DNA from: Hyphomicrobiales bacterium
GTDB taxonomy: Bacteria > Pseudomonadota > Alphaproteobacteria > Rhizobiales > Rhizobiaceae
Reading direction: 5' to 3'
Length of the DNA: 64,000 nucleotides
Assembly (NCBI GenBank): GCA_021775415.1
Contig: JAJFHV010000008.1
Span: 1 to 64,000 of the forward strand
The position numbers and the translations under genes are program-made. The notes below the pieces were generated by a model, which did not search any database, was not told the DNA's origin, and saw only the letters and a program-made list of their open reading frames with translations. Below are positions 1 to 64,000 of the stretch, in pieces (positions within the stretch are counted from its first letter, which is position 1; every line of letters starts with the position of its first letter).

Positions 1-486
1 CCAGTAGTTGTCGGAGAAACCGAAACGGAACCCGGCGATTGAGATCAATGCCCGGTCCATGTCGACGTCAACATCAACGTTGGACTGACCCGCTTCAAGA
101 CGATACTGGGCGCGCAATGTGCCCCAATCAGTCTCGTTACGTGTGTCGATGTTCAAACGAGCCCGCTGCCCCCAAAGCGTGAAGTTGGGATTAGCGACTG
201 AGGGAGCGGTAGATGTATTCCCAGTAGTGGTCACTGCGCCGATCAACGCGCCGCTCAAATCACCATGGATGTAGGTTTTCTCATAGCCTGAACGCACGAA
301 GCCGTTAAAGCTGATGCATGTTTCTGTACCCGGGATATAGAAGAACCCGGAACCGTATGCATCACAGATGCGTACATATTCCACTGGCTCTGGCTCAACG
401 ACGATAGCGTCAGCAGCCTTTGCCATCGAACTGGATACAGCGACAACTGATGCGGCTGAACCCCGCAATAGCGTTTTGAAATTCAT
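1..486 (-). CDS. Porin, Porin_2 family (3' end cut by window edge)
   Basis: The 162 visible codons encode the N-terminal part of an outer-membrane general porin of the Hyphomicrobiales Porin_2 (Omp2b/RopA) family, which forms trimeric beta-barrels for small solutes. The precursor has a signal peptide ending around ...SSMAKAADA. It is followed by the family hallmark, an acidic VVEPEPVEYVRICDAYG segment, then FFYIPGTETC with its conserved cysteine pair, and then the first strands (SFNGFVR, WGQRARLNID, GTLRAQYRLEAG). The ATG at 486 is preceded by a strong GGAGG, 4-8 bases upstream. The stop codon lies outside the window. The family is clear, but the paralogue (Omp2a/2b/RopA) cannot be told apart from this fragment. 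Confidence 0.93.
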   Translation of the reverse strand, partial: MNFKTLLRGSAASVVAVSSSMAKAADAIVVEPEPVEYVRICDAYGSGFFYIPGTETCISFNGFVRSGYEKTYIHGDLSGALIGAVTTTGNTSTAPSVANPNFTLWGQRARLNIDTRNETDWGTLRAQYRLEAGQSNVDVDVDMDRALISIAGFRFGFSDNYW

Positions 487-989
487 TGTTTTGACCTCCA
501 GTCAAAATCGCTTAATTTGGATTTTCCAGGATTCCAGCTGTTTGGAATAACCTCATGAAAAACCCGTGAACCATTTGGGTCGGACGCACCAGGCACCCTC
601 AACCTGAGAGCGAACATACAAAACACGGCTCTTTTCGCAATTGTCTGAGATTCACGCCTGTAATGCTATTTCCCGAGCAAATGTGGCAAAACGGCAACAC
701 AATCGGCTCGACTATGGATGAAATGCACGAAAATCACAGGCAAACGATAACTCACATATCGAGTCGCAATGTCCGCAAATGGCACAAAGCGGACATTAGG
801 TGCTGACGTCAGACACGCGGGTGCGCCAAGCGCTTCGGCTATCGCCTCAGTTGGCGACTTGTCGCTGCCAAAACTTTCAAACCACTACTTCGAAAGGAGT
901 GAGTGAAGGTGGAAGGTTGTCTTCTTTCCATTTCCCTTTCTCTACCGTAATGCTAATTCATGATTCCACAAACCGGAGCCTGAAAAAAC
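487..989. other. Non-coding divergent region between porin and tldD
   Basis: This is a 503-base gap between divergent genes. No reading frame here has a plausible start or protein family. It must hold the porin promoter, reading leftward, and the tldD promoter, reading rightward. I could not assign -35/-10 boxes with confidence. The only clear structure is the perfect palindromic element at 768-797, listed separately. Confidence 0.6.
768..797. repeat. Palindromic intergenic element, copy 1 (perfect)
   Basis: AATGTCCGC (768-776) and GCGGACATT (789-797) are perfect 9-base inverted arms around the loop AAATGGCACAAA. Related sequences occur in at least five other intergenic gaps of this window, at about 22152, 25102, 55402, 57033 and 59316. 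It is therefore a dispersed short repeat rather than a gene-specific operator. Function is unknown. Confidence 0.7.
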
Positions 990-2402
990 ATGGATTCTCT
1001 TCTCAATCAGTTTGACATCGACCGGGCAGCGATTGAGCGCATGCTCAATGATGCCATCGGTAGCGCAGACGACGGAGAACTTTTCGCTGAATACTACGAA
1101 AGCGAAGGCCTGGTGTTTGACAATGGCCGGTTAAAAACCGGGAATTTCAACACCGGTCAGGGTTTTGGCTTGCGTTCGGTTGCTGGCGAAGTCGCCGCCT
1201 ATGCGCATTCGGGTGATCTGTCAAAGGCCGGGTTGAAACGCGCTTGCGATGCGGTGCAAACCATCAAGGGTGGTCGTGGCGGCAATTTTGCAGCGGGGCC
1301 CCAAGGCACAAACCACAAATTATACGGAGAAGAAAATCCAATTGGCGCTCCGGAGTTCGAAGACAAGGTCAAGCTGCTTGAAAAGATGGATGCCCATGCG
1401 CGCAACCTTGATGAGCGGGTACGGCAAGTTACCATTTCGCTTGCTGCAACCTGGCAGGTGGTCGAAATTTTACGCCCGGGTGGAGACCTGGTGCGTGATA
1501 TCCGCCCACTGGTGCGCGCAAGTGTAGGTATTGTTGCAGGCGAAGGTGAGCGGCAAGAATCCGGGATGTACGGATTTGGCGGACGCAAGAGCTATGACGA
1601 ATTTTTGAGCGAGGATAGCTGGCAACACGCGGTTGATGAAGCACTGCGTCAGGCACTTGTAAATCTTGACGCCAAACCGGCACCTGCCGGTACCATGGAT
1701 GTGGTGCTCGGTGCCGGTTGGCCAGGCGTTATGTTGCATGAAGCTGTCGGTCACGGTCTTGAAGGCGATTTCAACCGCAAGAAGACCTCGGCCTTTTCTG
1801 AATTGATGGGCAAGCAGGTTGCCTCGAAAGGCGTTACCGTCGTTGACAACGGCACGCTGGAAGAACGACGTGGCTCGCTTTCAGTGGATGATGAGGGCAC
1901 GCCAACCAACGAAACCATACTGATTGAAGACGGTATTTTGGTCGGCTACATGCAGGACCGACAAAACGCCCGGCTGATGGGTATGGAACCAACCGGTAAT
2001 GGTCGCCGTCAATCCTATGCACACTCTCCAATGCCGCGCATGACCAACACCTACATGCAATCCGGCGATCATCAACCAGATGAGATCATTGCCTCTGTCA
2101 AAGATGGCATCTACGCAGTCTCCTTCGGTGGCGGTCAGGTGGACATCACCTCTGGCAAATTCGTCTTCGATTGTACGGAAGCCTATGAAATCAAGAATGG
2201 CAAGATTGGCGCGCCGCTTAAAGGTGCGAACCTTATCGGCAACGGCCCGGAAGCCATGCAGCGGATTTCCATGATCGGAAATGACATGGCACTTGATACC
2301 GGCATCGGCAGTTGTGGGAAAAACGGCCAGACGCTTCCGGTTGGTGTTGGTCAGCCGACCATTCGCATGGATCAAATGACGGTAGGCGGAACCGGGGTTT
2401 AG
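990..2402 (+). CDS. tldD: Metalloprotease TldD
   Basis: TldD is the catalytic subunit of the cytosolic TldD/TldE (PmbA) zinc protease, which removes N-terminal residues from unfolded or modified peptides and, in enterobacteria, processes microcin B17 and the CcdA antitoxin. The 470-residue length fits the family. The zinc motif HExxxH is present as LHEAVGHGLEGD, with H250, E251 and H255. The C-terminal region contains SGKFVFDCTEAYEIKNG and GANLIGNGPEAM, typical of PmbA/TldA proteins. The start ATG at 990 has a GGAG about 11 bases upstream. No tldE/pmbA partner is visible in the window. The next gene starts 40 bases after the stop on the same strand. Confidence 0.95.
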   Translation: MDSLLNQFDIDRAAIERMLNDAIGSADDGELFAEYYESEGLVFDNGRLKTGNFNTGQGFGLRSVAGEVAAYAHSGDLSKAGLKRACDAVQTIKGGRGGNFAAGPQGTNHKLYGEENPIGAPEFEDKVKLLEKMDAHARNLDERVRQVTISLAATWQVVEILRPGGDLVRDIRPLVRASVGIVAGEGERQESGMYGFGGRKSYDEFLSEDSWQHAVDEALRQALVNLDAKPAPAGTMDVVLGAGWPGVMLHEAVGHGLEGDFNRKKTSAFSELMGKQVASKGVTVVDNGTLEERRGSLSVDDEGTPTNETILIEDGILVGYMQDRQNARLMGMEPTGNGRRQSYAHSPMPRMTNTYMQSGDHQPDEIIASVKDGIYAVSFGGGQVDITSGKFVFDCTEAYEIKNGKIGAPLKGANLIGNGPEAMQRISMIGNDMALDTGIGSCGKNGQTLPVGVGQPTIRMDQMTVGGTGV

Positions 2403-2442
2403 AACGAAATTTATTGGCAGATAATTGCCTGAAGCGAGAAAG

Positions 2443-3219
2443 ATGGTTCGTCCAAAAAACCCAAACATCGTATTTTTAACAGGCAGAAGTCCGCTCTATT
2501 CAATTATCGCCCATGCCTTGGTTGAAAAATTCGGACCGCTAACCATCCTTCGCGAAGAGGATGAACCCAAGGGGTTGTTTTTCAGGCGGCGTGTGAAAAT
2601 ACTTGGGCCGGTTGCTGTTGCCGGGCAAATCGCATTCGGCGTTCTTTCCAAGTTCATCGCCAAGTGGAGCAAAGCGCGGCGGGCCGAATGCTTCAGATTG
2701 GCCGGTGCATCCCAAGAGCTTCCTGAAAACTGTGAACTAATCGAAATCCCAAGTGTCAATTCTGATGAATGTCGCCAGGCGCTGCAAACCATTTCTCCAG
2801 ATGTAGTGATGGTTGTCGGCACACGAATTATTGGCAAAAAAACACTTCAATGCACGAATGCGCCCTTCATCAATTATCATCCGGGCCTGACGCCTAAATA
2901 CCGAGGGATGCATGGTGGGTACTGGACACTTGCCAGTGGGGATGCTGAAAACCTGGCGGTTACAGTGCATCTGGTTGATGAAAACGTCGACGCAGGTGAT
3001 GTGCTTTATCAGCAGCGGTTGGCCATGCCACCTGGCAACAACATTGCCACTTATCATTACCACATGGCGGTTGAAGCCCGGTCCATTGCGGTCAAGGCAA
3101 TCGGCGATGCGCTCGACGGCAAACTAAAACCACACAAAGTTGATTTGCCCTCCAAACAATGGTTTCACCCGACGCTATGGGGATATATCTGGACGGGTGT
3201 AACGCGCGGTGTTTGGTGA
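2443..3219 (+). CDS. Formyltransferase-domain protein
   Basis: This is a cytosolic protein with a Formyl_trans_N-type fold, the family of GART, methionyl-tRNA formyltransferase and sugar N-formyltransferases. The core motif INYHPGLTPKYRG carries the catalytic Asn144 and His146 (numbered from the ATG). It is followed by TVHLVDENVDAGDVL with the conserved catalytic Asp183. The N-terminal 60 residues are basic (FFRRRVKI), and there is no C-terminal Formyl_trans_C domain, so it is neither Fmt nor PurN proper. The substrate cannot be told from sequence. An in-frame TTG at 2425 is an alternative start. I preferred ATG 2443, which follows GAGAAAG. Confidence 0.75.
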   Translation: MVRPKNPNIVFLTGRSPLYSIIAHALVEKFGPLTILREEDEPKGLFFRRRVKILGPVAVAGQIAFGVLSKFIAKWSKARRAECFRLAGASQELPENCELIEIPSVNSDECRQALQTISPDVVMVVGTRIIGKKTLQCTNAPFINYHPGLTPKYRGMHGGYWTLASGDAENLAVTVHLVDENVDAGDVLYQQRLAMPPGNNIATYHYHMAVEARSIAVKAIGDALDGKLKPHKVDLPSKQWFHPTLWGYIWTGVTRGVW

Positions 3220-3233
3220 GCGGCCAGAATCTG

Positions 3234-3668
3234 TCAGGGCAGTCCAACCAGAACCGCACCCAGGGCAATAAATCCAATACCGGCCCAGCCAGTAAGTGAT
3301 AGTGTCTCACCCAAAAACAAAACGCCCATAACGGCGACGAAAACCACACTCAGTTTATCGACGGGTGCCACCTGTGAAGCATTGCCGATTTTGAGCGCCT
3401 TGAAGTAGCAAAGCCACGATGCACCGGTCGCCAAACCGGACAGAACGAGAAACAAGCCCGTTTTGCCAGACAGGCTTGAGAGGCTTTGATACTCGCCGGT
3501 CATCCAGATCAACGCGGCCAGTGCCAGAACTACAACAATCGTACGGATGAAGGTCGCGAAATTAGAGTTGATCTCGCTCACCCCTACCTTGGCAAAGATC
3601 GCGGTCATTGCCGCAAAAATTGCGGCCAAGAGTGCCCAAAACTGCCAGCTTGATGTGAACGTTGCCAT
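3234..3668 (-). CDS. EamA-family (DMT) membrane transporter, single-domain
   Basis: This 144-residue, very hydrophobic protein matches a single EamA unit with about five transmembrane helices: 8-24, about 36-56, 66-86, 93-110 and 121-140. Motifs typical of the half-size DMT proteins are present: ATFIRTIVVV, SWLCYFKALKIGNASQVAPVDKLSV and FLGETLSLTGWAGIGFIALG. Half-size members are thought to work as homodimers, and the substrate is unknown. A GGAGGAAAT ribosome site precedes ATG 3668. The gene converges with the formyltransferase and is 48 bases downstream of pdxH on the same strand, so the two may be co-transcribed. Confidence 0.88.
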   Translation of the reverse strand: MATFTSSWQFWALLAAIFAAMTAIFAKVGVSEINSNFATFIRTIVVVLALAALIWMTGEYQSLSSLSGKTGLFLVLSGLATGASWLCYFKALKIGNASQVAPVDKLSVVFVAVMGVLFLGETLSLTGWAGIGFIALGAVLVGLP

Positions 3669-3716
3669 GTTTTATTTCCTCCAAATTGGCCGATTATCGG
3701 GGTCTGCGTCGAATTC

Positions 3717-4340
3717 TCACGGATAAAGCCGCGATATCTCCCACGGCGCATCAAGGTTTTCCCGATCAAACCGTTTACGATCGTGTAGGCGGAATTTGCC
3801 ATCACTCCAAAACTCTATGGAAAGGGGCTTGATACGGAATCCAGACCAGAAATCCGGCCTCGGCACCTTCGAAGTGCCAAATTTTACGGTCCAGATGGCA
3901 ACCTGCTTTTCAAGCGCGAAGCGGCTTTCCAGCGGGCGAGACTGCTTCGACGCATGGGCGCCAATGCGTGAACCGCGTGGACGTGAATAGAAATATTCGT
4001 CTGCCTCCGCATCGCTCACCACTTCCACCTCACCGCGAATGCGAACGGACTTGCGGATCGATTTCCAGTGAAAACACACGGCTGCCTTGCCGTTTGCAAG
4101 AAGCTCAATACCCTTCTGGCTTTCAAAATTGGTGAAAAAAACCACACCGCGTTCGTCAAAACCTCGCATCAACACCATGCGAACATTGGGAAGCCCGTCT
4201 TCATCGACGCTTGCCAGCGCCATGGCAGTTGGGTCGTTTGGTTCAGACTTTTCGGCCGATTTCAGCCACTCAGAAATCAAATCAAATGGATTTTCATCAA
4301 TCAAGTCATCCTTTTTTAACTTCGTTGACCGATCATTCAT
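3717..4340 (-). CDS. pdxH: Pyridoxamine 5'-phosphate oxidase
   Basis: PdxH is an FMN-dependent cytosolic enzyme that oxidises pyridoxine/pyridoxamine 5'-phosphate to pyridoxal 5'-phosphate, the last step of vitamin B6 synthesis and salvage. Motifs in order are [77 protein letters not shown] and the C-terminal RLHDR...WEISRLYP signature. The frame extends upstream to 4379, but the ATG at 4340 gives the usual length (207 residues) and has AGGA about 11 bases upstream. Several B6 enzymes are encoded nearby, but there is no operon link to them. Confidence 0.95.
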
Positions 4341-4373
4341 GAAATTGCCATCCTTTTTGTTTGAGTAGGGCAG

Positions 4374-4871
4374 ATGCAAACCAGTTTTACAAAAAACCGC
4401 ACTTTTCCTGGTAAGTCAGGCGGAACCGAGCGTTCCCGTGGACATATTAGTGGTGCTCGCGAGCTTATCCAAGCACTATCGATTGGTGTTGTCTCAATTT
4501 CGCTTTCTGCCTGCTCGATGAGTTCTACCCTTGGTTCGGCTGCACCCGATAATGAGTTGGTCAGCAACTCAATAACCAAGCCAATTCAGCAGGAAGGTAT
4601 TGATTCGACCGATGCAGAATTGATCAAGACGGTCGTGGCTGATACGGAGCAAGTCAGCCAGCCGGCAACACTTGCCTGGCAAAATCCCGATACCGGCAAC
4701 AAAGGCACGATTACTGCGATAAATAAATTTACCGGCAGTCACGGGCAAAAATGCAAGAAATTTCAGACAACGGTCGACACTTTCATGGGGATCTCGCTTT
4801 ATAATGGTGAAACCTGTGAATTGCGCAAAGGATTCTGGGTGCTTTCCTGGTTTATCCGCGACGACGCATAA
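4374..4871 (+). CDS. RT0821/Lpp0805-family surface lipoprotein
   Basis: This is a predicted lipoprotein. A hydrophobic stretch ends in the lipobox LSAC near residue 47, preceded by an unusually long 30-residue polar leader. The mature part contains [28 protein letters not shown] and the C-terminal block [22 protein letters not shown]. These are the marks of the RT0821/Lpp0805 surface protein family (17-kDa antigen-like), found through Rickettsiales and Hyphomicrobiales. Its function is not known. It is divergent from pdxH, with the two start regions only 33 bases apart, so the promoters must overlap. No better internal start was found. Confidence 0.8.
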
Positions 4872-5030
4872 TTTTCCACTGCGTGAGTGCCAATCTTTAA
4901 ATTTCCGGTAACAATCCCCATATTCGCAAGGAAATAGCGTGCAATTTGACGTTTCCGGCAGGAAACGGCATTGCTTTGCATGAGGGCCCGAATTTCGGGT
5001 TTACAACAGGGAAAACTCACAGGAAACACA

Positions 5031-5954
5031 ATGCGTGATCCGTACTCAGTTCTGGGTGTTGCCAAAGGCGCGAGTGAAAAGGACATCAAAAGTGCTTTTC
5101 GCAAACTGGCGAAAAAATATCACCCGGATCAAAACAAAGACAACGCCGGTACACAGGCAAAATTTGCCGAAATCAATCAGGCATATGAGATCATTGGCGA
5201 CAAGGAAAAGCGTGGCCAGTTTGATCGTGGCGAGATTGACGAAAGCGGCAAGCAAAAAGCCCATGGCTTTGAAGGTTTTGGCGGTCAAAATCCGTTTGAA
5301 GGCTTTCAACAGAATGGCTCGCGCGGTGGTGGCAATCCCTTTGGCGGCGGAGGTTTTGGCAATGCGGAAGACGTTTTAAGCGAGATATTTGGCTCTGCCT
5401 TCGGAGGGCAAGCGAGAGGTGGCCAACAAGGCATGCATCCTGGCGGTTCGCAACGTGGGGTTCAATCACTAGACGTGGAAATGAAAGCCGCCGTGTCGCT
5501 GGAAGATTTGTTCCGGGGTAAAACCAATGTGCGTATGCCTGACGGCAAACAGATTTCTGTTTCGATTCCGCCCGAGGCGGAAAATGGCCAAACAATTCGT
5601 CTCAAGGGCAAGGGAAAACACACTTCCGGACGCAAACCTGGCGATGCGCTGATAGCCTTGGTTATCAAATCAAACGCCAAATACCAACGCAATGGCGCGG
5701 ATCTTAAAACCGAACTTCCCATACCTTTGGAAACAGCGGTTATGGGGGGCAAAGTAAAAGTGGAAACCGAAGACGGTCGAATTTCGCTCACCATCCCGGC
5801 TGGCACCAGTTCGGGTAAAGTGTTTCGCCTGAAGGGTAAAGGACTACCAAAAAAAGCTGGGGGTCAGGGAGACTTGCTGGTGTCGGCATCCATTCAGCTG
5901 CCTGAAGACGATGCTTCACAACTCCAGGAATTCTTCAAGAACCGCAAGAAATAA
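5031..5954 (+). CDS. DnaJ-family co-chaperone, CbpA-like
   Basis: This Hsp40 co-chaperone stimulates the DnaK ATPase and delivers unfolded substrates. The J domain spans residues 1-68 with the essential HPD at 31-33 ([11 protein letters not shown]). A Gly/Phe-rich linker follows at about 78-145 ([23 protein letters not shown]). Two DnaJ C-terminal beta domains cover about 150-300, with [16 protein letters not shown] and [20 protein letters not shown]. The four CxxCxGxG zinc motifs of true DnaJ are absent, so this is a type II, CbpA-like protein. ATG 5031 has AGGA seven bases upstream. An upstream in-frame TTG (4971) would add an unlikely leader. Confidence 0.92.
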
Positions 5955-6061
5955 ACTGTAATATTACGTGCGTAGCTGCGGCGCTAGCTTCTTGCGGGGG
6001 GGCAGTCATTGTGGCATACCCGTTGAGAATATCAGACTGCAGTTTCGATCCGCGACATTAG

Positions 6062-6079
6062 GTTGCGTACCCACGCAAC
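6062..6079. promoter_or_regulatory. Small hairpin upstream of fabI
   Basis: GTTGCGT (6062-6068) and ACGCAAC (6073-6079) form a perfect 7-base-pair stem with a four-base loop, 34 bases before the fabI start. There is no following T-run, so it is not a standard terminator. It may be a 5'-UTR structure or a regulator site. The rest of the 158-base gap (5955-6112) shows nothing else I can name. Confidence 0.35.
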
Positions 6080-6112
6080 GCGTAGTCTTCAAATACAATT
6101 TGGAGGGCAAGT

Positions 6113-6934
6113 ATGAGTGTAGCCAGCGGAATCATGGCTGGTAAGCGCGGGCTTATCATGGGCGTTGCCAACAAACGTTCCATTGCATGGGGCATTGCCA
6201 AGGCGTGCGCGGATGCGGGTGCAGAACTGGCGCTAACCTATCAAGGTGAAGCACTTCAAAAGCGTGTAGAACCATTAGCTGAAGATTTAGGTGCAATTGT
6301 AGTCGGTCATTGTGATGTTACCGATGATTCGTCGATCGACGACGTGTTCTCCAATCTTGAAAAACAGTGGGGCAAGATCGACTTTCTGGTGCACGCAATT
6401 GCGTTTTCCGACAAGGATGAGCTAACCGGCCGATATGTCGACACCAGCTCCGACAATTTCCGCCGGACCATGGACATCTCGGTTTACTCCTTTACCTCCA
6501 TCGCACAACGTGCGGAAAAACTGATGCCCGATGGCGGCTCGATGGTCACGCTTACTTATTATGGCGCTGAAAAGGTCATGCCACACTACAATGTGATGGG
6601 CGTTGCCAAGGCAGCACTTGAAACTTCGGTTAAATATCTGGCAGTGGACCTTGGATCAAAAGGTATCCGGGTCAATGCAATCTCCGCCGGGCCAATCAAG
6701 ACGCTTGCGGCATCAGGCATTGGCGACTTTCGCTATATCCTCAAATGGAATGAATACAACTCGCCGTTGAAGCGCACCGTGAGCATTGAGGAAGTGGGCG
6801 ATTCAACCATGTATCTGCTTTCTGATCTTTCCCGTGGTGTTACCGGAGAAGTGCACCATGTCGATTCCGGCTATCATGTGGTTGGCATGAAAGCGGTGGA
6901 TGCGCCGGATATTTCCGTCATCAAGGACGATTAG
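6113..6934 (+). CDS. fabI: Enoyl-[acyl-carrier-protein] reductase (NADH)
   Basis: FabI reduces enoyl-ACP in the last step of each fatty-acid elongation cycle and is the target of triclosan-type inhibitors. The 273-residue protein has the FabI-specific cofactor loop GVANKRSIAWGIAKA and the catalytic pair Tyr159 and Lys166 in HYNVMGVAKAALE (YxxMxxxK spacing). It also has VRVNAISAGPIKTLAASGI and the C-terminal GEVHHVDSGYHVVGM. GGAGG lies seven bases before ATG 6113. It is followed on the same strand by the phosphatase, aroC and ribBX genes, an order I recall from Brucella and relatives. Confidence 0.96.
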   Translation: MSVASGIMAGKRGLIMGVANKRSIAWGIAKACADAGAELALTYQGEALQKRVEPLAEDLGAIVVGHCDVTDDSSIDDVFSNLEKQWGKIDFLVHAIAFSDKDELTGRYVDTSSDNFRRTMDISVYSFTSIAQRAEKLMPDGGSMVTLTYYGAEKVMPHYNVMGVAKAALETSVKYLAVDLGSKGIRVNAISAGPIKTLAASGIGDFRYILKWNEYNSPLKRTVSIEEVGDSTMYLLSDLSRGVTGEVHHVDSGYHVVGMKAVDAPDISVIKDD

Positions 6935-6974
6935 GCATCCATTTTCCTCACCCGAATTACAGAAACTGAATACG

Positions 6975-7559
6975 ATGCCGGAACCAATAATCTACTATGT
7001 TCGGCATGGCGAAACCGACTGGAACGCCGAGCTGCGATTTCAGGGTCAGCAAGATATCCCGTTAAATCCAAAGGGCCAGCAACAAGCCAATGAAAATGGC
7101 CGAAAGCTGTCTGATTTGCTTGGTAAGGCTGAAGGGCTTGAATTTATCTCCAGCCCGCTTGGACGTGCGCGTGAAACCATGGAACGGATTCGGGGAGAAA
7201 TGGGATTGCCAGTCGTGGAATATTCAATCGAGAAACGGTTGATTGAGGTTTCCTATGGCGATCTTGAAGGCACCACCCAACCTGAGATGAAAGCGCAAAA
7301 CCGCGAACGATACTATTACCGCAAAAATAATCCCTGGACCTTCCGGCCAATCGATGGCGAGAGCCACGAAGACGTGCTGAAAAGGGTTTCGCAGTGGCAC
7401 AGCACAATCAAGGAAGATTGTGTCGTAGCAGCCCATGGTGCAGTGGGCAGGGTATTGCGGTATTACCTGCTGGGTCTGGACGAAGCTGAAGCAGCCCGCT
7501 TTCCCTTTCCCCAGGACAAAATCTGCGTCATACGGCATGGACATGAGGAATTTGTATAG
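6975..7559 (+). CDS. Histidine phosphatase family protein (phosphoglycerate mutase-like)
   Basis: This is a cytosolic branch-1 histidine phosphatase of 194 residues. The catalytic motif is YYVRHGETDWN, with the phospho-accepting His11. A second-half arginine lies in ISSPLGRARETMERI, Glu in IEKRLIEVSYGDLEG, and the second active-site histidine in VVAAHGAVGRVL. The family includes cofactor-dependent phosphoglycerate mutases and broad-specificity phosphatases, and sequence alone does not say which. The reading frame is open back to 6900, overlapping fabI, but ATG 6975 puts RHG at its normal position. Confidence 0.88.
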   Translation: MPEPIIYYVRHGETDWNAELRFQGQQDIPLNPKGQQQANENGRKLSDLLGKAEGLEFISSPLGRARETMERIRGEMGLPVVEYSIEKRLIEVSYGDLEGTTQPEMKAQNRERYYYRKNNPWTFRPIDGESHEDVLKRVSQWHSTIKEDCVVAAHGAVGRVLRYYLLGLDEAEAARFPFPQDKICVIRHGHEEFV

Positions 7560-7630
7560 TTAGTGGCCTAAGGTCGTTCCATATTCACCAACTATGTTCT
7601 AAAACGCTTTGAATCATTCTGGGTAAGGCA

Positions 7631-8728
7631 ATGTCGCACAACAGTTTCGGAAACATGTTCAGAGTCATGACCTGGGGCGAAAGTCATGGACCAGCGCTCG
7701 GCTGTGTGATTGATGGGTGTCCACCAGGATTGGAATTTACGCGCCAAGAAATTCAGGATTTTCTGGACAAGCGGAAACCCGGCCAGTCGCGCTTTACCAC
7801 ACAACGGCGTGAGGATGACGCGGTGGAAATTCTTTCCGGTGTCATGGCTGACGAGAAGGATGAAACCCTCCTCACCACGACTGGTGCGCCGGTCTCGATG
7901 ATGATCAAAAACACGGATCAGCGCTCGAAGGATTATTCAGAAATCAAGGACCGCTACCGGCCAGGGCATGCGGACTATAGTTATGATCTGAAATACGGCA
8001 TCCGCGACTATCGCGGTGGTGGCCGTTCTTCAGCGCGAGAAACTGCGGCGCGTGTTGCGGCAGGTGGCCTTGCGCGCAAAGTTGTGCCGCAGGCGATAAT
8101 CCGTGGGGCGCTGGTGCAAATCGGCGAGAAAAAAATCAACCGGGACAATTGGGACTGGGCGCAGGTCGGACAGAATGATTTCTTCTGCCCAGATGCACAA
8201 ATGGTTGAGGAATGGGCCAGCTATCTTGATGGGATCCGTAAAGATGGGTCATCCGTTGGTGCGGTAATCGAAGTGATCGCAGAAAATGTTCCGGCGGGAC
8301 TGGGTGCCCCCGTTTATGCAAAACTCGACCAGGATATTGCCTCTCACTTGATGTCGATTAATGCTGTAAAGGGCGTTGAGATTGGCAATGGATTTGAGGC
8401 AGCAAGCATTACCGGTGTCGAAAACGCCGACGAAATGCGCATTGGCAAAGACGGTAAGGTGGAATTCCTGTCCAACCATGCAGGCGGTGTACTGGGTGGT
8501 ATTGCAACTGGCGAACCTGTTGTTGCCCGTTTTGCTGTCAAACCGACATCGTCAATATTGACACCGCGCAAAAGTGTTACTGCAAAAGGCGAAGAAGTGG
8601 ATGTCAGCACCAAGGGTCGCCATGACCCGTGTGTTGGAATTCGCGCAGTCCCGATCGGTGAGGCAATGGTTGCCTGTGCAATCGCCGATCACTACATCAT
8701 GCATCGTGGCCAGACCGGCCGGGTATAA
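7631..8728 (+). CDS. aroC: Chorismate synthase
   Basis: AroC converts 5-enolpyruvylshikimate-3-phosphate to chorismate using reduced FMN, the last shared step of aromatic amino-acid synthesis. The 365 residues begin with [22 protein letters not shown]. They include [37 protein letters not shown] and end with the classical block [20 protein letters not shown]...ADH. These are the three family signatures in order and in full length. It is 18 bases from ribBX and probably co-transcribed with it. Confidence 0.97.
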
Positions 8729-8746
8729 TATTTTAGAGGACATCCA

Positions 8747-9859
8747 TTGAGTTACGACCAGCAAAGAATTGTGGATGCCATACGTGCATTTGAAGCGGGT
8801 GAAGTCGTCGTCGTTACAGATGATGATGACCGGGAAAACGAAGGTGATCTGATTGTTGCCGCCGTGCATTGTACGCAGGAAAAAATGGCTTTCATCATTC
8901 GCCATACCAGCGGCATTGTTTGCGCGCCGATGACACCACCGGAGGCGAAGCGTTTAAACCTCAATCCGATGGTTGCTGATAACGACGCACCGCATGCTAC
9001 CGCCTTTACCGTGTCTGTCGACTACAAGCACGATACCACCACCGGAATTTCTGCCGAAGAACGCACCTCTACCGTACGCGCACTTGCAAATCCGAATTCC
9101 GGTGCACTCGATTTTGTACGCCCCGGTCATATTTTTCCGCTGGTTGCCAAGGAAGGCGGCGTACTGATGCGCTCCGGTCATACCGAAGCTGCGGTTGACT
9201 TGTGTCGACTTGCAGATCTGCCACAGGTTGGTGTGATCTCTGAACTTGTGAATGATGACGGGACGGTAATGCGGGGCCCGCAGGTCCATGATTTTGCAGA
9301 AGCCCACAAACTGAAAGTTGTTTCGGTTGCCGATTTGATTTCCTATCGCCAACGGCAGGAAAGCCTGATTGAACGGGTTGAGGAATTTCCGATTGATACC
9401 AGTGCAGGTGCTGCACAGGCCTATGTCTACAAGACACCCTGGGACCCGATGCATCATGTGGCCGTGGTGTTTGGTGACATTCGCGACGGTCAAAATGTAC
9501 CAGTCCGGTTGCAACTGGAATCGGTAATCAATGATGTTTTCGGGGCGTCTGACTTTCTGCGCGATACGCTCGCCAGTCTTTCCAAGCAGGGGCGCGGTGT
9601 AGTGGTCTACTTACGCGAAGGTTCAGTGGGTGTTGCTCATCAGGGACGATGGAAACACGCACTACAACAATCAGACCGTGAAGAGCATGCTTCAGTACAA
9701 ACCCGTGAGGAAGAGTGGCTGGAAATTGGACTTGGGGCTCAAATTTTGAGAGACCTTGGAATACAATCAATTCAGCTTCTGGCCTCGCGCGAACGTCACT
9801 ATGTTGGTCTTGAAGGATTTGGCATTGAAATTCTCGAAACACTTACGGACGAATCGTGA
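8747..9859 (+). CDS. ribB: RibBX: 3,4-dihydroxy-2-butanone-4-phosphate synthase with degenerate GTP cyclohydrolase II domain
   Basis: The N-terminal ~205 residues are a complete DHBP synthase, which turns ribulose-5-phosphate into the four-carbon riboflavin precursor: DDDDRENEGDLIVAA, HTSGIVCAPM and MRSGHTEAAVDL. The C-terminal ~150 residues have a GTP cyclohydrolase II fold (GRGVVVYLREG), but the zinc cysteines are gone. The usual SEC...GDVFGSxxCDCG is here LES...NDVFGASDFLR. This matches the RibBX class described in rhizobia, in which the second domain is not a cyclohydrolase. The start is TTG at 8747 with AGAGGA six bases upstream. GTP cyclohydrolase must be encoded elsewhere. Confidence 0.92.
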   Translation: MSYDQQRIVDAIRAFEAGEVVVVTDDDDRENEGDLIVAAVHCTQEKMAFIIRHTSGIVCAPMTPPEAKRLNLNPMVADNDAPHATAFTVSVDYKHDTTTGISAEERTSTVRALANPNSGALDFVRPGHIFPLVAKEGGVLMRSGHTEAAVDLCRLADLPQVGVISELVNDDGTVMRGPQVHDFAEAHKLKVVSVADLISYRQRQESLIERVEEFPIDTSAGAAQAYVYKTPWDPMHHVAVVFGDIRDGQNVPVRLQLESVINDVFGASDFLRDTLASLSKQGRGVVVYLREGSVGVAHQGRWKHALQQSDREEHASVQTREEEWLEIGLGAQILRDLGIQSIQLLASRERHYVGLEGFGIEILETLTDES

Positions 9860-9869
9860 GACACTAGCA

Positions 9870-10784
9870 ATGCGCGTCCTGCTCACATTTTTCCTGTTGC
9901 TTGCCGGAGCAGTGGGTGCGCCTGCCCAACAACAATGGACGCTTACCGAAATCACTGATGGTTCGGTGCCTGCCGAGATTGTAGCAGACAGTCGCGAATT
10001 GGCGATCGATGTCTATTCAGGCGCTCTGCCCGACGGACGCATTGCCACAATTGCCAACACGGATGATGTGGCATCTGCCTGGTACAGCGAACCTACCGGA
10101 CGATACACCCATGGCGTTTTGGGAGATGCAATCGAAGCCGGTGCGCTCAAAATTAAAACCCCGCGCGGTGAAACCAAAACGTTTCGGCTTCCAAGAACCG
10201 AAGTTTTTGAAGACCTGACCCCACGGCTGGCCGATCTGGATGACGATGGCAGAACGGAAATTATCACCATTCTATCTTCAGTCACGCAAGGTGCTTCCCT
10301 GGCAATATTTGGCGTGAGTGGCAATGCGCTGGTCAAACAAGCCCAAAGCAGTTTTATTGGCAGATCGAACCGCTGGCTGAACATTGCGGAAACTGGAAAC
10401 TTTACCAAGAGCTTCACGCCGGAAATCGCACTGGTCAAGACACCGCATATCGGTGGCACATTGCAGTTTTACAAATATCAAAGCGGCAATTTAATCCTGA
10501 TTGTTTCGGCGCGCTCGTTTTCCAACCATGTCATTGGTTCTACGGAATTACGGCTTTCAACCCAAACCGATCTGGATGGCAATGGCTCGGCTGATTTGGT
10601 TATTCCATCTGCTGACCGGCGCTCCCTGCTGGTCTTGGGTTTCACATCAACGGGTCTTATTGAACTCGCGCGTGTCGCCATGCCAGCGGCAATCGACAAG
10701 GCAATCGGAGTTGAAGGCTCTGGTAGCAGCACACGTTTTCTGGTTGGATTGGAAGATGGCAAAATTTATGCCGTTCACCGCTGA
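9870..10784 (+). CDS. Exported VCBS/FG-GAP repeat protein, function unknown
   Basis: This 304-residue secreted protein has a signal peptide at 1-20 (LLTFFLLLAGAVGAPAQQ). The mature part is predicted to be a beta-propeller. Two acidic calcium-loop motifs of the VCBS/FG-GAP type are visible, DLDDDGRTEI and DLDGNGSADL, each at the start of a blade-like segment. No catalytic domain is recognisable. It starts 10 bases after ribBX, so it is probably co-transcribed, but no link to flavin synthesis is evident. Confidence 0.72.
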   Translation: MRVLLTFFLLLAGAVGAPAQQQWTLTEITDGSVPAEIVADSRELAIDVYSGALPDGRIATIANTDDVASAWYSEPTGRYTHGVLGDAIEAGALKIKTPRGETKTFRLPRTEVFEDLTPRLADLDDDGRTEIITILSSVTQGASLAIFGVSGNALVKQAQSSFIGRSNRWLNIAETGNFTKSFTPEIALVKTPHIGGTLQFYKYQSGNLILIVSARSFSNHVIGSTELRLSTQTDLDGNGSADLVIPSADRRSLLVLGFTSTGLIELARVAMPAAIDKAIGVEGSGSSTRFLVGLEDGKIYAVHR

Positions 10785-10845
10785 ATGAAGTTTTTCCCAC
10801 TTAGACGTTGACCTTCAGGCGGCGTCACTTCAGGCTTATCGAACG

Positions 10846-11772
10846 ATGGTAACCAGACTTTACACCCACGCGCTCAGCGTTGAACACATTACACCCCCGG
10901 GACACCCGGAACGGCCAGACAGGATTCGTGCACTTGATAAAGCTTTCTCGCACGAAACATTTGCGTCACTTGAGCGGATAGATGCACCCGAAGCGGATCC
11001 CTCCTATTTCGAACTGGCCCATCCCAATTCTCACTTGAGCGGCATCAAGGGAAGGATCCCGGAAACCGGCCTTGCCATTGTCGATGCCGATACAAGCGCC
11101 AGTCCCAGGAGTTGGGACGCAGTAATCAGGGTGTGTGGCGCATCAATGGATGCGGTGGACGCAGTGTTTAACAAGCAGGCGAATAACGCATTCATATCAA
11201 TGCGCCCACCGGGTCATCACGCAGAAAAAACGACCTCCATGGGGTTTTGTCTTGTCAACAACATTGCCATAGCAGCACGCTATGCACAGCACGTTCACGG
11301 ATGTGAGCGGGTGGCAATTATTGACTTTGATGTACATCACGGCAACGGAACGCAGGACATTTTCTATGATGATCCAACTGTGCTGTTTGCATCCACCCAT
11401 CAAATGCCACTCTATCCGGGCTCGGGTGCACTGAACGAAACGGGTGCGGGAAACATCTTCAATGCGCCACTGCGCGAGGGGGATGACGGAGTTCAGTTCA
11501 AGCAGGCATTTCGCGAACGCGTGCTGCCTGCAGTAGATGGATTTAAACCTGATCTTGTTCTGGTTTCTGCCGGATTTGATGCGCATTGTCGCGATCCCCT
11601 GGCCGGCATGAATCTGGTTGCAGAAGACTTCGACTGGGCAACCGCTCAACTGATGGAAATCGCTGACAGGTATTGCGACGGCAGGCTGGTTAGCCTGCTT
11701 GAAGGCGGATATGATTTACAGGGGCTTGCCGAATCTGCCTCTGCCCATGTAAACCGGTTGATGACCGGATAA
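10846..11772 (+). CDS. Histone deacetylase family (class II) amidohydrolase
   Basis: This zinc amidohydrolase of 308 residues belongs to the family of bacterial acetoin-utilisation and acetylpolyamine deacetylases. The active-site histidines lie in RPPGHHAE (H124, H125). The metal ligands Asp162 and His164 lie in IIDFDVHHGNGTQ, and the third ligand Asp245 lies in SAGFDAHCRDPLAGM. Family known, substrate not. Bacterial members act on acetylated amines or small amides rather than histones. It lies 14 bases upstream of xseB, an arrangement I recall as common in Hyphomicrobiales. Confidence 0.9.
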   Translation: MVTRLYTHALSVEHITPPGHPERPDRIRALDKAFSHETFASLERIDAPEADPSYFELAHPNSHLSGIKGRIPETGLAIVDADTSASPRSWDAVIRVCGASMDAVDAVFNKQANNAFISMRPPGHHAEKTTSMGFCLVNNIAIAARYAQHVHGCERVAIIDFDVHHGNGTQDIFYDDPTVLFASTHQMPLYPGSGALNETGAGNIFNAPLREGDDGVQFKQAFRERVLPAVDGFKPDLVLVSAGFDAHCRDPLAGMNLVAEDFDWATAQLMEIADRYCDGRLVSLLEGGYDLQGLAESASAHVNRLMTG

Positions 11773-11786
11773 GGTAATGGTTTTTC

Positions 11787-12050
11787 ATGACTGACAAAAA
11801 AACAACCAAAGACAATGCAGATGTAGCGGGTCTCAGCTTCGAGCAAGCGCTTGAGCAGCTTGAAAGTATCGTTGAAAGCCTTGAGCAGGGTAATGTGCCG
11901 CTTGACCAATCGATTACCCATTATGAGCGCGGTGAAGCATTGCGCAATCACTGCCGCAAGCTGCTGAAGGCCGCGGAAGACAAGGTGGAAAAAATCCGCC
12001 TTGGTCCGGATGGCAAGCCATCGGGTACTGAACCGCTCGATCCTGCTTAA
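11787..12050 (+). CDS. xseB: Exodeoxyribonuclease VII small subunit
   Basis: The protein is 87 residues long and XseB-like throughout: [55 protein letters not shown]. XseB wraps around the XseA nuclease, which degrades single-stranded DNA to oligonucleotides. The xseA gene is not in this window. The length and the coiled-coil helical hairpin are normal. It is closely spaced between the deacetylase-like gene and the Sco1-like gene. Confidence 0.95.
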
Positions 12051-12068
12051 CGAGAATTGCCAAACAGA

Positions 12069-12668
12069 ATGAACCTAAAAACTCTGCGCAAGTTTCTGTG
12101 GGTATTGGTTGCGATTTTTTCAATGATTGCTGCCTTTGGGTATTATTCGAAAATGAGCGGCAAAGATCCGCTGGAAATAGCCAGCGTCAAACTTGGCGGT
12201 CCATTTAACCTGATCCGTCACGATGGCATGCAAATCACTGAAAAAGCACTTGAAGGCAGACCGCACGCGATATTTTTCGGTTTTACCTTTTGCCCCGAGA
12301 TTTGCCCAACAACATTGGTTGAAGCGAGTGCATGGCTTGCGGCGTTGGGCGAAGATGGCGATGGAATAGATTTTTATTTCGTTTCAGTCGATCCGGAGCG
12401 CGATACTCCAGAAGTGCTGGCGCGGTACATGACATCCTTTGATCCGCGCATTACCGGCATTACCGGCAACCCTGACGAAGTTGAAAAAATGCTGAAAGCC
12501 TATCGCATTTACGCAAAAAAAGTTCTGATTGAAGATGATGATTACACGGTTGACCATTCAGCTTCCATATTGCTCTTTCGAGCCAATGGCGATTTTCGCT
12601 CAACAATCTCCTACGGCGAAGACACCGAAACAGCGATCGCCAAATTGCGTCTACTAATCAATGACTAA
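12069..12668 (+). CDS. Sco1/SenC family copper chaperone
   Basis: This membrane-anchored periplasmic thioredoxin-fold protein delivers copper to the CuA site of cytochrome c oxidase, or handles redox of that site. There is one N-terminal transmembrane helix at about residues 8-25. The metal motif is FTFCPEICPTT with Cys75 and Cys79, and the third ligand His is in YTVDHSASILL. The SVDPERDTPEVLARYM helix is typical. ATG 12069 was chosen over TTG 12057. The surrounding genes are not oxidase genes. Confidence 0.9.
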   Translation: MNLKTLRKFLWVLVAIFSMIAAFGYYSKMSGKDPLEIASVKLGGPFNLIRHDGMQITEKALEGRPHAIFFGFTFCPEICPTTLVEASAWLAALGEDGDGIDFYFVSVDPERDTPEVLARYMTSFDPRITGITGNPDEVEKMLKAYRIYAKKVLIEDDDYTVDHSASILLFRANGDFRSTISYGEDTETAIAKLRLLIND

Positions 12669-12769
12669 CAGGACCCGGATTTTAACGTACCGGTAACCAA
12701 GTTCCTTTCTGATTCCCTAACCCTGAGGTGAGACACTCCAGTAACCAGTATTTCGTGGGAGTTAGGGTA

Positions 12770-13189
12770 ATGGGGTTCAAAATCAGTTCTGCAACGTTAG
12801 GGTTTGCTCTGGCGCTTGCCAGCACCAGCGCGGTTGTCGCAGATCAGCCCGGCCATGACAAAAGTATCGAACTTGCCGCGGCGAAGCTTGCTGCAGCAAA
12901 AATTGGCAAAATTCGCGGTTCAATCGACCATGATCAAGAACCTATTTTGGTTGAGCGGGTAAAGGACCAAATCACCACCGGCTCGGTCAGAACCTTTGAA
13001 CGGCCAGCCTGGATGCAGGAACCTGACCAAAGAGCCTTGACGCCTATGGTTCGAACTCAGCAGATTGAGGTTGATCTGACCATGACGGGCAGTGTTTTAA
13101 AGCCTAAATTGCCACCGGTTAACCTGCCTAGCAGCACCAACTGGGATCGATTTGACAAGAATGGCCGGCAAATCAGAACCTTCGACTAG
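12770..13189 (+). CDS. Hypothetical exported protein
   Basis: The 139-residue protein has a clear signal peptide (GFALALASTSAVVAD, cleavage near residue 23) and a mature domain of about 115 residues. That domain is rich in charged and proline residues and has no family I recognise. There are no cysteines in the mature part. The frame is open to a GTG at 12728, but ATG 12770 begins the signal peptide and has GGGAG about 10 bases upstream. It sits 23 bases before tlyA. Confidence 0.6.
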   Translation: MGFKISSATLGFALALASTSAVVADQPGHDKSIELAAAKLAAAKIGKIRGSIDHDQEPILVERVKDQITTGSVRTFERPAWMQEPDQRALTPMVRTQQIEVDLTMTGSVLKPKLPPVNLPSSTNWDRFDKNGRQIRTFD

Positions 13190-13212
13190 CCATCCCCGCG
13201 CCTGGCGGAATT

Positions 13213-13965
13213 ATGGATAATACTCCTCGCATGCGCCTTGACGAATTACTGGTTCAGCAAGGACATTATCCATCGCGGGCGAGGGCGCGTGACTCTATCC
13301 TGCGTGGATGCGTAAGTATCGGCGGGCAGAAATGTTCAAAGCCAGCCCGGACCGTTTCCAGCAGCGTAGATATTTCCATTGATGACCCGGCCGCGCGACT
13401 TGTTTCGCGAGCTGCACTGAAACTGGTTCATGCACTCGATGAAACCGGATTTGTGCCTGCAGGTAAAACTGCACTTGATCTTGGAGCCTCGACCGGAGGC
13501 TTCTGCCAGGTATTACTGGAACGCGGTGCCACGCAGGTTTTCGCCGTGGATGTGGGTCATGATCAAATGGCGGCTTCACTGCGCGATGATCCGCGTCTCG
13601 TCAATCTTGAAGGCTTGAATGCACGAGACCTTTCAATGTCGAACCTTGATGATAGCGCACCGCAATTCATCACCTGCGATGTCAGTTTCATATCGTTGAA
13701 ACTTGCCCTCCCCAGCGCACTCGAACTCGCTGAACCCGGTGCGCAGGGTATATTCTTGATCAAACCGCAATTTGAAGCGGGCAAGGCAAATATTGGAAAA
13801 GGCGGGATTGTACGGGACGAGACGATTGCGATGGAAACCGCACAAGCCATGTGCGATTGGTTATCCACGATGCACGGTTGGCGTTGCACACATTTTATGG
13901 AATCACCCATCAGGGGTGGCCATGGCAATCGGGAATTTTTGATGGCAGGGGAAAAGATTGGCTGA
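13213..13965 (+). CDS. tlyA: TlyA-family rRNA 2'-O-methyltransferase
   Basis: This 250-residue protein is made of an N-terminal S4 RNA-binding domain (MRLDELLVQQGHYPSRARARDSI) and an FtsJ-like methyltransferase domain. The SAM motif is ALDLGASTGGFCQVLLERGA, followed by FAVDVGHDQM and FITCDVSFISLKLALP. TlyA proteins methylate the 2'-OH of cytidines in 16S/23S rRNA in some bacteria. Older annotations call them hemolysin A. Its last 8 bases overlap the next gene, so translational coupling is likely. Confidence 0.92.
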   Translation: MDNTPRMRLDELLVQQGHYPSRARARDSILRGCVSIGGQKCSKPARTVSSSVDISIDDPAARLVSRAALKLVHALDETGFVPAGKTALDLGASTGGFCQVLLERGATQVFAVDVGHDQMAASLRDDPRLVNLEGLNARDLSMSNLDDSAPQFITCDVSFISLKLALPSALELAEPGAQGIFLIKPQFEAGKANIGKGGIVRDETIAMETAQAMCDWLSTMHGWRCTHFMESPIRGGHGNREFLMAGEKIG

Positions 13966-15196
13966 AACGCTCACAATTGTGGAACTCGGCCGCCGGGGCG
14001 ACGGGATTGCCCACGAAGCAGGAGGTGACATCTTTGTCCCGTTCACCCTGCCTGGTGAGATTGTTTCAGTTTCCGGGAAAGGTGCGAGACGTGAACCGGT
14101 TTCGATTGATACGCGATCCCTGGACCGGATCGAACCGGTATGCCCACATTTTGGTACCTGTGGCGGATGCCAGACCCAACACATCAAAATGGAAACTTAT
14201 GTTGCCTGGAAAACCGGGTTGGTCAGCACTCCAATCGCGAAAGCCGGGATTGAACTTGCGCCTGATCCAATGGTGACATTTGAAACCGCATCACGTCGGC
14301 GGGCATTGTTTGCCGCCAAACTTGTTTCGGGAAAGCTGTTGTTCGGGTTTTCCGGTAAAGGCAGCCACACACTTGTTCACATCGAGACGTGTCCGGTTCT
14401 GGTTAGAGAAATTTCCAACCAGCTTGCTCCCTTAAGGAGATTGGCCGGACTGGTTGCACCGCGCAAAAAACCCTTTCGTATGTCAGTCCTTTCTGCCGAA
14501 AGCGGGCTGGATGTAACGCTGCAAAATGTCGGGGATCTCACTACAAAACAGAGAATGAAGGCAATTGATCTAACGCTTGAACTCGGATTTTCGCGACTCT
14601 CTCTTGACGATGAGGTTTTGGTTGAAGCCCAAAGACCGGAAATTTACATTGACGGATTGCCGGTTACGCCTTCTCCCGGCGCATTCGTGCAGGCGGTGAA
14701 GGACGCCGAGAACCAGATATCTGAACTGGTAGCCGAGCACTTGGGCGAATGTCAGCATGTTGCAGACCTTTATTGCGGTGTTGGTACCTTTGCCTTGAGA
14801 CTTGCGCGTGATGCCAAAGTTTACGCTGCTGAATCCAGCAAAGCGTCGATTGAGTCGCTATCACAGGCCTGGCGAAATACGGGTGGCAAGCTGAAACAGA
14901 TTGATACGGAAATTCGAGACCTCGAACAACGACCGTTGATGAGCAAGGAATTGAAACAGAAACGCATTGACGGACTGGTTTTCGATCCACCTCGTGCGGG
15001 GGCAGAAATTCAGGCCAGGCAGATCGCAAACTCACCGGTAAAAAAAATCGCAGCGGTTTCGTGTAATCCGGTAACGCTTGCGAGGGATTTGGCAATCCTG
15101 ATTGAAGGGGGATACCATGTCACCCGTATCGTACCGCTGGACCAGTTCAAGTTCACTCCGCATGTGGAAGTAGTGGCGCTTCTGGAACGATCGTAG
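13958..15196 (+). CDS. Class I SAM-dependent RNA (uracil-5) methyltransferase, RlmD/TrmA family
   Basis: The 412-residue protein starts with a TRAM-like domain (GRRGDGIAHEAGGDIFVPFTLPGE). It then has iron-sulfur cysteines C62, C68 and C71 in VCPHFGTCGGCQTQH, with a fourth in HIETCPVL. The methyltransferase domain has ADLYCGVGTFALRLA, LVFDPPRAGA and the nucleophile Cys369 in AAVSCNPVTLARDL. This matches RlmC/RlmD-type enzymes that make m5U in RNA. The exact target is not determined. The start is TTG 13958 with AGGGGA upstream, inside the end of tlyA. Confidence 0.9.
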   Translation: MAETLTIVELGRRGDGIAHEAGGDIFVPFTLPGEIVSVSGKGARREPVSIDTRSLDRIEPVCPHFGTCGGCQTQHIKMETYVAWKTGLVSTPIAKAGIELAPDPMVTFETASRRRALFAAKLVSGKLLFGFSGKGSHTLVHIETCPVLVREISNQLAPLRRLAGLVAPRKKPFRMSVLSAESGLDVTLQNVGDLTTKQRMKAIDLTLELGFSRLSLDDEVLVEAQRPEIYIDGLPVTPSPGAFVQAVKDAENQISELVAEHLGECQHVADLYCGVGTFALRLARDAKVYAAESSKASIESLSQAWRNTGGKLKQIDTEIRDLEQRPLMSKELKQKRIDGLVFDPPRAGAEIQARQIANSPVKKIAAVSCNPVTLARDLAILIEGGYHVTRIVPLDQFKFTPHVEVVALLERS

Positions 15197-15230
15197 GACG
15201 GACCGGTTCGGTCGACAGGAGACTACTTAG

Positions 15231-16016
15231 ATGTGCAATTCAAAACCGGTCGCAAAAGATTGGTACGAGGTCATACCGGTTTCAGAGGATGTATCCCTTA
15301 TCCGCGAAACACATGTGGCCTGGTGGTTGCGATGCAATATGTGGCACGTGCGGGGGAGAGACTTCGATCTGCTGATTGACACGGGAATGGGACTTCGCCC
15401 CCTGAAAAAGGAAGTAGCGCAACTCACTGAAAAACCGGTAAAGGCCATTCTTTCACACAGTCATTTTGATCATATGGGTGGAGCACATGAGTTTGAGAAC
15501 CGACTAGGACATCAGGAAGAAGAATATCTTTGCCGTAATCCGACCGCTGATGATGAAGAGCCCGTAAGCTATTTTCCATTCGTTCGGGAGGAAACATTTT
15601 CAGCTTTGCCCTATGAAGGTTTTGACCACAAATCCTATGCGGTTATTCCCGCACCACTTACCACCTGCATTGGCGAGGGGGATGTGGTTGATCTGGGCGA
15701 CCGGCAATTCAAGGTGTTCCATCTTCCAGGCCATTCTCCCGGTTCGATTTCGCTGTATGAAGAAAAGACCAAAATACTGTTTTCGGGCGATGCCATTTAC
15801 AACGGAGACTTGTTCGACACGGTCTATCACTCAGATCAAGAGGTCTATCGTGAAAGCCTGATGCGATTACGGGAACTGCCGGTTGAAACCATTCATGGTG
15901 GCCATTTTGATTCGTTTGGACGGGATCGTATGCTGGAAATTATTGGTTTGTATCTTGATGGCAAGGGGCGCATGGGGGATGCAACCGCCTGGGTTGAATC
16001 AAAGCTGGAGCGTTAG
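15231..16016 (+). CDS. MBL-fold metallo-hydrolase
   Basis: This is a 261-residue metallo-beta-lactamase-fold hydrolase. The binuclear metal motif HxHxDH is LSHSHFDHMGG (H76, H78, D80, H81), and further ligands are HLPGHSPGS and FSGDAIYNGD. No signal peptide is present, so it is cytosolic. The fold covers glyoxalase II, lactonases and sulfur dioxygenases, and the motifs do not choose between them. It follows the RNA methyltransferase by 34 bases on the same strand. Confidence 0.88.
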   Translation: MCNSKPVAKDWYEVIPVSEDVSLIRETHVAWWLRCNMWHVRGRDFDLLIDTGMGLRPLKKEVAQLTEKPVKAILSHSHFDHMGGAHEFENRLGHQEEEYLCRNPTADDEEPVSYFPFVREETFSALPYEGFDHKSYAVIPAPLTTCIGEGDVVDLGDRQFKVFHLPGHSPGSISLYEEKTKILFSGDAIYNGDLFDTVYHSDQEVYRESLMRLRELPVETIHGGHFDSFGRDRMLEIIGLYLDGKGRMGDATAWVESKLER

Positions 16017-16148
16017 TGCTTCAAATCATCCACAATGACCACTTGAACAAAAATTCAGGTAAGTGCAAAATTACTACTTGGGGGGCCTCAATGCGGCAAT
16101 TTGCACGGTGAGCGTCCATCGTTCATCAGGCCCGCTCAGGAGGTCAGT

Positions 16149-16715
16149 TTGAACCGGTATCTTTCAGTTTCATGCATTTCCATAATTTTTGCATCAACCC
16201 TTCCCGTTCCCAATGCCTCAGCAGAATGTTCATGCACCGCTCAGGAAGTTGATGTTTGTATCATCGGCACATGGGCGATGAATGCCTCGGAACTCGCTCA
16301 GGTGACCGACGGTCTAATGAAAGATCTGCCCGCAAAGCTTGTATGGCGAAGCGGTAGCGCAATGATGATGCTTAATGCGGATGCGACCTATGCCAATAGT
16401 GTCGAAGACATTGATGCAGGGGTGGGAGAGGACGGCGGATTGAACATGAGCATGAACGTCACCGGGGGAGCCTCTGGAAATTTTTGCGCCAACAGCGGGA
16501 AATTGTGTTTCACCGAATCCGACAATGATCTCTCGATGAAGATGTCGATCCCCGGCACGGGGCAGGAAATTGACCTGCCAATCGGGGACAATGCAAAAAC
16601 CCAACCCATCGATGTGGATTATACCTGTAGTACGGATACCCTGAAAATTGATTTTACGATCCATGTCCCCGAAGAGGATGACCGAATAATCTCCTTTCCG
16701 CTGGTTCGGCAATAG
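16149..16715 (+). CDS. Hypothetical secreted protein
   Basis: This 188-residue exported protein of unknown family has a signal peptide of about 25 residues ending ...PVPNASA. The mature part opens with a cysteine cluster (ECSCTAQEVDVCIIGTW). Two further cysteines flank NFCANSGKLCF and one sits in YTCSTDTL. The start is TTG 16149, because a perfect AGGAGG ends five bases before it. The longer frame back to 16101 lacks a ribosome site. The GTW motif and beta-rich pattern would suit a small lipocalin-like or beta-barrel domain, but I cannot support a name. Confidence 0.6.
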   Translation: MNRYLSVSCISIIFASTLPVPNASAECSCTAQEVDVCIIGTWAMNASELAQVTDGLMKDLPAKLVWRSGSAMMMLNADATYANSVEDIDAGVGEDGGLNMSMNVTGGASGNFCANSGKLCFTESDNDLSMKMSIPGTGQEIDLPIGDNAKTQPIDVDYTCSTDTLKIDFTIHVPEEDDRIISFPLVRQ

Positions 16716-16801
16716 GTTCAAGCGTTGCTTCAAGGGTGCATATTGAAGTACGCGGACCGTCCTGCTAGCTTTTCGCAGGGATTCTACCACAGGAGAACAA
16801 G

Positions 16802-17053
16802 ATGGACCCGACAGGTTTGATCATAATGCTGGCAATAGGTGCGGTGGCCGGGTGGCTTGCCGGGCAGCTGATGTCTGGTGCAGGCTTTGGATTGCTTGGC
16901 AATATTATCGTTGGTATTTTGGGTGCGCTAATTGCAGGCCACTTGCTTCCGGGTGTGTTACCTCTGGGAGGCTTGATTGGCCAGATCATAAGCGCAACGA
17001 TTGGTGCGGTAATCCTGCTGTTTGCCATTAAGGTAATCAAACGCGCTACTTGA
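16802..17053 (+). CDS. GlsB/YeaQ/YmgE family membrane protein
   Basis: This 83-residue transglycosylase-associated (GlsB/YeaQ/YmgE) protein has three hydrophobic helices and the glycine-rich pattern of the family: AIGAVAGWLAGQLM, GFGLLGNIIVGILGALIAG and LIGQIISATIGAVILLF. Members are small inner-membrane proteins linked to stress response. The molecular role is unknown. AGGAG lies just before ATG 16802. It converges with the enoyl-CoA isomerase gene, 23 bases away. Confidence 0.9.
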   Translation: MDPTGLIIMLAIGAVAGWLAGQLMSGAGFGLLGNIIVGILGALIAGHLLPGVLPLGGLIGQIISATIGAVILLFAIKVIKRAT

Positions 17054-17076
17054 GTTGACCACCAGAAATTGCGGTT

Positions 17077-17838
17077 TCAACCGCTCTTCTTGCCCTTTGA
17101 CATAAATGCTTCGAATGCGGCCTTGGCTTCATCAGACCGAAGGCGTTCGTCGAACAACAGTGCTTCTTCACGCATACGGACGAGAATGTCGGAGCGATCC
17201 CCACGAACCAGGTCACGTGATAATTTGAGGGCTTGTTGTGGTTTCGCGGCAAGGTTGGTGGCAATTCCCATTGCCGTGCTCTCCACATCAGATGACGATG
17301 TGACTTGATTGATGAAACCGGCAGATTTTCCCTCTTCTGCAGAACAGGAATTCCCCATAACCAACAGTTCAAATGCTCTTTGATGCCCCATCAAACGCGG
17401 AGCCAAGAGGCTTGAACCGGCCTCCGGCACCAGACCAAGATCAACGAACGGTGTTTTGAACAGGCTGGTATCGGAAGCAACGACGTAATCACAATGCAGC
17501 AGCATGGTCGTACCGATGCCAATCGCCAGTCCGTCAACTCCGGCAACCAATGGCTTTTCCGCCATGATGATGCGCTCGAGAAATTCGAACACCGGCATTG
17601 AAGCGGAGTCACGCTCGCCTGCCATCTCAAGGAAATCCGTAATGTCGTTGCCTGCAGTAAACGCACCTTGCGCACCCAACATCACAATCACATTTATGGA
17701 ACTGTCAGCATTTGCCTTGTCAATTGCCGACACCATTTGAGCGTACATATCTATGGTGAGTGCGTTTTTCTTTTCCGGCCTGTTCATGCGGATGGTCGTA
17801 ATACCGGCACTGGTCTCAACAAGAACAAGATCACTCAT
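17077..17838 (-). CDS. Crotonase-family protein, enoyl-CoA delta-isomerase type
   Basis: This 253-residue crotonase-fold protein has the oxyanion-hole region QGAFTAGNDITDF and KPLVAGVDGLAIGIGTTMLLHCDYVVAS. The first hydratase glutamate (GGGxEL) is replaced by GIGTTML. The second position is kept in PFVDLGLVPEAGSSLLAP, the pattern of delta3-delta2-enoyl-CoA isomerases, which need only one Glu. It likely shifts double bonds during beta-oxidation of unsaturated acyl-CoAs. GGAG is six bases before ATG 17838. It lies 22 bases downstream of the acyl-CoA dehydrogenase gene, in the same operon. Confidence 0.85.
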   Translation of the reverse strand: MSDLVLVETSAGITTIRMNRPEKKNALTIDMYAQMVSAIDKANADSSINVIVMLGAQGAFTAGNDITDFLEMAGERDSASMPVFEFLERIIMAEKPLVAGVDGLAIGIGTTMLLHCDYVVASDTSLFKTPFVDLGLVPEAGSSLLAPRLMGHQRAFELLVMGNSCSAEEGKSAGFINQVTSSSDVESTAMGIATNLAAKPQQALKLSRDLVRGDRSDILVRMREEALLFDERLRSDEAKAAFEAFMSKGKKSG

Positions 17839-17860
17839 TTTGCGCTCCGATGGTTGCAGC

Positions 17861-19636
17861 TCAGGCAAGGTTCAACTGTTCGCGCGCCAGCAAGAGGCTT
17901 TCAGCCCCTTCAGTCACGGTCTTCGAAAGGGCTGCACACTCTGCCAGTAAATTCTCGGCATAATAACGAGCAAGACCCGCCCGTTGCCGGGTGTCGTCAG
18001 CCAAGCCGGCCTTGGCCAGATAACACCCTCCGGCAGCCAGGCCAAACAAACGCATGTAAGGACTTGCACCGGCAAGTGCCGCTTGCATGCCACCATTTTC
18101 CAATTGTCCCAGCATCCAGTTGGTAGCCTCGTCAACCGCATCGAGTGCTGTGTCCAGTGCATCAGCTGCATTGCCAAATGCATTGTGATTTTCTCCACGG
18201 ACGGCAACCACCACATCCCGCAACTCGCCAATGTAGGCTTTGACCGCCTCCCCACCGGAGAGCGGTAGTTTACGGGTCACGAGGTCAATCGACTGGATAC
18301 CATTGGTACCCTCGTAGATTGGATTGATACGACCATCGCGCATGTATTGCGCTGCACCGGTTTCTTCAATGAAACCCATCCCACCATGAATTTGCACACC
18401 CATGGAGGCTACATCGCATCCCATGTCGGTTGCGACAGATTTGGCGATCGGCGTCAGCAATCCTGCCCGCTCAGACCATAATTTTGCCTCGTCACCCTCT
18501 TTTGCTTCAGCCATGTCCATTGCATGGGCAAGTGAATAACAAATCCCGCGCGAGGCCTGCACCATCGATTTCATCGTCAGTAGATCGCGCTGGATGCCGG
18601 GATGCTCAATAATCGGGCTCATGCCTTCACCTAGATAAGCGGCAGATTTTCCCTGACGGCGTTCATGCGCATAAGCAAGGGCGTGTTGATAAGCTGCCTC
18701 GCCAATCGCAACGCCCTGAACAGCCACATTAAGCCGGGCGTTATTCATCATCGTAAACATGCAGTTGAGGCCCCGGTTTTCTTCGCCAATCAGATAGGCG
18801 ACAGCGCCTGGCTCATTGCCGTTGAACCCGTCGCCGTAAATCATCACGCAGGTGGGAGAGCCGTGAATACCAAGCTTGTGCTCGATGCTTTGACAGAAGG
18901 CATCATTGCGACTGCCCAATGATCCATCTTCCTCTACCAAAAACTTCGGTACGAGAAACAGTGATATGCCGCGTGTACCCGCCGGTGCATCCGGTAAACG
19001 GGCGAGCACCAGATGACAAATATTATCGGCCATGTCGTGTTCACCAAAGGTAATGAAAATCTTCTGGCCAAACACCCGGTAAGTGCCATCTCCTGCGGGT
19101 TCTGCACGGGTTTTCAACGCACTCAAATCGGAACCTGCCTGCGGTTCAGTCAGGTTCATGGTGCCGGTCCACTCACCGGATACCAGCTTTTCAAGAAACA
19201 TTGACTTGAGTTCGTCCGATCCATGCATGTCCAATGCTTCAACGGCACCCGTTGTGAGCAGTGGGCAAAGCCCGAATGCCATGGAGCCGGAGTTCCACAT
19301 TTCGCCAACTGCTGCGGCCATCATATAGGGAAGGTCCTGCCCGCCGAATTCCTCGGGTCCAGCGATGGCATTCCAACCGCCCTCGATCCATGCTTTGTAG
19401 GTTTCCTTGAAACCCGGTGCAGTCGTCACCACAGCATTTTCGTATTTTGCACCAATTTGATCAGCGCCGGTATTCAATGGTGCAATTTCTTCAGAGGCGA
19501 AACGACCGGCCTCTTCCAGTACCGCATCGACCAAATCTTCAGACAGATCACCCAATTCCCCATTACTCAATGCGGCGCTCATTCCGGCTACATTCTTGAG
19601 TGCAAATGAAATCTCTGCCACAGGTGCACGGTACAT
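17861..19636 (-). CDS. Long-type acyl-CoA dehydrogenase (about 590 residues, DmdC/AcdA-like)
   Basis: This is an FAD-dependent acyl-CoA dehydrogenase of 591 residues, the long form with an extra C-terminal domain. It starts MYRAPVAEISFALKNV, as this subfamily does. The substrate/FAD motif is MNLTEPQAGSDLSALKTRA. The catalytic glutamate, Glu442, is in NPIYEGTNGIQSIDLV. DmdC of DMSP demethylation belongs to the same subfamily, but bacteria carry several paralogues for ordinary fatty acids. ATG 19636 follows GGGAGGG by about ten bases. The upstream frame to 19750 is spurious. It sits divergent from tsaC. Confidence 0.92.
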   Translation of the reverse strand: MYRAPVAEISFALKNVAGMSAALSNGELGDLSEDLVDAVLEEAGRFASEEIAPLNTGADQIGAKYENAVVTTAPGFKETYKAWIEGGWNAIAGPEEFGGQDLPYMMAAAVGEMWNSGSMAFGLCPLLTTGAVEALDMHGSDELKSMFLEKLVSGEWTGTMNLTEPQAGSDLSALKTRAEPAGDGTYRVFGQKIFITFGEHDMADNICHLVLARLPDAPAGTRGISLFLVPKFLVEEDGSLGSRNDAFCQSIEHKLGIHGSPTCVMIYGDGFNGNEPGAVAYLIGEENRGLNCMFTMMNNARLNVAVQGVAIGEAAYQHALAYAHERRQGKSAAYLGEGMSPIIEHPGIQRDLLTMKSMVQASRGICYSLAHAMDMAEAKEGDEAKLWSERAGLLTPIAKSVATDMGCDVASMGVQIHGGMGFIEETGAAQYMRDGRINPIYEGTNGIQSIDLVTRKLPLSGGEAVKAYIGELRDVVVAVRGENHNAFGNAADALDTALDAVDEATNWMLGQLENGGMQAALAGASPYMRLFGLAAGGCYLAKAGLADDTRQRAGLARYYAENLLAECAALSKTVTEGAESLLLAREQLNLA

Positions 19637-19754
19637 TGGCAACATCCCTCCCTTGCCGAAAACCAGTTCTGACATTACGCAGTAAGAAACCACGAATGAT
19701 TTTAGTATTGTCTTGGAGACATTTGACGTTAACGTCAAACACAAATTCAATCAA

Positions 19755-20732
19755 ATGCCAAAGCTAATTCCCATTGACGAACTGAATGCCGAGCTCGATG
19801 CAATTTGCCTGCAGATTGCTGCTGGCAAGTGCATCGCTGTCCCAACCGAGACGGTTTACGGATTGGCGGCGGATGCCTCAAACGGCTTGGCGGTGGCACG
19901 AATTTTCGAGATGAAAGGACGTCCTAAATTCAATCCGCTAATCTGCCATGTAAGTGATGTCGAAATGGCGCGCCAGATTGGTGAATTTGATCCCCTGGCT
20001 GAGCAATTGGCGAGCGCATTCTGGCCTGGCCCGCTGACCCTGGTTTTGCCACTCAGACAAGAATATGGAATTCATCCACTTGTTAGCGCAAATCTTGGCA
20101 CGGTTGGTCTGCGTTACCCGGTCGGGCCAGCCACAAAAATAATCGCGGCCTGTGGCAAACCGTTGGCTGCACCAAGCGCTAACCGCTCGGGTAAAATCTC
20201 ACCGACAACCGCCCAACATGTGGTTCGGGAATTTCCCGAAAGTGATCTTACGGTCATCGACAATGGTGCCTGCTCGATGGGCATTGAATCGACCATCGTT
20301 AAACTTGAGAGTGGATCGATCCGGATTTTGCGACCCGGCTCGGTAACGGCTGAAATGATTGAAGCAGCGACCGGTATTGTACCGGAAGTAGCTGGTTCAA
20401 ATTCCGACATCGAAGCGCCGGGCATGATGGCAAGTCATTATGCACCAAACGCGGTTCTGCGCCTTAATCAGTCAACATGTCCCAAGGCATCTGGTCTTAT
20501 TGCTTTTGGACCAGGTAAGGATCGAGACCGCTGCGAAGCTGTTGAAACCATCAACCTAAGTGAGACCGGTGATCTGGCCGAGGCTGCTTCGCGGCTTTAC
20601 GGAGCCTTGTCAGCGCTCGATGAAGCAGGCATTGAAACAATATCGGTTGAGCCAATTCCGCTAACCGGGCTGGGCGTTGCGATCAATGACCGGTTATGCC
20701 GGGCTGCTGCCCCTAAGGATGACATTACATGA
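19755..20732 (+). CDS. tsaC: L-threonylcarbamoyladenylate synthase (Sua5 type)
   Basis: This enzyme makes threonylcarbamoyl-AMP from threonine, bicarbonate and ATP for the t6A37 modification of ANN-decoding tRNAs. The YrdC domain covers about residues 1-205: AVPTETVYGLAADA, KGRPKFNPLICHV, FWPGPLTLVLP, GLRYPVGP and PLAAPSANRSGKISPTTA. A Sua5 C-terminal domain follows (APGMMASHYAPNAVL and on), giving 325 residues in all. ATG 19755 was chosen because the preceding 14 residues of open frame lack homology. The stop overlaps the next ATG by four bases (ATGA). Confidence 0.95.
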   Translation: MPKLIPIDELNAELDAICLQIAAGKCIAVPTETVYGLAADASNGLAVARIFEMKGRPKFNPLICHVSDVEMARQIGEFDPLAEQLASAFWPGPLTLVLPLRQEYGIHPLVSANLGTVGLRYPVGPATKIIAACGKPLAAPSANRSGKISPTTAQHVVREFPESDLTVIDNGACSMGIESTIVKLESGSIRILRPGSVTAEMIEAATGIVPEVAGSNSDIEAPGMMASHYAPNAVLRLNQSTCPKASGLIAFGPGKDRDRCEAVETINLSETGDLAEAASRLYGALSALDEAGIETISVEPIPLTGLGVAINDRLCRAAAPKDDIT

Positions 20733-22147
20733 GCGCCCCTTCGCAAAAGACACTGGATGCATTTATCGCCTGTGTGGGCGTAAAAAATGTACTGACATCC
20801 TCAGATGACCTGACACACTATACGGATGAAAACCGTGATCTCTACAAAGGCAAGACGCCTTTGGTTCTCAAACCTGGCTCGACTGAGGAAGTCTCTGCGA
20901 TTGTAAAACTGGCCGTTGAAACCAAGACCGCGCTTGTACCGCAGGGCGGCCACACAGGGCATGCGGCGGGTGGTATGCCGGATGAAAGCGGCAACCAGAT
21001 CGTAGTCTCGATGGAGCGGATGAACCGCATCCGGCACATTGATATTGAAGGCAATTTTCTGATTGTTGATGCCGGTGTCATACTTGAAACAATCCGCAAT
21101 CTGGCCGACGAAAATGACCGGTTGTTTCCCCTTTCTCTCGGTTCGCAAGGATCCTGCCAGATTGGCGGCAACATCTCTACCAATGCGGGTGGTACAGCCG
21201 TTCTTTCCTATGGAAATACGCGTGAGTTCGTTTTGGGGCTTGAGGTTGTGTTACCAAATGGCGAAATCTGGAACGGTCTGAGGAGTCTAAAAAAGGACAA
21301 TACCGGCTACGATCTCAAAAACCTGTTTGTTGGTGCGGAAGGAACTCTGGGGATCATCACCGGCTGTGTCATAAAACTGTTTCCAAAGCCACGCGGCAAG
21401 GCGACTGCCTTTGTGGGCCTTAATTCACCGGAACACGCGCTAAAACTGTTGACGCTTGCTTCCCGCATTGCAGGAAACATGCTCACGACATTCGAGTTGA
21501 TGCCAGCTCTGGCCATTAACTGCACACTCAAACACATCGCCGACACCCGCGCACCGCTCGCAGATGAGCACAAATGGAGCGTACTGGCTGAGATTTCCTC
21601 GATACGTTCCGAAGAGGACGCAGCTTCGACCATGCAGGAGATACTGGAAAATGCGTTGGAGGATGGTGTCTGTGAAGATGCGACGCTCGCCCAGTCTGTC
21701 GACCAACAAAAAGCGCTTTGGCGTATTCGGGAGATGATGCCGATAGCCCAACGACAGGAAGGTGTATCGATTCGGCATGATATCTCGGTGCCAATCAACC
21801 TGATGCCGGAGTTTCTAGATCGCGCCAACGCAATCATTGATGCAGAATTACCAGATTCCCGCCGCTACACTTTCGGGCACATGGGAGATGGCAACATTCA
21901 CTATAATCTCATGCAACCCGTAGGCTCAGACACGGATGCCTTCCTTGCTCACCGGGGGGAGATGAACGACCTGATCCATGCCCTCGTGGTTGAGATGGGT
22001 GGATCGATTTCCGCCGAACACGGCATCGGCCGGATGAAACGCGAACTGCTTGCCAAAACCAAAGACCCGGTAGAGCTGAAATTAATGAAATCCCTCAAGG
22101 CAACACTTGACCCAAACAACATCATGAACCCCGGCAAGGTGATTTGA
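20729..22147 (+). CDS. FAD-binding oxidoreductase, D-2-hydroxyacid dehydrogenase (GlcD/D2HGDH) family
   Basis: This 472-residue flavoprotein has a FAD_binding_4 domain (PQGGHTGHAAGGMPDES, DAGVILETI, SLGSQGSCQIGGNISTNAGG, LFVGAEGTLGIITG). It also has the FAD-oxidase C domain with metal-binding histidines in TFGHMGDGNIHYNLMQP and the terminal SAEHGIGRMKRELL. The family oxidises D-lactate, D-2-hydroxyglutarate or glycolate. The single-chain form suggests D-2-hydroxyglutarate or D-lactate dehydrogenase. It is translationally coupled to tsaC by an ATGA overlap. Confidence 0.92.
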   Translation: MSAPSQKTLDAFIACVGVKNVLTSSDDLTHYTDENRDLYKGKTPLVLKPGSTEEVSAIVKLAVETKTALVPQGGHTGHAAGGMPDESGNQIVVSMERMNRIRHIDIEGNFLIVDAGVILETIRNLADENDRLFPLSLGSQGSCQIGGNISTNAGGTAVLSYGNTREFVLGLEVVLPNGEIWNGLRSLKKDNTGYDLKNLFVGAEGTLGIITGCVIKLFPKPRGKATAFVGLNSPEHALKLLTLASRIAGNMLTTFELMPALAINCTLKHIADTRAPLADEHKWSVLAEISSIRSEEDAASTMQEILENALEDGVCEDATLAQSVDQQKALWRIREMMPIAQRQEGVSIRHDISVPINLMPEFLDRANAIIDAELPDSRRYTFGHMGDGNIHYNLMQPVGSDTDAFLAHRGEMNDLIHALVVEMGGSISAEHGIGRMKRELLAKTKDPVELKLMKSLKATLDPNNIMNPGKVI

Positions 22148-22151
22148 ATGC

Positions 22152-22230
22152 GTGTCTGCTTTCGGGGGTAAAGCGGACGTGCTGATTGCGGGCGTAGCAA
22201 GAGCAATGAACGTAAATTACCAATTGCTAC
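22152..22230. repeat. Palindromic intergenic element copy 2 plus hairpin in convergent gap
   Basis: The gap between the convergent dehydrogenase and nupC genes contains GTGTCTGC...GCGGACGTG (22152-22181), a diverged copy of the window's GCGGACATT element. Next comes an inverted repeat with perfect arms GTAGCAA (22194-22200) and TTGCTAC (22224-22230). The second structure could end transcription from either side, although a T-run is lacking. Confidence 0.45.
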
Positions 22231-22240
22231 AAGCTGCGAA

Positions 22241-23515
22241 TTAATTGAGCGTCATAACACCAACAATTGCTCCGGTCAGCATTGTCGCAAGGGTTCCCGA
22301 GATGATGGTTTTCGGACCTAAACTCAGGATTTCATCGCGCCGTTCCGGGCACATCGCGATCAGGCCTCCTGTCATGATGCCAAGCGATCCCAAATTCGCA
22401 AAACCGCACAATGCGTAGGTGAGGATCAGCCGGGACCGGTCACTCATGGATTCTACAGGCATTTCGGCAAGCTTCAAATAGGCCAGGAACTCATTGAGCA
22501 CCGTCTTGATGCCAATAAGTTCTCCGGCGGCAACTGCTTCATTCCAAGGAATGCCAATCAGAAGCGCAAGCGGAAGGGCAATCCAGCCCACGATCCGCTC
22601 AACCGTCAAAGCAATGCCGAACGGTGTGAAAACGGCACCGATGATCATGTTTGCCAGCGCCACCAAAGCCACCATCACCACCAGCATCGCTGCAACGGAA
22701 ACCAGCAGCTTCAAGCCGTCCCGGGTCCCCTTGGTGATTGCATCCATCACACTGTGCGAAGCGTCTTCCATTACAATTTCGACTGCGGCTACTTCTCCCT
22801 CATAGCCTGTGGGCACCATGATCCTGGCAATAAGCAGCGCTGCCGGAGCGCTCATCAATGAGGCGATCATCAAATGGCCAGCGGCGCCAGGGAGGGACTG
22901 TTCGAGGATGGTGGCGTAGAGTACCAATACGGTTCCCGCAACGGTGGCCATGCCAACAGTCATCGTCGCAAATAAAGGGCCGCGGCCCATTTCCCGAAGA
23001 TACGGTCGAACTAGCAGGGGAGCTTCCACCATGCCGACGAAAATGTTTGCGGCGGCCGAGGTGCCGAGTGCACCGCCAATTCCCATGGTCCGTTTGAGAA
23101 CTGCGGAAAATCCAGCCACAACCCGCTGCAGGATACCCCAATGGTAGAGCAGCCGGGAAAGCACTGAAATCAGAAGGATGAGCGGCAACGCGTGCAGCGC
23201 CAGTATGAAGCCGTTTTCTGGATGGGCTGTTTCATAGGGTGCGCGGCCGCCTGCAAGATATCCGAACACCACCTGGGTCCCCGCATTGGTTGCAGACTGC
23301 AGTGCGTTAACTCCCCTTGCCAGCAACTCGAAAATGATGCGTAGCTGTGGAACCAGCAGCAAGGCCACAGCGATGAAAACCTGAAGTGCAATTCCAGCTC
23401 CTGCTATTTTGACCACTTGAGCGGTAGAGATGTCCCTTCGTGCCTCGGACAACAGCCAGGCAATTAACGGAATGGCGAACACGCCAACAAGGCTTTGAAA
23501 ATTTTCAATGCTCAT
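22241..23515 (-). CDS. Concentrative nucleoside transporter (NupC/CNT family)
   Basis: This inner-membrane, ion-coupled nucleoside importer has 424 residues and about nine or more transmembrane segments. CNT signatures are present: FVGMVEAPLLVRPYL, GIPWNEAVAAGELIG...LNEFLAYLKL and TYALCGFANLGSLGIMTGGL. Its ATG (23515) overlaps the stop of the upstream periplasmic 5'-nucleotidase gene by four bases. The pair therefore forms one functional unit: nucleotides are dephosphorylated outside and the nucleosides are taken up. Confidence 0.95.
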   Translation of the reverse strand: MSIENFQSLVGVFAIPLIAWLLSEARRDISTAQVVKIAGAGIALQVFIAVALLLVPQLRIIFELLARGVNALQSATNAGTQVVFGYLAGGRAPYETAHPENGFILALHALPLILLISVLSRLLYHWGILQRVVAGFSAVLKRTMGIGGALGTSAAANIFVGMVEAPLLVRPYLREMGRGPLFATMTVGMATVAGTVLVLYATILEQSLPGAAGHLMIASLMSAPAALLIARIMVPTGYEGEVAAVEIVMEDASHSVMDAITKGTRDGLKLLVSVAAMLVVMVALVALANMIIGAVFTPFGIALTVERIVGWIALPLALLIGIPWNEAVAAGELIGIKTVLNEFLAYLKLAEMPVESMSDRSRLILTYALCGFANLGSLGIMTGGLIAMCPERRDEILSLGPKTIISGTLATMLTGAIVGVMTLN

Positions 23516-25026
23516 TGGATCACGATCCGGCCTTCAACCCTGGGGCTAATTGTTCCGCGCGATTTGATGAAATTCGTCACCAGGTTCGAAACCAGATCGC
23601 CATCGTTGATGCCGCGCAAAATGCGGGACTCTTTAATCACATCAAATCCCTCGCGACCACTGGCAATAAAGCTATTTGTTGCAACGGTATAAATTGCATC
23701 TGGATCGATATCGGCCTCCCCTACCTTGGCAGTGACGATTTTCTCGCCCGGCACCTTGCTGCTGTCAGCCTCTATCTTCACGCCTGCCACCTGAAGAAAG
23801 CGACCCTTGGCTTTGCCGGCATACCACAATCCATTCTCAAGAACGGCGAGCAGCTGTCTACCAGTCATTTCCAGCAACACAGCCTTGTTGCCGAATGGAA
23901 GCTCAGTCCTGATGTCGCGGTACGTCAGAACTGTTGCAGGTTCATAAACACGATTTCCCCGAATGCCCCCGCCGTTGAACAACGCCACATCCGCGTTGAA
24001 CGCGGACCTGAGGGCATCGGCGATGAGATTGCCAATGGCAGCCTCCTGGCTGCGCACTACTGATTTGCGACTGTCAATCCTGGTGGCGGTTGTGCCAATT
24101 ACAACATCCAGTTCTTTTGACAGAATGTTCTGGTACTCATCAACTTGCCTGGAGATGGCTGCATCCGGTATCACGTTCGCCGTATCAATGATGCGAAATC
24201 GGGGCCACCAGGCGATCCTACGGTCTTCACCCTCTCCGCTGACATCAATTTTCAAATCGACAGTAGCCAGATACTCACCGTCCTGTTTGGCTTCAACCAT
24301 AACCGTTTTACCATCGTAAAACACAACAAGGTCGTGATCGTCACCCGACAGGAGCACATCAAGTCCTTCGACACCGGTCAAGCGGAAATCCATCCGCCGA
24401 GGCGCATGGGCCACTGCCAGCACGAGGTCGGCGCCCTGCTCACGCAATTTCGGAATGAGCTCTTTGATGGTTTCGATACTACTGCGAAACTGCAGATTGC
24501 CGGGTGATGATCTGCTCACGGAATTTTCAGCGGTCAACCCGACAATTCCAAGCGTTACTCCTTCAAACTCGATTAACTTCGTATCATCGATTCCAGAAAA
24601 TTGCTTGCCCAGTTCGTCACGCAAATTGGCCGCCAATACGGGAAAACGTGCCTCGCTCATTCGTTCACGGAAAACTTCGGGGCCAAAATCAAACTCGTGA
24701 TTGCCAGGTACAAACAGATCCAGATCAAGCTGATTGGTCAGGTCCATGGCATGCTTGCCTTGGTCAAAACCCGACATGAGGGAGGGAGATAATGCGTCTC
24801 CCGCATGGGCAACGATCAGATTTGGGGTCCGGGCGCGCTCCGTCTTGATTGCTGTGGCAATTCTGGCATATCCACCGCGACCGTTCTGTTCGGTCATCTC
24901 GTAGATGTCACAGATCAGCGCCAGGGTAACGTTTACCGTGCGGGTTTCTGCCAGTGAGGATACTGTTGGCAAAATCAGAAGCAGGGTTACAGTACAAGCA
25001 ACCGTGTAAAGGCGATACCAAGCCAT
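23512..25026 (-). CDS. Periplasmic 5'-nucleotidase / metallophosphatase (UshA-like)
   Basis: The 504-residue secreted enzyme has a signal peptide (VACTVTLLLILPTVSSLAE). Its calcineurin-like phosphatase domain has VAHAGDALSPS, FVPGNHEFDFG, AVAHAPRRMD and LLSGDDHDLV. A 5'-nucleotidase C domain follows with DVALFNGGGIRG and FGNKAVLLEMTGRQL. The first metal motif is ICDIYEM, where UshA has DxH. The Asp is kept and the His replaced by Tyr, which I believe is a recurring variant in this subfamily. GGAGG lies six bases before ATG 25026. The upstream frame to 25230 is unlikely. It is coupled to nupC by an ATGA overlap. Confidence 0.9.
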   Translation of the reverse strand: MAWYRLYTVACTVTLLLILPTVSSLAETRTVNVTLALICDIYEMTEQNGRGGYARIATAIKTERARTPNLIVAHAGDALSPSLMSGFDQGKHAMDLTNQLDLDLFVPGNHEFDFGPEVFRERMSEARFPVLAANLRDELGKQFSGIDDTKLIEFEGVTLGIVGLTAENSVSRSSPGNLQFRSSIETIKELIPKLREQGADLVLAVAHAPRRMDFRLTGVEGLDVLLSGDDHDLVVFYDGKTVMVEAKQDGEYLATVDLKIDVSGEGEDRRIAWWPRFRIIDTANVIPDAAISRQVDEYQNILSKELDVVIGTTATRIDSRKSVVRSQEAAIGNLIADALRSAFNADVALFNGGGIRGNRVYEPATVLTYRDIRTELPFGNKAVLLEMTGRQLLAVLENGLWYAGKAKGRFLQVAGVKIEADSSKVPGEKIVTAKVGEADIDPDAIYTVATNSFIASGREGFDVIKESRILRGINDGDLVSNLVTNFIKSRGTISPRVEGRIVIQ

Positions 25027-25101
25027 GATTGACCTCCAAGTTTGCATACCAGCAAAATTATGAGACCAATCGGTGGAAATTGGCAAGTGGCTGAACCTCA
25101 T

Positions 25102-25130
25102 GACGTCCGCTATTGGCACACAACGGACTC
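25102..25130. repeat. Palindromic intergenic element, copy 3
   Basis: GACGTCCGCTATTGGCACAC, then AACGGACTC, lies between the 5'-nucleotidase and LysR genes. It shares GTCYGCTATTGGCACA with copy 5 at 57033 and the GCGGAC half-palindrome with copy 1. The arms are imperfect here. Confidence 0.5.
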
Positions 25131-25150
25131 TAAATCTGAGGCAGCGGCAC

Positions 25151-26029
25151 TCAAGCTGCCTTCTTGTAGCGATCAGCAAATCCATTTCTGATATGAACCG
25201 CAAGTTCATCGGCCAGTTCATTCGTTCCAATGTCGGGCTTGTGCAGATTGACGTAAAATGAAGGCAGTGCCGGTAATCCGCTGTCTCCGGTAATGGTTTC
25301 CAGTTGCTGCGGAACGGTTTGCGTCAGGAAAGGCGCAATTGACATATCTGCTTCGATGGAAGCAATCACCGGCTCGAGACTTCCAACCTGGCAACTTAAC
25401 GTCCAATCCCGCCCGGCTTTTGAAAGCGCCTGGACTGCCGCTGAGCGGAACGCACATGTTTCTCCCCCCAACGCTACCGGCAGCGTCGTCTGGCGATAGG
25501 CATTGCCGCCCTTCATGCCAGCCCATACCAAACTATCCGCAAGCAACATATCACTGCCGCGTTCGGGTTCCGTTGTCAGGGTAAGGTCGATTTCCCCACG
25601 GGCCAGTGCTGCAAGCAAGGTTGGTGTTGTATCGCTGACCAGAGTCACACGAACCTGCGGCCACGCGCTTTTAAAGGATCGCAAAACCGGTGGCAGGAAA
25701 ACACCAACAATATCATGCGGGACACCCAGCCTGACTTCTCCTTCAAATTCCGGCGCAGTGATCGCATTCCAAACCTCGTCATTGAGCGATAGCATTCGCC
25801 GGGCATAGGCCATCAGGCGTTCGCCGGTTGAGGTTAGGCGAACCTGCTTTTGACTGCGGTCAAACAATTCTGTGTCAAACAGCATTTCCAGTCGTTTGAT
25901 CTGCTGGCTTACAGCGGCCTGTGTCAGGTTGAGATAACGGGCCGCACTCGTCATGCCACCGGTTTCGATTACCGCGATAAAGGCGCGCAACAATGCAATG
26001 TCGATGTCTCTGCGTGGGATATTACTCAT
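25151..26029 (-). CDS. LysR-family transcriptional regulator, paired with DUF1127 gene
   Basis: This 292-residue regulator has an N-terminal winged helix (LLRAFIAVIETGGMTSAARYLNLTQAAVSQQIKRLE) and a LysR substrate-binding domain from about residue 90 (GEVRLGVPHDIVGVFLPPVL). It is transcribed away from a DUF1127 gene. That arrangement resembles the VtlR/LsrB-type LysR regulators of Rhizobiales, which activate small DUF1127 genes. The resemblance in context is an inference. The effector is unknown. Confidence 0.9.
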   Translation of the reverse strand: MSNIPRRDIDIALLRAFIAVIETGGMTSAARYLNLTQAAVSQQIKRLEMLFDTELFDRSQKQVRLTSTGERLMAYARRMLSLNDEVWNAITAPEFEGEVRLGVPHDIVGVFLPPVLRSFKSAWPQVRVTLVSDTTPTLLAALARGEIDLTLTTEPERGSDMLLADSLVWAGMKGGNAYRQTTLPVALGGETCAFRSAAVQALSKAGRDWTLSCQVGSLEPVIASIEADMSIAPFLTQTVPQQLETITGDSGLPALPSFYVNLHKPDIGTNELADELAVHIRNGFADRYKKAA

Positions 26030-26049
26030 AACGTTTCACTATGGTTGAT

Positions 26050-26073
26050 ATAATAAACATTCGTTTTCATTAT
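26050..26073. promoter_or_regulatory. Candidate LysR operator between LysR and DUF1127 genes
   Basis: ATAAT (26050-26054) and ATTAT (26069-26073) form an inverted repeat with a 14-base spacer in the 103-base divergent gap. The site resembles an AT-rich LysR box and lies about 60 bases before the DUF1127 start. It is a candidate only. Confidence 0.35.
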
Positions 26074-26132
26074 GCACGATGATTCCCTAAATTACAATCC
26101 AGTTCGAAACTATCCCAAAAGGAGAACCTGCA

Positions 26133-26423
26133 ATGGAACACCTCACTCACCACTTTGGTCGCGAATCTATCTTTGGCCGTCTAATCGTAAAATTGATTGA
26201 TTTTGACAAATCACTTGAGTTCAGCGAACAAGTGCGCCGTGAACGCCGCGAGCTTCTCAAGCTGGATTCCCGGGCACTGGCCGATATTGGGATTTCAAGG
26301 GAAGACGCACTTCGTGAAGCTTCAAGACCCTTTTTGGATGTGCCAGAGGAGCGCAAGCCCCTTGCGCTTCACCAACGCGCTGAAACCGAACCGCTAAGAA
26401 CTGCTCACTGCAACGGGATCTGA
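26133..26423 (+). CDS. DUF1127 domain small protein
   Basis: This 96-residue basic/acidic small protein carries the DUF1127 (YjiS) core: RRERRELLKLDSRALADIGISREDALREASRPF, at residues about 34-66. DUF1127 proteins are short arginine-rich regulators, and in Agrobacterium and Brucella they are involved in RNA turnover and in phosphate or carbon adaptation. AAGGAG is about 11 bases before ATG 26133. The last 30 residues have no known match. It is divergent from the LysR gene, which probably controls it. Confidence 0.85.
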   Translation: MEHLTHHFGRESIFGRLIVKLIDFDKSLEFSEQVRRERRELLKLDSRALADIGISREDALREASRPFLDVPEERKPLALHQRAETEPLRTAHCNGI

Positions 26424-26425
26424 AC

Positions 26426-26806
26426 TCAATCGTAGGATGCAACTTCTATCAGATTTCCATCCGGATCACGGAAATATACGGAAGTGATCGGGCCCAGAGC
26501 TCCGGTTCTGGGTACCGGCCCTTCTTCAATCTCAACACCGCACTGCACCAGATGGGCCACAGCGTCTTCCAGCCTCTGTGAAGTGATCAGGCAGAAGTCG
26601 GATGAGCCGGGAGTTGGCTTGTTCGCTTTGGGCTCAAACTCCCTGCCCGCCTCATGCAGGTTGATTTTCTGCTCGCCAAAACGCAGAGCCTTACGCCCGT
26701 CACCAAATGTTTCGGTGCTCATCCCAAGTGCTTTTGCATAGAAAGCGCAGGTTGCTTCAATCGAGACAACGGTCAGCACAAAATGATCAAGCCGGTCTAT
26801 CTTCAC
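26426..26806 (-). CDS. VOC family (glyoxalase/bleomycin-resistance fold) protein
   Basis: This 126-residue vicinal-oxygen-chelate domain begins VKIDRLDHFVLTVVS and ends FRDPDGNLIEVASYD, both diagnostic of the fold. The metal ligand candidates are His (DHFVL), Glu (NLHEAG) and the C-terminal Glu (LIEV). The closest general class is the VOC virulence-like proteins, with no known substrate. The start is uncertain. GTG 26806 gives the usual N-terminus, while TTG 26812 and ATG 26842 are possible. Confidence 0.82.
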   Translation of the reverse strand: MKIDRLDHFVLTVVSIEATCAFYAKALGMSTETFGDGRKALRFGEQKINLHEAGREFEPKANKPTPGSSDFCLITSQRLEDAVAHLVQCGVEIEEGPVPRTGALGPITSVYFRDPDGNLIEVASYD

Positions 26807-27007
26807 AATCAACAGCCTTAATGATTCCTTCCACGGAAACATTTCAATAACCACTTCCCAAAGCAAGGATTTGTTCACCGTGTCTGTTAAGCGAATGGGG
26901 AACAACCCGCGCTATATTGGCCTCATCACGGGAACAACAAAAACAATAATCCGTGGATCAGAAGACCCGACAAAGAATTGGGCTCTGAAGGGTACAGAGA
27001 GGCAAAT

Positions 27008-27547
27008 ATGGCAAATAACGCCAATCCGGCAGGGGCAGGTCCAATGCGACTTGACCCCTACAAGGCTCCACACCTGGTGGAACTTGGGGACAAATCATAC
27101 AAGGTTGATGTTCGAGGTGCTGTTGTCAGGAAAATCCTGACCTGCGGTCTTTCCGTGAACCTTGCTCTGCCGAACAAGGCTTTCAAGGGAGTAGCAGCAC
27201 GTGCGATTGAGGATGCTCAAGGCAAAGTGACTGTCTCCCTTGAATTGCATCATCATGATCCCGAACTCTGCATTCCGTTGCTGGTTGCGGACAATCTTGA
27301 TGAAATTGCCGCAGACTGGCATTCTTGGTCACGCTTGATGAAACTGCCAATGCTGATTGTAGGTAGCGACGAAATCGCCACATCGGTGCGCAATATGCTG
27401 GGTGAAATCATGGTTGAAACACCGTGGGAACGCCGCAAGCGGATTACCACCGTTAAACACCGGCCAAACTTCCTGCGCCGCCGCAAGGTAGGTGTTGTGG
27501 GCAAGGTTGAAAAACTGACCGCAGCCGAGATTATCGCGCGGCGCTAG
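27008..27547 (+). CDS. DUF6101-like conserved protein
   Basis: This 179-residue soluble protein has the look of the Hyphomicrobiales family annotated DUF6101: RLDPYKAPHLVELGD, LSVNLALPNKAFKGVAAR, VSLELHHHDPELCIPLLVADNLDEIAADWHSW and a basic C-terminus (RRRKVGVVGKVEKLTAAEIIARR). Its function is unknown. Its 3' end overlaps ubiA tail to tail by four bases. I take the family name from memory of its usual neighbourhood next to ubiA, not from a search. Confidence 0.7.
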   Translation: MANNANPAGAGPMRLDPYKAPHLVELGDKSYKVDVRGAVVRKILTCGLSVNLALPNKAFKGVAARAIEDAQGKVTVSLELHHHDPELCIPLLVADNLDEIAADWHSWSRLMKLPMLIVGSDEIATSVRNMLGEIMVETPWERRKRITTVKHRPNFLRRRKVGVVGKVEKLTAAEIIARR

Positions 27548-28485
27548 AAGGCTTCAGCAAAAGCTGATGCCACCAATCCAACAAACATTATCAACCCCAA
27601 AACGCTGTTTGACTTGAACAGCTTCAAGCAATGGGTTGGATTGTGGATATCAAGTGTCCTTATCTGCCATGCCATGTGCAGCGCTACACCACTCAATCCA
27701 ATCCAGGCGGGCAAGTTCACATCTGCGTACCAAAACGCGGCCGCGAATAAAAACACGGCAAATCCGTATAACAGGCTCAACGCCAGCTTGGTGTTTTTGC
27801 CAAAAAGCCGTGCTGTGGATTTAACGCCAACCTGCATGTCATCTTCGATATCCTGATGGGCGTATATGGTGTCGAAGCCGATCACCCAACAAATGCAACC
27901 GAGATACAATATGACGGGTGGCCAGGCCAGTTGTCCAAATACGGCGGACCATCCCATTAGTGCGCCCCACGAAAATGCCAGCCCAAGAAACAATTGCGGC
28001 CACCAGGTAATCCGTTTCATGAACGGGTAGATCACAATCGTTACAACCGAGATCAGACCAACCAGTATTGTGTATCGATTAAATTGCAGGAGAACCGCCA
28101 AGCCAAGCATCAACTGCAAAACAAGAAACGCAATCGCGCCGTTGCGGGTCACCCGACCCGAGGGCAATGGACGTGAACGGGTTCGGGCGACCTGATTGTC
28201 AATGTTCTGGTCAACCAAATCATTATAGGTGCAACCCGCGCCACGCATGAGGAATGCGCCTACAGTAAACAACCCCAGATACCGGAGAAAGTTTGAATCA
28301 ACAGAATTGGGTTGGAGAAAAACAAACGCGAACGCCACCGACCACCAGCATGGCCACATCAAAAGCTGCCAGCCGATGGGGCGCTCCCAGCGGGCCAGTT
28401 GTGCATAGGGCCAGATCCATGTGGGCAGCCAGTAGACCCAGCTGTGCTTCAGCGCGTCAGCGACCTTTTTACCCTCATCCGTCAT
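27544..28485 (-). CDS. ubiA: 4-hydroxybenzoate octaprenyltransferase
   Basis: UbiA is an integral-membrane prenyltransferase that joins the polyprenyl tail to 4-hydroxybenzoate in ubiquinone synthesis. The 313 residues contain both Asp-rich motifs, NDLVDQNIDNQVARTRSRPLPSG (NDxxDxxxD) and YAHQDIEDDMQVGVKST (DxxxD), with about eight membrane helices. The polyprenyl diphosphate synthase that would make its donor is encoded at 43874 in this window. Confidence 0.94.
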   Translation of the reverse strand: MTDEGKKVADALKHSWVYWLPTWIWPYAQLARWERPIGWQLLMWPCWWSVAFAFVFLQPNSVDSNFLRYLGLFTVGAFLMRGAGCTYNDLVDQNIDNQVARTRSRPLPSGRVTRNGAIAFLVLQLMLGLAVLLQFNRYTILVGLISVVTIVIYPFMKRITWWPQLFLGLAFSWGALMGWSAVFGQLAWPPVILYLGCICWVIGFDTIYAHQDIEDDMQVGVKSTARLFGKNTKLALSLLYGFAVFLFAAAFWYADVNLPAWIGLSGVALHMAWQIRTLDIHNPTHCLKLFKSNSVLGLIMFVGLVASAFAEAF

Positions 28486-28576
28486 GGTAAAATCTGTGGA
28501 CGCTCAAAACCGGTGCGTCAAGCAACACACCTAATTGTGCTAACTGTGTCGCAGGTTTAACCGCAGGTGTTGTTTC

Positions 28577-29851
28577 ATGAACGTATTATTGATTGGTTCC
28601 GGCGGGCGCGAACATGCGCTTGCCTGGAAACTTTCCCAATCCCCTCTCCTTTCAAAGCTCTATTGCGCTCCGGGTAACGCTGGCATTGCACAATGTGCCG
28701 AGATTATTGCGCTCGATCCAACAGACCACAATGCGGTCATTCAGTTTTGCAAGACTACTGGCATCGACTTTGTAATTGTCGGCCCTGAAGCGCCATTGGT
28801 TGCAGGTCTCGCGGATGATCTGGAAGAAGCTGGCATTAAAACCTTTGGGCCATCCGCGTTGGCAGCCCAGCTTGAAGGTTCCAAGGGTTTTACCAAGGAT
28901 TTGTGCGCCGAGTTCAATATCCCAACGGCTGCCTATGGACGATTTAGGGATGCAGAGGCCGCCAAGAATTATCTAAAACAATGTTCGCTTCCAGTTGTTG
29001 TCAAAGCCGATGGTCTTGCGGCAGGCAAAGGTGTGGTGATTGCAGAAACCGCAGCGGATGCGGAAGCCGCAATTGAAGATTGCTTTTCCGGTGCCTTTGG
29101 TGACGCAGGTTTTGAAGTTGTAATTGAAGACTTCATGGTTGGAGAAGAAGCAAGCCTGTTTGCGCTCTGTGATGGACAAACGGCACTTTTGCTCGGCACC
29201 GCCCAGGATCACAAGCGGGTTGGTGAAGGGGATACAGGCCCCAATACCGGCGGCATGGGGGCCTACTCTCCTGCACCGGTGATGACGCAAGATCTGATTG
29301 ACCAGACAATGAGTGAAATTATTGTCCCTACGCTCGCCGGGATGCACCACCGTGGTTGCCCATTCAAGGGAATTTTGTATGCCGGACTAATCCTGACCAA
29401 CACAGGCCCGCAACTGATTGAATACAACGTACGTTTCGGCGACCCGGAGTGTCAGGTATTGATGCCGCGGCTGAAATCAGACCTGCTTGAACTTATGCTT
29501 GCAGCGGTTGAAGGTTCTCTTCTGGAAGTGGAGGCCGAATGGCGTGATGTCGCGGCACTCAGTGTTGTACTGGCAGCGAAGGGGTATCCAGGCGCTTACG
29601 ACAAGAACACTACAATTACCGGGATTGAAAAAGCGGAAGCAGAAGACGCGATTGTGTTTCACGCTGGAACCGCAAGTTCGAATGGTCAGCTTCTGGCAAT
29701 CGGCGGGCGGGTGCTCAACATCACCACACTGGGATCAAGTGTTAGCGAAGCGCAACAAAAGGCCTATCATGCGCTCGACCAGATTACATGGGACAATGGA
29801 TTTTGCCGCCGCGACATTGGCTGGCGGGCAATCGAGCGGGAGCAATCATGA
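28577..29851 (+). CDS. purD: Phosphoribosylamine--glycine ligase
   Basis: PurD makes glycinamide ribonucleotide from phosphoribosylamine, glycine and ATP, the second step of purine synthesis. The 424-residue protein begins [19 protein letters not shown]. The ATP-grasp domain contains [43 protein letters not shown] and [20 protein letters not shown]. The length is normal. Its stop overlaps the following small membrane protein start (ATGA). Confidence 0.97.
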
Positions 29852-30261
29852 TCGTACTTTTAAAAATTCTACATTTGCTGGCGCTGATTTTTGGCTCCAT
29901 TGCCAGTCTTGGCAATATCTATTTAGGCTTCGCAAAAGGTCCGCATGACCTGGCCGCGCCAGATTACACCAATACGCTGCGCAAGTTTTACCGATTGACC
30001 GGGCTCGGCGCGATTATTGTGCTGTGGATCACCGGCGTGATGTTGATGTTCAGTAAATATGGCCTTTGGGTTCCAGGCTCTGCTTTCAAGGCCAAGATCA
30101 TATTCGCGCTCGCCATCACAGCTGTGGTGTTGTTCGTAAACCTGATGTCACCTGGATGGGCGCGTCGGGGCGGTCCGCCATCCTATTTGCCGGCGGTCAC
30201 ATGGATTGGGTTCATCAGTTTGGTACTGGTGGTTGTGTTTGCGGTAGCTGCTTTTGGTTAA
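29848..30261 (+). CDS. Small integral membrane protein, unknown function
   Basis: This 137-residue protein has four hydrophobic segments (about 4-26, 54-72, 82-101 and 114-136), with a conserved-looking [24 protein letters not shown] loop. The pattern resembles DUF2269/CopD-like four-helix membrane proteins, but I see no clear haem histidine pairs. It is translationally coupled to purD by a four-base overlap, so the two are co-expressed. No purine-related role is evident. Confidence 0.65.
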
Positions 30262-30264
30262 ATC

Positions 30265-31104
30265 CTACACGGCGTCCCTGAGCGATTGGGCATGCACGTT
30301 ACTGCCAAAATCAATTTCCAGGGCAAAGTCGCCGGGCAAAAATTTCGGCATGCCGAGATAAAACCCCTGCATCAGATCAACCCCAAGTTCGACCGCACGG
30401 AGGGCTTCGTGTTCAGTTTCCAGGCCTTCCATCAACACAGCAGCACCATTGTCACGAAACGCAGTGATCAGTGATTTGAGCAGTGATGCGGTTTCCCTGT
30501 TGCTTAGAAAATCATGAAATAACGCCCGGTCAATTTTTACAATACCAGGCTTTACGGCCAGGAACCGATCGATGTTGGACGATTTGGTCCCGAAGTCATC
30601 TAGCGCAAAACGGATATTGTTACTGCGGAAAATCTCACAAATTCGGGTAAGAACCTCGATTGAATACACTTCCGTTTCAAGAATTTCGAAGACAATTTGT
30701 TGGTTGTTGAGACCGTTGGCTTCAAGTCTTGAAAGCGTGTAAAAAATTTCGGTTTCCAGAGATTTTATCGTATCGAAATTAGCGACGTTGACGTTCACAA
30801 AAATCTCACGATCCACAGGCCTGAAATTGCGATAGCCACGAATATGGAGTTCAGTGCACAAGCATTCAACAAATAATTTATCGGCCTGATTAACCTGTTC
30901 AAAAAAAGGTTCCGGTTGCAGGGACAGGCCATTTCGCTCGGGTCTGATCAAACCTTCATAGGCAACCAGACGCGCTACACGATCTTTACCCACCGAGTAG
31001 ATTGGCTGGCAGGCTGCCCGCAATATATGATCGCCATAAAAGCCAATGCTGTGGCCTTCACTGTGCAATTCAATAGCATCTTGAACTTTTTCTGGTCGCT
31101 TCAT
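30265..31104 (-). CDS. EAL-domain cyclic-di-GMP phosphodiesterase, stand-alone
   Basis: This 279-residue cytosolic EAL protein has no GGDEF, PAS or membrane region. The signature reads YEGLIRP (EGL instead of EAL, but Glu and the ExLxR arginine are intact). Metal and catalytic residues appear complete: Asn in VNVNVANF, Glu in FEILETE, DD in FALDDFGTKSSN, Lys in IVKIDRALF, Glu in LMEGLETE and Gln in LMQGFYLGMP. It is therefore likely to hydrolyse c-di-GMP to pGpG. ATG 31104 follows a G-rich site, and GTG 31116 is an alternative. The signal input is unknown. Confidence 0.85.
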   Translation of the reverse strand: MKRPEKVQDAIELHSEGHSIGFYGDHILRAACQPIYSVGKDRVARLVAYEGLIRPERNGLSLQPEPFFEQVNQADKLFVECLCTELHIRGYRNFRPVDREIFVNVNVANFDTIKSLETEIFYTLSRLEANGLNNQQIVFEILETEVYSIEVLTRICEIFRSNNIRFALDDFGTKSSNIDRFLAVKPGIVKIDRALFHDFLSNRETASLLKSLITAFRDNGAAVLMEGLETEHEALRAVELGVDLMQGFYLGMPKFLPGDFALEIDFGSNVHAQSLRDAV

Positions 31105-31230
31105 CACACCCCCCACAGCGATTCCTGATCAGGCGGATTATAGAATAAACTCGTTTTCAAATGGTGAACGAAATCCGGTTGAAGCCAGCCGAAATACAAC
31201 CGAAAAAAGGCCGCATAATATGGGGGCTTT

Positions 31231-31704
31231 TCACTTGTCTGTGTAGCCTTTGAGCTCGGCGCGGATAACGTATCCCAAAATTTCGACGATCTGATCTGCC
31301 GTTTCAACCACGGCCAATGCGGCCGCATCAACTTCTTTGAGGGCGTGTTGATGGTCGGGTCCGTGCATGACAATCACCGGCTTGGAAAGCGCCGAGGCAA
31401 AGCCCGCATCGAACGCCGCATTCCACTGTTTGTATTTTTCGCCGAACCGCACGACCACAATATCTGCGTCCTGGATCAAGGTGCGGGTGCGGATCGCATT
31501 GATCTGTGCACCCTTGTGATCATGCCAGAATTTGTCTGGTTCCTCACCCAATATTGCAACACCGCAATCATCAGATGCTTCGTGATGGGTGACCGGGCTT
31601 GCGAAACTAACGGGTAGGTCTGCCGCCTTGCAGCCGGCTTCAATCTGCTCGCGCCAGTCGGAGTGAATTTCACCGGAGAGATAGATGTTCCAGGTTTTTG
31701 TCAT
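31231..31704 (-). CDS. YtoQ family protein
   Basis: This 157-residue cytosolic protein matches the YtoQ family throughout: WNIYLSGEIHSDWREQI, SPVTHHEASDDCGVAILG, FWHDHKGAQINAIRTRTLIQDADIVVVRFGEKYKQWNAAFDAG and KPVIVMHGPDHQHALKEVDAAA. The fold is related to nucleoside 2-deoxyribosyltransferases, but no activity has been shown that I know of. It lies 96 bases downstream of glyS on the same strand. Confidence 0.85.
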   Translation of the reverse strand: MTKTWNIYLSGEIHSDWREQIEAGCKAADLPVSFASPVTHHEASDDCGVAILGEEPDKFWHDHKGAQINAIRTRTLIQDADIVVVRFGEKYKQWNAAFDAGFASALSKPVIVMHGPDHQHALKEVDAAALAVVETADQIVEILGYVIRAELKGYTDK

Positions 31705-31761
31705 CAGTGTCGTTCCTTTCGCTCACGGCAATTCGGCATAGGCGAAATGCCTGTGCGGGCG

Positions 31762-31777
31762 CGCCACATCAGTGGCG
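31762..31777. promoter_or_regulatory. Hairpin between glyS and ytoQ
   Basis: CGCCAC (31762-31767) and GTGGCG (31772-31777) form a perfect six-pair stem with an ATCA loop just after the glyS stop. There is no U-tract on the reverse strand, so it may be a weak terminator or an RNA-stabilising stem before ytoQ. Confidence 0.3.
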
Positions 31778-31800
31778 GCTCGTTCTTCGCTCGATATACT

Positions 31801-34002
31801 TTATCCGCTTATTTTCGAGAAATCCGCGACGGTTTCCGTTGCCGCACGAATGCGCGACAACAATGCAAGCCGGTTGGCACGAACTTTCTCATCCTCAACA
31901 TTAACCAGAACATTCTCAAAAAATGAATCAACTGGTTCACGTAGTTTCGCAAGTTCACTCATTGCCGAAGAATATTCTTCTTTTTCAACAGCTTGTGCTG
32001 CATTATCGACTATCTGATTCAGGGCTTTATCAAGTTCAAGTTCTGAATCAGATTCAAGCAGTTCATGTGAAACCATAGCTGCAATTGCGGTTCCCTTCTT
32101 CTCCTCGGCAGCGAGAATGTTGGCGGCGCGTTTATAACCAGCCAGCAGGTTTGTCCCGTCTTCGGAGTCGATGAGTTTCTGCAGCGCTTCCGCCTTGCGG
32201 GTGATCATCAACAGGTCGTCGGACTCTGGCGTAATCACCGCATCAATCAGATCGTGCCGGATGCCCTTGTCACGCAGATAGACTTTCAGGCGATCATGGA
32301 AGAAGGACAGAAGGTCCTCCATATTATCCAAACCAAATTCTTGCCCACGCTGGTTCCGAAATAATTGAAGTCCCGAATTTAAAATTGGCAACAGGGGAAT
32401 GCGAGTGTTGTTCTCCAACACCAAACGGATTACTCCAAGCACAGCTCGGCGCAATGCATAGGGATCTTTTGAGCCAGTGGGTTTTTCATCAATCGCCCAG
32501 AAGCCAACCAAGGTGTCTAGCTTGTCGGCCAGCGCGACGGCAACTGAAACCGGGTCACTCGGCACATCGTCGGATGGGCCTTGCGGTTTGTAATGTTCTT
32601 CGATAGCCAGCGCGATAGAAACATCCTCATTGATCTTCTCCGCATAGGTCCCGCCCATTTGCCCCTGCACTTCGGGGAACTCATAAACCATCGCGGAATT
32701 GAGATCGGCCTTCGCAAGGAATGCTGCCCGTCTCGAACGTTCGGCATCTGCTCCATTCAAAAATGGTATCAAGTCGACCACCCTTGCATCAAACCTTTTG
32801 ACACGTTCGCCCTGAGTTCCGAGTTTGGCGTGGAAGGTGACGTGATCGAGTTTTTCAATCCACGGATCGAACCCCTCTTTCGAAGTCACCTGCTGCAAAT
32901 CGCTTTCCCAGAAAAATTTCGCATCGGCCAGCCGGGCATTCACGACCTTGGCATTGCCACGAACAACTTCCTTGCCGCTATCGGAGGCAACGATGTTCGA
33001 GACCAGCAGAAACATATTAGTGAGCAAATTGTTTGCGCTCACGCGAGTGGCTTCACCACCGCTCCGCGGGGGCGGCGCATCCGCGCCGGTCGCCTCTTCG
33101 GCTCCTCGAGCAGGGCTCGCCTCACGCAACACAAAACATTTCTGATTGTCCTTGATGGTGAGCCGGATCACCTCCGCCGGGATATCAAGAAAGTCCTTTT
33201 CAAATTCACCCATCAAAACGGTCGGCCATTCGACCAGACCGGAAACCTCATCCAGCAGACCCGGATCATCGACCAGTTCCAACCCTTGCGCGAAGGCAAG
33301 ATTTTCAGCTTCAGTCTTGATGGTTTCCTTGCGGCGTTCGGCATCCAGCATGACGAATGCTTTTTCAAGCTTCGCGGCATAGTCATCAAAATGTTTGACG
33401 GTCAATTCATCCGGCGCCATGAAACGGTGACCGCGTGTCGTGTCGCCGGACTGGACGCCGCCTACTTCAAACGGGATCACTTCCGCCTCTTCAGTTTCCG
33501 GACCGAACAGGCAGAGGATCGATTGCAGTGGGCGCACCCATTTCAAACTGCCCGCATCAGTAGAAGCCACACCCCAACGCATGGATTTCGGCCAGGGGAA
33601 GTTCCTAATGATACCCGGCATCACCTCAGAAATGATCTCACCAGCGTCACGGCCCAGCTTTTCAATCAGGGCAATATAGAAGTCGCCCTTCTTGGGATCG
33701 GACTTGATCTGTGCGTCTTCAATAGATGAAAGACCAGCACCCCGCAGGAAACCATCAATTGCCTGTTGCGGTGCGTCGGTGCGCGGGCCTTTCTTTTCTT
33801 CGCTGATATCTGCCGAGCGCGGCGTTAGTCCGCGTACATCCAGCACCAGCCTGCGCGGGGTCCAGTATTCCGTTGCGCCCTCATAGGTGAGCCCCGCATC
33901 AACCAGTGCATTGGTGACAGCCGAACGCAAATCCCCCGCCGCCTTCTTTTGCATGCGGGCGGGGATTTCCTCTGAAAAAAGTTCGAGTAGAAGATCAGGC
34001 AT
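31801..34002 (-). CDS. glyS: Glycine--tRNA ligase beta subunit
   Basis: This is the beta chain of the alpha2beta2 bacterial glycyl-tRNA synthetase, which binds tRNA-Gly. The 733-residue sequence is GlyS-like from [18 protein letters not shown] through [21 protein letters not shown] and [10 protein letters not shown] to the C-terminal anticodon-binding region [23 protein letters not shown]. It is about 30 residues longer than I expect, because residues about 293-325 are a Pro/Ala/Gly/Arg-rich insertion, listed separately. ATG 34002 overlaps the stop of the CDGSH gene by one base (TAATG), so translation is coupled. Confidence 0.96.
33028..33125. repeat. GC-rich repeat-like insertion inside glyS
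   Basis: This stretch encodes [20 protein letters not shown] and ends [11 protein letters not shown], between the conserved blocks [10 protein letters not shown] and [12 protein letters not shown]. It is far more GC-rich than its surroundings, contains short hairpins such as GGCGC/GCGCC, and is open in other frames too. It resembles the palindromic elements known to insert in frame into alphaproteobacterial genes (RPE-like). It maps to a loop between conserved regions, so function is probably kept. Confidence 0.6.
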
Positions 34003-34268
34003 TATCCGAAATCATTATCTGGTCCGAGTGACAGCGCCTTATGGCTGCCGTCGCAAAACGGCTGACCATTCGTCTGCTTGCAGGCGCAGAAGTATTTTTT
34101 GCTGTCTTCTTCGCATTCCCACTTCACCGGGGTAAATTCGGTATCCTTGTGCGAGCCATCGCAAAACGGTTGTTTGGATGATTTCCCGCAGGAACACCAG
34201 AAATAGGATTTTCCAGCTTCGACCTCGACGGGTATCGGGGAGTTTTGTGCTACTTCACCTTTGGGCAT
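34002..34268 (-). CDS. Tandem CDGSH iron-sulfur protein
   Basis: This 88-residue protein has two CDGSH (MitoNEET-type) domains: [19 protein letters not shown] and [18 protein letters not shown]. Each supplies three Cys and one His (CxCx2(S/T)x3PxCDGxxH-like) for a [2Fe-2S] cluster. No membrane anchor is present, so it is a soluble class-III-type member. The start is ATG 34268 with AAGGA six bases upstream, and ATG 34274 is possible. It is inserted between glyQ and glyS and coupled to glyS by a one-base overlap, which suggests co-expression with tRNA charging. A mechanistic link is not established. Confidence 0.88.
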
Positions 34269-34278
34269 TGCCATTCCT

Positions 34279-34734
34279 TTATTTGTCGAGTCGAAATTTC
34301 CGCACCGCTTCATTCAGAAGATTTTTTGCATTCTCATTGTTCAACCCAGCGACTATCACTATCAAAGATTTTGCGTCAGTGTGACACCACAAAATTACTC
34401 GTTCTCCATCTCTATATCCGTCTATCCTGGCAAACGTATTGCTATTTCTCCCGGTCAACTCCATTGCCAAAAAAGTCTTTTCTATCTCCTTCATGCAATC
34501 TTCCAAATTATAGCCAATGTCGTAGGCCTCACTTTTAATATGGATTGGATTGTCTGCGCGGGAATCGCCAGAGGTGTCTGCTGCAGAAGGACTCCCTGTT
34601 TCGTCTACTTTCTTGAGGAGATAACCCGTTGATACCATGGTGGCAAAACTCGTGATTACGGCAATTACAATACCAGCCAGAGCTGTGATTTTTGCCGCCG
34701 AGAGAGTGTCACCGCCTTGATTTTTTCCACTCAT
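34279..34734 (-). CDS. Single-pass membrane protein of unknown function in glyQ-glyS interval
   Basis: This 151-residue protein has one transmembrane helix at about residues 14-40 (AAKITALAGIVIAVITSF), a Ser/Asp-rich linker at 46-62, and a soluble domain containing YNLEDCMKEIEKTFL, FARIDGYRDGERVILWCHTDAKSLIVIVAGL. I recognise no family. The soluble domain probably faces the periplasm. The gene is AT-richer than glyQ and glyS. It sits 10 bases upstream of the CDGSH start and 71 bases downstream of glyQ, and is probably in the same transcript. Confidence 0.6.
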   Translation of the reverse strand: MSGKNQGGDTLSAAKITALAGIVIAVITSFATMVSTGYLLKKVDETGSPSAADTSGDSRADNPIHIKSEAYDIGYNLEDCMKEIEKTFLAMELTGRNSNTFARIDGYRDGERVILWCHTDAKSLIVIVAGLNNENAKNLLNEAVRKFRLDK

Positions 34735-34805
34735 AGATTCATGCCCTCCTCTTTTCCATATAATTAGGCATCGACAACAATATGAACGTTCTGCAGGTGT
34801 ATTGG

Positions 34806-35762
34806 CTATACCCCACCAGCCTCGGTTTTTAAAAATGCTTCGCCACAGGCTTTGGCAAGGTCACGAACCAGACCAATGTAACGCTGACGGTCTGTAACCG
34901 AGATCACCCCACGTGCATCCAACAGGTTAAACACATGGCTGGCCTTGATGCACTGGTCATATGCCGGATGGGCCATGACAATTGTCTTGCCGGTTTTTGG
35001 ATCAATCTCATCCTGCGCGAGTATACGCTGGCATTCGGCCTCCGCATCCTTGAAGTGCTGCAACAAGGTGTCTGTATCTGCCACATCAAAGTTCCAGCGG
35101 GAATATTCGCGCTCGGTCTGCTGGAAGACGTCGCCATAGGTGACCTTGCCGTCGCCTTCAACACCGTTGAAATTGAGATCGTAGACGTTATCAACATCCT
35201 GGACATACATGGCGAGGCGCTCAAGCCCATAGGTCAACTCACCTGCTACCGGAGAGCATTCAAATCCGCATACCTGCTGAAAGTAGGTAAACTGCGAGAC
35301 TTCCATCCCGTCACACCAAACTTCCCAGCCAAGACCCCAGGCACCAAGCGTGGGACTTTCCCAGTCATCTTCCACAAAGCGGATATCATGGAGCAGCGGA
35401 TCAATACCGATAGCAGCCAGAGAACCAAGATAAAGTTCCTGCAAGTTCGGCGGCGAAGGCTTCATCAGCACCTGATATTGATAATAGTGCTGCAACCGCA
35501 TCGGGTTTTCACCATAGCGCCCATCGGTCGGCCGCCGCGAGGGCTGCACATAGGCTGCTTTCCAGGGTTTTGGTCCCAGTGCGCGCAAAGTTGTTGCAGG
35601 ATGGAAGGTGCCGGCGCCAACTTCCATGTCGTAAGGCTGCAACACCACACATCCCTTGCTTGCCCAGTATTCGTGAAGTGTCAGGATCAATCCCTGAAAC
35701 GAATTCGTTGGAAGCATTGAGGCGGGTTTCGCGTCTGAATTTACGGTAGTTGCGGGGTTCAT
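34806..35762 (-). CDS. glyQ: Glycine--tRNA ligase alpha subunit
   Basis: GlyQ is the catalytic class II subunit that makes glycyl-adenylate. Diagnostic motifs are [86 protein letters not shown] and [12 protein letters not shown]. The C-terminus has [33 protein letters not shown]. The chosen ATG 35762 has AGGA about nine bases upstream. ATG 35717 is closer to the usual start of the family. The upstream frame to 35801 is unlikely. Confidence 0.96.
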
Positions 35763-35939
35763 GCAGGAGATTCCTGACAGCATTGAGAGTTGCGCGATCA
35801 TTAGGGACAGGACACGGGCCGGTCAAGGTCACAGACCAACAGATTGAAACACCACTGATGCGACATTGGCTGGCGTGGTCAGGAATTGCTTCAATCCGTT
35901 TGCTGCCGGAAACTCCGGCAAATTGAAGTGGTTCGCTGA

Positions 35940-37220
35940 ATGAAGGCAGACGTCGAAAAACCTCCTGTCATGGCCATGTCCGGCATCATCGCCTCGATGA
36001 TCCTGATCGCGGCAGCGTCCGGCCTTGCCTATGCTTACGTGCCGATCCGGCTTGCAAGTCTTGGTTTCGAGCCGTGGGTTGCGGCCTCCATGGTTCCATC
36101 GGTTGCATTTGGTGGGCTTGTTGGATGCTTTGCTACCGGCTGGATGTTGAGAATATCAGGCCATGCGCGGGTGTTCATGGTGCTTCAAGCGACCTTTATT
36201 CTCTCCTATTTGATTATTTTGATTTCTGACAACCCAATCGCCTGGATTGTAGCAAGGGCCACATACGGGCTCGCTGCGCACGGGATATTTATCGTCGCCC
36301 AAAGCTGGCTGCACGATGCAACGACCGATGAGCTGCGGGGCCGGGTAATTACGGTGTTGTATGTGTCCTTCCTGGTCACCATTGGTGCTGGTGCCTATGC
36401 CATTGGATATGTGGACATCGAAAGCAACACGCCGATGATACTTTCGATTTTCATAACCACCCTGGCAGTTTTTCCCATCGGCCTCACCAAATTGCGTCAA
36501 CCACCTTTGCCCGAACAGATCTCCGTTGAAATCCGCAAGGTGTGGAAAATTTCACCAATTGGACTTTTGGGAATGTTCTGCGTTGGTGGAATGACCTTCA
36601 CCCTTGTGTCGTTCGCGCCCATCTATGCGGGTGAATTGAAATACTCGCCCGCTGACATTGGGCTTCTCATGCTGATGATGCAGATCGGGTTACTGACTAT
36701 CCAGCTTCCGATGGGCGTACTATCCGATAAAATTGACCGACGGCGCGTGTTGCTGATTGTGTGTGGTATGGCAACCGTTATGGCTCTTGTTTCGATCTCA
36801 ACCGAATCCAATCTCAGCTTCTTTTGGCTGGTGTTGGTGTTCGCGGTCTGGGCGGGATCGAACGACACAATCTACTCGGTTTCCTGCGCGCTGGCCAATG
36901 ACCGGGCTGATCCCAAACACTATGTTGTATTGGCCAGTACGCAAATGGTTGCCTGGTCATCTGGCGGCTTTGTCATTCCATTGATTGCGACCATGCTTTT
37001 GGGTTTCTTCCCAGTCAGTATTTTTATGTGGGTACTGCTTGCGGTTACAATCTCGTTTGGTAGTTTTGTTGTTTTGCGAATGCTGACACGGGCACCGGCA
37101 CCGGTGGATGATCGCGAATTTGCACCACCTGAAACTGCTCCGCTGGTGCATCCGGGAGGACTGACCATGTTTAGCATGACCTCCGGTGACGATGCAGGAA
37201 TGACTGAGGGACTGAGTTAA
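35940..37220 (+). CDS. MFS transporter, YcaD-like, first gene of dddP operon
   Basis: The 426-residue major facilitator has 12 predicted membrane helices. Motifs include VPIRLASLGFEPWVAASM and FIVAQSWLHDATTDELRGRVITVLYV at the helix 4-5 loop. GVLSDKIDRRRVLLIV (the MFS motif A of the second half) follows. These resemble YcaD-group carriers. The C-terminal 50 residues are cytosolic. Its stop overlaps the ATG of the DddP-like gene (TAATG), so a joint role is likely: import of the lyase substrate or export of a product. The substrate itself cannot be read from sequence. Confidence 0.88.
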   Translation: MKADVEKPPVMAMSGIIASMILIAAASGLAYAYVPIRLASLGFEPWVAASMVPSVAFGGLVGCFATGWMLRISGHARVFMVLQATFILSYLIILISDNPIAWIVARATYGLAAHGIFIVAQSWLHDATTDELRGRVITVLYVSFLVTIGAGAYAIGYVDIESNTPMILSIFITTLAVFPIGLTKLRQPPLPEQISVEIRKVWKISPIGLLGMFCVGGMTFTLVSFAPIYAGELKYSPADIGLLMLMMQIGLLTIQLPMGVLSDKIDRRRVLLIVCGMATVMALVSISTESNLSFFWLVLVFAVWAGSNDTIYSVSCALANDRADPKHYVVLASTQMVAWSSGGFVIPLIATMLLGFFPVSIFMWVLLAVTISFGSFVVLRMLTRAPAPVDDREFAPPETAPLVHPGGLTMFSMTSGDDAGMTEGLS

Positions 37221-38539
37221 TGAACAGATTTTCCATAAAGACGCCAAAAATCACACCCGGTTTCAAGCCAGATGGCACACCACTCGACAATGACCGGATT
37301 GAGATTGGCCCGACTGACAAGGCCTTTGCTGAGTGGGCGACGTTGGGCCTGACCGCGCCCAATCTGGAGCAAATGCGGGACTACCGATTGGCACGGGTTG
37401 TCGACCAATTGCAAAAGCGCGATCTGGCCGGAGTGCTGATGTATGACCCGATCAACATTCGTTACGCCATGGATGCCTCCAACATGATGTTGTGGACCGC
37501 ACACAACTTTGCGCGCGCCGGTTTTGTGTCGGCCGATGGACACGTAATCCTTTGGGAAATGCACCGGTCTGATCATCTCGCCAGCTATCTTCCCAAGATT
37601 GACGAGGTCCGGCAGAGCGATGCTGGATTTTTCTATTTTGTAACCGGTGACAAAACTGAAGATCAGGCACAGCGATTTGCCGCCGAAATTGCAGATGTCC
37701 TGAAAGAGCATTGCGGCGGAAACAAGCGCCTTGCCGTCGACAAGATGGAAATTGAAGGTGTTGTTGCACTTCAAGCAGAAGGCGTCGAAATCTGCTTCGG
37801 CCAACAGGTGATGGAACACGCCCGCGAGATCAAGGGTGAGGATGAAATCCACGCCATGCGCTGCGCGCTTGCAACCTGTGAAACCTCTGTTGCGAAAATG
37901 GAGGAGGCACTGGTTCCCGGCATCTCTGAGAGCGAATTATGGGCGGTGCTGCACTACGAAAACATCGCCCGCGGTGGCGAGTGGATTGAAACACGCATCC
38001 TTAATTCCGGTCCCAGAACCAATCCATGGATGCAAGAGTGTGGCCCACGGATTATCCAGGACGGGGATATCCTTGCGTTTGATACGGATATGGTCAGCAA
38101 CTATTCAATGTGTGCCGACATTTCCCGCACCTGGCTGGCAGGTGACAAGCCTGCAACTGACGAACAAAAACGGCTCTATGGCGTTGCTTATGAACATATC
38201 ATGACCAATTTCGAGTTGCTGAAACCCGGAGTGAGTTTCACCGAGCTTACTGAAAAAGGCCATCGCCTGCCGGAGGAGTTTCGAGCGCAACGTTACGGAC
38301 TGATGCTTCACGGTATTGGCATGTGCGATGAATATCCTTGCATCTACTATCCGGAAGATTTTATCGAAGGCGCCTTTGATTATGTACTGGAACCCGGCAT
38401 GACGCTGTGTGTTGAAGCCTATGTTGGAGCCGTGGGTGGCAAGGAAGGTATCAAACTGGAAGACCAGGTGTTGATTACCGAGACGGGTGCTGAAAACCTT
38501 ACGAAGTATCCATTCGACAAACGCTTGCTGGGAGTTTGA
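37220..38539 (+). CDS. dddP: DddP-like DMSP lyase (M24 peptidase fold)
   Basis: DddP cleaves dimethylsulfoniopropionate to dimethyl sulfide and acrylate with a binuclear metal site in the aminopeptidase (M24) fold. This 439-residue protein has the M24 residues Asp288, Asp290, Asp300, His364, Glu399 and Glu414, and Asp370 in HGIGMCDEYP. The published DddP residues, as I remember them (D295, D297, D307, H371, E406, E421, catalytic D377), lie at a constant offset of seven. The N-terminal block NDRIEIGPTDKAFAEWATLG and RTNPWMQECGPRIIQ are also DddP-like. A non-lyase paralogue remains possible. It is overlapped by the MFS gene and followed by a dioxygenase and an oxidase. Confidence 0.72.
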   Translation: MNRFSIKTPKITPGFKPDGTPLDNDRIEIGPTDKAFAEWATLGLTAPNLEQMRDYRLARVVDQLQKRDLAGVLMYDPINIRYAMDASNMMLWTAHNFARAGFVSADGHVILWEMHRSDHLASYLPKIDEVRQSDAGFFYFVTGDKTEDQAQRFAAEIADVLKEHCGGNKRLAVDKMEIEGVVALQAEGVEICFGQQVMEHAREIKGEDEIHAMRCALATCETSVAKMEEALVPGISESELWAVLHYENIARGGEWIETRILNSGPRTNPWMQECGPRIIQDGDILAFDTDMVSNYSMCADISRTWLAGDKPATDEQKRLYGVAYEHIMTNFELLKPGVSFTELTEKGHRLPEEFRAQRYGLMLHGIGMCDEYPCIYYPEDFIEGAFDYVLEPGMTLCVEAYVGAVGGKEGIKLEDQVLITETGAENLTKYPFDKRLLGV

Positions 38540-38573
38540 ATTTTCGCAATACTGTCGAAGGGAGATCAAGCCA

Positions 38574-39437
38574 ATGACCAAAAGTGCATCCATTCACGCC
38601 ATCCGGGCCGATACACAGATCAGTCATCACACTTATGACCGGTTCACGGCGAAGCCGATTAACGGAGCCATTGGTGCCGAGTTGGAGGGTATAGATCTTT
38701 CAAAACCCATGGACACGGAAACATTGGCACAGGTACGATCCGCGCTGCTTAATCACTTGATTATCGTCTTCAGGGATCAGGAACTTTCCTCGCAGCACCT
38801 TGTTGATCTGGGTCGGCAGTTTGGCGAATTGCACATTAATCCCTTTGTCAAAGGCGTGGATGGTTTTCCCGAGATTATGCCCGTTGCCTCAAAGGAAAAT
38901 GCAGAAAAGCAGTTTACCGGGCTCTGGCACAGCGACATCAGTTGGGACGAAACACCATCACTCGGCTCTCTTCTATACGCAAAAGAATTGCCGGAATTTG
39001 GTGGCGATACGTTGTTTGCCAACATGTATCTCGCATTCGATTCATTGTCTGAACGCATGCGCAACATGCTTGATGGACTGCGCGCGGTGCATACCGTATT
39101 CCAGAATCACAGCGCCAAGGCAGAGCATGCAGATGCGCCGGACGCGGTTACCCACCCGGTAATCCGCACACATCCTGAAACCGGCCGAAAGCTGCTGTTC
39201 GTCAATGAGTATTTTACTTCCCACATAGAAGGAATGAGCGAGCCAGAGAGTGCTTCCCTGCTCCAGTATCTTTACCAACACGCCGCGCGGCCGGATTTCA
39301 ATTGCCGGGTTCGCTGGCAGCCTGGAACCCTGGTATTTTGGGACAACCGTTGCACACAACATTATGCAACCAATGACTATCTGGGGCAAAACCGTTTGAT
39401 GCATCGGGTAACAGTCATCGGGGACAAACCTTACTAG
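38574..39437 (+). CDS. TauD/TfdA-family 2-oxoglutarate-dependent dioxygenase
   Basis: This Fe(II)/2-oxoglutarate dioxygenase of 287 residues has the facial triad His119-x-Asp121 (LWHSDISWDETPS) and His263 (NRCTQHYATNDY), with the oxoglutarate arginine Arg278 (LMHRVTVIG). The entry block GAIGAELEGIDLSKPMD is typical. The family includes taurine (TauD), alkyl-sulfate and 2,4-D dioxygenases, and betaine or carnitine relatives. The substrate is unknown, and the context of a DMSP-lyase-like gene suggests a small sulfonate or betaine. GGGAG lies about nine bases before ATG 38574. It is the third gene of the operon. Confidence 0.9.
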   Translation: MTKSASIHAIRADTQISHHTYDRFTAKPINGAIGAELEGIDLSKPMDTETLAQVRSALLNHLIIVFRDQELSSQHLVDLGRQFGELHINPFVKGVDGFPEIMPVASKENAEKQFTGLWHSDISWDETPSLGSLLYAKELPEFGGDTLFANMYLAFDSLSERMRNMLDGLRAVHTVFQNHSAKAEHADAPDAVTHPVIRTHPETGRKLLFVNEYFTSHIEGMSEPESASLLQYLYQHAARPDFNCRVRWQPGTLVFWDNRCTQHYATNDYLGQNRLMHRVTVIGDKPY

Positions 39438-39448
39438 GCATAGATCAC

Positions 39449-40741
39449 ATGAACCAGACCAAAATGCCGGAATCGCTGTGGGCGTCAACAGCGATTGGTG
39501 CCCCTGACACCTCAAAACTTGAGGGCAAATTGCACGCTGATGTGGTTGTCATCGGTGGTGGATATACTGGCCTGTCGGCCGCACTACATTTGGCAGAACA
39601 GGGGCTGGATACGGTACTGCTCGAAGCAGTGGAAATCGGGTTTGGTGCCTCCGGGCGCAATGGCGGACAGATTATTCCTGGCCTCCGGGTGGGGCCTGCG
39701 GAATTGGCGCAACGACTTGGATCAGCTCAAGCCGAGCGGATTTACCCAGCAACCGAATCAAGCGCTGATCTGGTGTTCCAACTCATCGACCGCCATGGGA
39801 TCGATTGCCAGTCTTCACGCTGCGGATTTATTCAGCCTGCGGCAACCAATGCTGCGTTAAAGGTCAGCGAACTTCGTGCCGACGCGCTGCAACGCATAGG
39901 CGCACCGGTAGAAATGCTCGATCGACAGACAACTGCCGAGAAACTTGGAACCAACATCTATCACGGCGCATTGCTAGATAATCGAGGCGGAGCACTGCAA
40001 CCCTTGAGTTACGCTCGAGGCTTGGCGAAAGCAGCTATTGGCAAGGGCGCGAAGCTGTACACCCGTTCGCCGGTTACCGGCGTTATTCGTGACGGAAACG
40101 AATGGATCGCAAAAACGCCAATGGGTGAAACGCGGGCTGAAAACGTGTTGATCTGCACCAATGGATATACGGACAGCCAGGGGGCAGGTGCACTTTGGCC
40201 GGGGTTAAGCCAAAGCATCATCCCGGTTTACAGTTTTCAGGTTGCAACCCTGCCGCTCGAAAAGAAGCAACGCGAAACAATCCTGCCCGATGGCCATGTG
40301 GCTTCAGACTCAAAAAGACTGCTCAGCTACTTCCGGTTTGACCAAGAGGGGCGACTGCTCTTTGGAGGCCGTGGTGGAGTTAACGATTCTAGTGACCGGC
40401 GAAAATTTACCCATCTCATTACCAAAATTACCGAAATCTTCCCGCACTTGCAGCAGCCGGAAATCGGATTTCACTGGAGTGGTCGAGTGGCAATCACCAC
40501 GGATCATTTGCCTCACATCCATAGTCTGGCAAATGGTGTGTATGCAGGTCTTGGTTACAATGGTCGTGGCGTTGCCATGGCAACGTTGCTCGGCTCATGG
40601 TTGGCGGCAAAAGTCGTCGGTTCGGAAGATGTGCTGCCGGAAAGTAAATTAAAACCAATTCCGTTTCACAACTGGCGACGCCCCTTTGTTCAACTTGCCC
40701 AACTTGGAAAAGGCCTACAGGACCGCCTTGAACAATTGTGA
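39449..40741 (+). CDS. FAD-dependent amine/amino-acid oxidoreductase (DAO family, PuuB/OrdL-like)
   Basis: This 430-residue DAO-fold flavoprotein has a Rossmann motif at 33-41 (VVIGGGYTGLSAALHLA), the SGRNGGQIIPGLRVG loop, FRFDQEGRLLFGGRGG and the C-terminal FAD block GVYAGLGYNGRGVAMATLLG. Relatives oxidise gamma-glutamylputrescine, sarcosine, dimethylglycine and D-amino acids. It starts 11 bases after the dioxygenase, as the last gene of the four-gene operon (35940-40741). It could process the product of the dioxygenase, for example an amine or aldehyde, but this is inference. Confidence 0.9.
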   Translation: MNQTKMPESLWASTAIGAPDTSKLEGKLHADVVVIGGGYTGLSAALHLAEQGLDTVLLEAVEIGFGASGRNGGQIIPGLRVGPAELAQRLGSAQAERIYPATESSADLVFQLIDRHGIDCQSSRCGFIQPAATNAALKVSELRADALQRIGAPVEMLDRQTTAEKLGTNIYHGALLDNRGGALQPLSYARGLAKAAIGKGAKLYTRSPVTGVIRDGNEWIAKTPMGETRAENVLICTNGYTDSQGAGALWPGLSQSIIPVYSFQVATLPLEKKQRETILPDGHVASDSKRLLSYFRFDQEGRLLFGGRGGVNDSSDRRKFTHLITKITEIFPHLQQPEIGFHWSGRVAITTDHLPHIHSLANGVYAGLGYNGRGVAMATLLGSWLAAKVVGSEDVLPESKLKPIPFHNWRRPFVQLAQLGKGLQDRLEQL

Positions 40742-40756
40742 ACGCGGGTAAGGTCT

Positions 40757-41371
40757 TTATTGATCGATCTGAAAATCTTCGGGGATGAAGTACAGAAAAT
40801 CTTCCGCCTCCGCGATTTCATGGCAGGAATGGCAGAAGTCCATTTTGACGGGATTTTCTCCCAACGTGTCTCCAAACAGAGATCCATCGGGCATGATCAT
40901 AACGTAACGCCAGTCTGCAGTATCCGGACTCGTAGCCTGAGGCAGCTTTTCCATCAAAAAGAGCGCCCCGCCAAACGCTTCGCCGCTTTGCGTTACCGTA
41001 AAACTATCCTTGGCGAGGATCGAACCAACAGGCATCTGTTCGCCGGTTTGCAGGTTCAGATAATCCCGTGCCACAGAGTTCCCGTAATTGTTGAGGAAAC
41101 GGTTTCCGTGACCACGAGAAAGATAGGGGGCAGTGTTGAAACGCTTCCAGTTTTGATACTGGGCTGCTGCCGGAGTGTCAGATTGTCGGTATCCCTCAAG
41201 CATTTGTTGCGCCATGCGCTCATAAATCCTGGATGCTTCTTCTTTTGAAAGATCTGCAGGCTTCAGGACTTTAAAATGATCAATCGGATCAGGCTCGTCA
41301 TTTGCAGGCACCATAGTAGGCAGGGCAAGCAGGAAAGAAGTCAGGGTAAACAGTTTCCAGAATGTTTTCAT
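40757..41371 (-). CDS. Cytochrome P460 family protein
   Basis: This 204-residue exported protein has a signal peptide (TLTSFLLALPTMVPAND) and one c-type haem motif, Cys180-His-Ser-Cys183-His184 (MDFCHSCHE), near the C-terminus. The domain pattern (NNYGNSVARDYLN, MPVGSILAKDSF, LFLMEKLP, WRYVMIMPDGSLFGD) fits cytochrome P460/cytochrome c' beta. P460 proteins oxidise hydroxylamine or bind NO, and the cross-linking lysine cannot be verified here. GGAGG lies eight bases before ATG 41371. It converges with the dddP-like operon, 15 bases away. Confidence 0.85.
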   Translation of the reverse strand: MKTFWKLFTLTSFLLALPTMVPANDEPDPIDHFKVLKPADLSKEEASRIYERMAQQMLEGYRQSDTPAAAQYQNWKRFNTAPYLSRGHGNRFLNNYGNSVARDYLNLQTGEQMPVGSILAKDSFTVTQSGEAFGGALFLMEKLPQATSPDTADWRYVMIMPDGSLFGDTLGENPVKMDFCHSCHEIAEAEDFLYFIPEDFQIDQ

Positions 41372-41496
41372 CGCACACACCTCCGATGTTCGGGCCTCCG
41401 ATGTTGGAGACAGTGTGGGATGTTCGTCTTAATCCGACAAAGCACATCCGCGTGAGGTCACGTAAAAATGAAAGTGCGTGAGGGAAATTTCCTCAG

Positions 41497-41685
41497 CTAT
41501 TCGTCCAAATCCCCTGGGCGATAGACACCGTCTTCACCCTTTTCCAGTGGCGTTAATCCACTTCCCTTGGTGCCTTGATCTGCTTTTCTGGTTTCACGGC
41601 CAACGCGTTCCATCTCGCGCTTGAATGCCCGATAACCATACCAGATCACGCCACCAATCAGCGCGATAGCAATCAGCTGTGGCAC
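41497..41685 (-). CDS. Small single-helix membrane protein following sppA
   Basis: This 62-residue protein has an N-terminal membrane helix (LIAIALIGGVIWYGYRAF), a basic juxtamembrane region and an acidic tail ending VYRPGDLDE. The GTG start at 41685 directly abuts the TAG stop of sppA, so it is translated by coupling. I believe similar small proteins sit beside S49 peptidase genes in other Rhizobiales. No function is known. Confidence 0.65.
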   Translation of the reverse strand: MPQLIAIALIGGVIWYGYRAFKREMERVGRETRKADQGTKGSGLTPLEKGEDGVYRPGDLDE

Positions 41686-42543
41686 CTACAGACCATAACG
41701 GGCACGCAATGCCCGCTCCTCTGCTACACTGACTGCACCTTCAACCAAGGTACTGGCAGTCTCCTGCGAGAACTGTCCAGCAACACCCGGTGTTGCTCTT
41801 CCAAACAGGCCACGCTTTGGCTGGATCAGCTTGAGTTTTGTGTCCTTGCCAAATCGCTCCTTGATGATCGTACTCATATGACCAAGACCATCAATCAGTC
41901 CAAGTTTCAACGCGCGACTGCCAGTCCAGAATTTACCGGTGAAAATATCATCATCTGCAGCCAATGCATCACCACGTCGTGCTTTCACCATATCGATGAA
42001 GACCTCGTGAATTTCCAACTGCAATTCCTTGAGGTAGGCGATGTCCGGTTTCTTTTCTGCCTGAAACGGATCGAGCATCACCTTGTTTTTCCCGGCTGTA
42101 TAGACCCGCCGATCAACGCCGAGTTTTTCAATTGCCCGATTAAAACCGAAGCTTGCTGACACCACGCCGATGGAACCAACAATCGAGGTTTCATCAGCAA
42201 TGATTTCATCTCCTGCCAGCGCAATCATGTACCCACCGGATGCAGCGACATCCTCAACAAACACGATGACCTGCTTTTCGTTTTCCTCTGCCAATTCGCG
42301 GATACGCGAATATATCAAGCGCGATTGAACCGGGGAGCCGCCAGGCGAATTAACCGCAATTATGACAGCTGGCGCCCGCTTATCGCCAAATGCACGTGCC
42401 AGGCGCGGAGCAACATTGGCCAGCGAAATCGGTGCGGTACCCACGGGTGGTCCACCCGCAGCTATAGTGCCAGAGAGACGCACAACCGGCAGGGTGAGAA
42501 AGTTCTTGCCCAGTTTGCCTGGAAGATATTTTCTGATGTTCAT
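41686..42543 (-). CDS. S49 family peptidase (SppA-like signal peptide peptidase)
   Basis: This 285-residue serine protease of the SppA/SohB family degrades cleaved signal peptides and membrane fragments. The Ser102 nucleophile is in VFVEDVAASGGYMIAL, and the Lys154 general base is in VYTAGKNKVMLDPF, the usual Ser/Lys dyad spacing of small S49 enzymes. SPGGSPVQSRLIYSRIREL is also typical. There is no clear N-terminal membrane helix, unlike SohB. It is coupled to the downstream 62-residue membrane protein, which might supply the membrane anchor. Confidence 0.92.
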   Translation of the reverse strand: MNIRKYLPGKLGKNFLTLPVVRLSGTIAAGGPPVGTAPISLANVAPRLARAFGDKRAPAVIIAVNSPGGSPVQSRLIYSRIRELAEENEKQVIVFVEDVAASGGYMIALAGDEIIADETSIVGSIGVVSASFGFNRAIEKLGVDRRVYTAGKNKVMLDPFQAEKKPDIAYLKELQLEIHEVFIDMVKARRGDALAADDDIFTGKFWTGSRALKLGLIDGLGHMSTIIKERFGKDTKLKLIQPKRGLFGRATPGVAGQFSQETASTLVEGAVSVAEERALRARYGL

Positions 42544-42641
42544 TTAAAATCGGTCCTGAAGGCAATTATTGCTAGCACATCAAATGGTCTGCTTTCATCA
42601 GGAATACAAGATGCACGGCAATCTTTCAGGGTTTTCGAAAT

Positions 42642-43463
42642 TTACTGTCCGGCGAATTCCAGCCGCGCATTGCCATCGAAAATTGCCTTCGCATCCCGGG
42701 TAAAAGTGCCATCCGCCTTATGGACCGTAAAGCCGGGCACAATACTCATTGGTGCACGCGAACCACGGATGCCGCGAACAATCATTCGTTTGGAAGCCTC
42801 ATCGCCGCGTGAATGAACCGGAAGAATTTCCAGTCCACCAAACCGGCCCTGACAACAAGCAAGAACATCTCCAAGGTTTTGGGTACGATATATCAGCACA
42901 AGCATTCCGCCGGGTCTGGTAATTGCAGCGGCCGTTCTAAGCCAGGGATCCAGTCCACCATCACCAAGTGAATGGGCTTTTGCACGCTCCGGGTCAGGAG
43001 AAGCCCGCTCGCTCGCTGAATTATAGGGAGGATTCATGATTACAAAATCCATGCTGTCCTGGTTCAAGCCGGTTTCCAGACGCTTGACACCGCTCAGCGT
43101 TACATCTGCCTGAAGTATTTTTACACGCTCCCGAAAATCTGAATTTTCGACCAGCATCAAGGTCTGCTGCGCCAACTCAACCAGATCCGGGTTGATTTCG
43201 ACTTCAGTCAAGTCGATATCCGGATTGAGGTTGAGTGCGGCCAGTCCGGCTGTACCAGACCCCGCACCCAGATCTGCAAGGTCTCCAACTGCCCCCTTTG
43301 GCAGCGCGGCCGCCAGCAAAAGGGCATCAAGGCCACTACGGTGACCAGACCCCTTGGGTTGCAATACCTGAAAGTCCCCATTGTGAAAACCGTCGCGTGT
43401 CACGGAACTGCCTGACGAGGCCCCGGTTACAATGTTGCTTGATGAGGTAGCAGCTTCGTTCAT
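42642..43463 (-). CDS. tRNA1(Val) adenine-37 N6-methyltransferase-like protein
   Basis: This 273-residue SAM methyltransferase of the TrmN6 (YfiC) family has motif I DLADLGAGSGTAGLAALN and the catalytic NPPY at 144-147 (FVIMNPPYNSA), characteristic of amino-group (N6-adenine) methylation. FQVLQPKGSGHRSGLDALLLAAALP at the N-terminus is the TrmN6 hallmark. The first 25 residues are a Ser/Thr-rich extension. Its ATG overlaps the stop of the upstream DUF2007 gene by four bases. Confidence 0.88.
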   Translation of the reverse strand: MNEAATSSSNIVTGASSGSSVTRDGFHNGDFQVLQPKGSGHRSGLDALLLAAALPKGAVGDLADLGAGSGTAGLAALNLNPDIDLTEVEINPDLVELAQQTLMLVENSDFRERVKILQADVTLSGVKRLETGLNQDSMDFVIMNPPYNSASERASPDPERAKAHSLGDGGLDPWLRTAAAITRPGGMLVLIYRTQNLGDVLACCQGRFGGLEILPVHSRGDEASKRMIVRGIRGSRAPMSIVPGFTVHKADGTFTRDAKAIFDGNARLEFAGQ

Positions 43464-43684
43464 GATTTTTTCAATTCTTTGGCAATGCCTGCTTCTTCAA
43501 CCAACACGCGGGCGCGATGGAGCATGCCATCCTCAACCATGATCCTGCGCGGGATAATACCAATTGAACCTTCCAGCACACTCATGTTCTGGTCGAGCAC
43601 CTGATGGTAGATATCGGCCTCTTGCAGCAGGGACTCGACGAAGGAAATTGTCACCATGTTGTTTGTTGAAAGCAGTTCCTGCAA
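43460..43684 (-). CDS. DUF2007 family small protein
   Basis: The 74-residue protein contains the DUF2007 (putative signal-transducing) pattern MQELLSTNNMVTISFVESLLQEADIYHQVLDQNMSVLEGSIGIIPRRIMVEDGMLHRARVLVEEAG, described here by its key parts: MVTISFVESLL, IPRRIMVED and ARVLVEEAG. DUF2007 folds like the nitrogen regulator PII/GlnB core, and its function is unknown. It is translationally coupled to the methyltransferase gene and divergent from the polyprenyl synthase gene. Confidence 0.85.
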   Translation of the reverse strand: MQELLSTNNMVTISFVESLLQEADIYHQVLDQNMSVLEGSIGIIPRRIMVEDGMLHRARVLVEEAGIAKELKKS

Positions 43685-43873
43685 TTTTTTTCCCAGCGAG
43701 TTTTGTTAAAGCCGTAACCCCAGACTATAGAAACTGTACGGAAACGAAATTCATTTGAAGTAACGATCCGGTGAAACAGAATTATGTTGCAGGCCTGCGC
43801 CAATATACCACTTGTGCGCCTTCCCGGTGAACTCTATTTTTTGTAAACTAAATGGCTGAAGGGCAGAGCGGAA

Positions 43874-44893
43874 ATGTCTGGCGTTGTCGTAAATTTTGAA
43901 AACCAGAAAGCTGCCAAGGCAAGCATTGCACCACTCATGCAATTGGTTGGTGAGGACATGACGCGTGTCAACACGCTGATTCTCTCCAAAACCGGTTCAG
44001 AAGTCGAGATGATTCCCGAGGTCGCGCAGCATTTGATTGATTCAGGTGGTAAACGTCTTCGCCCGATGATTACGCTGGCTGCAGCCCAAATGTGTGGTTA
44101 TGAGGGTGACGGTCATGTGACATTGGCCGCCAGTGTCGAGTTCATGCACACTGCTACGCTGCTGCATGATGATGTGGTTGATGAAAGCGACATGCGCCGT
44201 GGCAAACTTGCTGCGCGGATGTTGTGGGGTAACGAAGCAAGTGTCCTGGTTGGCGATTTTTTGCTGGGCCAGGCTTTTCGCATGATGGTTGAGGTCGGAT
44301 CCCTTGAGGCACTGGATGTGTTGTCCCATGCAGCAACCGTGATTGCTGAAGGCGAGGTGATGCAGCTCGCAACGGCCAAGAATCTTGAAACCACGGAAGA
44401 TGAATATCTTGAAGTCGTGCGCTCCAAAACTGCGGCACTTTTTGCAGCGGCCGCCGAAGTTGGCCCAATCATCGCTGAACAGCCTGCGTCTACCATAAGT
44501 GGTTTTCGTTCCTATGGCACCAATTTGGGACTTGCTTTCCAGTTGATTGATGATGCGCTTGATTATGGTGGCAACAGCCAGGAAATGGGCAAGAATACCG
44601 GAGATGATTTCCGCGAGGGTAAGGTGACCCTGCCTGTAGTGCTGGCCTACCGTCGTGGCAGTGACGAGGAACGCAATTTCTGGAAAGAAGCGATTGTTTC
44701 CGATACCAATGATGATGCCGCGCTCGCGAAGGCTACGGAGTTGCTTCGTCGCCACGAGGCTATTTCTGACACGGTGCTTCGGGCCCGCCATTATGCAGAT
44801 ATGGCGCGCGATGCACTTGGCCCAATGCCGCAGTCCGCACACAAAGATGCACTCATTGATGTGCTTGAGTTTTGCATCAGTCGCGCTAGTTAG
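43874..44893 (+). CDS. ispB: Polyprenyl diphosphate synthase (octaprenyl/decaprenyl type)
   Basis: This is a trans-isoprenyl diphosphate synthase of 339 residues making the ubiquinone side chain. The first Asp-rich motif is LLHDDVVDESDMRRG (D99, D100, D103), the second FQLIDDALDYGGN (D226, D227, D230), and GGKRLRPMITLAAA precedes them. The residues before the first motif are small, which fits a long-chain product. The chain length is probably C40-C50 but is not provable from sequence. It pairs functionally with UbiA (27544) and with IspE (46728). Confidence 0.93.
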   Translation: MSGVVVNFENQKAAKASIAPLMQLVGEDMTRVNTLILSKTGSEVEMIPEVAQHLIDSGGKRLRPMITLAAAQMCGYEGDGHVTLAASVEFMHTATLLHDDVVDESDMRRGKLAARMLWGNEASVLVGDFLLGQAFRMMVEVGSLEALDVLSHAATVIAEGEVMQLATAKNLETTEDEYLEVVRSKTAALFAAAAEVGPIIAEQPASTISGFRSYGTNLGLAFQLIDDALDYGGNSQEMGKNTGDDFREGKVTLPVVLAYRRGSDEERNFWKEAIVSDTNDDAALAKATELLRRHEAISDTVLRARHYADMARDALGPMPQSAHKDALIDVLEFCISRAS

Positions 44894-44994
44894 GTATTAC
44901 CTATCGCAACGGTTGCGAATCCGTCTCAAAAGCGCCATGATTCTCCTAACCAAACGTTGTTCGCAACACTTGCACCCAGGCTAATTGCACCGAC

Positions 44995-46731
44995 ATGAAA
45001 AACCTGATCAAACACACCGCCAGAACCCTTCTGCTATCAACTGCCTTGATGGTTGTTGGACCTTTAAGTATTGCCAGCACTGACCTCGAACAAACCATTT
45101 CAGAGGCTGGATTGTCAGGAAGTTTTCTGGCGTCACGGGTTGCGATTGGCGACAATGACGATGAGTCTGCGGTGAAATTCCTGGAGCGCGCGTTTGCGCT
45201 TGATCCGGAAAACCCAAACATCAAACTCGACATGTTTGTTGCACTGGTTGCAAACGGGCGGATTGAGGAAGCAGCGGCTCTGGCACAAGACGCGGAAAAT
45301 CTTGGCAACAACAACAATCTGTCAATGCTTGTCGGTGCCGTTGAGGCGTTGCGCAAACGGTCCTGGAACAAGGCGTCCAGCCTGCTGGAACCGCTGAACG
45401 GCAGCGACCTTGATGTTATGCTGAAGGAAATTACTTCCAGTTGGGCAATGTTTGGAGAAGGAAAGGTCGACGAAGCGCTTGCGCGCCTCGAGGCCATTGA
45501 AGGGCCTGACTGGATACTGGTGGTACGCAATCATCATCTGGGCTTGTTGGCAACGGTCGCCGGCAAAGATGCGCTGGCAATAGAAAAATTCCAAAGCGTT
45601 ATCGACAACAGGTCAGTAATTACCGTTTTGACCGAAACCTATATCCGTTCCATTGAAGCAATGGTGCGTATCCAGGCAAAGGCAGGGAACAAGGAAGAGG
45701 CCCAAAAAACTTTGGACTATGGCTTGTCTCTACTCCCTAGCCATCCGCCGTTTATCCTACTTGCGGCGGCCCTGGGTGATGACACCCCGTTGACGCCGCT
45801 GGTGACATCACCCCAGGAAGGCGCTGCGGAAGTTTTCTTCAATATTGCAACCGCAATCAAAAGGGATGGCGGCATTGCATACGCCAAAACCTATTTGCAG
45901 CTTGCGGACTATCTCAACAAGGAAAGCGATGTCATTTCCATAGCACTGGCAGAGTTATATCTACAGCAGGGTAAATTTGAGCAATCCAATTTCTATTACG
46001 AGTCGGTTGACGCTGCTTCACCATTTCACCGGATGACGCAACTTGAACGGGCCAGCAATCTGGCTCGGCTTGAAAAGAAACCTGATGCAATAGAATTGTT
46101 GCAGTCTTTGGTCGATGAAAACCCACAAGACTTGCTTGGCTATTTGACGCTTGGTGAACTCTACAGCCGTGACAAGCAATATAAAGATGCAGCTGAAATC
46201 TATGACCGCGCGGTCGAACAAATCGGCATGCCGCAAAAACATCACTGGAACCTGTTTTTCCGCAGGGGCATTGCCTATGAACGTTTGAAACAGTGGGAAA
46301 CTGCAGAACCGAACTTCAAGAAATCACTCGAACTTTCTGCCAACCAGCCTGAAGTCCTCAACTATCTTGGTTATTCCTGGATAGATCAGGGTATCAATCT
46401 TGATATGGGTATGGACATGATCCGCAAAGCGGTGGAATTGCGACCCCGATCAGGTTTCATCGTCGACAGCCTTGGCTGGGCTCATTACCGGCTTGGCTCC
46501 TATGAAGATGCGGTTCGGGAACTGGAACGCGCAGCAGAAATCATGCCGCAAGATCCAACCATTAATGATCATCTGGGGGATGCTTACTGGCAGGTCGGAC
46601 GCAAACTTGAAGCGACATTCCAGTGGAAAATCGCATTGACCGGTAAACCACCGATCGAAAACAAAGACGAAGTTGAGAAAAAATTGCTCGAAGGCCTTAA
46701 GCCGGAAGAAGCTTCCACCACAGAAAATTGA
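44995..46731 (+). CDS. Exported TPR-repeat protein
   Basis: This 578-residue protein has a signal peptide (ARTLLLSTALMVVGPLSIAS) and tetratricopeptide repeats over most of its length. Repeats are visible at DESAVKFLERAFALDPENPNIKL, DAIELLQSLVDENPQDLLGYLTLGELY, QWETAEPNFKKSLELSANQPEVLNYLGY and SYEDAVRELERAAEIMPQDPTINDHLGDAYW. It is likely a periplasmic scaffold or assembly factor. TPR proteins of this layout sit upstream of ispE in many alphaproteobacteria. Its TGA overlaps the ispE TTG start. Confidence 0.85.
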   Translation: MKNLIKHTARTLLLSTALMVVGPLSIASTDLEQTISEAGLSGSFLASRVAIGDNDDESAVKFLERAFALDPENPNIKLDMFVALVANGRIEEAAALAQDAENLGNNNNLSMLVGAVEALRKRSWNKASSLLEPLNGSDLDVMLKEITSSWAMFGEGKVDEALARLEAIEGPDWILVVRNHHLGLLATVAGKDALAIEKFQSVIDNRSVITVLTETYIRSIEAMVRIQAKAGNKEEAQKTLDYGLSLLPSHPPFILLAAALGDDTPLTPLVTSPQEGAAEVFFNIATAIKRDGGIAYAKTYLQLADYLNKESDVISIALAELYLQQGKFEQSNFYYESVDAASPFHRMTQLERASNLARLEKKPDAIELLQSLVDENPQDLLGYLTLGELYSRDKQYKDAAEIYDRAVEQIGMPQKHHWNLFFRRGIAYERLKQWETAEPNFKKSLELSANQPEVLNYLGYSWIDQGINLDMGMDMIRKAVELRPRSGFIVDSLGWAHYRLGSYEDAVRELERAAEIMPQDPTINDHLGDAYWQVGRKLEATFQWKIALTGKPPIENKDEVEKKLLEGLKPEEASTTEN

Positions 46732-47591
46732 CAGCTGAATTCCTCGCCCGCGCCAAAATTAATCTTGCGCTGCATGTAACGGGGCGGAGAGCGGACGGAT
46801 TTCACACAATTGATACACTTGTGGTGTTCACCGAATTTGGTGACCTCATTACCCTTCGTGAACAAGAAAACCCACCAGAAGTCAGGTTATCAATCAAAGG
46901 CCCATTCGCCGATAGCCTCGCAAGTGATCACAACAACATGGTCATTCAAGCAATGACCATGCTTGAGAAGCAGACTGGAGAAACACTGCCTCCAGTTGCC
47001 ATAACATTGGAAAAAAACCTGCCAGTCGCCAGCGGCATTGGCGGAGGCTCAGCAGATGCGGCAACCACGCTCATGGCACTCAAGGACTTTTGGCAATTAG
47101 GTCTGGAAACGGATATTGAAACAATTGCGTCAAATCTTGGTGCAGATGTTCCAATGTGTCTTCACTCAACACCGTTGCGGGCGCAAGGTATTGGAGAAGA
47201 AATTACACTGCTTGATGCATCCGAACCGCTGCACCTGCTGCTGGTCAACCCAGGGGTTGAAATTTCAACACCAGAGATTTTTCGGAACCTTGGAAACAAG
47301 ATAAATCCACCAGTTTCCGAACAGCCACTCTCGCATTTTCCTGACACTGGGAACTTGGCTACACTCAGGAATGACCTTGAAAAACCCGCCTTGGAAATTG
47401 CTCCGGTAATTGGCGAAGTATTGTCCGCACTTCGCAATCAGGAAGGCTGTCAATTTGCCCGAATGAGCGGTTCTGGGGCGACTTGTTTCGGGATATTTGA
47501 TTCTCCTGAACTTGCAGAAGATGCAAAAAACCGGATGTTGGAATTACATCCGGATTGGTGGTGCGTTGCAACACGTTCAAACCTTGCCTAA
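46728..47591 (+). CDS. ispE: 4-(cytidine 5'-diphospho)-2-C-methyl-D-erythritol kinase
   Basis: IspE phosphorylates CDP-methylerythritol in the MEP isoprenoid pathway. The 287-residue GHMP kinase has the N-terminal ARAKINLALHVTGRRADGFH, the ATP loop LPVASGIGGGSADAATTL, LGADVPMCLHSTPLRAQGIGE and the GHMP C-terminal FARMSGSGATCFGIF. It starts with TTG at 46728, overlapping the TPR gene stop, so translation is coupled. A strong ribosome site is not visible. Confidence 0.95.
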   Translation: MTAEFLARAKINLALHVTGRRADGFHTIDTLVVFTEFGDLITLREQENPPEVRLSIKGPFADSLASDHNNMVIQAMTMLEKQTGETLPPVAITLEKNLPVASGIGGGSADAATTLMALKDFWQLGLETDIETIASNLGADVPMCLHSTPLRAQGIGEEITLLDASEPLHLLLVNPGVEISTPEIFRNLGNKINPPVSEQPLSHFPDTGNLATLRNDLEKPALEIAPVIGEVLSALRNQEGCQFARMSGSGATCFGIFDSPELAEDAKNRMLELHPDWWCVATRSNLA

Positions 47592-47622
47592 TCTCGACAT
47601 CTGAAAACCGGAAACCACGCCC

Positions 47623-48168
47623 ATGTCTCCAATTGATGAAACGCGCCAATTCATACCCGTTGGTATGGCTGTCCTGACGGTCTCCGACACAAGGAAACCG
47701 GACGATGACAAGTCAGGTCAAATCCTTGCAGACCGAATTGAAGCTGCAGACCACAGATTGGCAGACCGGACAATCGTCACGGACGATGTTGCAGCAATTC
47801 AGACCCAGGTGAAGCAATGGATTGATCGAGAAGACATCGACGTGGTGATTTCGACAGGGGGTACAGGGTTTACCGGACGTGATGTAACACCCGACGCACT
47901 GGAGCCGTTATTTGAAAAGCGGATGGACGGGTTTTCTGAAGTCTTCCACCGGATCAGCTATGACAAGATTGGAACTTCAACGGTTCAGTCGCGGGCAACT
48001 GCAGGTGTTGCGGGTTCGACCTTCATTTTCTGCCTACCGGGTTCTCCCGGGGCCTGCAAAGATGCTTGGGACGGAATTCTTGCAAGCCAATTCGATTACC
48101 GTCACATGCCCTGCAACTTCGTTGAGATCATGCCACGTCTGGACGAACACCTGAAACGTGGCAATTAG
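47623..48168 (+). CDS. moaB: Molybdenum cofactor biosynthesis protein B
   Basis: MoaB (MogA-like fold) adenylates molybdopterin or assists molybdenum cofactor assembly. The 181-residue protein has GMAVLTVSDTRKPDDDKSG, the substrate loop VVISTGGTGFTGRDVTPDAL, SRATAGVAGSTFIFCLPGSPGACKDAWD and a C-terminal EIMPRLDEHL. The set of conserved Gly/Thr/Asp residues is complete. It is 31 bases after ispE and 11 bases before the aminotransferase gene, in a run of same-strand genes. Confidence 0.94.
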   Translation: MSPIDETRQFIPVGMAVLTVSDTRKPDDDKSGQILADRIEAADHRLADRTIVTDDVAAIQTQVKQWIDREDIDVVISTGGTGFTGRDVTPDALEPLFEKRMDGFSEVFHRISYDKIGTSTVQSRATAGVAGSTFIFCLPGSPGACKDAWDGILASQFDYRHMPCNFVEIMPRLDEHLKRGN

Positions 48169-48179
48169 GGTTCATACGC

Positions 48180-49409
48180 ATGACAAAGCTCGATATTGAT
48201 TTCGTCCGGCAACAATTCCCGGCATTCTCGGAACCAACACTTGACGGACAGGCATTTTTTGAAAATGCCGGCGGGTCCTATACCTGTGGCCAGGTGATTG
48301 ACCGGCTAACGCGGTACTACCGTCAACGCAAAGTTCAGCCTTATGCACCTTATGAAGTATCGGAACTTGCCGGTCGCGAGATGGATGAAGCGCACACACG
48401 GATGTCGTCAGTGTTGAACGTGGCACCAGAGGAACTGAGCTTTGGTCCCTCAACCACCCAGAATACCTATGTCCTTGCTCAGGCTTTCCGGCAAATGTTG
48501 ACTGGTAAGGATGCCATCATCGTTACCAATCAGGACCACGAGGCAAATTCAGGCCCGTGGCGCCGACTGGCAGAAAGCGGTATCGAGGTTCGTGAGTCGC
48601 GGGTTGATGCGCAGACAGGTCACCTTGATATCAAAGATTTGGCAAATTTGCTTGACGACAAGGTTCGGCTGGTCTGCTTTCCGCACTGTTCCAACATTGT
48701 CGGTGAAGTTAATCCGGTGGCTGAAATCTGCCAGATGGTTCATGATGCCGGTGCGGTCGCCTGTGTTGACGGGGTCAGTTATGCGCCACACGGATTTCCT
48801 GATGTGACAGCACTTGGCCCGGACATTTATCTTTTCTCATCTTATAAAACCTACGGCCCCCATCAGGGTATCATGGTGGTTCGCAAAACATTGGCTGAGC
48901 AACTCCCGAACCAGGGACATTATTTCAATGCATCTTATCCAAACAAAAAATTTACACCTGCGGGACCGGATCACGCCCAGATTGCCGCCTGTGCCGGTAT
49001 GGCCGATTATGTAGATGCCGTTCACGCACATCATTTTCCGGGTGATGACAGTGACGCCGCCGCACGGGCGCGTGCGGCGCATGATTTACAAGGAGCGCAT
49101 GAAAAACGCCTGCTCGCACCGGTTCTGGATTATTTACGCGGTCGCAACGATATTCGCCTGCTTGGTCCGGATACGGCAGAGCTTCGTGTGCCCACCGTGG
49201 CAATTCATGTCGATCGCCCAGCGGAGCCGATCGCCGCACAACTAGCCGAACATGGTATCATGGCCGGTGGCGGGGATTTTTATGCCGTACGGCTTCTGGA
49301 AGCTCTGGGGGTTGATCCGGCGCATGGTGCATTGCGGTTGAGTTTTGTGCACTACACTTCCAGCGAAGAAACTGAAAAACTCATCAAGGCGCTTGATGCG
49401 GTTCTTTGA
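48180..49409 (+). CDS. Cysteine-desulfurase-like aminotransferase class V protein
   Basis: This 409-residue PLP enzyme belongs to the 'cysteine desulfurase-like' aminotransferase class V group. The PLP lysine is Lys223 in FSSYKTYGPHQG, with Asp197 and His204 in VACVDGVSYAPHGFPD. GPSTTQNTYVLAQA and VTNQDHEANSGPWRRL form the cofactor phosphate site. The mobile cysteine loop of IscS or SufS is not obvious, so sulfur transfer is uncertain, and lyase or isomerase activity is possible. Its position after moaB recalls the sulfurylation of molybdenum cofactor, an inference from context only. Confidence 0.85.
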   Translation: MTKLDIDFVRQQFPAFSEPTLDGQAFFENAGGSYTCGQVIDRLTRYYRQRKVQPYAPYEVSELAGREMDEAHTRMSSVLNVAPEELSFGPSTTQNTYVLAQAFRQMLTGKDAIIVTNQDHEANSGPWRRLAESGIEVRESRVDAQTGHLDIKDLANLLDDKVRLVCFPHCSNIVGEVNPVAEICQMVHDAGAVACVDGVSYAPHGFPDVTALGPDIYLFSSYKTYGPHQGIMVVRKTLAEQLPNQGHYFNASYPNKKFTPAGPDHAQIAACAGMADYVDAVHAHHFPGDDSDAAARARAAHDLQGAHEKRLLAPVLDYLRGRNDIRLLGPDTAELRVPTVAIHVDRPAEPIAAQLAEHGIMAGGGDFYAVRLLEALGVDPAHGALRLSFVHYTSSEETEKLIKALDAVL

Positions 49410-49452
49410 TGGTTCTGCCCGATTGGGTGGGAATTGTATTAATGAGCGTAAA

Positions 49453-49488
49453 CCGGATCAACAAGATCTTGGAGACTTGCTGATCCGG
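49453..49488. terminator. Long stem-loop in convergent gap, possible bidirectional terminator
   Basis: CCGGATCAACAAG (49453-49465) pairs with CTTGCTGATCCGG (49476-49488) with one A-C mismatch, giving a 13-position stem with a ten-base loop. Outside the stem, TTGTATTAAT and ATTAATATAC are also near-complementary. It sits midway between the convergent aminotransferase and L,D-transpeptidase genes. A clear U-tract is missing, so a repeat element is the alternative. Confidence 0.5.
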
Positions 49489-49523
49489 AATTAATATACC
49501 ACCCGAAATGGACAGAGCGCTCC

Positions 49524-50078
49524 CTAAATCACCAGCACTTTTGTTCCCTTGGGAACGCGATCATACAAGTCGATAACATGTTCATTGATCATTCTGATGC
49601 AGCCGGCAGAAACGGACCTGCCAATCGACGAAGGTTGGGTTGTGCCATGAATTCTGAAATAGGTGTCGACATTCCCCTGATACAGATACAGCGCACGGGC
49701 GCCCAACGGATTTTTGGGACCTCCCGGTACACCTCCGGCATATTTTGCATACCTTCCAGGGTCCCGGCGTATCATGTTGTCGGTTGGTCGCCAGCTTGGC
49801 CACTCGGCCTTGCGCGCTATGGTCGCCGATCCCTTGAATGCCAACCCGGCCTTGCCAACGCCAACGCCATAGCGCCTTGCGCGACCGAAACCGAGGGTCA
49901 GATACAAAAAGTGCTGTGCCGGATCGACAACAATCATGCCTCGCCGATAGCCGGTAAAGCGGACCTCCTGCGGTGCAAATCTTGGATCAAGAACAAATTT
50001 TTTGGCTGCCAAAGCGGGCAGCGATGGTGCGGCAACTGAGCAAGCACAGCCGAGCACCAGTGCTCTACGTGTAATCAT
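49524..50078 (-). CDS. L,D-transpeptidase (YkuD domain)
   Basis: This periplasmic enzyme of 184 residues cross-links peptidoglycan (3-3 links) or attaches proteins to it. A Tat-like signal is present (MITRRALVLGCACSVAAPSLPALA). The YkuD active site is HGTTQPSSIGRSVSAGCIRM with His144 and Cys160. The region IVVDPAQHFLYLTL, YGVGVG and GGPKNPLGARALYL is typical. Family members of this size are numerous in Rhizobiales. It converges with the aminotransferase gene across a stem-loop. Confidence 0.94.
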   Translation of the reverse strand: MITRRALVLGCACSVAAPSLPALAAKKFVLDPRFAPQEVRFTGYRRGMIVVDPAQHFLYLTLGFGRARRYGVGVGKAGLAFKGSATIARKAEWPSWRPTDNMIRRDPGRYAKYAGGVPGGPKNPLGARALYLYQGNVDTYFRIHGTTQPSSIGRSVSAGCIRMINEHVIDLYDRVPKGTKVLVI

Positions 50079-50144
50079 GATATTTCCTGTTTGTCTAATT
50101 GATGAACAAATGAGCCTTCAAGGCGCTCCAGTGAGTTGGATCAA

Positions 50145-50480
50145 TCAGACAATTGGCGGTCGGAACAGTGTGCCGTAGGCATCGAAACGGGTATGCGAAT
50201 ATGGCAGCGGAGAATGCAAATCCTTCAGTCGGGCAACAAGAGGTTCAGGAGTGTTGGCTTCAAGACCGGTATCAGCGAAACAGTGAGCGGTTTTTATCTT
50301 GACCGCATGGCTATCATTTTCGCAGCATTTGCCTAATTCTTCGGCTTCCAAATCCTGTGCAATTTCAATCAGTGCGATAGTGGTTAGCTGCTCCGGTTGA
50401 GGCATAAATCCGTTCTTGATCGTAACCCCGTGCAGGGCGACGAGAAAAATCAGGATCAAGATGGACGCCATGTATCTCAT
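50145..50480 (-). CDS. Hypothetical exported or membrane-anchored small protein
   Basis: This 111-residue protein has one hydrophobic N-terminal segment (ASILILIFLVALHGVTI) that could be a signal or anchor. The mature part contains LGKCCENDSHAVKIKTAHCF, a cysteine/histidine cluster that might bind metal, and ends in YGTLFRPPIV. The terminal RPP motif recalls small DUF2946-like proteins near copper genes, but I cannot claim that family. It is in tandem with the L,D-transpeptidase gene, 66 bases away. Confidence 0.5.
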   Translation of the reverse strand: MRYMASILILIFLVALHGVTIKNGFMPQPEQLTTIALIEIAQDLEAEELGKCCENDSHAVKIKTAHCFADTGLEANTPEPLVARLKDLHSPLPYSHTRFDAYGTLFRPPIV

Positions 50481-50670
50481 GGTTTTTGGATAGCGGAAAA
50501 TTGTTACTCATTCCAATAATTGCCACTCACGTTTTCGTCATAGATACAACCGGGTGAGGCAACCGACGATGTACGACGATATCGTTGCAAACATTGCAAG
50601 ATGTTGACTTTCATTCACGCGCCCACCCTGTAAAGATTGGTACTGACACGGATCGATGGAGACAATGCGA

Positions 50671-51198
50671 ATGACGACGCGAAGTGACGGATACAACCGC
50701 CTGTCGATTTTTGGGCATTGGATAAGTGCCATACTGATTGTTGCCCTCTTTCTCACCCATGAAGGGGACCGGGGTGGAATCAAATATTTTGTTCACGTGA
50801 GCTTCGGCGCAGTGGCTGGCCTGTTTTTGATGTGGCGGGTATGGCACCGGGCACGCGCCGGCATGACCAACAAACCCGACCAGCCCGCTCTGCTTAATCT
50901 GGTTTCGCAAATCGTGATGTGGGGATTGCTTGCAGCAACCGTGGTCGTGGTCATCACGGGCTACTTGCTACCGTGGACACGCGGCGCACCGCTGGATGTG
51001 TTGGGGCTGTTTGACATCCCATCACCGATTGCTGCGCATTACGGGTTTCATGAGTTTGTTGAAGAGGTCCACGACGTGTCGGGTCATGCGTTTTTACCGC
51101 TGGTGGGTTTGCATATTGTTGGCGCTCTTAAACACGCATTCTGGGACAGGGATGGTATTGCTGCCAGAATGTTCAAGCCGGTTTCCGGTGGAAAGTAG
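50671..51198 (+). CDS. Cytochrome b561 family protein (CybB-like)
   Basis: This 175-residue inner-membrane dihaem cytochrome b561 has four helices with histidines in FGHWISAIL, IKYFVHVSFGAVAG, HDVSGHAFLPLVGLHIVGALKH and neighbours. CybB proteins pass electrons from quinol to superoxide or to periplasmic redox partners. ATG 50671 is best placed relative to GGAG (nine bases). ATGs at 50656 and 50665 are in frame. It is divergent from the small exported protein gene at 50145. Confidence 0.88.
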   Translation: MTTRSDGYNRLSIFGHWISAILIVALFLTHEGDRGGIKYFVHVSFGAVAGLFLMWRVWHRARAGMTNKPDQPALLNLVSQIVMWGLLAATVVVVITGYLLPWTRGAPLDVLGLFDIPSPIAAHYGFHEFVEEVHDVSGHAFLPLVGLHIVGALKHAFWDRDGIAARMFKPVSGGK

Positions 51199-51231
51199 CC
51201 GCCCAGGTTTGTCTTTGAATGTGCTTGCAGT

Positions 51232-52146
51232 TCAATCAAGTTTTGGCTCGTAAAGTGCAGTAACCACGCCTGCATCCAACAATACATCGATATTCGGAAA
51301 CCACATTTGGCTGGCGTCAGTGTCAAACATCTTCGTCAGGAACCATGGCTTTATGTTACTGGCTGCGTATAGCTTGCGGTCGCGCTCCTGTTCAGCGGCA
51401 GGATCCGCATTGAGAACCTGATAGGTTGCATCAACCCGATATTGGTGAAATCCCAGTCGAGCCTCTGGTTTTAGCAGGCGCTCAATCCCGCCAATAAAAA
51501 CCGTAGTGCACGCGGAATTGCACTCTGATTCAACAAGGGTATTGAAACCATTTTCGTGGATCAGTTTTGACAAGCCCCTGGCTTCGTAAATATTTCCACC
51601 GGGGCTTGTAAGTATGACGGTTTGCATCTTGGGAAACTTTATCAGTAATGCGGCAAATTTCTTGGTGATCCCCAGTTCGATTGAACCGGTAAACACAAGG
51701 GCCTTTCCATCCGATGATGGAACAATGCTGTATTTTCCGGAACGCTCTTTTTCGGCACGCGTTTGAAAATTCTTGTCCACCTTGGTCGGCTGCGTCATGT
51801 ACCAAGCGTCAAGTGAGTAGCTGACGGTGAGCCAGAATGCGATCAGGGCGCCAAGCTGCGCACCCCAGAAATTCGCCATCGACCCCATGCTTTGAATGTG
51901 CATTTCTCCGGCTCGCACAACACCCACCACCTGCCAGATAAAGAATACACCATGAAAGAATATTGCCAGTACGATGACCAGACTATGGGACGCACCATAG
52001 TCGTTCCCCTCGGCTGGCTCGAGCAGGCCCTGCACCAGGAATATCAATACCCGCAACAACACCAGATTTACCCAGAACGACCAGGCAAATCCTTGCCGTC
52101 CATACCAGTGATCCGCAATGTAATTTCCGGTTTTCTGGGCTGACAT
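51232..52146 (-). CDS. Membrane protein with ClpP/crotonase-like periplasmic domain
   Basis: This 304-residue protein has an N-terminal region of three to four helices (AWSFWVNLVLLRVLIFLVQ, VIVLAIFFHGVFFIWQVVGVV, GALIAFWLTVSYSLDAWYM), followed by a soluble domain. That domain contains VILTSPGGNIYEARGLSKLIHENGFNTLVESECNSACTTVFIGG (key parts TSPGGN and the serine in ESECNSACT) and LGFHQYRVD. It is like the COG3904 clan of ClpP-fold periplasmic proteins. Protease activity is unproven. ATG 52146 was chosen; the upstream 48 residues are unlikely. Confidence 0.75.
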   Translation of the reverse strand: MSAQKTGNYIADHWYGRQGFAWSFWVNLVLLRVLIFLVQGLLEPAEGNDYGASHSLVIVLAIFFHGVFFIWQVVGVVRAGEMHIQSMGSMANFWGAQLGALIAFWLTVSYSLDAWYMTQPTKVDKNFQTRAEKERSGKYSIVPSSDGKALVFTGSIELGITKKFAALLIKFPKMQTVILTSPGGNIYEARGLSKLIHENGFNTLVESECNSACTTVFIGGIERLLKPEARLGFHQYRVDATYQVLNADPAAEQERDRKLYAASNIKPWFLTKMFDTDASQMWFPNIDVLLDAGVVTALYEPKLD

Positions 52147-52409
52147 ATCAGACTTGCCATCCTTATTTCCGGTAAAACTCGACCCTACAACCAGCAGGTA
52201 GCAACGAAACGAACAAACAGGATCGAAATGAATTAGTAATTTAATACGGATCAGGACAAAGGGATAGCCTGTTCCGGACAACCATACCACACCGAGTTAC
52301 TGGACCCCACACGGATCCTGAATCTCATTTCATTCCGACCCTGTTTGCTGGCGGGAGGACGGGGAGAAATAATTAGGGGCGACGCCCCCCGTCCAACGAG
52401 TTCAAAGCC

Positions 52410-53504
52410 TTACTTGGTAAGCCACGCCTGGAATTTCGCGTCGATGTCGTCGCGATTATCCGCCCAGAACTCGTAATTATAGAGCAGCGTGTTTTTTGCG
52501 TTGTTGGGATCAGTAGGCATATGGGGTGCCATATCAATACCCAGCACATCGTGTTTACCAACCAATGGCGCAGATGATGCACGGGCAGGTCCATAGGAAA
52601 TATACTTGGCCTGATCTGCAAGACGTTGCGTGGATGTTGCAAACTTCATGTAGTCCAGCGCCCGGGCCTGACGTTCTGGTGAAAGGCCGGTTGGAATGAT
52701 CCAGCCATCAATATCAAACACCTGTGCGTCCCAGAGCATACCAACCGGCTGCTTCTGCTCTTCAATCAGGGAAAACAGGCGGCCATTGTAGGTAGAGCCA
52801 ATTACAATTTCACCATCAGCAAGCAGCTGCGGTGTTTCCGCTCCCGCTGACCACCAGACCACTTTTTCCTTGATGGTGTCGAGTTTGGCAAGTGCCCGAT
52901 CTACGCCCTCCGGTGTACCAAGAACATTATAAACATCGGCCTTTGCAACACCGTCGCACATCAGCGCCCATTCAACATTGTTGATAGGACGTTTCTCAAG
53001 CGCGCGCTTGCCGGGATAGGCAGCAAGGTCGAACAGGTCACAAATGTCATCTGGTGGCGTGTCACCGACAAGATCCAACCGATAACCAACTGTAGTCGAA
53101 TAGACGATCTGTGGAATAAAGCATGGTGAAACAAGAAGTTCGCCAAAGTCCTCCGAAGCCGGCGTCCCATCTGGCGCGGCCGCAAGGTCACGGTCCGCAT
53201 CGATTTCGATTGCCAGACCTTCGTCGCAGGCACGTAGAGCATCTGAAGCGGTAACATCAACCACATCCCAGGTAACGTTTCCTGCTTCTTTCATCGCCCG
53301 TAGTTTGGAAACGGCCTCAGCAGCGGACTCATCATTGATGATGTTCACATCTGGATTACTCTTCATGTAAGGCTGATGATATGCATTGTTCTGAGAGTTC
53401 GAATACGCGCCTCCCCACGAAACAATAGTCATATCTTCTGCAACAGCTGCAGAAGAAGCAAGCGCCAGTGCGGCAGCTGAAAGCATCAGTGATTTGAGTT
53501 TCAT
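52410..53504 (-). CDS. ABC transporter substrate-binding protein, PotD-like (orphan)
   Basis: This 364-residue periplasmic binding protein has a signal peptide (KLKSLMLSAAALALASSAAVAE) and the SBP_bac_8 pattern of polyamine-type binders: TIVSWGGAYSNSQNNAYHQPY, TWDVVDVTASDALRACDEG, VIGSTYNGRLFSLIEEQ and FDIDGWIIPTGLSPERQARALDYMKF. No permease or ATPase gene follows. The next gene downstream (51232) is unrelated. The ligand is unknown, but polyamine or opine-like amines are typical. GGGAG is eight bases before ATG 53504. The divergent LysR gene at 53780 is its likely regulator. Confidence 0.9.
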   Translation of the reverse strand: MKLKSLMLSAAALALASSAAVAEDMTIVSWGGAYSNSQNNAYHQPYMKSNPDVNIINDESAAEAVSKLRAMKEAGNVTWDVVDVTASDALRACDEGLAIEIDADRDLAAAPDGTPASEDFGELLVSPCFIPQIVYSTTVGYRLDLVGDTPPDDICDLFDLAAYPGKRALEKRPINNVEWALMCDGVAKADVYNVLGTPEGVDRALAKLDTIKEKVVWWSAGAETPQLLADGEIVIGSTYNGRLFSLIEEQKQPVGMLWDAQVFDIDGWIIPTGLSPERQARALDYMKFATSTQRLADQAKYISYGPARASSAPLVGKHDVLGIDMAPHMPTDPNNAKNTLLYNYEFWADNRDDIDAKFQAWLTK

Positions 53505-53593
53505 AAGTTTTCTCCCGTTTGTTGAACTACCGAGGAATTTTTGATCTTTGCGCATTCCAGGTAGTTTGGTGCATTATATGGATTAGTTCTTTT

Positions 53594-53773
53594 GAGATAA
53601 TGCCGTATTTTCGATAGGTATTATCTCGTTTTTTGACAGGACCACGAAGAGCAAAATCTTGTACCCGAAGTCCCGCGAACTGAGCGCTGGAATTGGATGC
53701 AAGCCCAACGATCCCTTGAATTGATAGTAAATTATGTGCCATTATAAAAATGAATAGTTGTAATAGGTATTAT
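53594..53773. promoter_or_regulatory. LysR operator candidates: palindrome plus direct repeat
   Basis: GAGATAAT (53594-53601) and ATTATCTC (53620-53627) form a perfect 8-base inverted repeat with an 18-base spacer. ATAGGTATTAT occurs exactly at 53614-53624 and again at 53763-53773, just before the LysR start. Such a strong site plus a second site over the regulator's own promoter is the usual layout for LysR-type control of a divergent gene pair. Confidence 0.55.
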
Positions 53774-53779
53774 AAATAA

Positions 53780-54685
53780 ATGAATTCTTCGGGTTGGAAC
53801 CTTAACCTCCTGCGAGTATTTGCGGCGATCTACGAAGAAAGAACCCTCACCCGGGCTGCTGCGAAAGTCGGACTGAGTCAGCCGGCACTTAGCCATGCAC
53901 TCAAACGGCTGCGAGAAGCCTTGGATGACGAGCTTTTTGTGCGCCAGTCGGGTGTATATGTTCCTACCCGCAAATCCGAAGCGTTGGCACAGCCGATTTT
54001 GAAAGCGCTGGAAGCGTTGGGCAGCGCCCTGGAAAAAAACCAGAGCTTTGACCCACGAACCGCGTCAAAAACCTTCAGATTGGCCGTAAGCGATGTCGCG
54101 ACCCACACCATATTACCTGCTCTTGGACAATACATACACGAACAGGCACCTGGCGTTTTGTGCGTGGTTTCCCAAATTTCCTACCAGCACTATGAAAAAC
54201 AATTGCAAACCGGCGAAATTGACGTAGCCATCATTTTGCGCCGCCCACATCACACCGACATAAATGAGGAAATCCTGTTTGAAGAGTCCGTTGCATTTAT
54301 TGCCAGAAATGGGCACCCAAAAATCAAAACGCTGTCAAAACTGGACGGATTTGTGTCCGTTGATCATGTGATCGTAAACTTATTGGGTGAACCCAACACA
54401 TGGCTTGACGAAAAACTTGCGGAACTCGGGAAGAGCCGCAATGTCAAACTGGTTGTCCCGTATTTTGGTGCAGTGCCGGAAATCGTTTCAAAGACCGATC
54501 TGGTTGGCGTATTGCCACGTCGGTTGGCGAAACGGGCGACGAAGGAATATCCGGTAACACTATTTCCGCCACCGTTTGATTTTCCATCGGTTCATTTCAC
54601 CATGTGCTGGCATGCGCGACGACAACGTGATTTGGGGCTTCGCTGGTTCCGCTCGGCGATTTCACAGGCCTGCACCAGCTTTTAA
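53780..54685 (+). CDS. LysR-family transcriptional regulator, divergent from orphan binding-protein gene
   Basis: This 301-residue regulator has a LysR winged helix at 1-65 (NLLRVFAAIYEERTLTRAAAKVGLSQPALSHALKRLREALDDELF) and a NodD/LeuO-type effector domain (TFRLAVSDVATHTILPALG). The gene is transcribed away from the PotD-like binding-protein gene over a 275-base gap that contains repeated ATAGGTATTAT boxes. It probably controls that gene in response to the same ligand. This is inference from layout. Confidence 0.9.
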   Translation: MNSSGWNLNLLRVFAAIYEERTLTRAAAKVGLSQPALSHALKRLREALDDELFVRQSGVYVPTRKSEALAQPILKALEALGSALEKNQSFDPRTASKTFRLAVSDVATHTILPALGQYIHEQAPGVLCVVSQISYQHYEKQLQTGEIDVAIILRRPHHTDINEEILFEESVAFIARNGHPKIKTLSKLDGFVSVDHVIVNLLGEPNTWLDEKLAELGKSRNVKLVVPYFGAVPEIVSKTDLVGVLPRRLAKRATKEYPVTLFPPPFDFPSVHFTMCWHARRQRDLGLRWFRSAISQACTSF

Positions 54686-54707
54686 GATGACAGCCGTCTT
54701 GTTGGCC

Positions 54708-55295
54708 TCATGAGTATTTTCCACTTTTCGCCCCCATGATCAGAACCCAGAAATGGGTATAGCGGTCATTGCGACCGGAGGTGTTGAAGGCATAAGCGAG
54801 ACCTGCCAGCGTATAGCGCGATTTCAGCATATTTTTCCTGTGCTCGGGAGAATCAAGCCAGCCCTTAATTGCCTCATCGATTGAGCCGTAACCGACGCCT
54901 ATATTTTCGCCAGCTGAATCGTTGAATCCGGCGGAAAAAATCCGCGTCTTGAAGTTCGTTCCCTTGCCGATGTCGTGGCCATATTTTCCGGTAGTCCCCA
55001 TCATGTCAGCATGGCGTTGAGCGGCCTCCTGAAGGCGGGGATCCGTTTGAAAGCCGGGCAGGAAACGGCTCGCGCGCATCTGGTTCAGCTTGGCCAGACC
55101 ATCCCTCACATCAAATTGCAGTGGTTGCGCCGAGACTTCGGAGCGCAACCTGCGCCCGGCTTGACCGGACCTATCGCTGGTACAACCTTGAAGCATCGCA
55201 CCGCCTGACAGAAGCAACAGTGATCCGACTGTAATCACTTCACGCCGTGAGGGCTCAGTATCAGGTTTTTGAATTTGCCGTTTTGAATACGTCAT
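54708..55295 (-). CDS. CAP-domain (SCP/PR1-like) lipoprotein
   Basis: This 195-residue protein has a twin-arginine-like leader (EPSRREVITVGSLLLLSGG) and the lipobox MLQGC, so it is probably an exported lipoprotein. The CAP fold follows: LAKLNQMRASRFLPGFQTDPRLQEAAQRHADMM, GENIGVGYGSIDEAIKGWLDSPEHRKNML and THFWVLIMG. The CAP histidines (QRHADM, SPEHR) are present. Bacterial CAP proteins are secreted and have no settled function. Thirteen bases separate it from the LysR gene on the other strand. Confidence 0.88.
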   Translation of the reverse strand: MTYSKRQIQKPDTEPSRREVITVGSLLLLSGGAMLQGCTSDRSGQAGRRLRSEVSAQPLQFDVRDGLAKLNQMRASRFLPGFQTDPRLQEAAQRHADMMGTTGKYGHDIGKGTNFKTRIFSAGFNDSAGENIGVGYGSIDEAIKGWLDSPEHRKNMLKSRYTLAGLAYAFNTSGRNDRYTHFWVLIMGAKSGKYS

Positions 55296-55401
55296 GCAGG
55301 CAGAGTAATTGTTTGGGGTTAACAAAATCTCGTAATGCTGAGGATGATGCCCACCAGAGTGGCCAGAAACCAGATAGCGGATAGGCTAGCTGGAATTCCC
55401 G

Positions 55402-55426
55402 TTAATGACCCAAAGCGGGCATTGGA
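55402..55426. repeat. Palindromic intergenic element, copy 4 (half)
   Basis: CGTTAATGACCCAAAGCGGG then CATTG: a half-element sharing TGACCCAAAGCGG with copy 6 at 59316, and lacking a good left arm. It lies in the AT-rich gap before the broken cysteine-rich gene. Confidence 0.4.
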
Positions 55427-55531
55427 ACATTAGAACGAACATGTGCCAAGTTGGCACTAAGCTGCGGTTTGTATTAGACTACTGTTGATGAAGTGACCTC
55501 CAGTGCAATTGGAAGCTATCCTTAAGTTAAC

Positions 55532-57000
55532 ATGCAAAACAGCCCTATCCATCACGGCAGATTAATGCGCAATCTTTTTAATTTATTGTTTTTTAAAATT
55601 GTCTCAACAGGAATCGTACTATTTTCATTGCTACTTACATTTTCAAGTTTTTCATATAGCCAAGAATTTTTGAGCGTCGAACTGTATGCCGGATACAATC
55701 ATCAAACACGGAATGAAATTTGTAATTCAGGACCTTACTATGGAAGGGCGGATTTCAATTATGAACAAGATGGAGTAATAAATTTTTACGCTTGGTCAGA
55801 ACGCAACCAGTTTGTTTTAAATGAAATAATTAGGAGACCTAAATCTTCTGTTTGTGCTAAAATTGTTGCAACGAGTAAAATCAACGGAAAATTTAATGAT
55901 TTCAGTCAATTCTTTGGCTCTGCAATTGCAGAGCCTTTTCGCTTTTTTTCGTTGGTGAAGAGTTAGTTGATGTAGAACTTCGGAAGGCTTGCTGTTTTGA
56001 AGATGGTGGATATTGGGGCAACGTTGGTGTTGATGACCCCTGTCCGACCAATATTGATGCAGGCAGGGCGACAGCTAAGCCATCTTGCCAACCAGGTATG
56101 GCGTCTTCAATTCCAGCAACAGAAGGCTGCTGCATTGGAGGTGGATGCAAGAACATTCCCGTAAATGAATGTATCGATCTGGGAGGCGCATCACTGGGCC
56201 GTAGCTGTGAAGGCGAAGAGGATAGCGAGTGTCATTCCCTCACTGGTGCGTGTATGTTCATAGACGGCTGTGTTCCGCAGTTGACTGAACGGGAGTGTCT
56301 GTCTCGATCGGATCATCCAGCATTCATTAGAGGTGCGAGTTGTCCATCAAATGTGGGTGGGTGTTGTGACTCCCGAGGGAGGTGCGAACTAATATCCCAG
56401 ACAGCTTGCTTTGCGAAGAAAGGATCATTCTATGCAGACGGGTGTCCTGCTAACGGTTGTCCGGTAAATCTGGGTGCTTGTTATTCACTTTGTGCTGATG
56501 GAGAAACCAGCCTCTGCACCGAAAAGACACAGGACCAATGCTTGTTAGAAAACTCCCAAAACTAGTGGGCAGAAAGTCAATTTTGTCCTTTTGCCGGAAG
56601 TTGCCCAGAGCCCGATGCCTGTAAATCTATAGTTGGCTGTTGGCGATGGAGCAATGGAAACACTTCCTGTATCAGGCCGTCTCATATTGTAGAACATTAC
56701 CCGGTTGATGGAGAAAAGTTGGTTGGCGAATGGATTTGTTCTGGCGAACCATTTGATCAGTATCTAGAGGCATTTTTTGCCGACAATCCACCCCAAAGGG
56801 TGAAAGATATCAGCGATTTTGACGGTAGGCGAATATGTTTGAAAGACAATCTACAAGATTGTGCATCATACCTTTCTAACTTTGATCCAAGTAGCGGTAC
56901 AAACAGTCCTAATGACGTCGATATCGATTCAATTATGTGTAGTACTAGCCAGAACTGGTGTTGGGACAATGGTCATGACAATTTTCCGTGTTGTAATTAG
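55532..57000 (+). pseudogene. Broken secreted cysteine-rich tandem-repeat protein (frameshift and internal amber)
   Basis: The first frame (55532-55966) gives a signal peptide (VLFSLLLTFSSFSYSQE) and a 100-residue domain. A one-base slip back in the seven-T run at 55943-55949 carries it into an open frame that begins FVGEELVDVELRKACCFEDGG. That frame continues with four cysteine-rich repeats at about 56125, 56245, 56356 and 56473, pattern G-x-C-C-x4-G-x-C...C...G-x-C. The fourth repeat holds a TAG (56563-56565). After the TAG, the same frame runs on with cysteine-rich sequence to TAG 56998. The region is clearly AT-richer than its surroundings, which suggests acquired DNA. The alternatives are sequencing error, or programmed recoding. 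I do not know the function. Confidence 0.65.
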
Positions 57001-57032
57001 ATACTTTCGCTAGCAGAGATTCCTACACGGAA

Positions 57033-57062
57033 TAAGTCTGCTATTGGCACATAGCGACCATT
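57033..57062. repeat. Palindromic intergenic element, copy 5
   Basis: TAAGTCTGCTATTGGCACAT, then AGCGACCATT, lies between the broken cysteine-rich gene and the LysR gene. It shares TCTGCTATTGGCACA with copy 3, and the arms are degraded. Confidence 0.45.
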
Positions 57063-57090
57063 GAAAGTTGCCTGGAAAGAGGTGAAGAAC

Positions 57091-57951
57091 TCAATTGATA
57101 AAGAGCTCACTAAGTAATTCCGTTTGACGATTCGTTGATGCATTGCGCAGGGTAGCAAGAACCAATTGTCGCGAAATTTCATTCCTTTGTGACTTAATCA
57201 CTGCAATCCGGTTGTCTGCATAGCGGCGAATGTCCGGCTCGGGCAACAGAGTAAAACCAATCCCGTTTTTGACGCATTCCATAATTGCTTCGACGCTGTC
57301 GATGACGAGCACTCGTTTTCTTCTGCTAATGATAGGCTCTACGTACTTCGTAATCAGTTTGCCAATGCCTGAATCAGGCAGAAATTGAAGAAACTGCAAT
57401 TGCTCGTTCAATCTATCAGGAGATAAACCGCGATACTCTTCTGGAACTGCAAAAGCCAAGGATTCCTCGCATATTAAATGATAGGACAAACGAGGATCAG
57501 GTTTGGTCGAGGCAGTAACAATTGCACCATCGAGATCACCATTCACAAGCTGTGCTTCAAGAGTTTCCGACAGGCCGGTAGCAACTCCGAAGCTGGCATG
57601 GGGAGCGTGTTGTCTCGCGCTGATCAGAAAGTCCGGTAGCAGGCGGACGCTCGCCGTCATGACAAATCCCAGGCGGTATCGACCAGTTAGCTGATCGTTC
57701 GGGTCACAGGCAGCTTTCAGCGCATCTTCTGCGGTTAGAACAGACGCCGCGTGTTCACATATTGACCGACCCAGCGGTGTCAGTTTGGGTGGGCGAAAAG
57801 AGCGATCGAACAGCGCTACGCCGAGTTCTTTTTCCAGCGACTTCATCTGCATTGAGAGTGCAGAAAGTGTCATGTTCAAATGCTGGGCTGCTGTCACAAA
57901 TGAACCCACTTTTGCAATCTCGGAAAGTGTCTTGAGGGCACGGGTTTGCAT
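57091..57951 (-). CDS. LysR-family transcriptional regulator, divergent from desulfinase-like gene
   Basis: This 286-residue regulator has an N-terminal helix-turn-helix (LKTLSEIAKVGSFVTAAQHLNMTLSALSMQMKSLEKELGVALFDRS) and a LysR substrate-binding domain (GRYRLGFVMTASVRLLPDFL). It is transcribed away from the acyl-CoA-dehydrogenase-fold gene at 58054 with a 102-base gap rich in palindromes, and so probably controls it. The C-terminus ends TELLSELFIN. The effector is unknown; a sulfur compound or its CoA ester is an inference. Confidence 0.9.
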   Translation of the reverse strand: MQTRALKTLSEIAKVGSFVTAAQHLNMTLSALSMQMKSLEKELGVALFDRSFRPPKLTPLGRSICEHAASVLTAEDALKAACDPNDQLTGRYRLGFVMTASVRLLPDFLISARQHAPHASFGVATGLSETLEAQLVNGDLDGAIVTASTKPDPRLSYHLICEESLAFAVPEEYRGLSPDRLNEQLQFLQFLPDSGIGKLITKYVEPIISRRKRVLVIDSVEAIMECVKNGIGFTLLPEPDIRRYADNRIAVIKSQRNEISRQLVLATLRNASTNRQTELLSELFIN

Positions 57952-57952
57952 T

Positions 57953-58008
57953 AATTAAAACTTTCTGAATTTAAACTTCATTTTAATTCTATTGAATTGA
58001 ATATTCAA
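57953..58008. promoter_or_regulatory. Candidate LysR operators in the 57952-58053 divergent gap
   Basis: AATTAAAA (57953-57960) and TTTTAATT (57981-57988) are perfect 8-base inverted arms. The perfect 12-base palindrome TTGAATATTCAA lies at 57997-58008, 46 bases before the start of the desulfinase-like gene. The positions suit a LysR recognition and activation site pair. Confidence 0.5.
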
Positions 58009-58053
58009 CAGCGTAGTTTGGTCAGGGAATTTTGACAGTCTGCGAGGTCGAGC

Positions 58054-59271
58054 ATGCGTGATCACATACAGGCGAAAGCAAGTGAACTGGCAGCGGTGTT
58101 CGCGAAGCGGGCGGCTCGGTGGGACAAGACAAGAGAGTATTGCTGGGAAAACGTTCAAGATCTTGCCGATGCTGGCATTATGGGAATGTCAATACCAACA
58201 GCCTACGGAGGTATGGGCGCATCTTACTACGATGTCGTTGTTGTTGTTGAGGAAATCGCCAGGGCATGCACACTTTCCGCCCGCATCATCGTGGAAGCCA
58301 ATATGGGCGCTATCAGCGCCATCATGTCGTTTGGAACGGAGGAGCAGAAAGCTATTTGCGCACCGTTGGTGCTGGCAGGTGACAAGCCTGCAATCTGTAT
58401 CACTGAGCCTGAGGCGGGCAGTGCTGCTTCACAAATGACCACGACAGCACGGCGGGTTGGCAAAGAGTTCATCATAAACGGCACCAAGCACTGGATAACT
58501 GGAGGTGGTGTCTCGAAGCTCTATCTGATTTTCGCACGGGTTCTTGATGAAGATGGCACCGAGCTTGGTATTGGCGGTTTCATCGTAATTTGCGACCCTT
58601 CCAAAGGAAGTTATCCCAAGGGATTTGAAGTTTTGGGACGTGAACACACACTCGGTCTGTGCGGTATGCCGGAAGCCGAACTGCGATTCACTGATCTCCA
58701 TGTCGATGAATCTTTGGCTGTCATCCCGCCATCTGGCTTCAAACACGGCTTTGCCCATTTGATGAATGCCTATAACAGCCAACGTGTTGGTGCTGGAACA
58801 ATCGCCATGGGTGTTGCTGCCGGTGCGGTTAATCACGCCAAGAATTACCTCAAACAACGACATCAGTTTGGCCGACCACTGGCAGAATTCCAGGGCCTCC
58901 AATGGATGCTGGCTGACATGGATGGCGGTGTTCATGCGTCGCGTCTGTTGTTACACGAGGCGGCCCGTTCGCGTGGCCAAAACAACAGCCCGTTTCCAGA
59001 TATGCTGATGGCGGCGCGGGCTAAGTTGTTCGCTTCCGAGATGGCCATAAAAGTAGTGAATGACGCTCTGCAGATGTTTGGTGCCCGTGGTTACAGTGAT
59101 CGGGAGCCACTGGAACGCATGTACCGCGATGTGCGCATGTTCACCATTGGCGGCGGCACTGCACAGATTCTGCGTACACAGGTGGCTGGACAGTTGCTTG
59201 GCATCAAGACACCGCAAAACAGCAACGGCTACCAACGAGTTGAAGCTGATGTTTTGGCGGAGCCTGTCTGA
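58054..59271 (+). CDS. acd: Acyl-CoA-dehydrogenase-fold protein, probable 3-sulfinopropionyl-CoA desulfinase
   Basis: This 405-residue FAD protein of the acyl-CoA dehydrogenase superfamily lacks a catalytic base at both known positions: Gln243 in AYNSQRVGAG and Gly366 in FTIGGGTAQILR. Advenella 3-sulfinopropionyl-CoA desulfinase has Gln246 and Gly366 there, and an essential Arg84. Here Arg77, in LSARIIVEANMGAISAI, takes the Arg place. Other shared blocks include ITEPEAGSAASQMTT and KHWITGGGVSKLYLIFARV. The predicted reaction is removal of sulfite from 3-sulfinopropionyl-CoA to leave propionyl-CoA. The gene is divergent from a LysR gene and convergent with an ABC importer. The residues come from memory of the published structure. 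Confidence 0.75.
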   Translation: MRDHIQAKASELAAVFAKRAARWDKTREYCWENVQDLADAGIMGMSIPTAYGGMGASYYDVVVVVEEIARACTLSARIIVEANMGAISAIMSFGTEEQKAICAPLVLAGDKPAICITEPEAGSAASQMTTTARRVGKEFIINGTKHWITGGGVSKLYLIFARVLDEDGTELGIGGFIVICDPSKGSYPKGFEVLGREHTLGLCGMPEAELRFTDLHVDESLAVIPPSGFKHGFAHLMNAYNSQRVGAGTIAMGVAAGAVNHAKNYLKQRHQFGRPLAEFQGLQWMLADMDGGVHASRLLLHEAARSRGQNNSPFPDMLMAARAKLFASEMAIKVVNDALQMFGARGYSDREPLERMYRDVRMFTIGGGTAQILRTQVAGQLLGIKTPQNSNGYQRVEADVLAEPV

Positions 59272-59315
59272 TAGCCCTGAAAATCGCACGATGCGGCCAT
59301 CAGCGACAACTTCCA

Positions 59316-59340
59316 CCTCTGACCCAAAGCGGACATTAAT
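59316..59340. repeat. Palindromic intergenic element, copy 6 (half)
   Basis: CCTCTGACCCAAAGCGGACA then TTAAT, in the convergent gap between the desulfinase-like gene and the permease gene, shares TGACCCAAAGCGG with copy 4 and AAAGCGGACATTA with copy 1. Confidence 0.5.
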
Positions 59341-59358
59341 ACCGAATACTTGAGCAAT

Positions 59359-60900
59359 TTAGTCGCGCTGGCCCTGGATAACCCGATTAAGGATCATGGC
59401 GCAGAACAGAATGGCGAATCCGGCAAGAATGCCCTGACCAACGGATGAGTACTGCAACGCTTCCAGGACGTCTTCGCCAAGCCCCTTTGCGCCGATAAGG
59501 GACGCAACCACAACCATTGCAAGGCTCAGCATGATTGTCTGGTTTATACCCGCCAAAATCGAAGGCGCGGCCAAAGGTAAATCCACCTTGGTCAGGAGGT
59601 ACCATTTGGATGCACCGTAGGCGATTGCTGCCTCCCGGATCGATTCCGGTACACCGCGCATACCAAGTACTGTGAGACGTACAACAGGGGTTCCACCAAA
59701 AATCATGGTGGTGATGACCGCTGCCGGTTTGCCGACACTGAAAAATGCAATCACCGGGATCATGAATACGAAGGAAGGCATGGTCTGCATGAAGTCCATG
59801 ATCGGACGAATGATGGCATAAAACCGGGGACGACGAGCACAAAACAATCCAAGCGGTATGCCGAGAACAATCGAAATACAGGCGGCGGTTCCAAGCAAAG
59901 CCAATGTGGTCATGGCTTTTTCCCAAAATCCGAAAAGCCCCATATAGGCGAGGAATCCGGCGGAAGCTATTGCTGCGGTAAACCCTGCAGAAAGCCATGT
60001 AAGCAAAATAATGAAACTCGCAATAACCGGCCAAGGAGTTGAAACGAACAGCACTTCCAACCCATCCAGAACAACCCGGATTCCGTAGCTGATGAAGTCA
60101 AAGAGCCATTGTCCACTGGAACGGATAAACTCAAATAATTGTTCGACAAGTTTAATTGCAGTTAGCCGGATATTTCCGTCGGTCGGAAACTCTGCAAGCC
60201 AAGTGATTGTTCCTGGAAACGCGAAATGAATGATGCTGGTAGCGAATATTAGAAATACAAAAACCGAGCTGATTGCAGTTCGGGAGGGTTCCAGACCAGA
60301 CTTGATTGTCCGGTCAGAAAGCCACTGAGAGAATCGACTCTCCAAAACCGGATTGGCCATGATGCCCTCGGCAGTTTTAACAACTGCCAGCATCACTAGG
60401 CCGAACAAGGCAATCCAGATTGCATTTGCTTCGGCAAGAACCGCATCGGCTTGAATATCCGTAATTGCCTTTTCAAGCGATTCTATTGTCCTGCGGAAAA
60501 CGTCCACATTGTCGGCTTCTTTTTTTATCGCCGCCGCCAGCTGCTCATGCCTGAAGTCCAAGGTACCCTGAATCTGTGCGATCCGATCCCGTGCGCCTGC
60601 TCCAAGATCACCAAACATACCCCGGGCAATCTGGATAAAGGCAAAAGTCTCCAAAATGACAAAGGGAAGCCCCCAGTTCCACAGTCCCCGCATTCCGTAC
60701 CAGATCGGCCCCAGGAGAGCTGCAACCAGATTGAACGTCCATGTGAACTCAGCTTTTGAGCCAATCCGCGCAAACTGCGAACGATAAAAGTCCGCGCTGG
60801 TTTGAACGAATTCCTTCAGCAGTTCATCGCGACTTTCTGCGCGATTTTCCGCCAGCTCATCAGCACTTTGAGTAGCAATTGCAGGATCGGTTTGCATCAT
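59359..60900 (-). CDS. ABC transporter permease, ProW-like, with long N-terminal extension
   Basis: The C-terminal ~280 residues are a betaine/proline-type permease (BPD_transp_1): FGFWEKAMTTLALLGTAACISIVLGIPLG, MDFMQTMPSFVFMIPVIAFF, and the EAA loop RGVPESIREAAIAYGASKWYLLTKVDLPLAAPSIL. Unlike ProW (about 350 residues), this 513-residue protein carries an extra N-terminal part. That part has a soluble start, a DUF2628-like pair of helices (about 50-92, WTFNLVAALLGPIWYGMRGLWNWG), and a coiled coil (about 105-155, including AIKKEADNVDVFRRTIESLEKAI). Its ATG is overlapped by the stop of the ATPase gene. The substrate is probably a betaine-like osmolyte. Confidence 0.88.
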   Translation of the reverse strand: MMQTDPAIATQSADELAENRAESRDELLKEFVQTSADFYRSQFARIGSKAEFTWTFNLVAALLGPIWYGMRGLWNWGLPFVILETFAFIQIARGMFGDLGAGARDRIAQIQGTLDFRHEQLAAAIKKEADNVDVFRRTIESLEKAITDIQADAVLAEANAIWIALFGLVMLAVVKTAEGIMANPVLESRFSQWLSDRTIKSGLEPSRTAISSVFVFLIFATSIIHFAFPGTITWLAEFPTDGNIRLTAIKLVEQLFEFIRSSGQWLFDFISYGIRVVLDGLEVLFVSTPWPVIASFIILLTWLSAGFTAAIASAGFLAYMGLFGFWEKAMTTLALLGTAACISIVLGIPLGLFCARRPRFYAIIRPIMDFMQTMPSFVFMIPVIAFFSVGKPAAVITTMIFGGTPVVRLTVLGMRGVPESIREAAIAYGASKWYLLTKVDLPLAAPSILAGINQTIMLSLAMVVVASLIGAKGLGEDVLEALQYSSVGQGILAGFAILFCAMILNRVIQGQRD

Positions 60901-61958
60901 GATGTCTCCGTTCCTTCAACAACCGTACGAAGCAGGTCACTGCGTGTAATGACCCCAACACGCTTGCCTTTTCCATCAGCTACAGCCATCGGTTTTTCTG
61001 AGGTAATTGCATGCTCAATAAGCACGCTGAGGGATGCATCCTCGTTGAATGTCTTTGCAGTCTTTGCCAGAGTGCCATTGGTTGATTCAAAAGCCTTGAG
61101 CTTTTGCATTACGGCATGGGCTCGCACGACTTTCAGTCTGGAAATGCCGGCAACAAAATCTGCCACGTAATCATCTGCCGGGTTCAACACGATATCTTCC
61201 GGAGTTCCCGTTTGAACCACGCGCCCATCACGCATGATGGCGATCCGGTCACCGATACGCACTGCCTCATCCAAGTCGTGAGTAATGAAAACGGTTGTCT
61301 TGTTCATCTGAGAGGCAAGCTTCATGAACTCATTCTGCAATTGTCTGCGTATCAGCGGGTCAAGCGCACTGAACGGCTCATCCATCAAAAGAATTTCAGG
61401 ATCCGCTGCAAGCGCGCGTGCAAGCCCCACACGCTGCTGCATCCCACCAGAAAGTTCATGGGCAAACTTGTTACCCCAGCCGGTCAGTTCAACAAGATCA
61501 ATTGTGCGTTCAGCAATCTCGATGCGTTCGTTCTTGTTTATGCCGCGTATCTCAAGCGGCATGGCGACGTTATCAAGCACCGAGCGGTGGGGCATAAGTC
61601 CGAAATTCTGGAACACCATGGAGATATGTTCGTTTCGGTATTTTCTAAGCACATCCGGCTGCATTGCCATGATGTCCTCACCGTTTACAACGATTTTGCC
61701 ATCTGTCGGTTCAAGCAGCCGATTGACGTGACGGACCAGCGTTGATTTTCCACTGCCGGAAAGTCCCATTACACAGAAAATTTCACCAGGATTGATACTC
61801 ATACTCGCGTCGGCTACGCCAACAACGCACCCATACTTTTCAAGCACCTGTTTTTTTGAAAGCCCATTCGAGCGAACATCAGCAAGCGCTTCATTGGCCG
61901 CATTGCCAAAAATTTTCCAAACGCCGCTAATTTCAATGGCATATCCGCTTTGGCTCAT
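60897..61958 (-). CDS. ABC transporter ATP-binding protein, ProV-like with CBS domains
   Basis: This 353-residue ATPase of the glycine betaine/proline (ProV/OpuAA) type has Walker A GLSGSGKST at 65-73, the Q loop VFQNFGLMPHRSVLDN, the signature LSGGMQQRVGLARAL and Walker B ILLMDEPFSALDPL. The TTVFITHDLDEAVRIGDRI region follows. C-terminal CBS sequence (KPMAVADGKGKRVGVITRSDL) is the osmotic or ionic-strength sensor known in this family. The N-terminal 25 residues (SGVWKIFG...ALADVRSNGLSK) are ProV-like. ATG 61958 was chosen over TTG 61970. It overlaps the permease gene by four bases. Confidence 0.92.
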   Translation of the reverse strand: MSQSGYAIEISGVWKIFGNAANEALADVRSNGLSKKQVLEKYGCVVGVADASMSINPGEIFCVMGLSGSGKSTLVRHVNRLLEPTDGKIVVNGEDIMAMQPDVLRKYRNEHISMVFQNFGLMPHRSVLDNVAMPLEIRGINKNERIEIAERTIDLVELTGWGNKFAHELSGGMQQRVGLARALAADPEILLMDEPFSALDPLIRRQLQNEFMKLASQMNKTTVFITHDLDEAVRIGDRIAIMRDGRVVQTGTPEDIVLNPADDYVADFVAGISRLKVVRAHAVMQKLKAFESTNGTLAKTAKTFNEDASLSVLIEHAITSEKPMAVADGKGKRVGVITRSDLLRTVVEGTETS

Positions 61959-62046
61959 GGTGTAGACCAACCCTGTTTGCGGTTGTGTTCAGGTGGTGTG
62001 GTGCCCGAAACCCTCCGGGCACCATAAGTATTGTTATTGCAAAAAC

Positions 62047-63006
62047 CTAGAGGCCAAGCCAACCGTCTACACGGTCAGAGTTTGCAGCCACCCATGCTTT
62101 GGCAACTTCACCAGCGGATTTGCCGCTTTCAATCTCGTAGGCAAAAGAAGACACATCTTCACCGGTGAGTTTGATGTTTTTCAACAAATCAACGATCGCA
62201 GGTGAGCGCTCAGCCAATGATTTTGAATAGGCGATCTGAACCTGTTTCAAAGCATCTTCGGTCATGACCTTGGAGTTTTCATACCAGTTCGGATCCTCAG
62301 AAGGCTGTAAGGCTTTGTAATTTGCCGGATCGAACGGAGGCTCCTCCAAACGAACAACATCATGCTGGAACCAGATCGCATGTGGCGAATAACAGTAGAA
62401 CGCATACCCGATGCCCTTTTTGATGGAATCTCCAACGGTTGCTGTCATTACCGACTGGTCTGCCCGGATTGGATCCATGAACGGTAGTAATCCATAGTCA
62501 CGAACTTTCACCTGATTCACGTTTGCAGATGCCCAACCTGGAGCACCGACCCAAATTTCACCTTTACCGTTGCCGTCGGAATCCATCAACTTGGCGATCT
62601 CGGGACGAGCAAGGTCAAAGATTGATGTAACCCCGTTTGTTTCAGAAAAATTCTTCGAAACACAAAAGCTCTGTTTGCCCTCGTATGGGTTTTCCGAAAG
62701 TGCAACATTACCAGTTCCATCGACATATTTATCGGTGAAGCTTTTCTGGTTTGGAAGCCAGACATCCGGATGCACATCAATGTCACCCTTGCCCGAGTCC
62801 ATGGCAGCAAAAATCGCTGCATTGTCACCAGGGACAAGATCGGCTTCACCGCCGATACGGCTAGTCACAATTTCCTGGATAAGATGTGCGATTGCCTGCG
62901 CACCAGTCCAGGCCGGGGCTCCGATGTTCACCTTCTCCGCTGCAAATGCGGCCGATGAAACGGACATGGTGAGCGCAAAAAGCGCTCCTGCTATTGTTTT
63001 TTTCAT
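62047..63006 (-). CDS. Glycine betaine/DMSP-type ABC substrate-binding protein, ProX-like
   Basis: This 319-residue OpuAC-family periplasmic binding protein has a signal peptide (MKKTIAGALFALTMSVSSAAFA) and a mature domain with KVNIGAPAWTGAQAIAHLIQEIV, GDIDVHPDVWLPNQ and EIWVGAPGWASANVNQVKV. Tryptophans and tyrosines in these blocks could form the aromatic cage that binds trimethylammonium or dimethylsulfonium groups. Betaine and DMSP share such sites, and the ligand is not determined. It is the promoter-proximal gene of the importer, 89 bases before the ATPase gene. Confidence 0.9.
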   Translation of the reverse strand: MKKTIAGALFALTMSVSSAAFAAEKVNIGAPAWTGAQAIAHLIQEIVTSRIGGEADLVPGDNAAIFAAMDSGKGDIDVHPDVWLPNQKSFTDKYVDGTGNVALSENPYEGKQSFCVSKNFSETNGVTSIFDLARPEIAKLMDSDGNGKGEIWVGAPGWASANVNQVKVRDYGLLPFMDPIRADQSVMTATVGDSIKKGIGYAFYCYSPHAIWFQHDVVRLEEPPFDPANYKALQPSEDPNWYENSKVMTEDALKQVQIAYSKSLAERSPAIVDLLKNIKLTGEDVSSFAYEIESGKSAGEVAKAWVAANSDRVDGWLGL

Positions 63007-63088
63007 ATTACTCTCTCCCTAGGTTTCAATGTTGCTCACGTGCCGACTGTAGCGAGCTGTTACAGTATCTAAACCATCGCGCGATGGA

Positions 63089-63850
63089 TCATGGTTGTGT
63101 CGGCAAAAAGTCTCCGATGATGGTATTGAACAAATCTGGTTTTTCCATGTGAACGTTGTGGGCACAGTTTGGAACAACGGCCAGTGCGCTGCCGCTGATC
63201 CCCCGCCACAATGCTTCAGGCTGACTCCAGCCGTAGGATCGATCGTTATCGCCCCAAACTACCAAAGTCTCTGATTTGATATTCGCAAGATTGGCCCGGC
63301 CATCCCACGTCTCCCAAGCTGAAAGGCTCGCCAATGCTCCCTGCATGCTTGCTTTCATGCCGAGTGAAACACATGTCGGGTAGCCACCTGCTTTTTCACC
63401 CGCAAGAAACCAGGTGGCCGCAATCCGCCTCACAGAGCTTTCCAGTCCGTCATTTTGCAGGCGTAAACGTGATGCTTCAATTGTCTCGAACCGATCCGGT
63501 AGCGCGCCCACAGGACCCGTGCCGTAACAGATCAGGTTTTGAACTCTTTCCGGCGCAATTGCAGTCATCGCCTGTACGATCATACCGCCCATTGAATGAC
63601 CCAGAAGATGAAACCGCTTGATGCCAAGGTTGAGAAGACTTTCCAGAACCTGATTTGCAAACCCTGTGATTGTATTTGGGGCTTCCAGGTTTGCACTGTC
63701 GCCAAAGCCTGGAAGGTTGGGAGCGAGTACCTCAAACCGGTCTTGAAAATATGCTATCTGCTCTCGCCAAATCTCCGCACCGGCGAGGTACCCATGGATT
63801 AACACCAATGGGAACCCGCTTCCAGAACGTTCAATGACCAGCTGGTTCAT
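63089..63850 (-). CDS. Alpha/beta hydrolase
   Basis: This 253-residue cytosolic alpha/beta hydrolase has Ser86 in the elbow HLLGHSMGGMIVQ. Asp203 is likely in VVWGDNDRSYGWSQ, and His231 in PNCAHNVHMEKPDLF. The oxyanion motif is HGYLAGAEIW. The family includes esterases, lactonases and C-C hydrolases, and no substrate can be read from sequence. Its ATG overlaps the stop of the D-cysteine desulfhydrase-like gene (ATGA), so the two are co-translated. The ABC importer lies 82 bases downstream. Confidence 0.88.
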   Translation of the reverse strand: MNQLVIERSGSGFPLVLIHGYLAGAEIWREQIAYFQDRFEVLAPNLPGFGDSANLEAPNTITGFANQVLESLLNLGIKRFHLLGHSMGGMIVQAMTAIAPERVQNLICYGTGPVGALPDRFETIEASRLRLQNDGLESSVRRIAATWFLAGEKAGGYPTCVSLGMKASMQGALASLSAWETWDGRANLANIKSETLVVWGDNDRSYGWSQPEALWRGISGSALAVVPNCAHNVHMEKPDLFNTIIGDFLPTQP

Positions 63851-64000
63851 CAGGCAGCCTTTTGTCGCGAAAAGAGGTGCTGGTAAGCAAACAACCCTGC
63901 TGATCCACCAGTGTGAAGAAACACAACATTTTCTCCGGCCTTTAGAACGCCCTGCTTGATCAGCCCGATCATGCCCGCCATGCCTTTGCCCGAGTAGACC
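63849..64000 (-). CDS. D-cysteine desulfhydrase / L-cysteate sulfo-lyase family (C-terminal fragment)
   Basis: Only the last 50 codons are in the window. They read [17 protein letters not shown], then [18 protein letters not shown], which is the conserved C-terminus of PLP enzymes of the ACC deaminase/D-cysteine desulfhydrase group. CuyA, which releases sulfite from L-cysteate, belongs to the same group, so D-cysteine desulfhydrase and cysteate lyase cannot be separated here. Either would fit the organosulfur theme. The gene is coupled to the hydrolase gene by an ATGA overlap. Confidence 0.8.

Follow-up and report, generated by a model that had tools for sequence, protein, structure and literature searches.

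Does the acd gene of this alphaproteobacterium code for one more acyl-CoA dehydrogenase, as the fold of its product would suggest, or for an enzyme that releases sulfite from 3-sulfinopropionyl-CoA (3SP-CoA)? We have analyzed the gene within its window, the whole stretch of 64,000 nucleotides of contig JAJFHV010000008.1 studied here, and in the genomes of relatives (L and G numbers are our labels for loci and genomes). Relabelling acd would uncover a sulfite-releasing metabolism that is otherwise masked as 'acyl-CoA dehydrogenase'.

The acd gene product

The reading frame starts with ATG and runs without interruption (Table 1). Its product has the N-terminal, middle and C-terminal domains of acyl-CoA dehydrogenases, all above the Pfam cut-offs. 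The NCBIfam equivalog NF042439 (3-sulfinopropanoyl-CoA desulfinase) matched it with 647 bits for a cut-off of 600, over positions 1-378 of the 379 of the profile. The runner-up model, acryloyl-CoA reductase AcrC, gave 263 bits for a cut-off of 640. The chain of AcdDPN7 (residues 11-395) scored 650.4 bits on NF042439, so that the acd protein fits this profile about equally well. The nearest solved structures were 5af7 and 5ahs, which are one sequence (449.7 bits, with the next at 198 bits). In PMC8360864, a figure legend gives 5AHS as a sulfinopropionyl-CoA desulfinase and the references name Advenella mimigardefordensis DPN7. The host genome (97% complete) contains ten matches to NF042439 and acd is the only one above the cut-off.

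An earlier note on this DNA had proposed a probable 3-sulfinopropionyl-CoA desulfinase and had held that a plain 'acyl-CoA dehydrogenase' label would be wrong. As far as the sequence can tell, our analysis supports the first proposal, with the profile passed and three diagnostic residues matching. We agree with the second as well, given the desulfinase equivalog and the lack of an acid at either Glu site. The protein is very probably a 3SP-CoA desulfinase of the AcdDPN7 family, which would release sulfite and propionyl-CoA. The family is already known and acd is a further member of it.

Table 1. Features of the acd region in the window.
Feature	Coordinates	Strand	Evidence or remarks
LysR-type regulator, probable regulator of acd	57091..57951	-	Pfam HTH_1 and LysR_substrate
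LysR-type box 1, TTAA-N7-TGAA	57955..57969	.	one mismatch to TTCA-N7-TGAA; holds T-N11-A
LysR-type box 2, ATTC-N9-GAAT	57986..58002	.	exact; holds T-N11-A
acd, probable 3-sulfinopropionyl-CoA desulfinase, 405 aa	58054..59271	+	NF042439, 5af7/5ahs match, residues
ABC permease, choline/glycine-betaine class, convergent with acd	59359..60900	-	best NCBIfam 245.6 bits, below the cut-off of 363
ABC ATPase, betaine/proline/choline family	60897..61970	-	TIGR01186 359.5 bits, cut-off 326.6
OpuAC-type periplasmic binding protein	62047..63006	-	PF04069 163.6 bits
alpha/beta hydrolase	63089..63850	-	homologs near acd: L012 53%, L059 51%, L061 44%

Active site residues

The earlier note had suggested an alignment with the Advenella enzyme. 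In this alignment (MAFFT, nearly full length) 218 of 384 columns were identical, that is 57%, and Arg77, Cys115, Gln243 and Gly367 of acd were found opposite Arg84, Cys122, Gln246 and Gly366 of AcdDPN7. The placement of Arg77 at the position of the desulfinase Arg84, made before from the sequence of acd, was thus confirmed. Both sites of the catalytic Glu had also been described as altered; Gln243 stands and so does a Gly at the other site, but this residue is Gly367 and not Gly366. In the acd protein the medium-chain Glu of the Y-E-G motif is matched by Gly367, within the stretch I365-G366-G367-G368-T369, and Gly366 stands next to that column, with Ala365 at the matching place in Advenella. 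According to the alignment, a catalytic Glu or Asp is absent from the acd protein at the medium-chain and isovaleryl sites. Arg84, Cys122 and Gln246 of AcdDPN7 are residues that we take to have known roles in the desulfinase. In PMC8360864, the desulfinase chemistry is described as an AGG motif that replaces YEG and an attack on the sulfino group.

The residues are strongly conserved. In the 85 aligned orthologs (80 relatives from species genomes plus five from family genomes) Arg77, Gln243 and Gly367 were invariant and Cys115 was present in 84, and all four were kept in the eight further loci of the phylum sample (8/8). This makes chance an improper explanation for the residue pattern of acd. 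Two orthologs, L036 and L051, carry one stop each within the stretch aligned to the acd protein. The own genome has nine further homologs, and seven of these were aligned as controls. Four paralogs (L082, L084, L085 and L088) had Glu in the 367 column and L087 had Asp, while L083 had Ala there and Glu in the 243 column, which is the isovaleryl arrangement. L086 was too short for the 367 column. An acid at the 243 or the 367 column was therefore found in 6/7 paralogs, the seventh being without coverage of one of the sites. None of the seven had Arg at the 77 column, with other residues in six and a gap in L088.

Proposed reaction and origin of the substrate

In the reaction that we infer, the acyl-CoA would be bound in the acyl-CoA dehydrogenase fold of the acd protein. 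There would be no base for removal of the alpha-proton, since both Glu sites of its relatives are occupied by Gln243 and Gly367. The enzyme would attack the sulfino group of 3SP-CoA to give sulfite and propionyl-CoA, with Arg77 as the likely sulfino-binding residue. Activation of 3-sulfinopropionate would be carried out in the host by succinyl-CoA synthetase, which is invoked because no CoA-transferase ortholog was found in the host genome (best match 37%, with the L010 copy as query and not the Variovorax Act). The propionyl-CoA could be taken up by a protein of the methylmalonyl-CoA mutase family, and a PF01642 mutase was found in the host genome with 800.5 bits. A SoeABC sulfite dehydrogenase was also considered; its one Pfam DmsC match (39.3 bits, cut-off 22.3) is too unspecific to claim it.

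In Advenella and Variovorax, PMC6370202 and PMC5373536 describe a CDO-like dioxygenase, Mdo, that oxidises 3-mercaptopropionate to 3-sulfinopropionate, and SucCD (used by Advenella) or Act (Variovorax), which convert 3-sulfinopropionate to 3SP-CoA for the desulfinase. From the same papers, the act gene of Variovorax (locus tag 05450) adjoins acdA (05440). MDO is counted among the cysteine dioxygenase family in PMC10966181. We found no CDO_I match in the host genome, in a search with Pfam PF05995 alone that was uncalibrated on a known Mdo. CDO_I was present in 3 of 121 genomes of the family (G016, G032 and G071) and in none of the six of them with the desulfinase. Among 14 desulfinase genomes searched directly, a set that excludes the 80 source genomes of the kept relatives, it was found in one (G495) and not in the other 13. 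With no CDO_I dioxygenase in the host or in these 13 genomes, we infer the physiological substrate by homology only. We have looked in the host for the pathway from 3-mercaptopropionate through 3-sulfinopropionate known from Advenella and Variovorax, and found neither an upstream CDO_I dioxygenase nor an ortholog of the L010 CoA-transferase.

In this respect the host differs from the bacterium with AcdDPN7, and there is no CoA-transferase beside its acd. AcdA of Variovorax paradoxus TBEA6 is proposed to perform the same step, and we liken it to acd by role and cluster, not by sequence. Its cluster has mdo and act, unlike the window, although the adjacent act can be compared with the CoA-transferases found near acd in other loci (see next section).

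Uptake of 3-sulfinopropionate, or of a precursor of it, from outside would need no ThDP/aminotransferase route of the kind discussed below. Transporters of several kinds occur near acd loci. In five Ruegeria records (L025, L027, L030, L041 and L045) the gene beyond lysR resembles, by eye, a DASS/sodium-sulfate symporter. Such a DASS-like transporter could plausibly carry analogues of succinate, 3-sulfinopropionate among them. Sulfite or sulfate exporters (TauE/SafE, and YeiH, by eye) were seen at 2-11 kb from acd in 2, 8 and 3 of the 85 loci, an uncontrolled count that says little.

Recurrent neighbours of acd

We have counted the neighbours of acd over 85 loci (the 80 kept relatives and five regions) by direct tblastn. 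This count replaced an earlier ORF-based clustering of neighbours, by which acd itself was recovered from 71 of the 81 sources (the window plus 80 loci). A class III CoA-transferase with 56-100% identity to that of L010 was located near acd in 11 of the 85 loci (L005, L010, L014, L016, L038, L046, L069, L075, L152, L153 and L154). Five further loci gave weaker matches only (32-36%). The CoA-transferases of L010 and L075 matched seven NCBIfam models and reached the cut-off of none of them. A ThDP enzyme of ~540 aa also appeared near acd in 11/85 loci, seven of them with the CoA-transferase as well. It is the next gene on the same strand in nine (L003, L005, L010, L011, where it is cut by the contig end, L012, L014, L016, L038 and L152) and has other arrangements in L019 and L046. 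Besides, after acd there is a further copy in L161 (55%) and a 69-aa match in L017, and in G033 a fragment lies beside acd at a contig end, with the full copy on another contig. The ThDP enzyme of L010 resembles acetolactate synthases and did not reach the cut-off of any of the best 25 of 54 models (at best 365 of 509 bits). An aspartate-aminotransferase-like gene is inserted between the ThDP gene and the CoA-transferase in L005, L010 and L014 (3/85); the L005 copy reached 557 bits for a cut-off of 617. The gene orders were acd-ThDP-AT-CoAT, acd-ThDP-CoAT and CoAT-acd-ThDP (AT, aminotransferase; CoAT, CoA-transferase). This variation of the order among loci argues for a putative functional link of acd, the ThDP enzyme and the CoA-transferase, beyond mere shared ancestry.

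The co-occurrence of the two genes by genome was considered too. At E <= 1e-100 the ThDP enzyme was found in five of the six desulfinase genomes and in 8 of the 121 overall (hypergeometric values 1.7e-6 by genome and 1.5e-5 by genus). As evidence this is weakened by gene order, and we have relied on adjacency instead. Actually, in G000, G110 and G079 the ThDP gene is on a different contig from acd and in another cluster (labels by eye), G009, G066 and G109 have it without a desulfinase above the cut-off, and in G114, which has acd, no close ThDP homolog was found (29% at best). The ThDP genes adjacent to acd and the others did not form separate clades. The ThDP homolog of the host genome reaches only 47% identity, on a contig other than that of acd. 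By eye, members of this ThDP family lie beside OpgC/OpgG/OpgH-like genes in L148 (10188-11870, contig C12 of the own genome), L149, L150 and L158, and in the host genus the same cluster also has an MTA phosphorylase and a radical SAM gene.

These neighbours would allow a different origin of the substrate. The alphaproteobacterial desulfinase might end a route of aminotransferase, ThDP decarboxylase and CoA-transferase (or SucCD) that starts from a sulfinate analogue of glutamate and not from 3-mercaptopropionate. Homocysteine sulfinate would be converted to 2-oxo-4-sulfinobutyrate, 3-sulfinopropanal, 3-sulfinopropionate and 3SP-CoA, from which the desulfinase would form propionyl-CoA and sulfite. 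The sulfino group would take the place of the distal carboxylate of glutamate, 2-oxoglutarate, succinic semialdehyde and succinate. In PMC11396700, sulfino is given as a bioisostere of carboxyl, and homohypotaurine is turned into 3-sulfinopropionic acid by GABA transaminase and succinic semialdehyde dehydrogenase. The ThDP enzyme could equally be a relative of acetolactate synthases with another role. We regard the route as rather unlikely, and the case is weaker for the host itself, because its ThDP homolog is only distantly similar and located elsewhere. If the ThDP enzyme and the aminotransferase do feed acd, they would form an unrecognised bacterial route from organic sulfinates to propionyl-CoA and sulfite, and the operons of L005, L010 and L014 make it directly testable. 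The literature searched, mostly titles and the starts of abstracts, contained no description of a link between ThDP enzyme and acd. The main papers on the desulfinase were outside that search and may already list alphaproteobacterial homologs.

One more arrangement was seen in the same-genus genome (L155:6205-8540). A PALP-type PLP enzyme that resembles, by eye, a D-cysteine desulfhydrase or cysteate sulfo-lyase follows acd after 35 bp on the same strand. On the other side of acd there are a TRAP-type DctM permease and a TAXI binding protein (the latter by eye).

Phylogeny and alternative readings

In a FastTree phylogeny the 95 desulfinase-type sequences, among them AcdDPN7, all fell into one clade with a support of 0.77, which is a modest test as the outgroup consisted of six paralogs of one genome, the own one. 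This clade of moderate support bears on the reading of acd as an ordinary acyl-CoA dehydrogenase with an acid at a third site. The overall fold and the domains would suit such an enzyme, and the base can move, as isovaleryl-type enzymes show. Like acd, isovaleryl-CoA dehydrogenase has no Glu in the medium-chain column. However, its Glu is placed elsewhere, and the paralog L083 with that arrangement has it in the 243 column, where acd and all its orthologs have Gln, together with Gly at 367 as in the desulfinase. AcrC and the short-chain acyl-CoA dehydrogenases also have the fold in common with acd, which stays far under the AcrC cut-off. Taken with the single clade, these data leave an ordinary dehydrogenase scarcely credible.

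A second alternative keeps the desulfinase chemistry and changes the substrate, which in Alphaproteobacteria would be some other sulfino-acyl-CoA (longer, branched or substituted) of which 3SP-CoA is a mere analogue. The tree offers an argument for it. The acd protein is inside a clade of 81 sequences (support 0.986), and AcdDPN7, the sole biochemically known sequence used, falls outside and clusters weakly (0.572) with L163, L089, L090 and L091. That position leaves room for a shifted substrate, though the active-site residues are equal. The lack of CDO_I matches in 13 of the 14 desulfinase genomes points in the same direction, and so do neighbourhoods unlike the published Advenella cluster, with the ThDP enzyme and the aminotransferase in some of them. 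On the other hand, acd shares all four active-site residues, and about the profile score, with the characterised AcdDPN7, and the class III CoA-transferases near acd also speak against a different substrate. We consider such a shift improbable, and a desulfinase acting on 3SP-CoA is the reading that we prefer.

Distribution and spread

A desulfinase above the cut-off was present in 6 of the 121 genomes from the family of the host and in 9 of 397 in the phylum sample, and both counts include the own genome. We have also scanned 84,980 species genomes with a pattern, which yielded 232 candidate stretches; 228 of these were relatives, close or distant. From them we kept the best 80, with identities to the acd protein of 69-80%. 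The earlier note had described the reaction as rare. With these numbers 'rare' does not hold and patchy is the better description. Most of the relatives come from taxa that we take to belong to Rhodobacterales or Hyphomicrobiales, and L036, L042 and L049 are by title MAGs of Gammaproteobacteria or Arenicellales. Genes of the desulfinase family are thus spread over Alphaproteobacteria.

The closest relative of acd was L001, from a Rhodobacteraceae MAG (79.7%). The copy of the same-genus genome was only 70.1% identical and had rank 78 of 100 (a number that includes AcdDPN7 and the six paralogs). A third genome of the host genus, G009, had no match above the cut-off. As a reference we compared an alanyl-tRNA synthetase (label by eye) over ten genomes, with no named Rhodobacterales among them. 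The protein of Nitratireductor sp. XY-223 (L038) was 74% identical to that of the own genome, the best of the ten, and 63-65% identical to those of three genomes of family f17. The Acd proteins of these three genomes are 72-76% identical to acd, closer than the same-genus copy. The synthetase comparison suggests that the host is nearer to Nitratireductor than to f17. Together with the patchy occurrence, the disagreement between the Acd proteins, closer in f17 than in the same genus, and the alanyl-tRNA synthetase suggests a horizontal spread of acd.

Regulation and other genes in the window

The lysR gene and acd diverge across 102 bp, and 69 of the 85 loci have a LysR homolog that likewise diverges from acd, across a gap of 40-250 bp. 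The LysR protein probably regulates acd. The usual form of LysR boxes is T-N11-A. We have searched the 70 intergenic regions (69 divergent loci and the window) for the two patterns of Table 1 and compared the counts with single-base shuffles, which overstate the enrichment since the patterns were picked from the same regions and the regions are related. TTCA-N7-TGAA was exact in 30/70 regions (shuffles: mean 0.23, maximum 2) and, when one mismatch was allowed, was present in 59 (shuffles 4.34). ATTC-N9-GAAT was exact in 14/70 (shuffles: mean 0.13) and with one mismatch in 55, where many of the matches coincided with box 1 (median offset 2). A LysR gene is also near the desulfinase in Advenella. 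According to PMC5373536 it is located upstream of both mdo and acd, and growth on DTDP is impaired when lysR and xre are deleted together. The difference is that in the window lysR is directly divergent from acd.

The eight ORFs at 50656-57000 showed no evident relation to acd in a Pfam scan. Among them, the small ORFs at 56098-56565, clearly cysteine-rich, and 56719-57000 (+) have no Pfam match, and the same is true of 55532-55966. At the other side of acd, the link of the ABC transporter genes and of the hydrolase to acd is uncertain, and such neighbours alone give no indication of a sulfinate. Homologs of the ABC permease were found near acd in L061 (65%) and L023 (57%). The alpha/beta hydrolase appeared near acd in four loci, in varying order and beside a betaine-type ABC or TRAP set (by eye).
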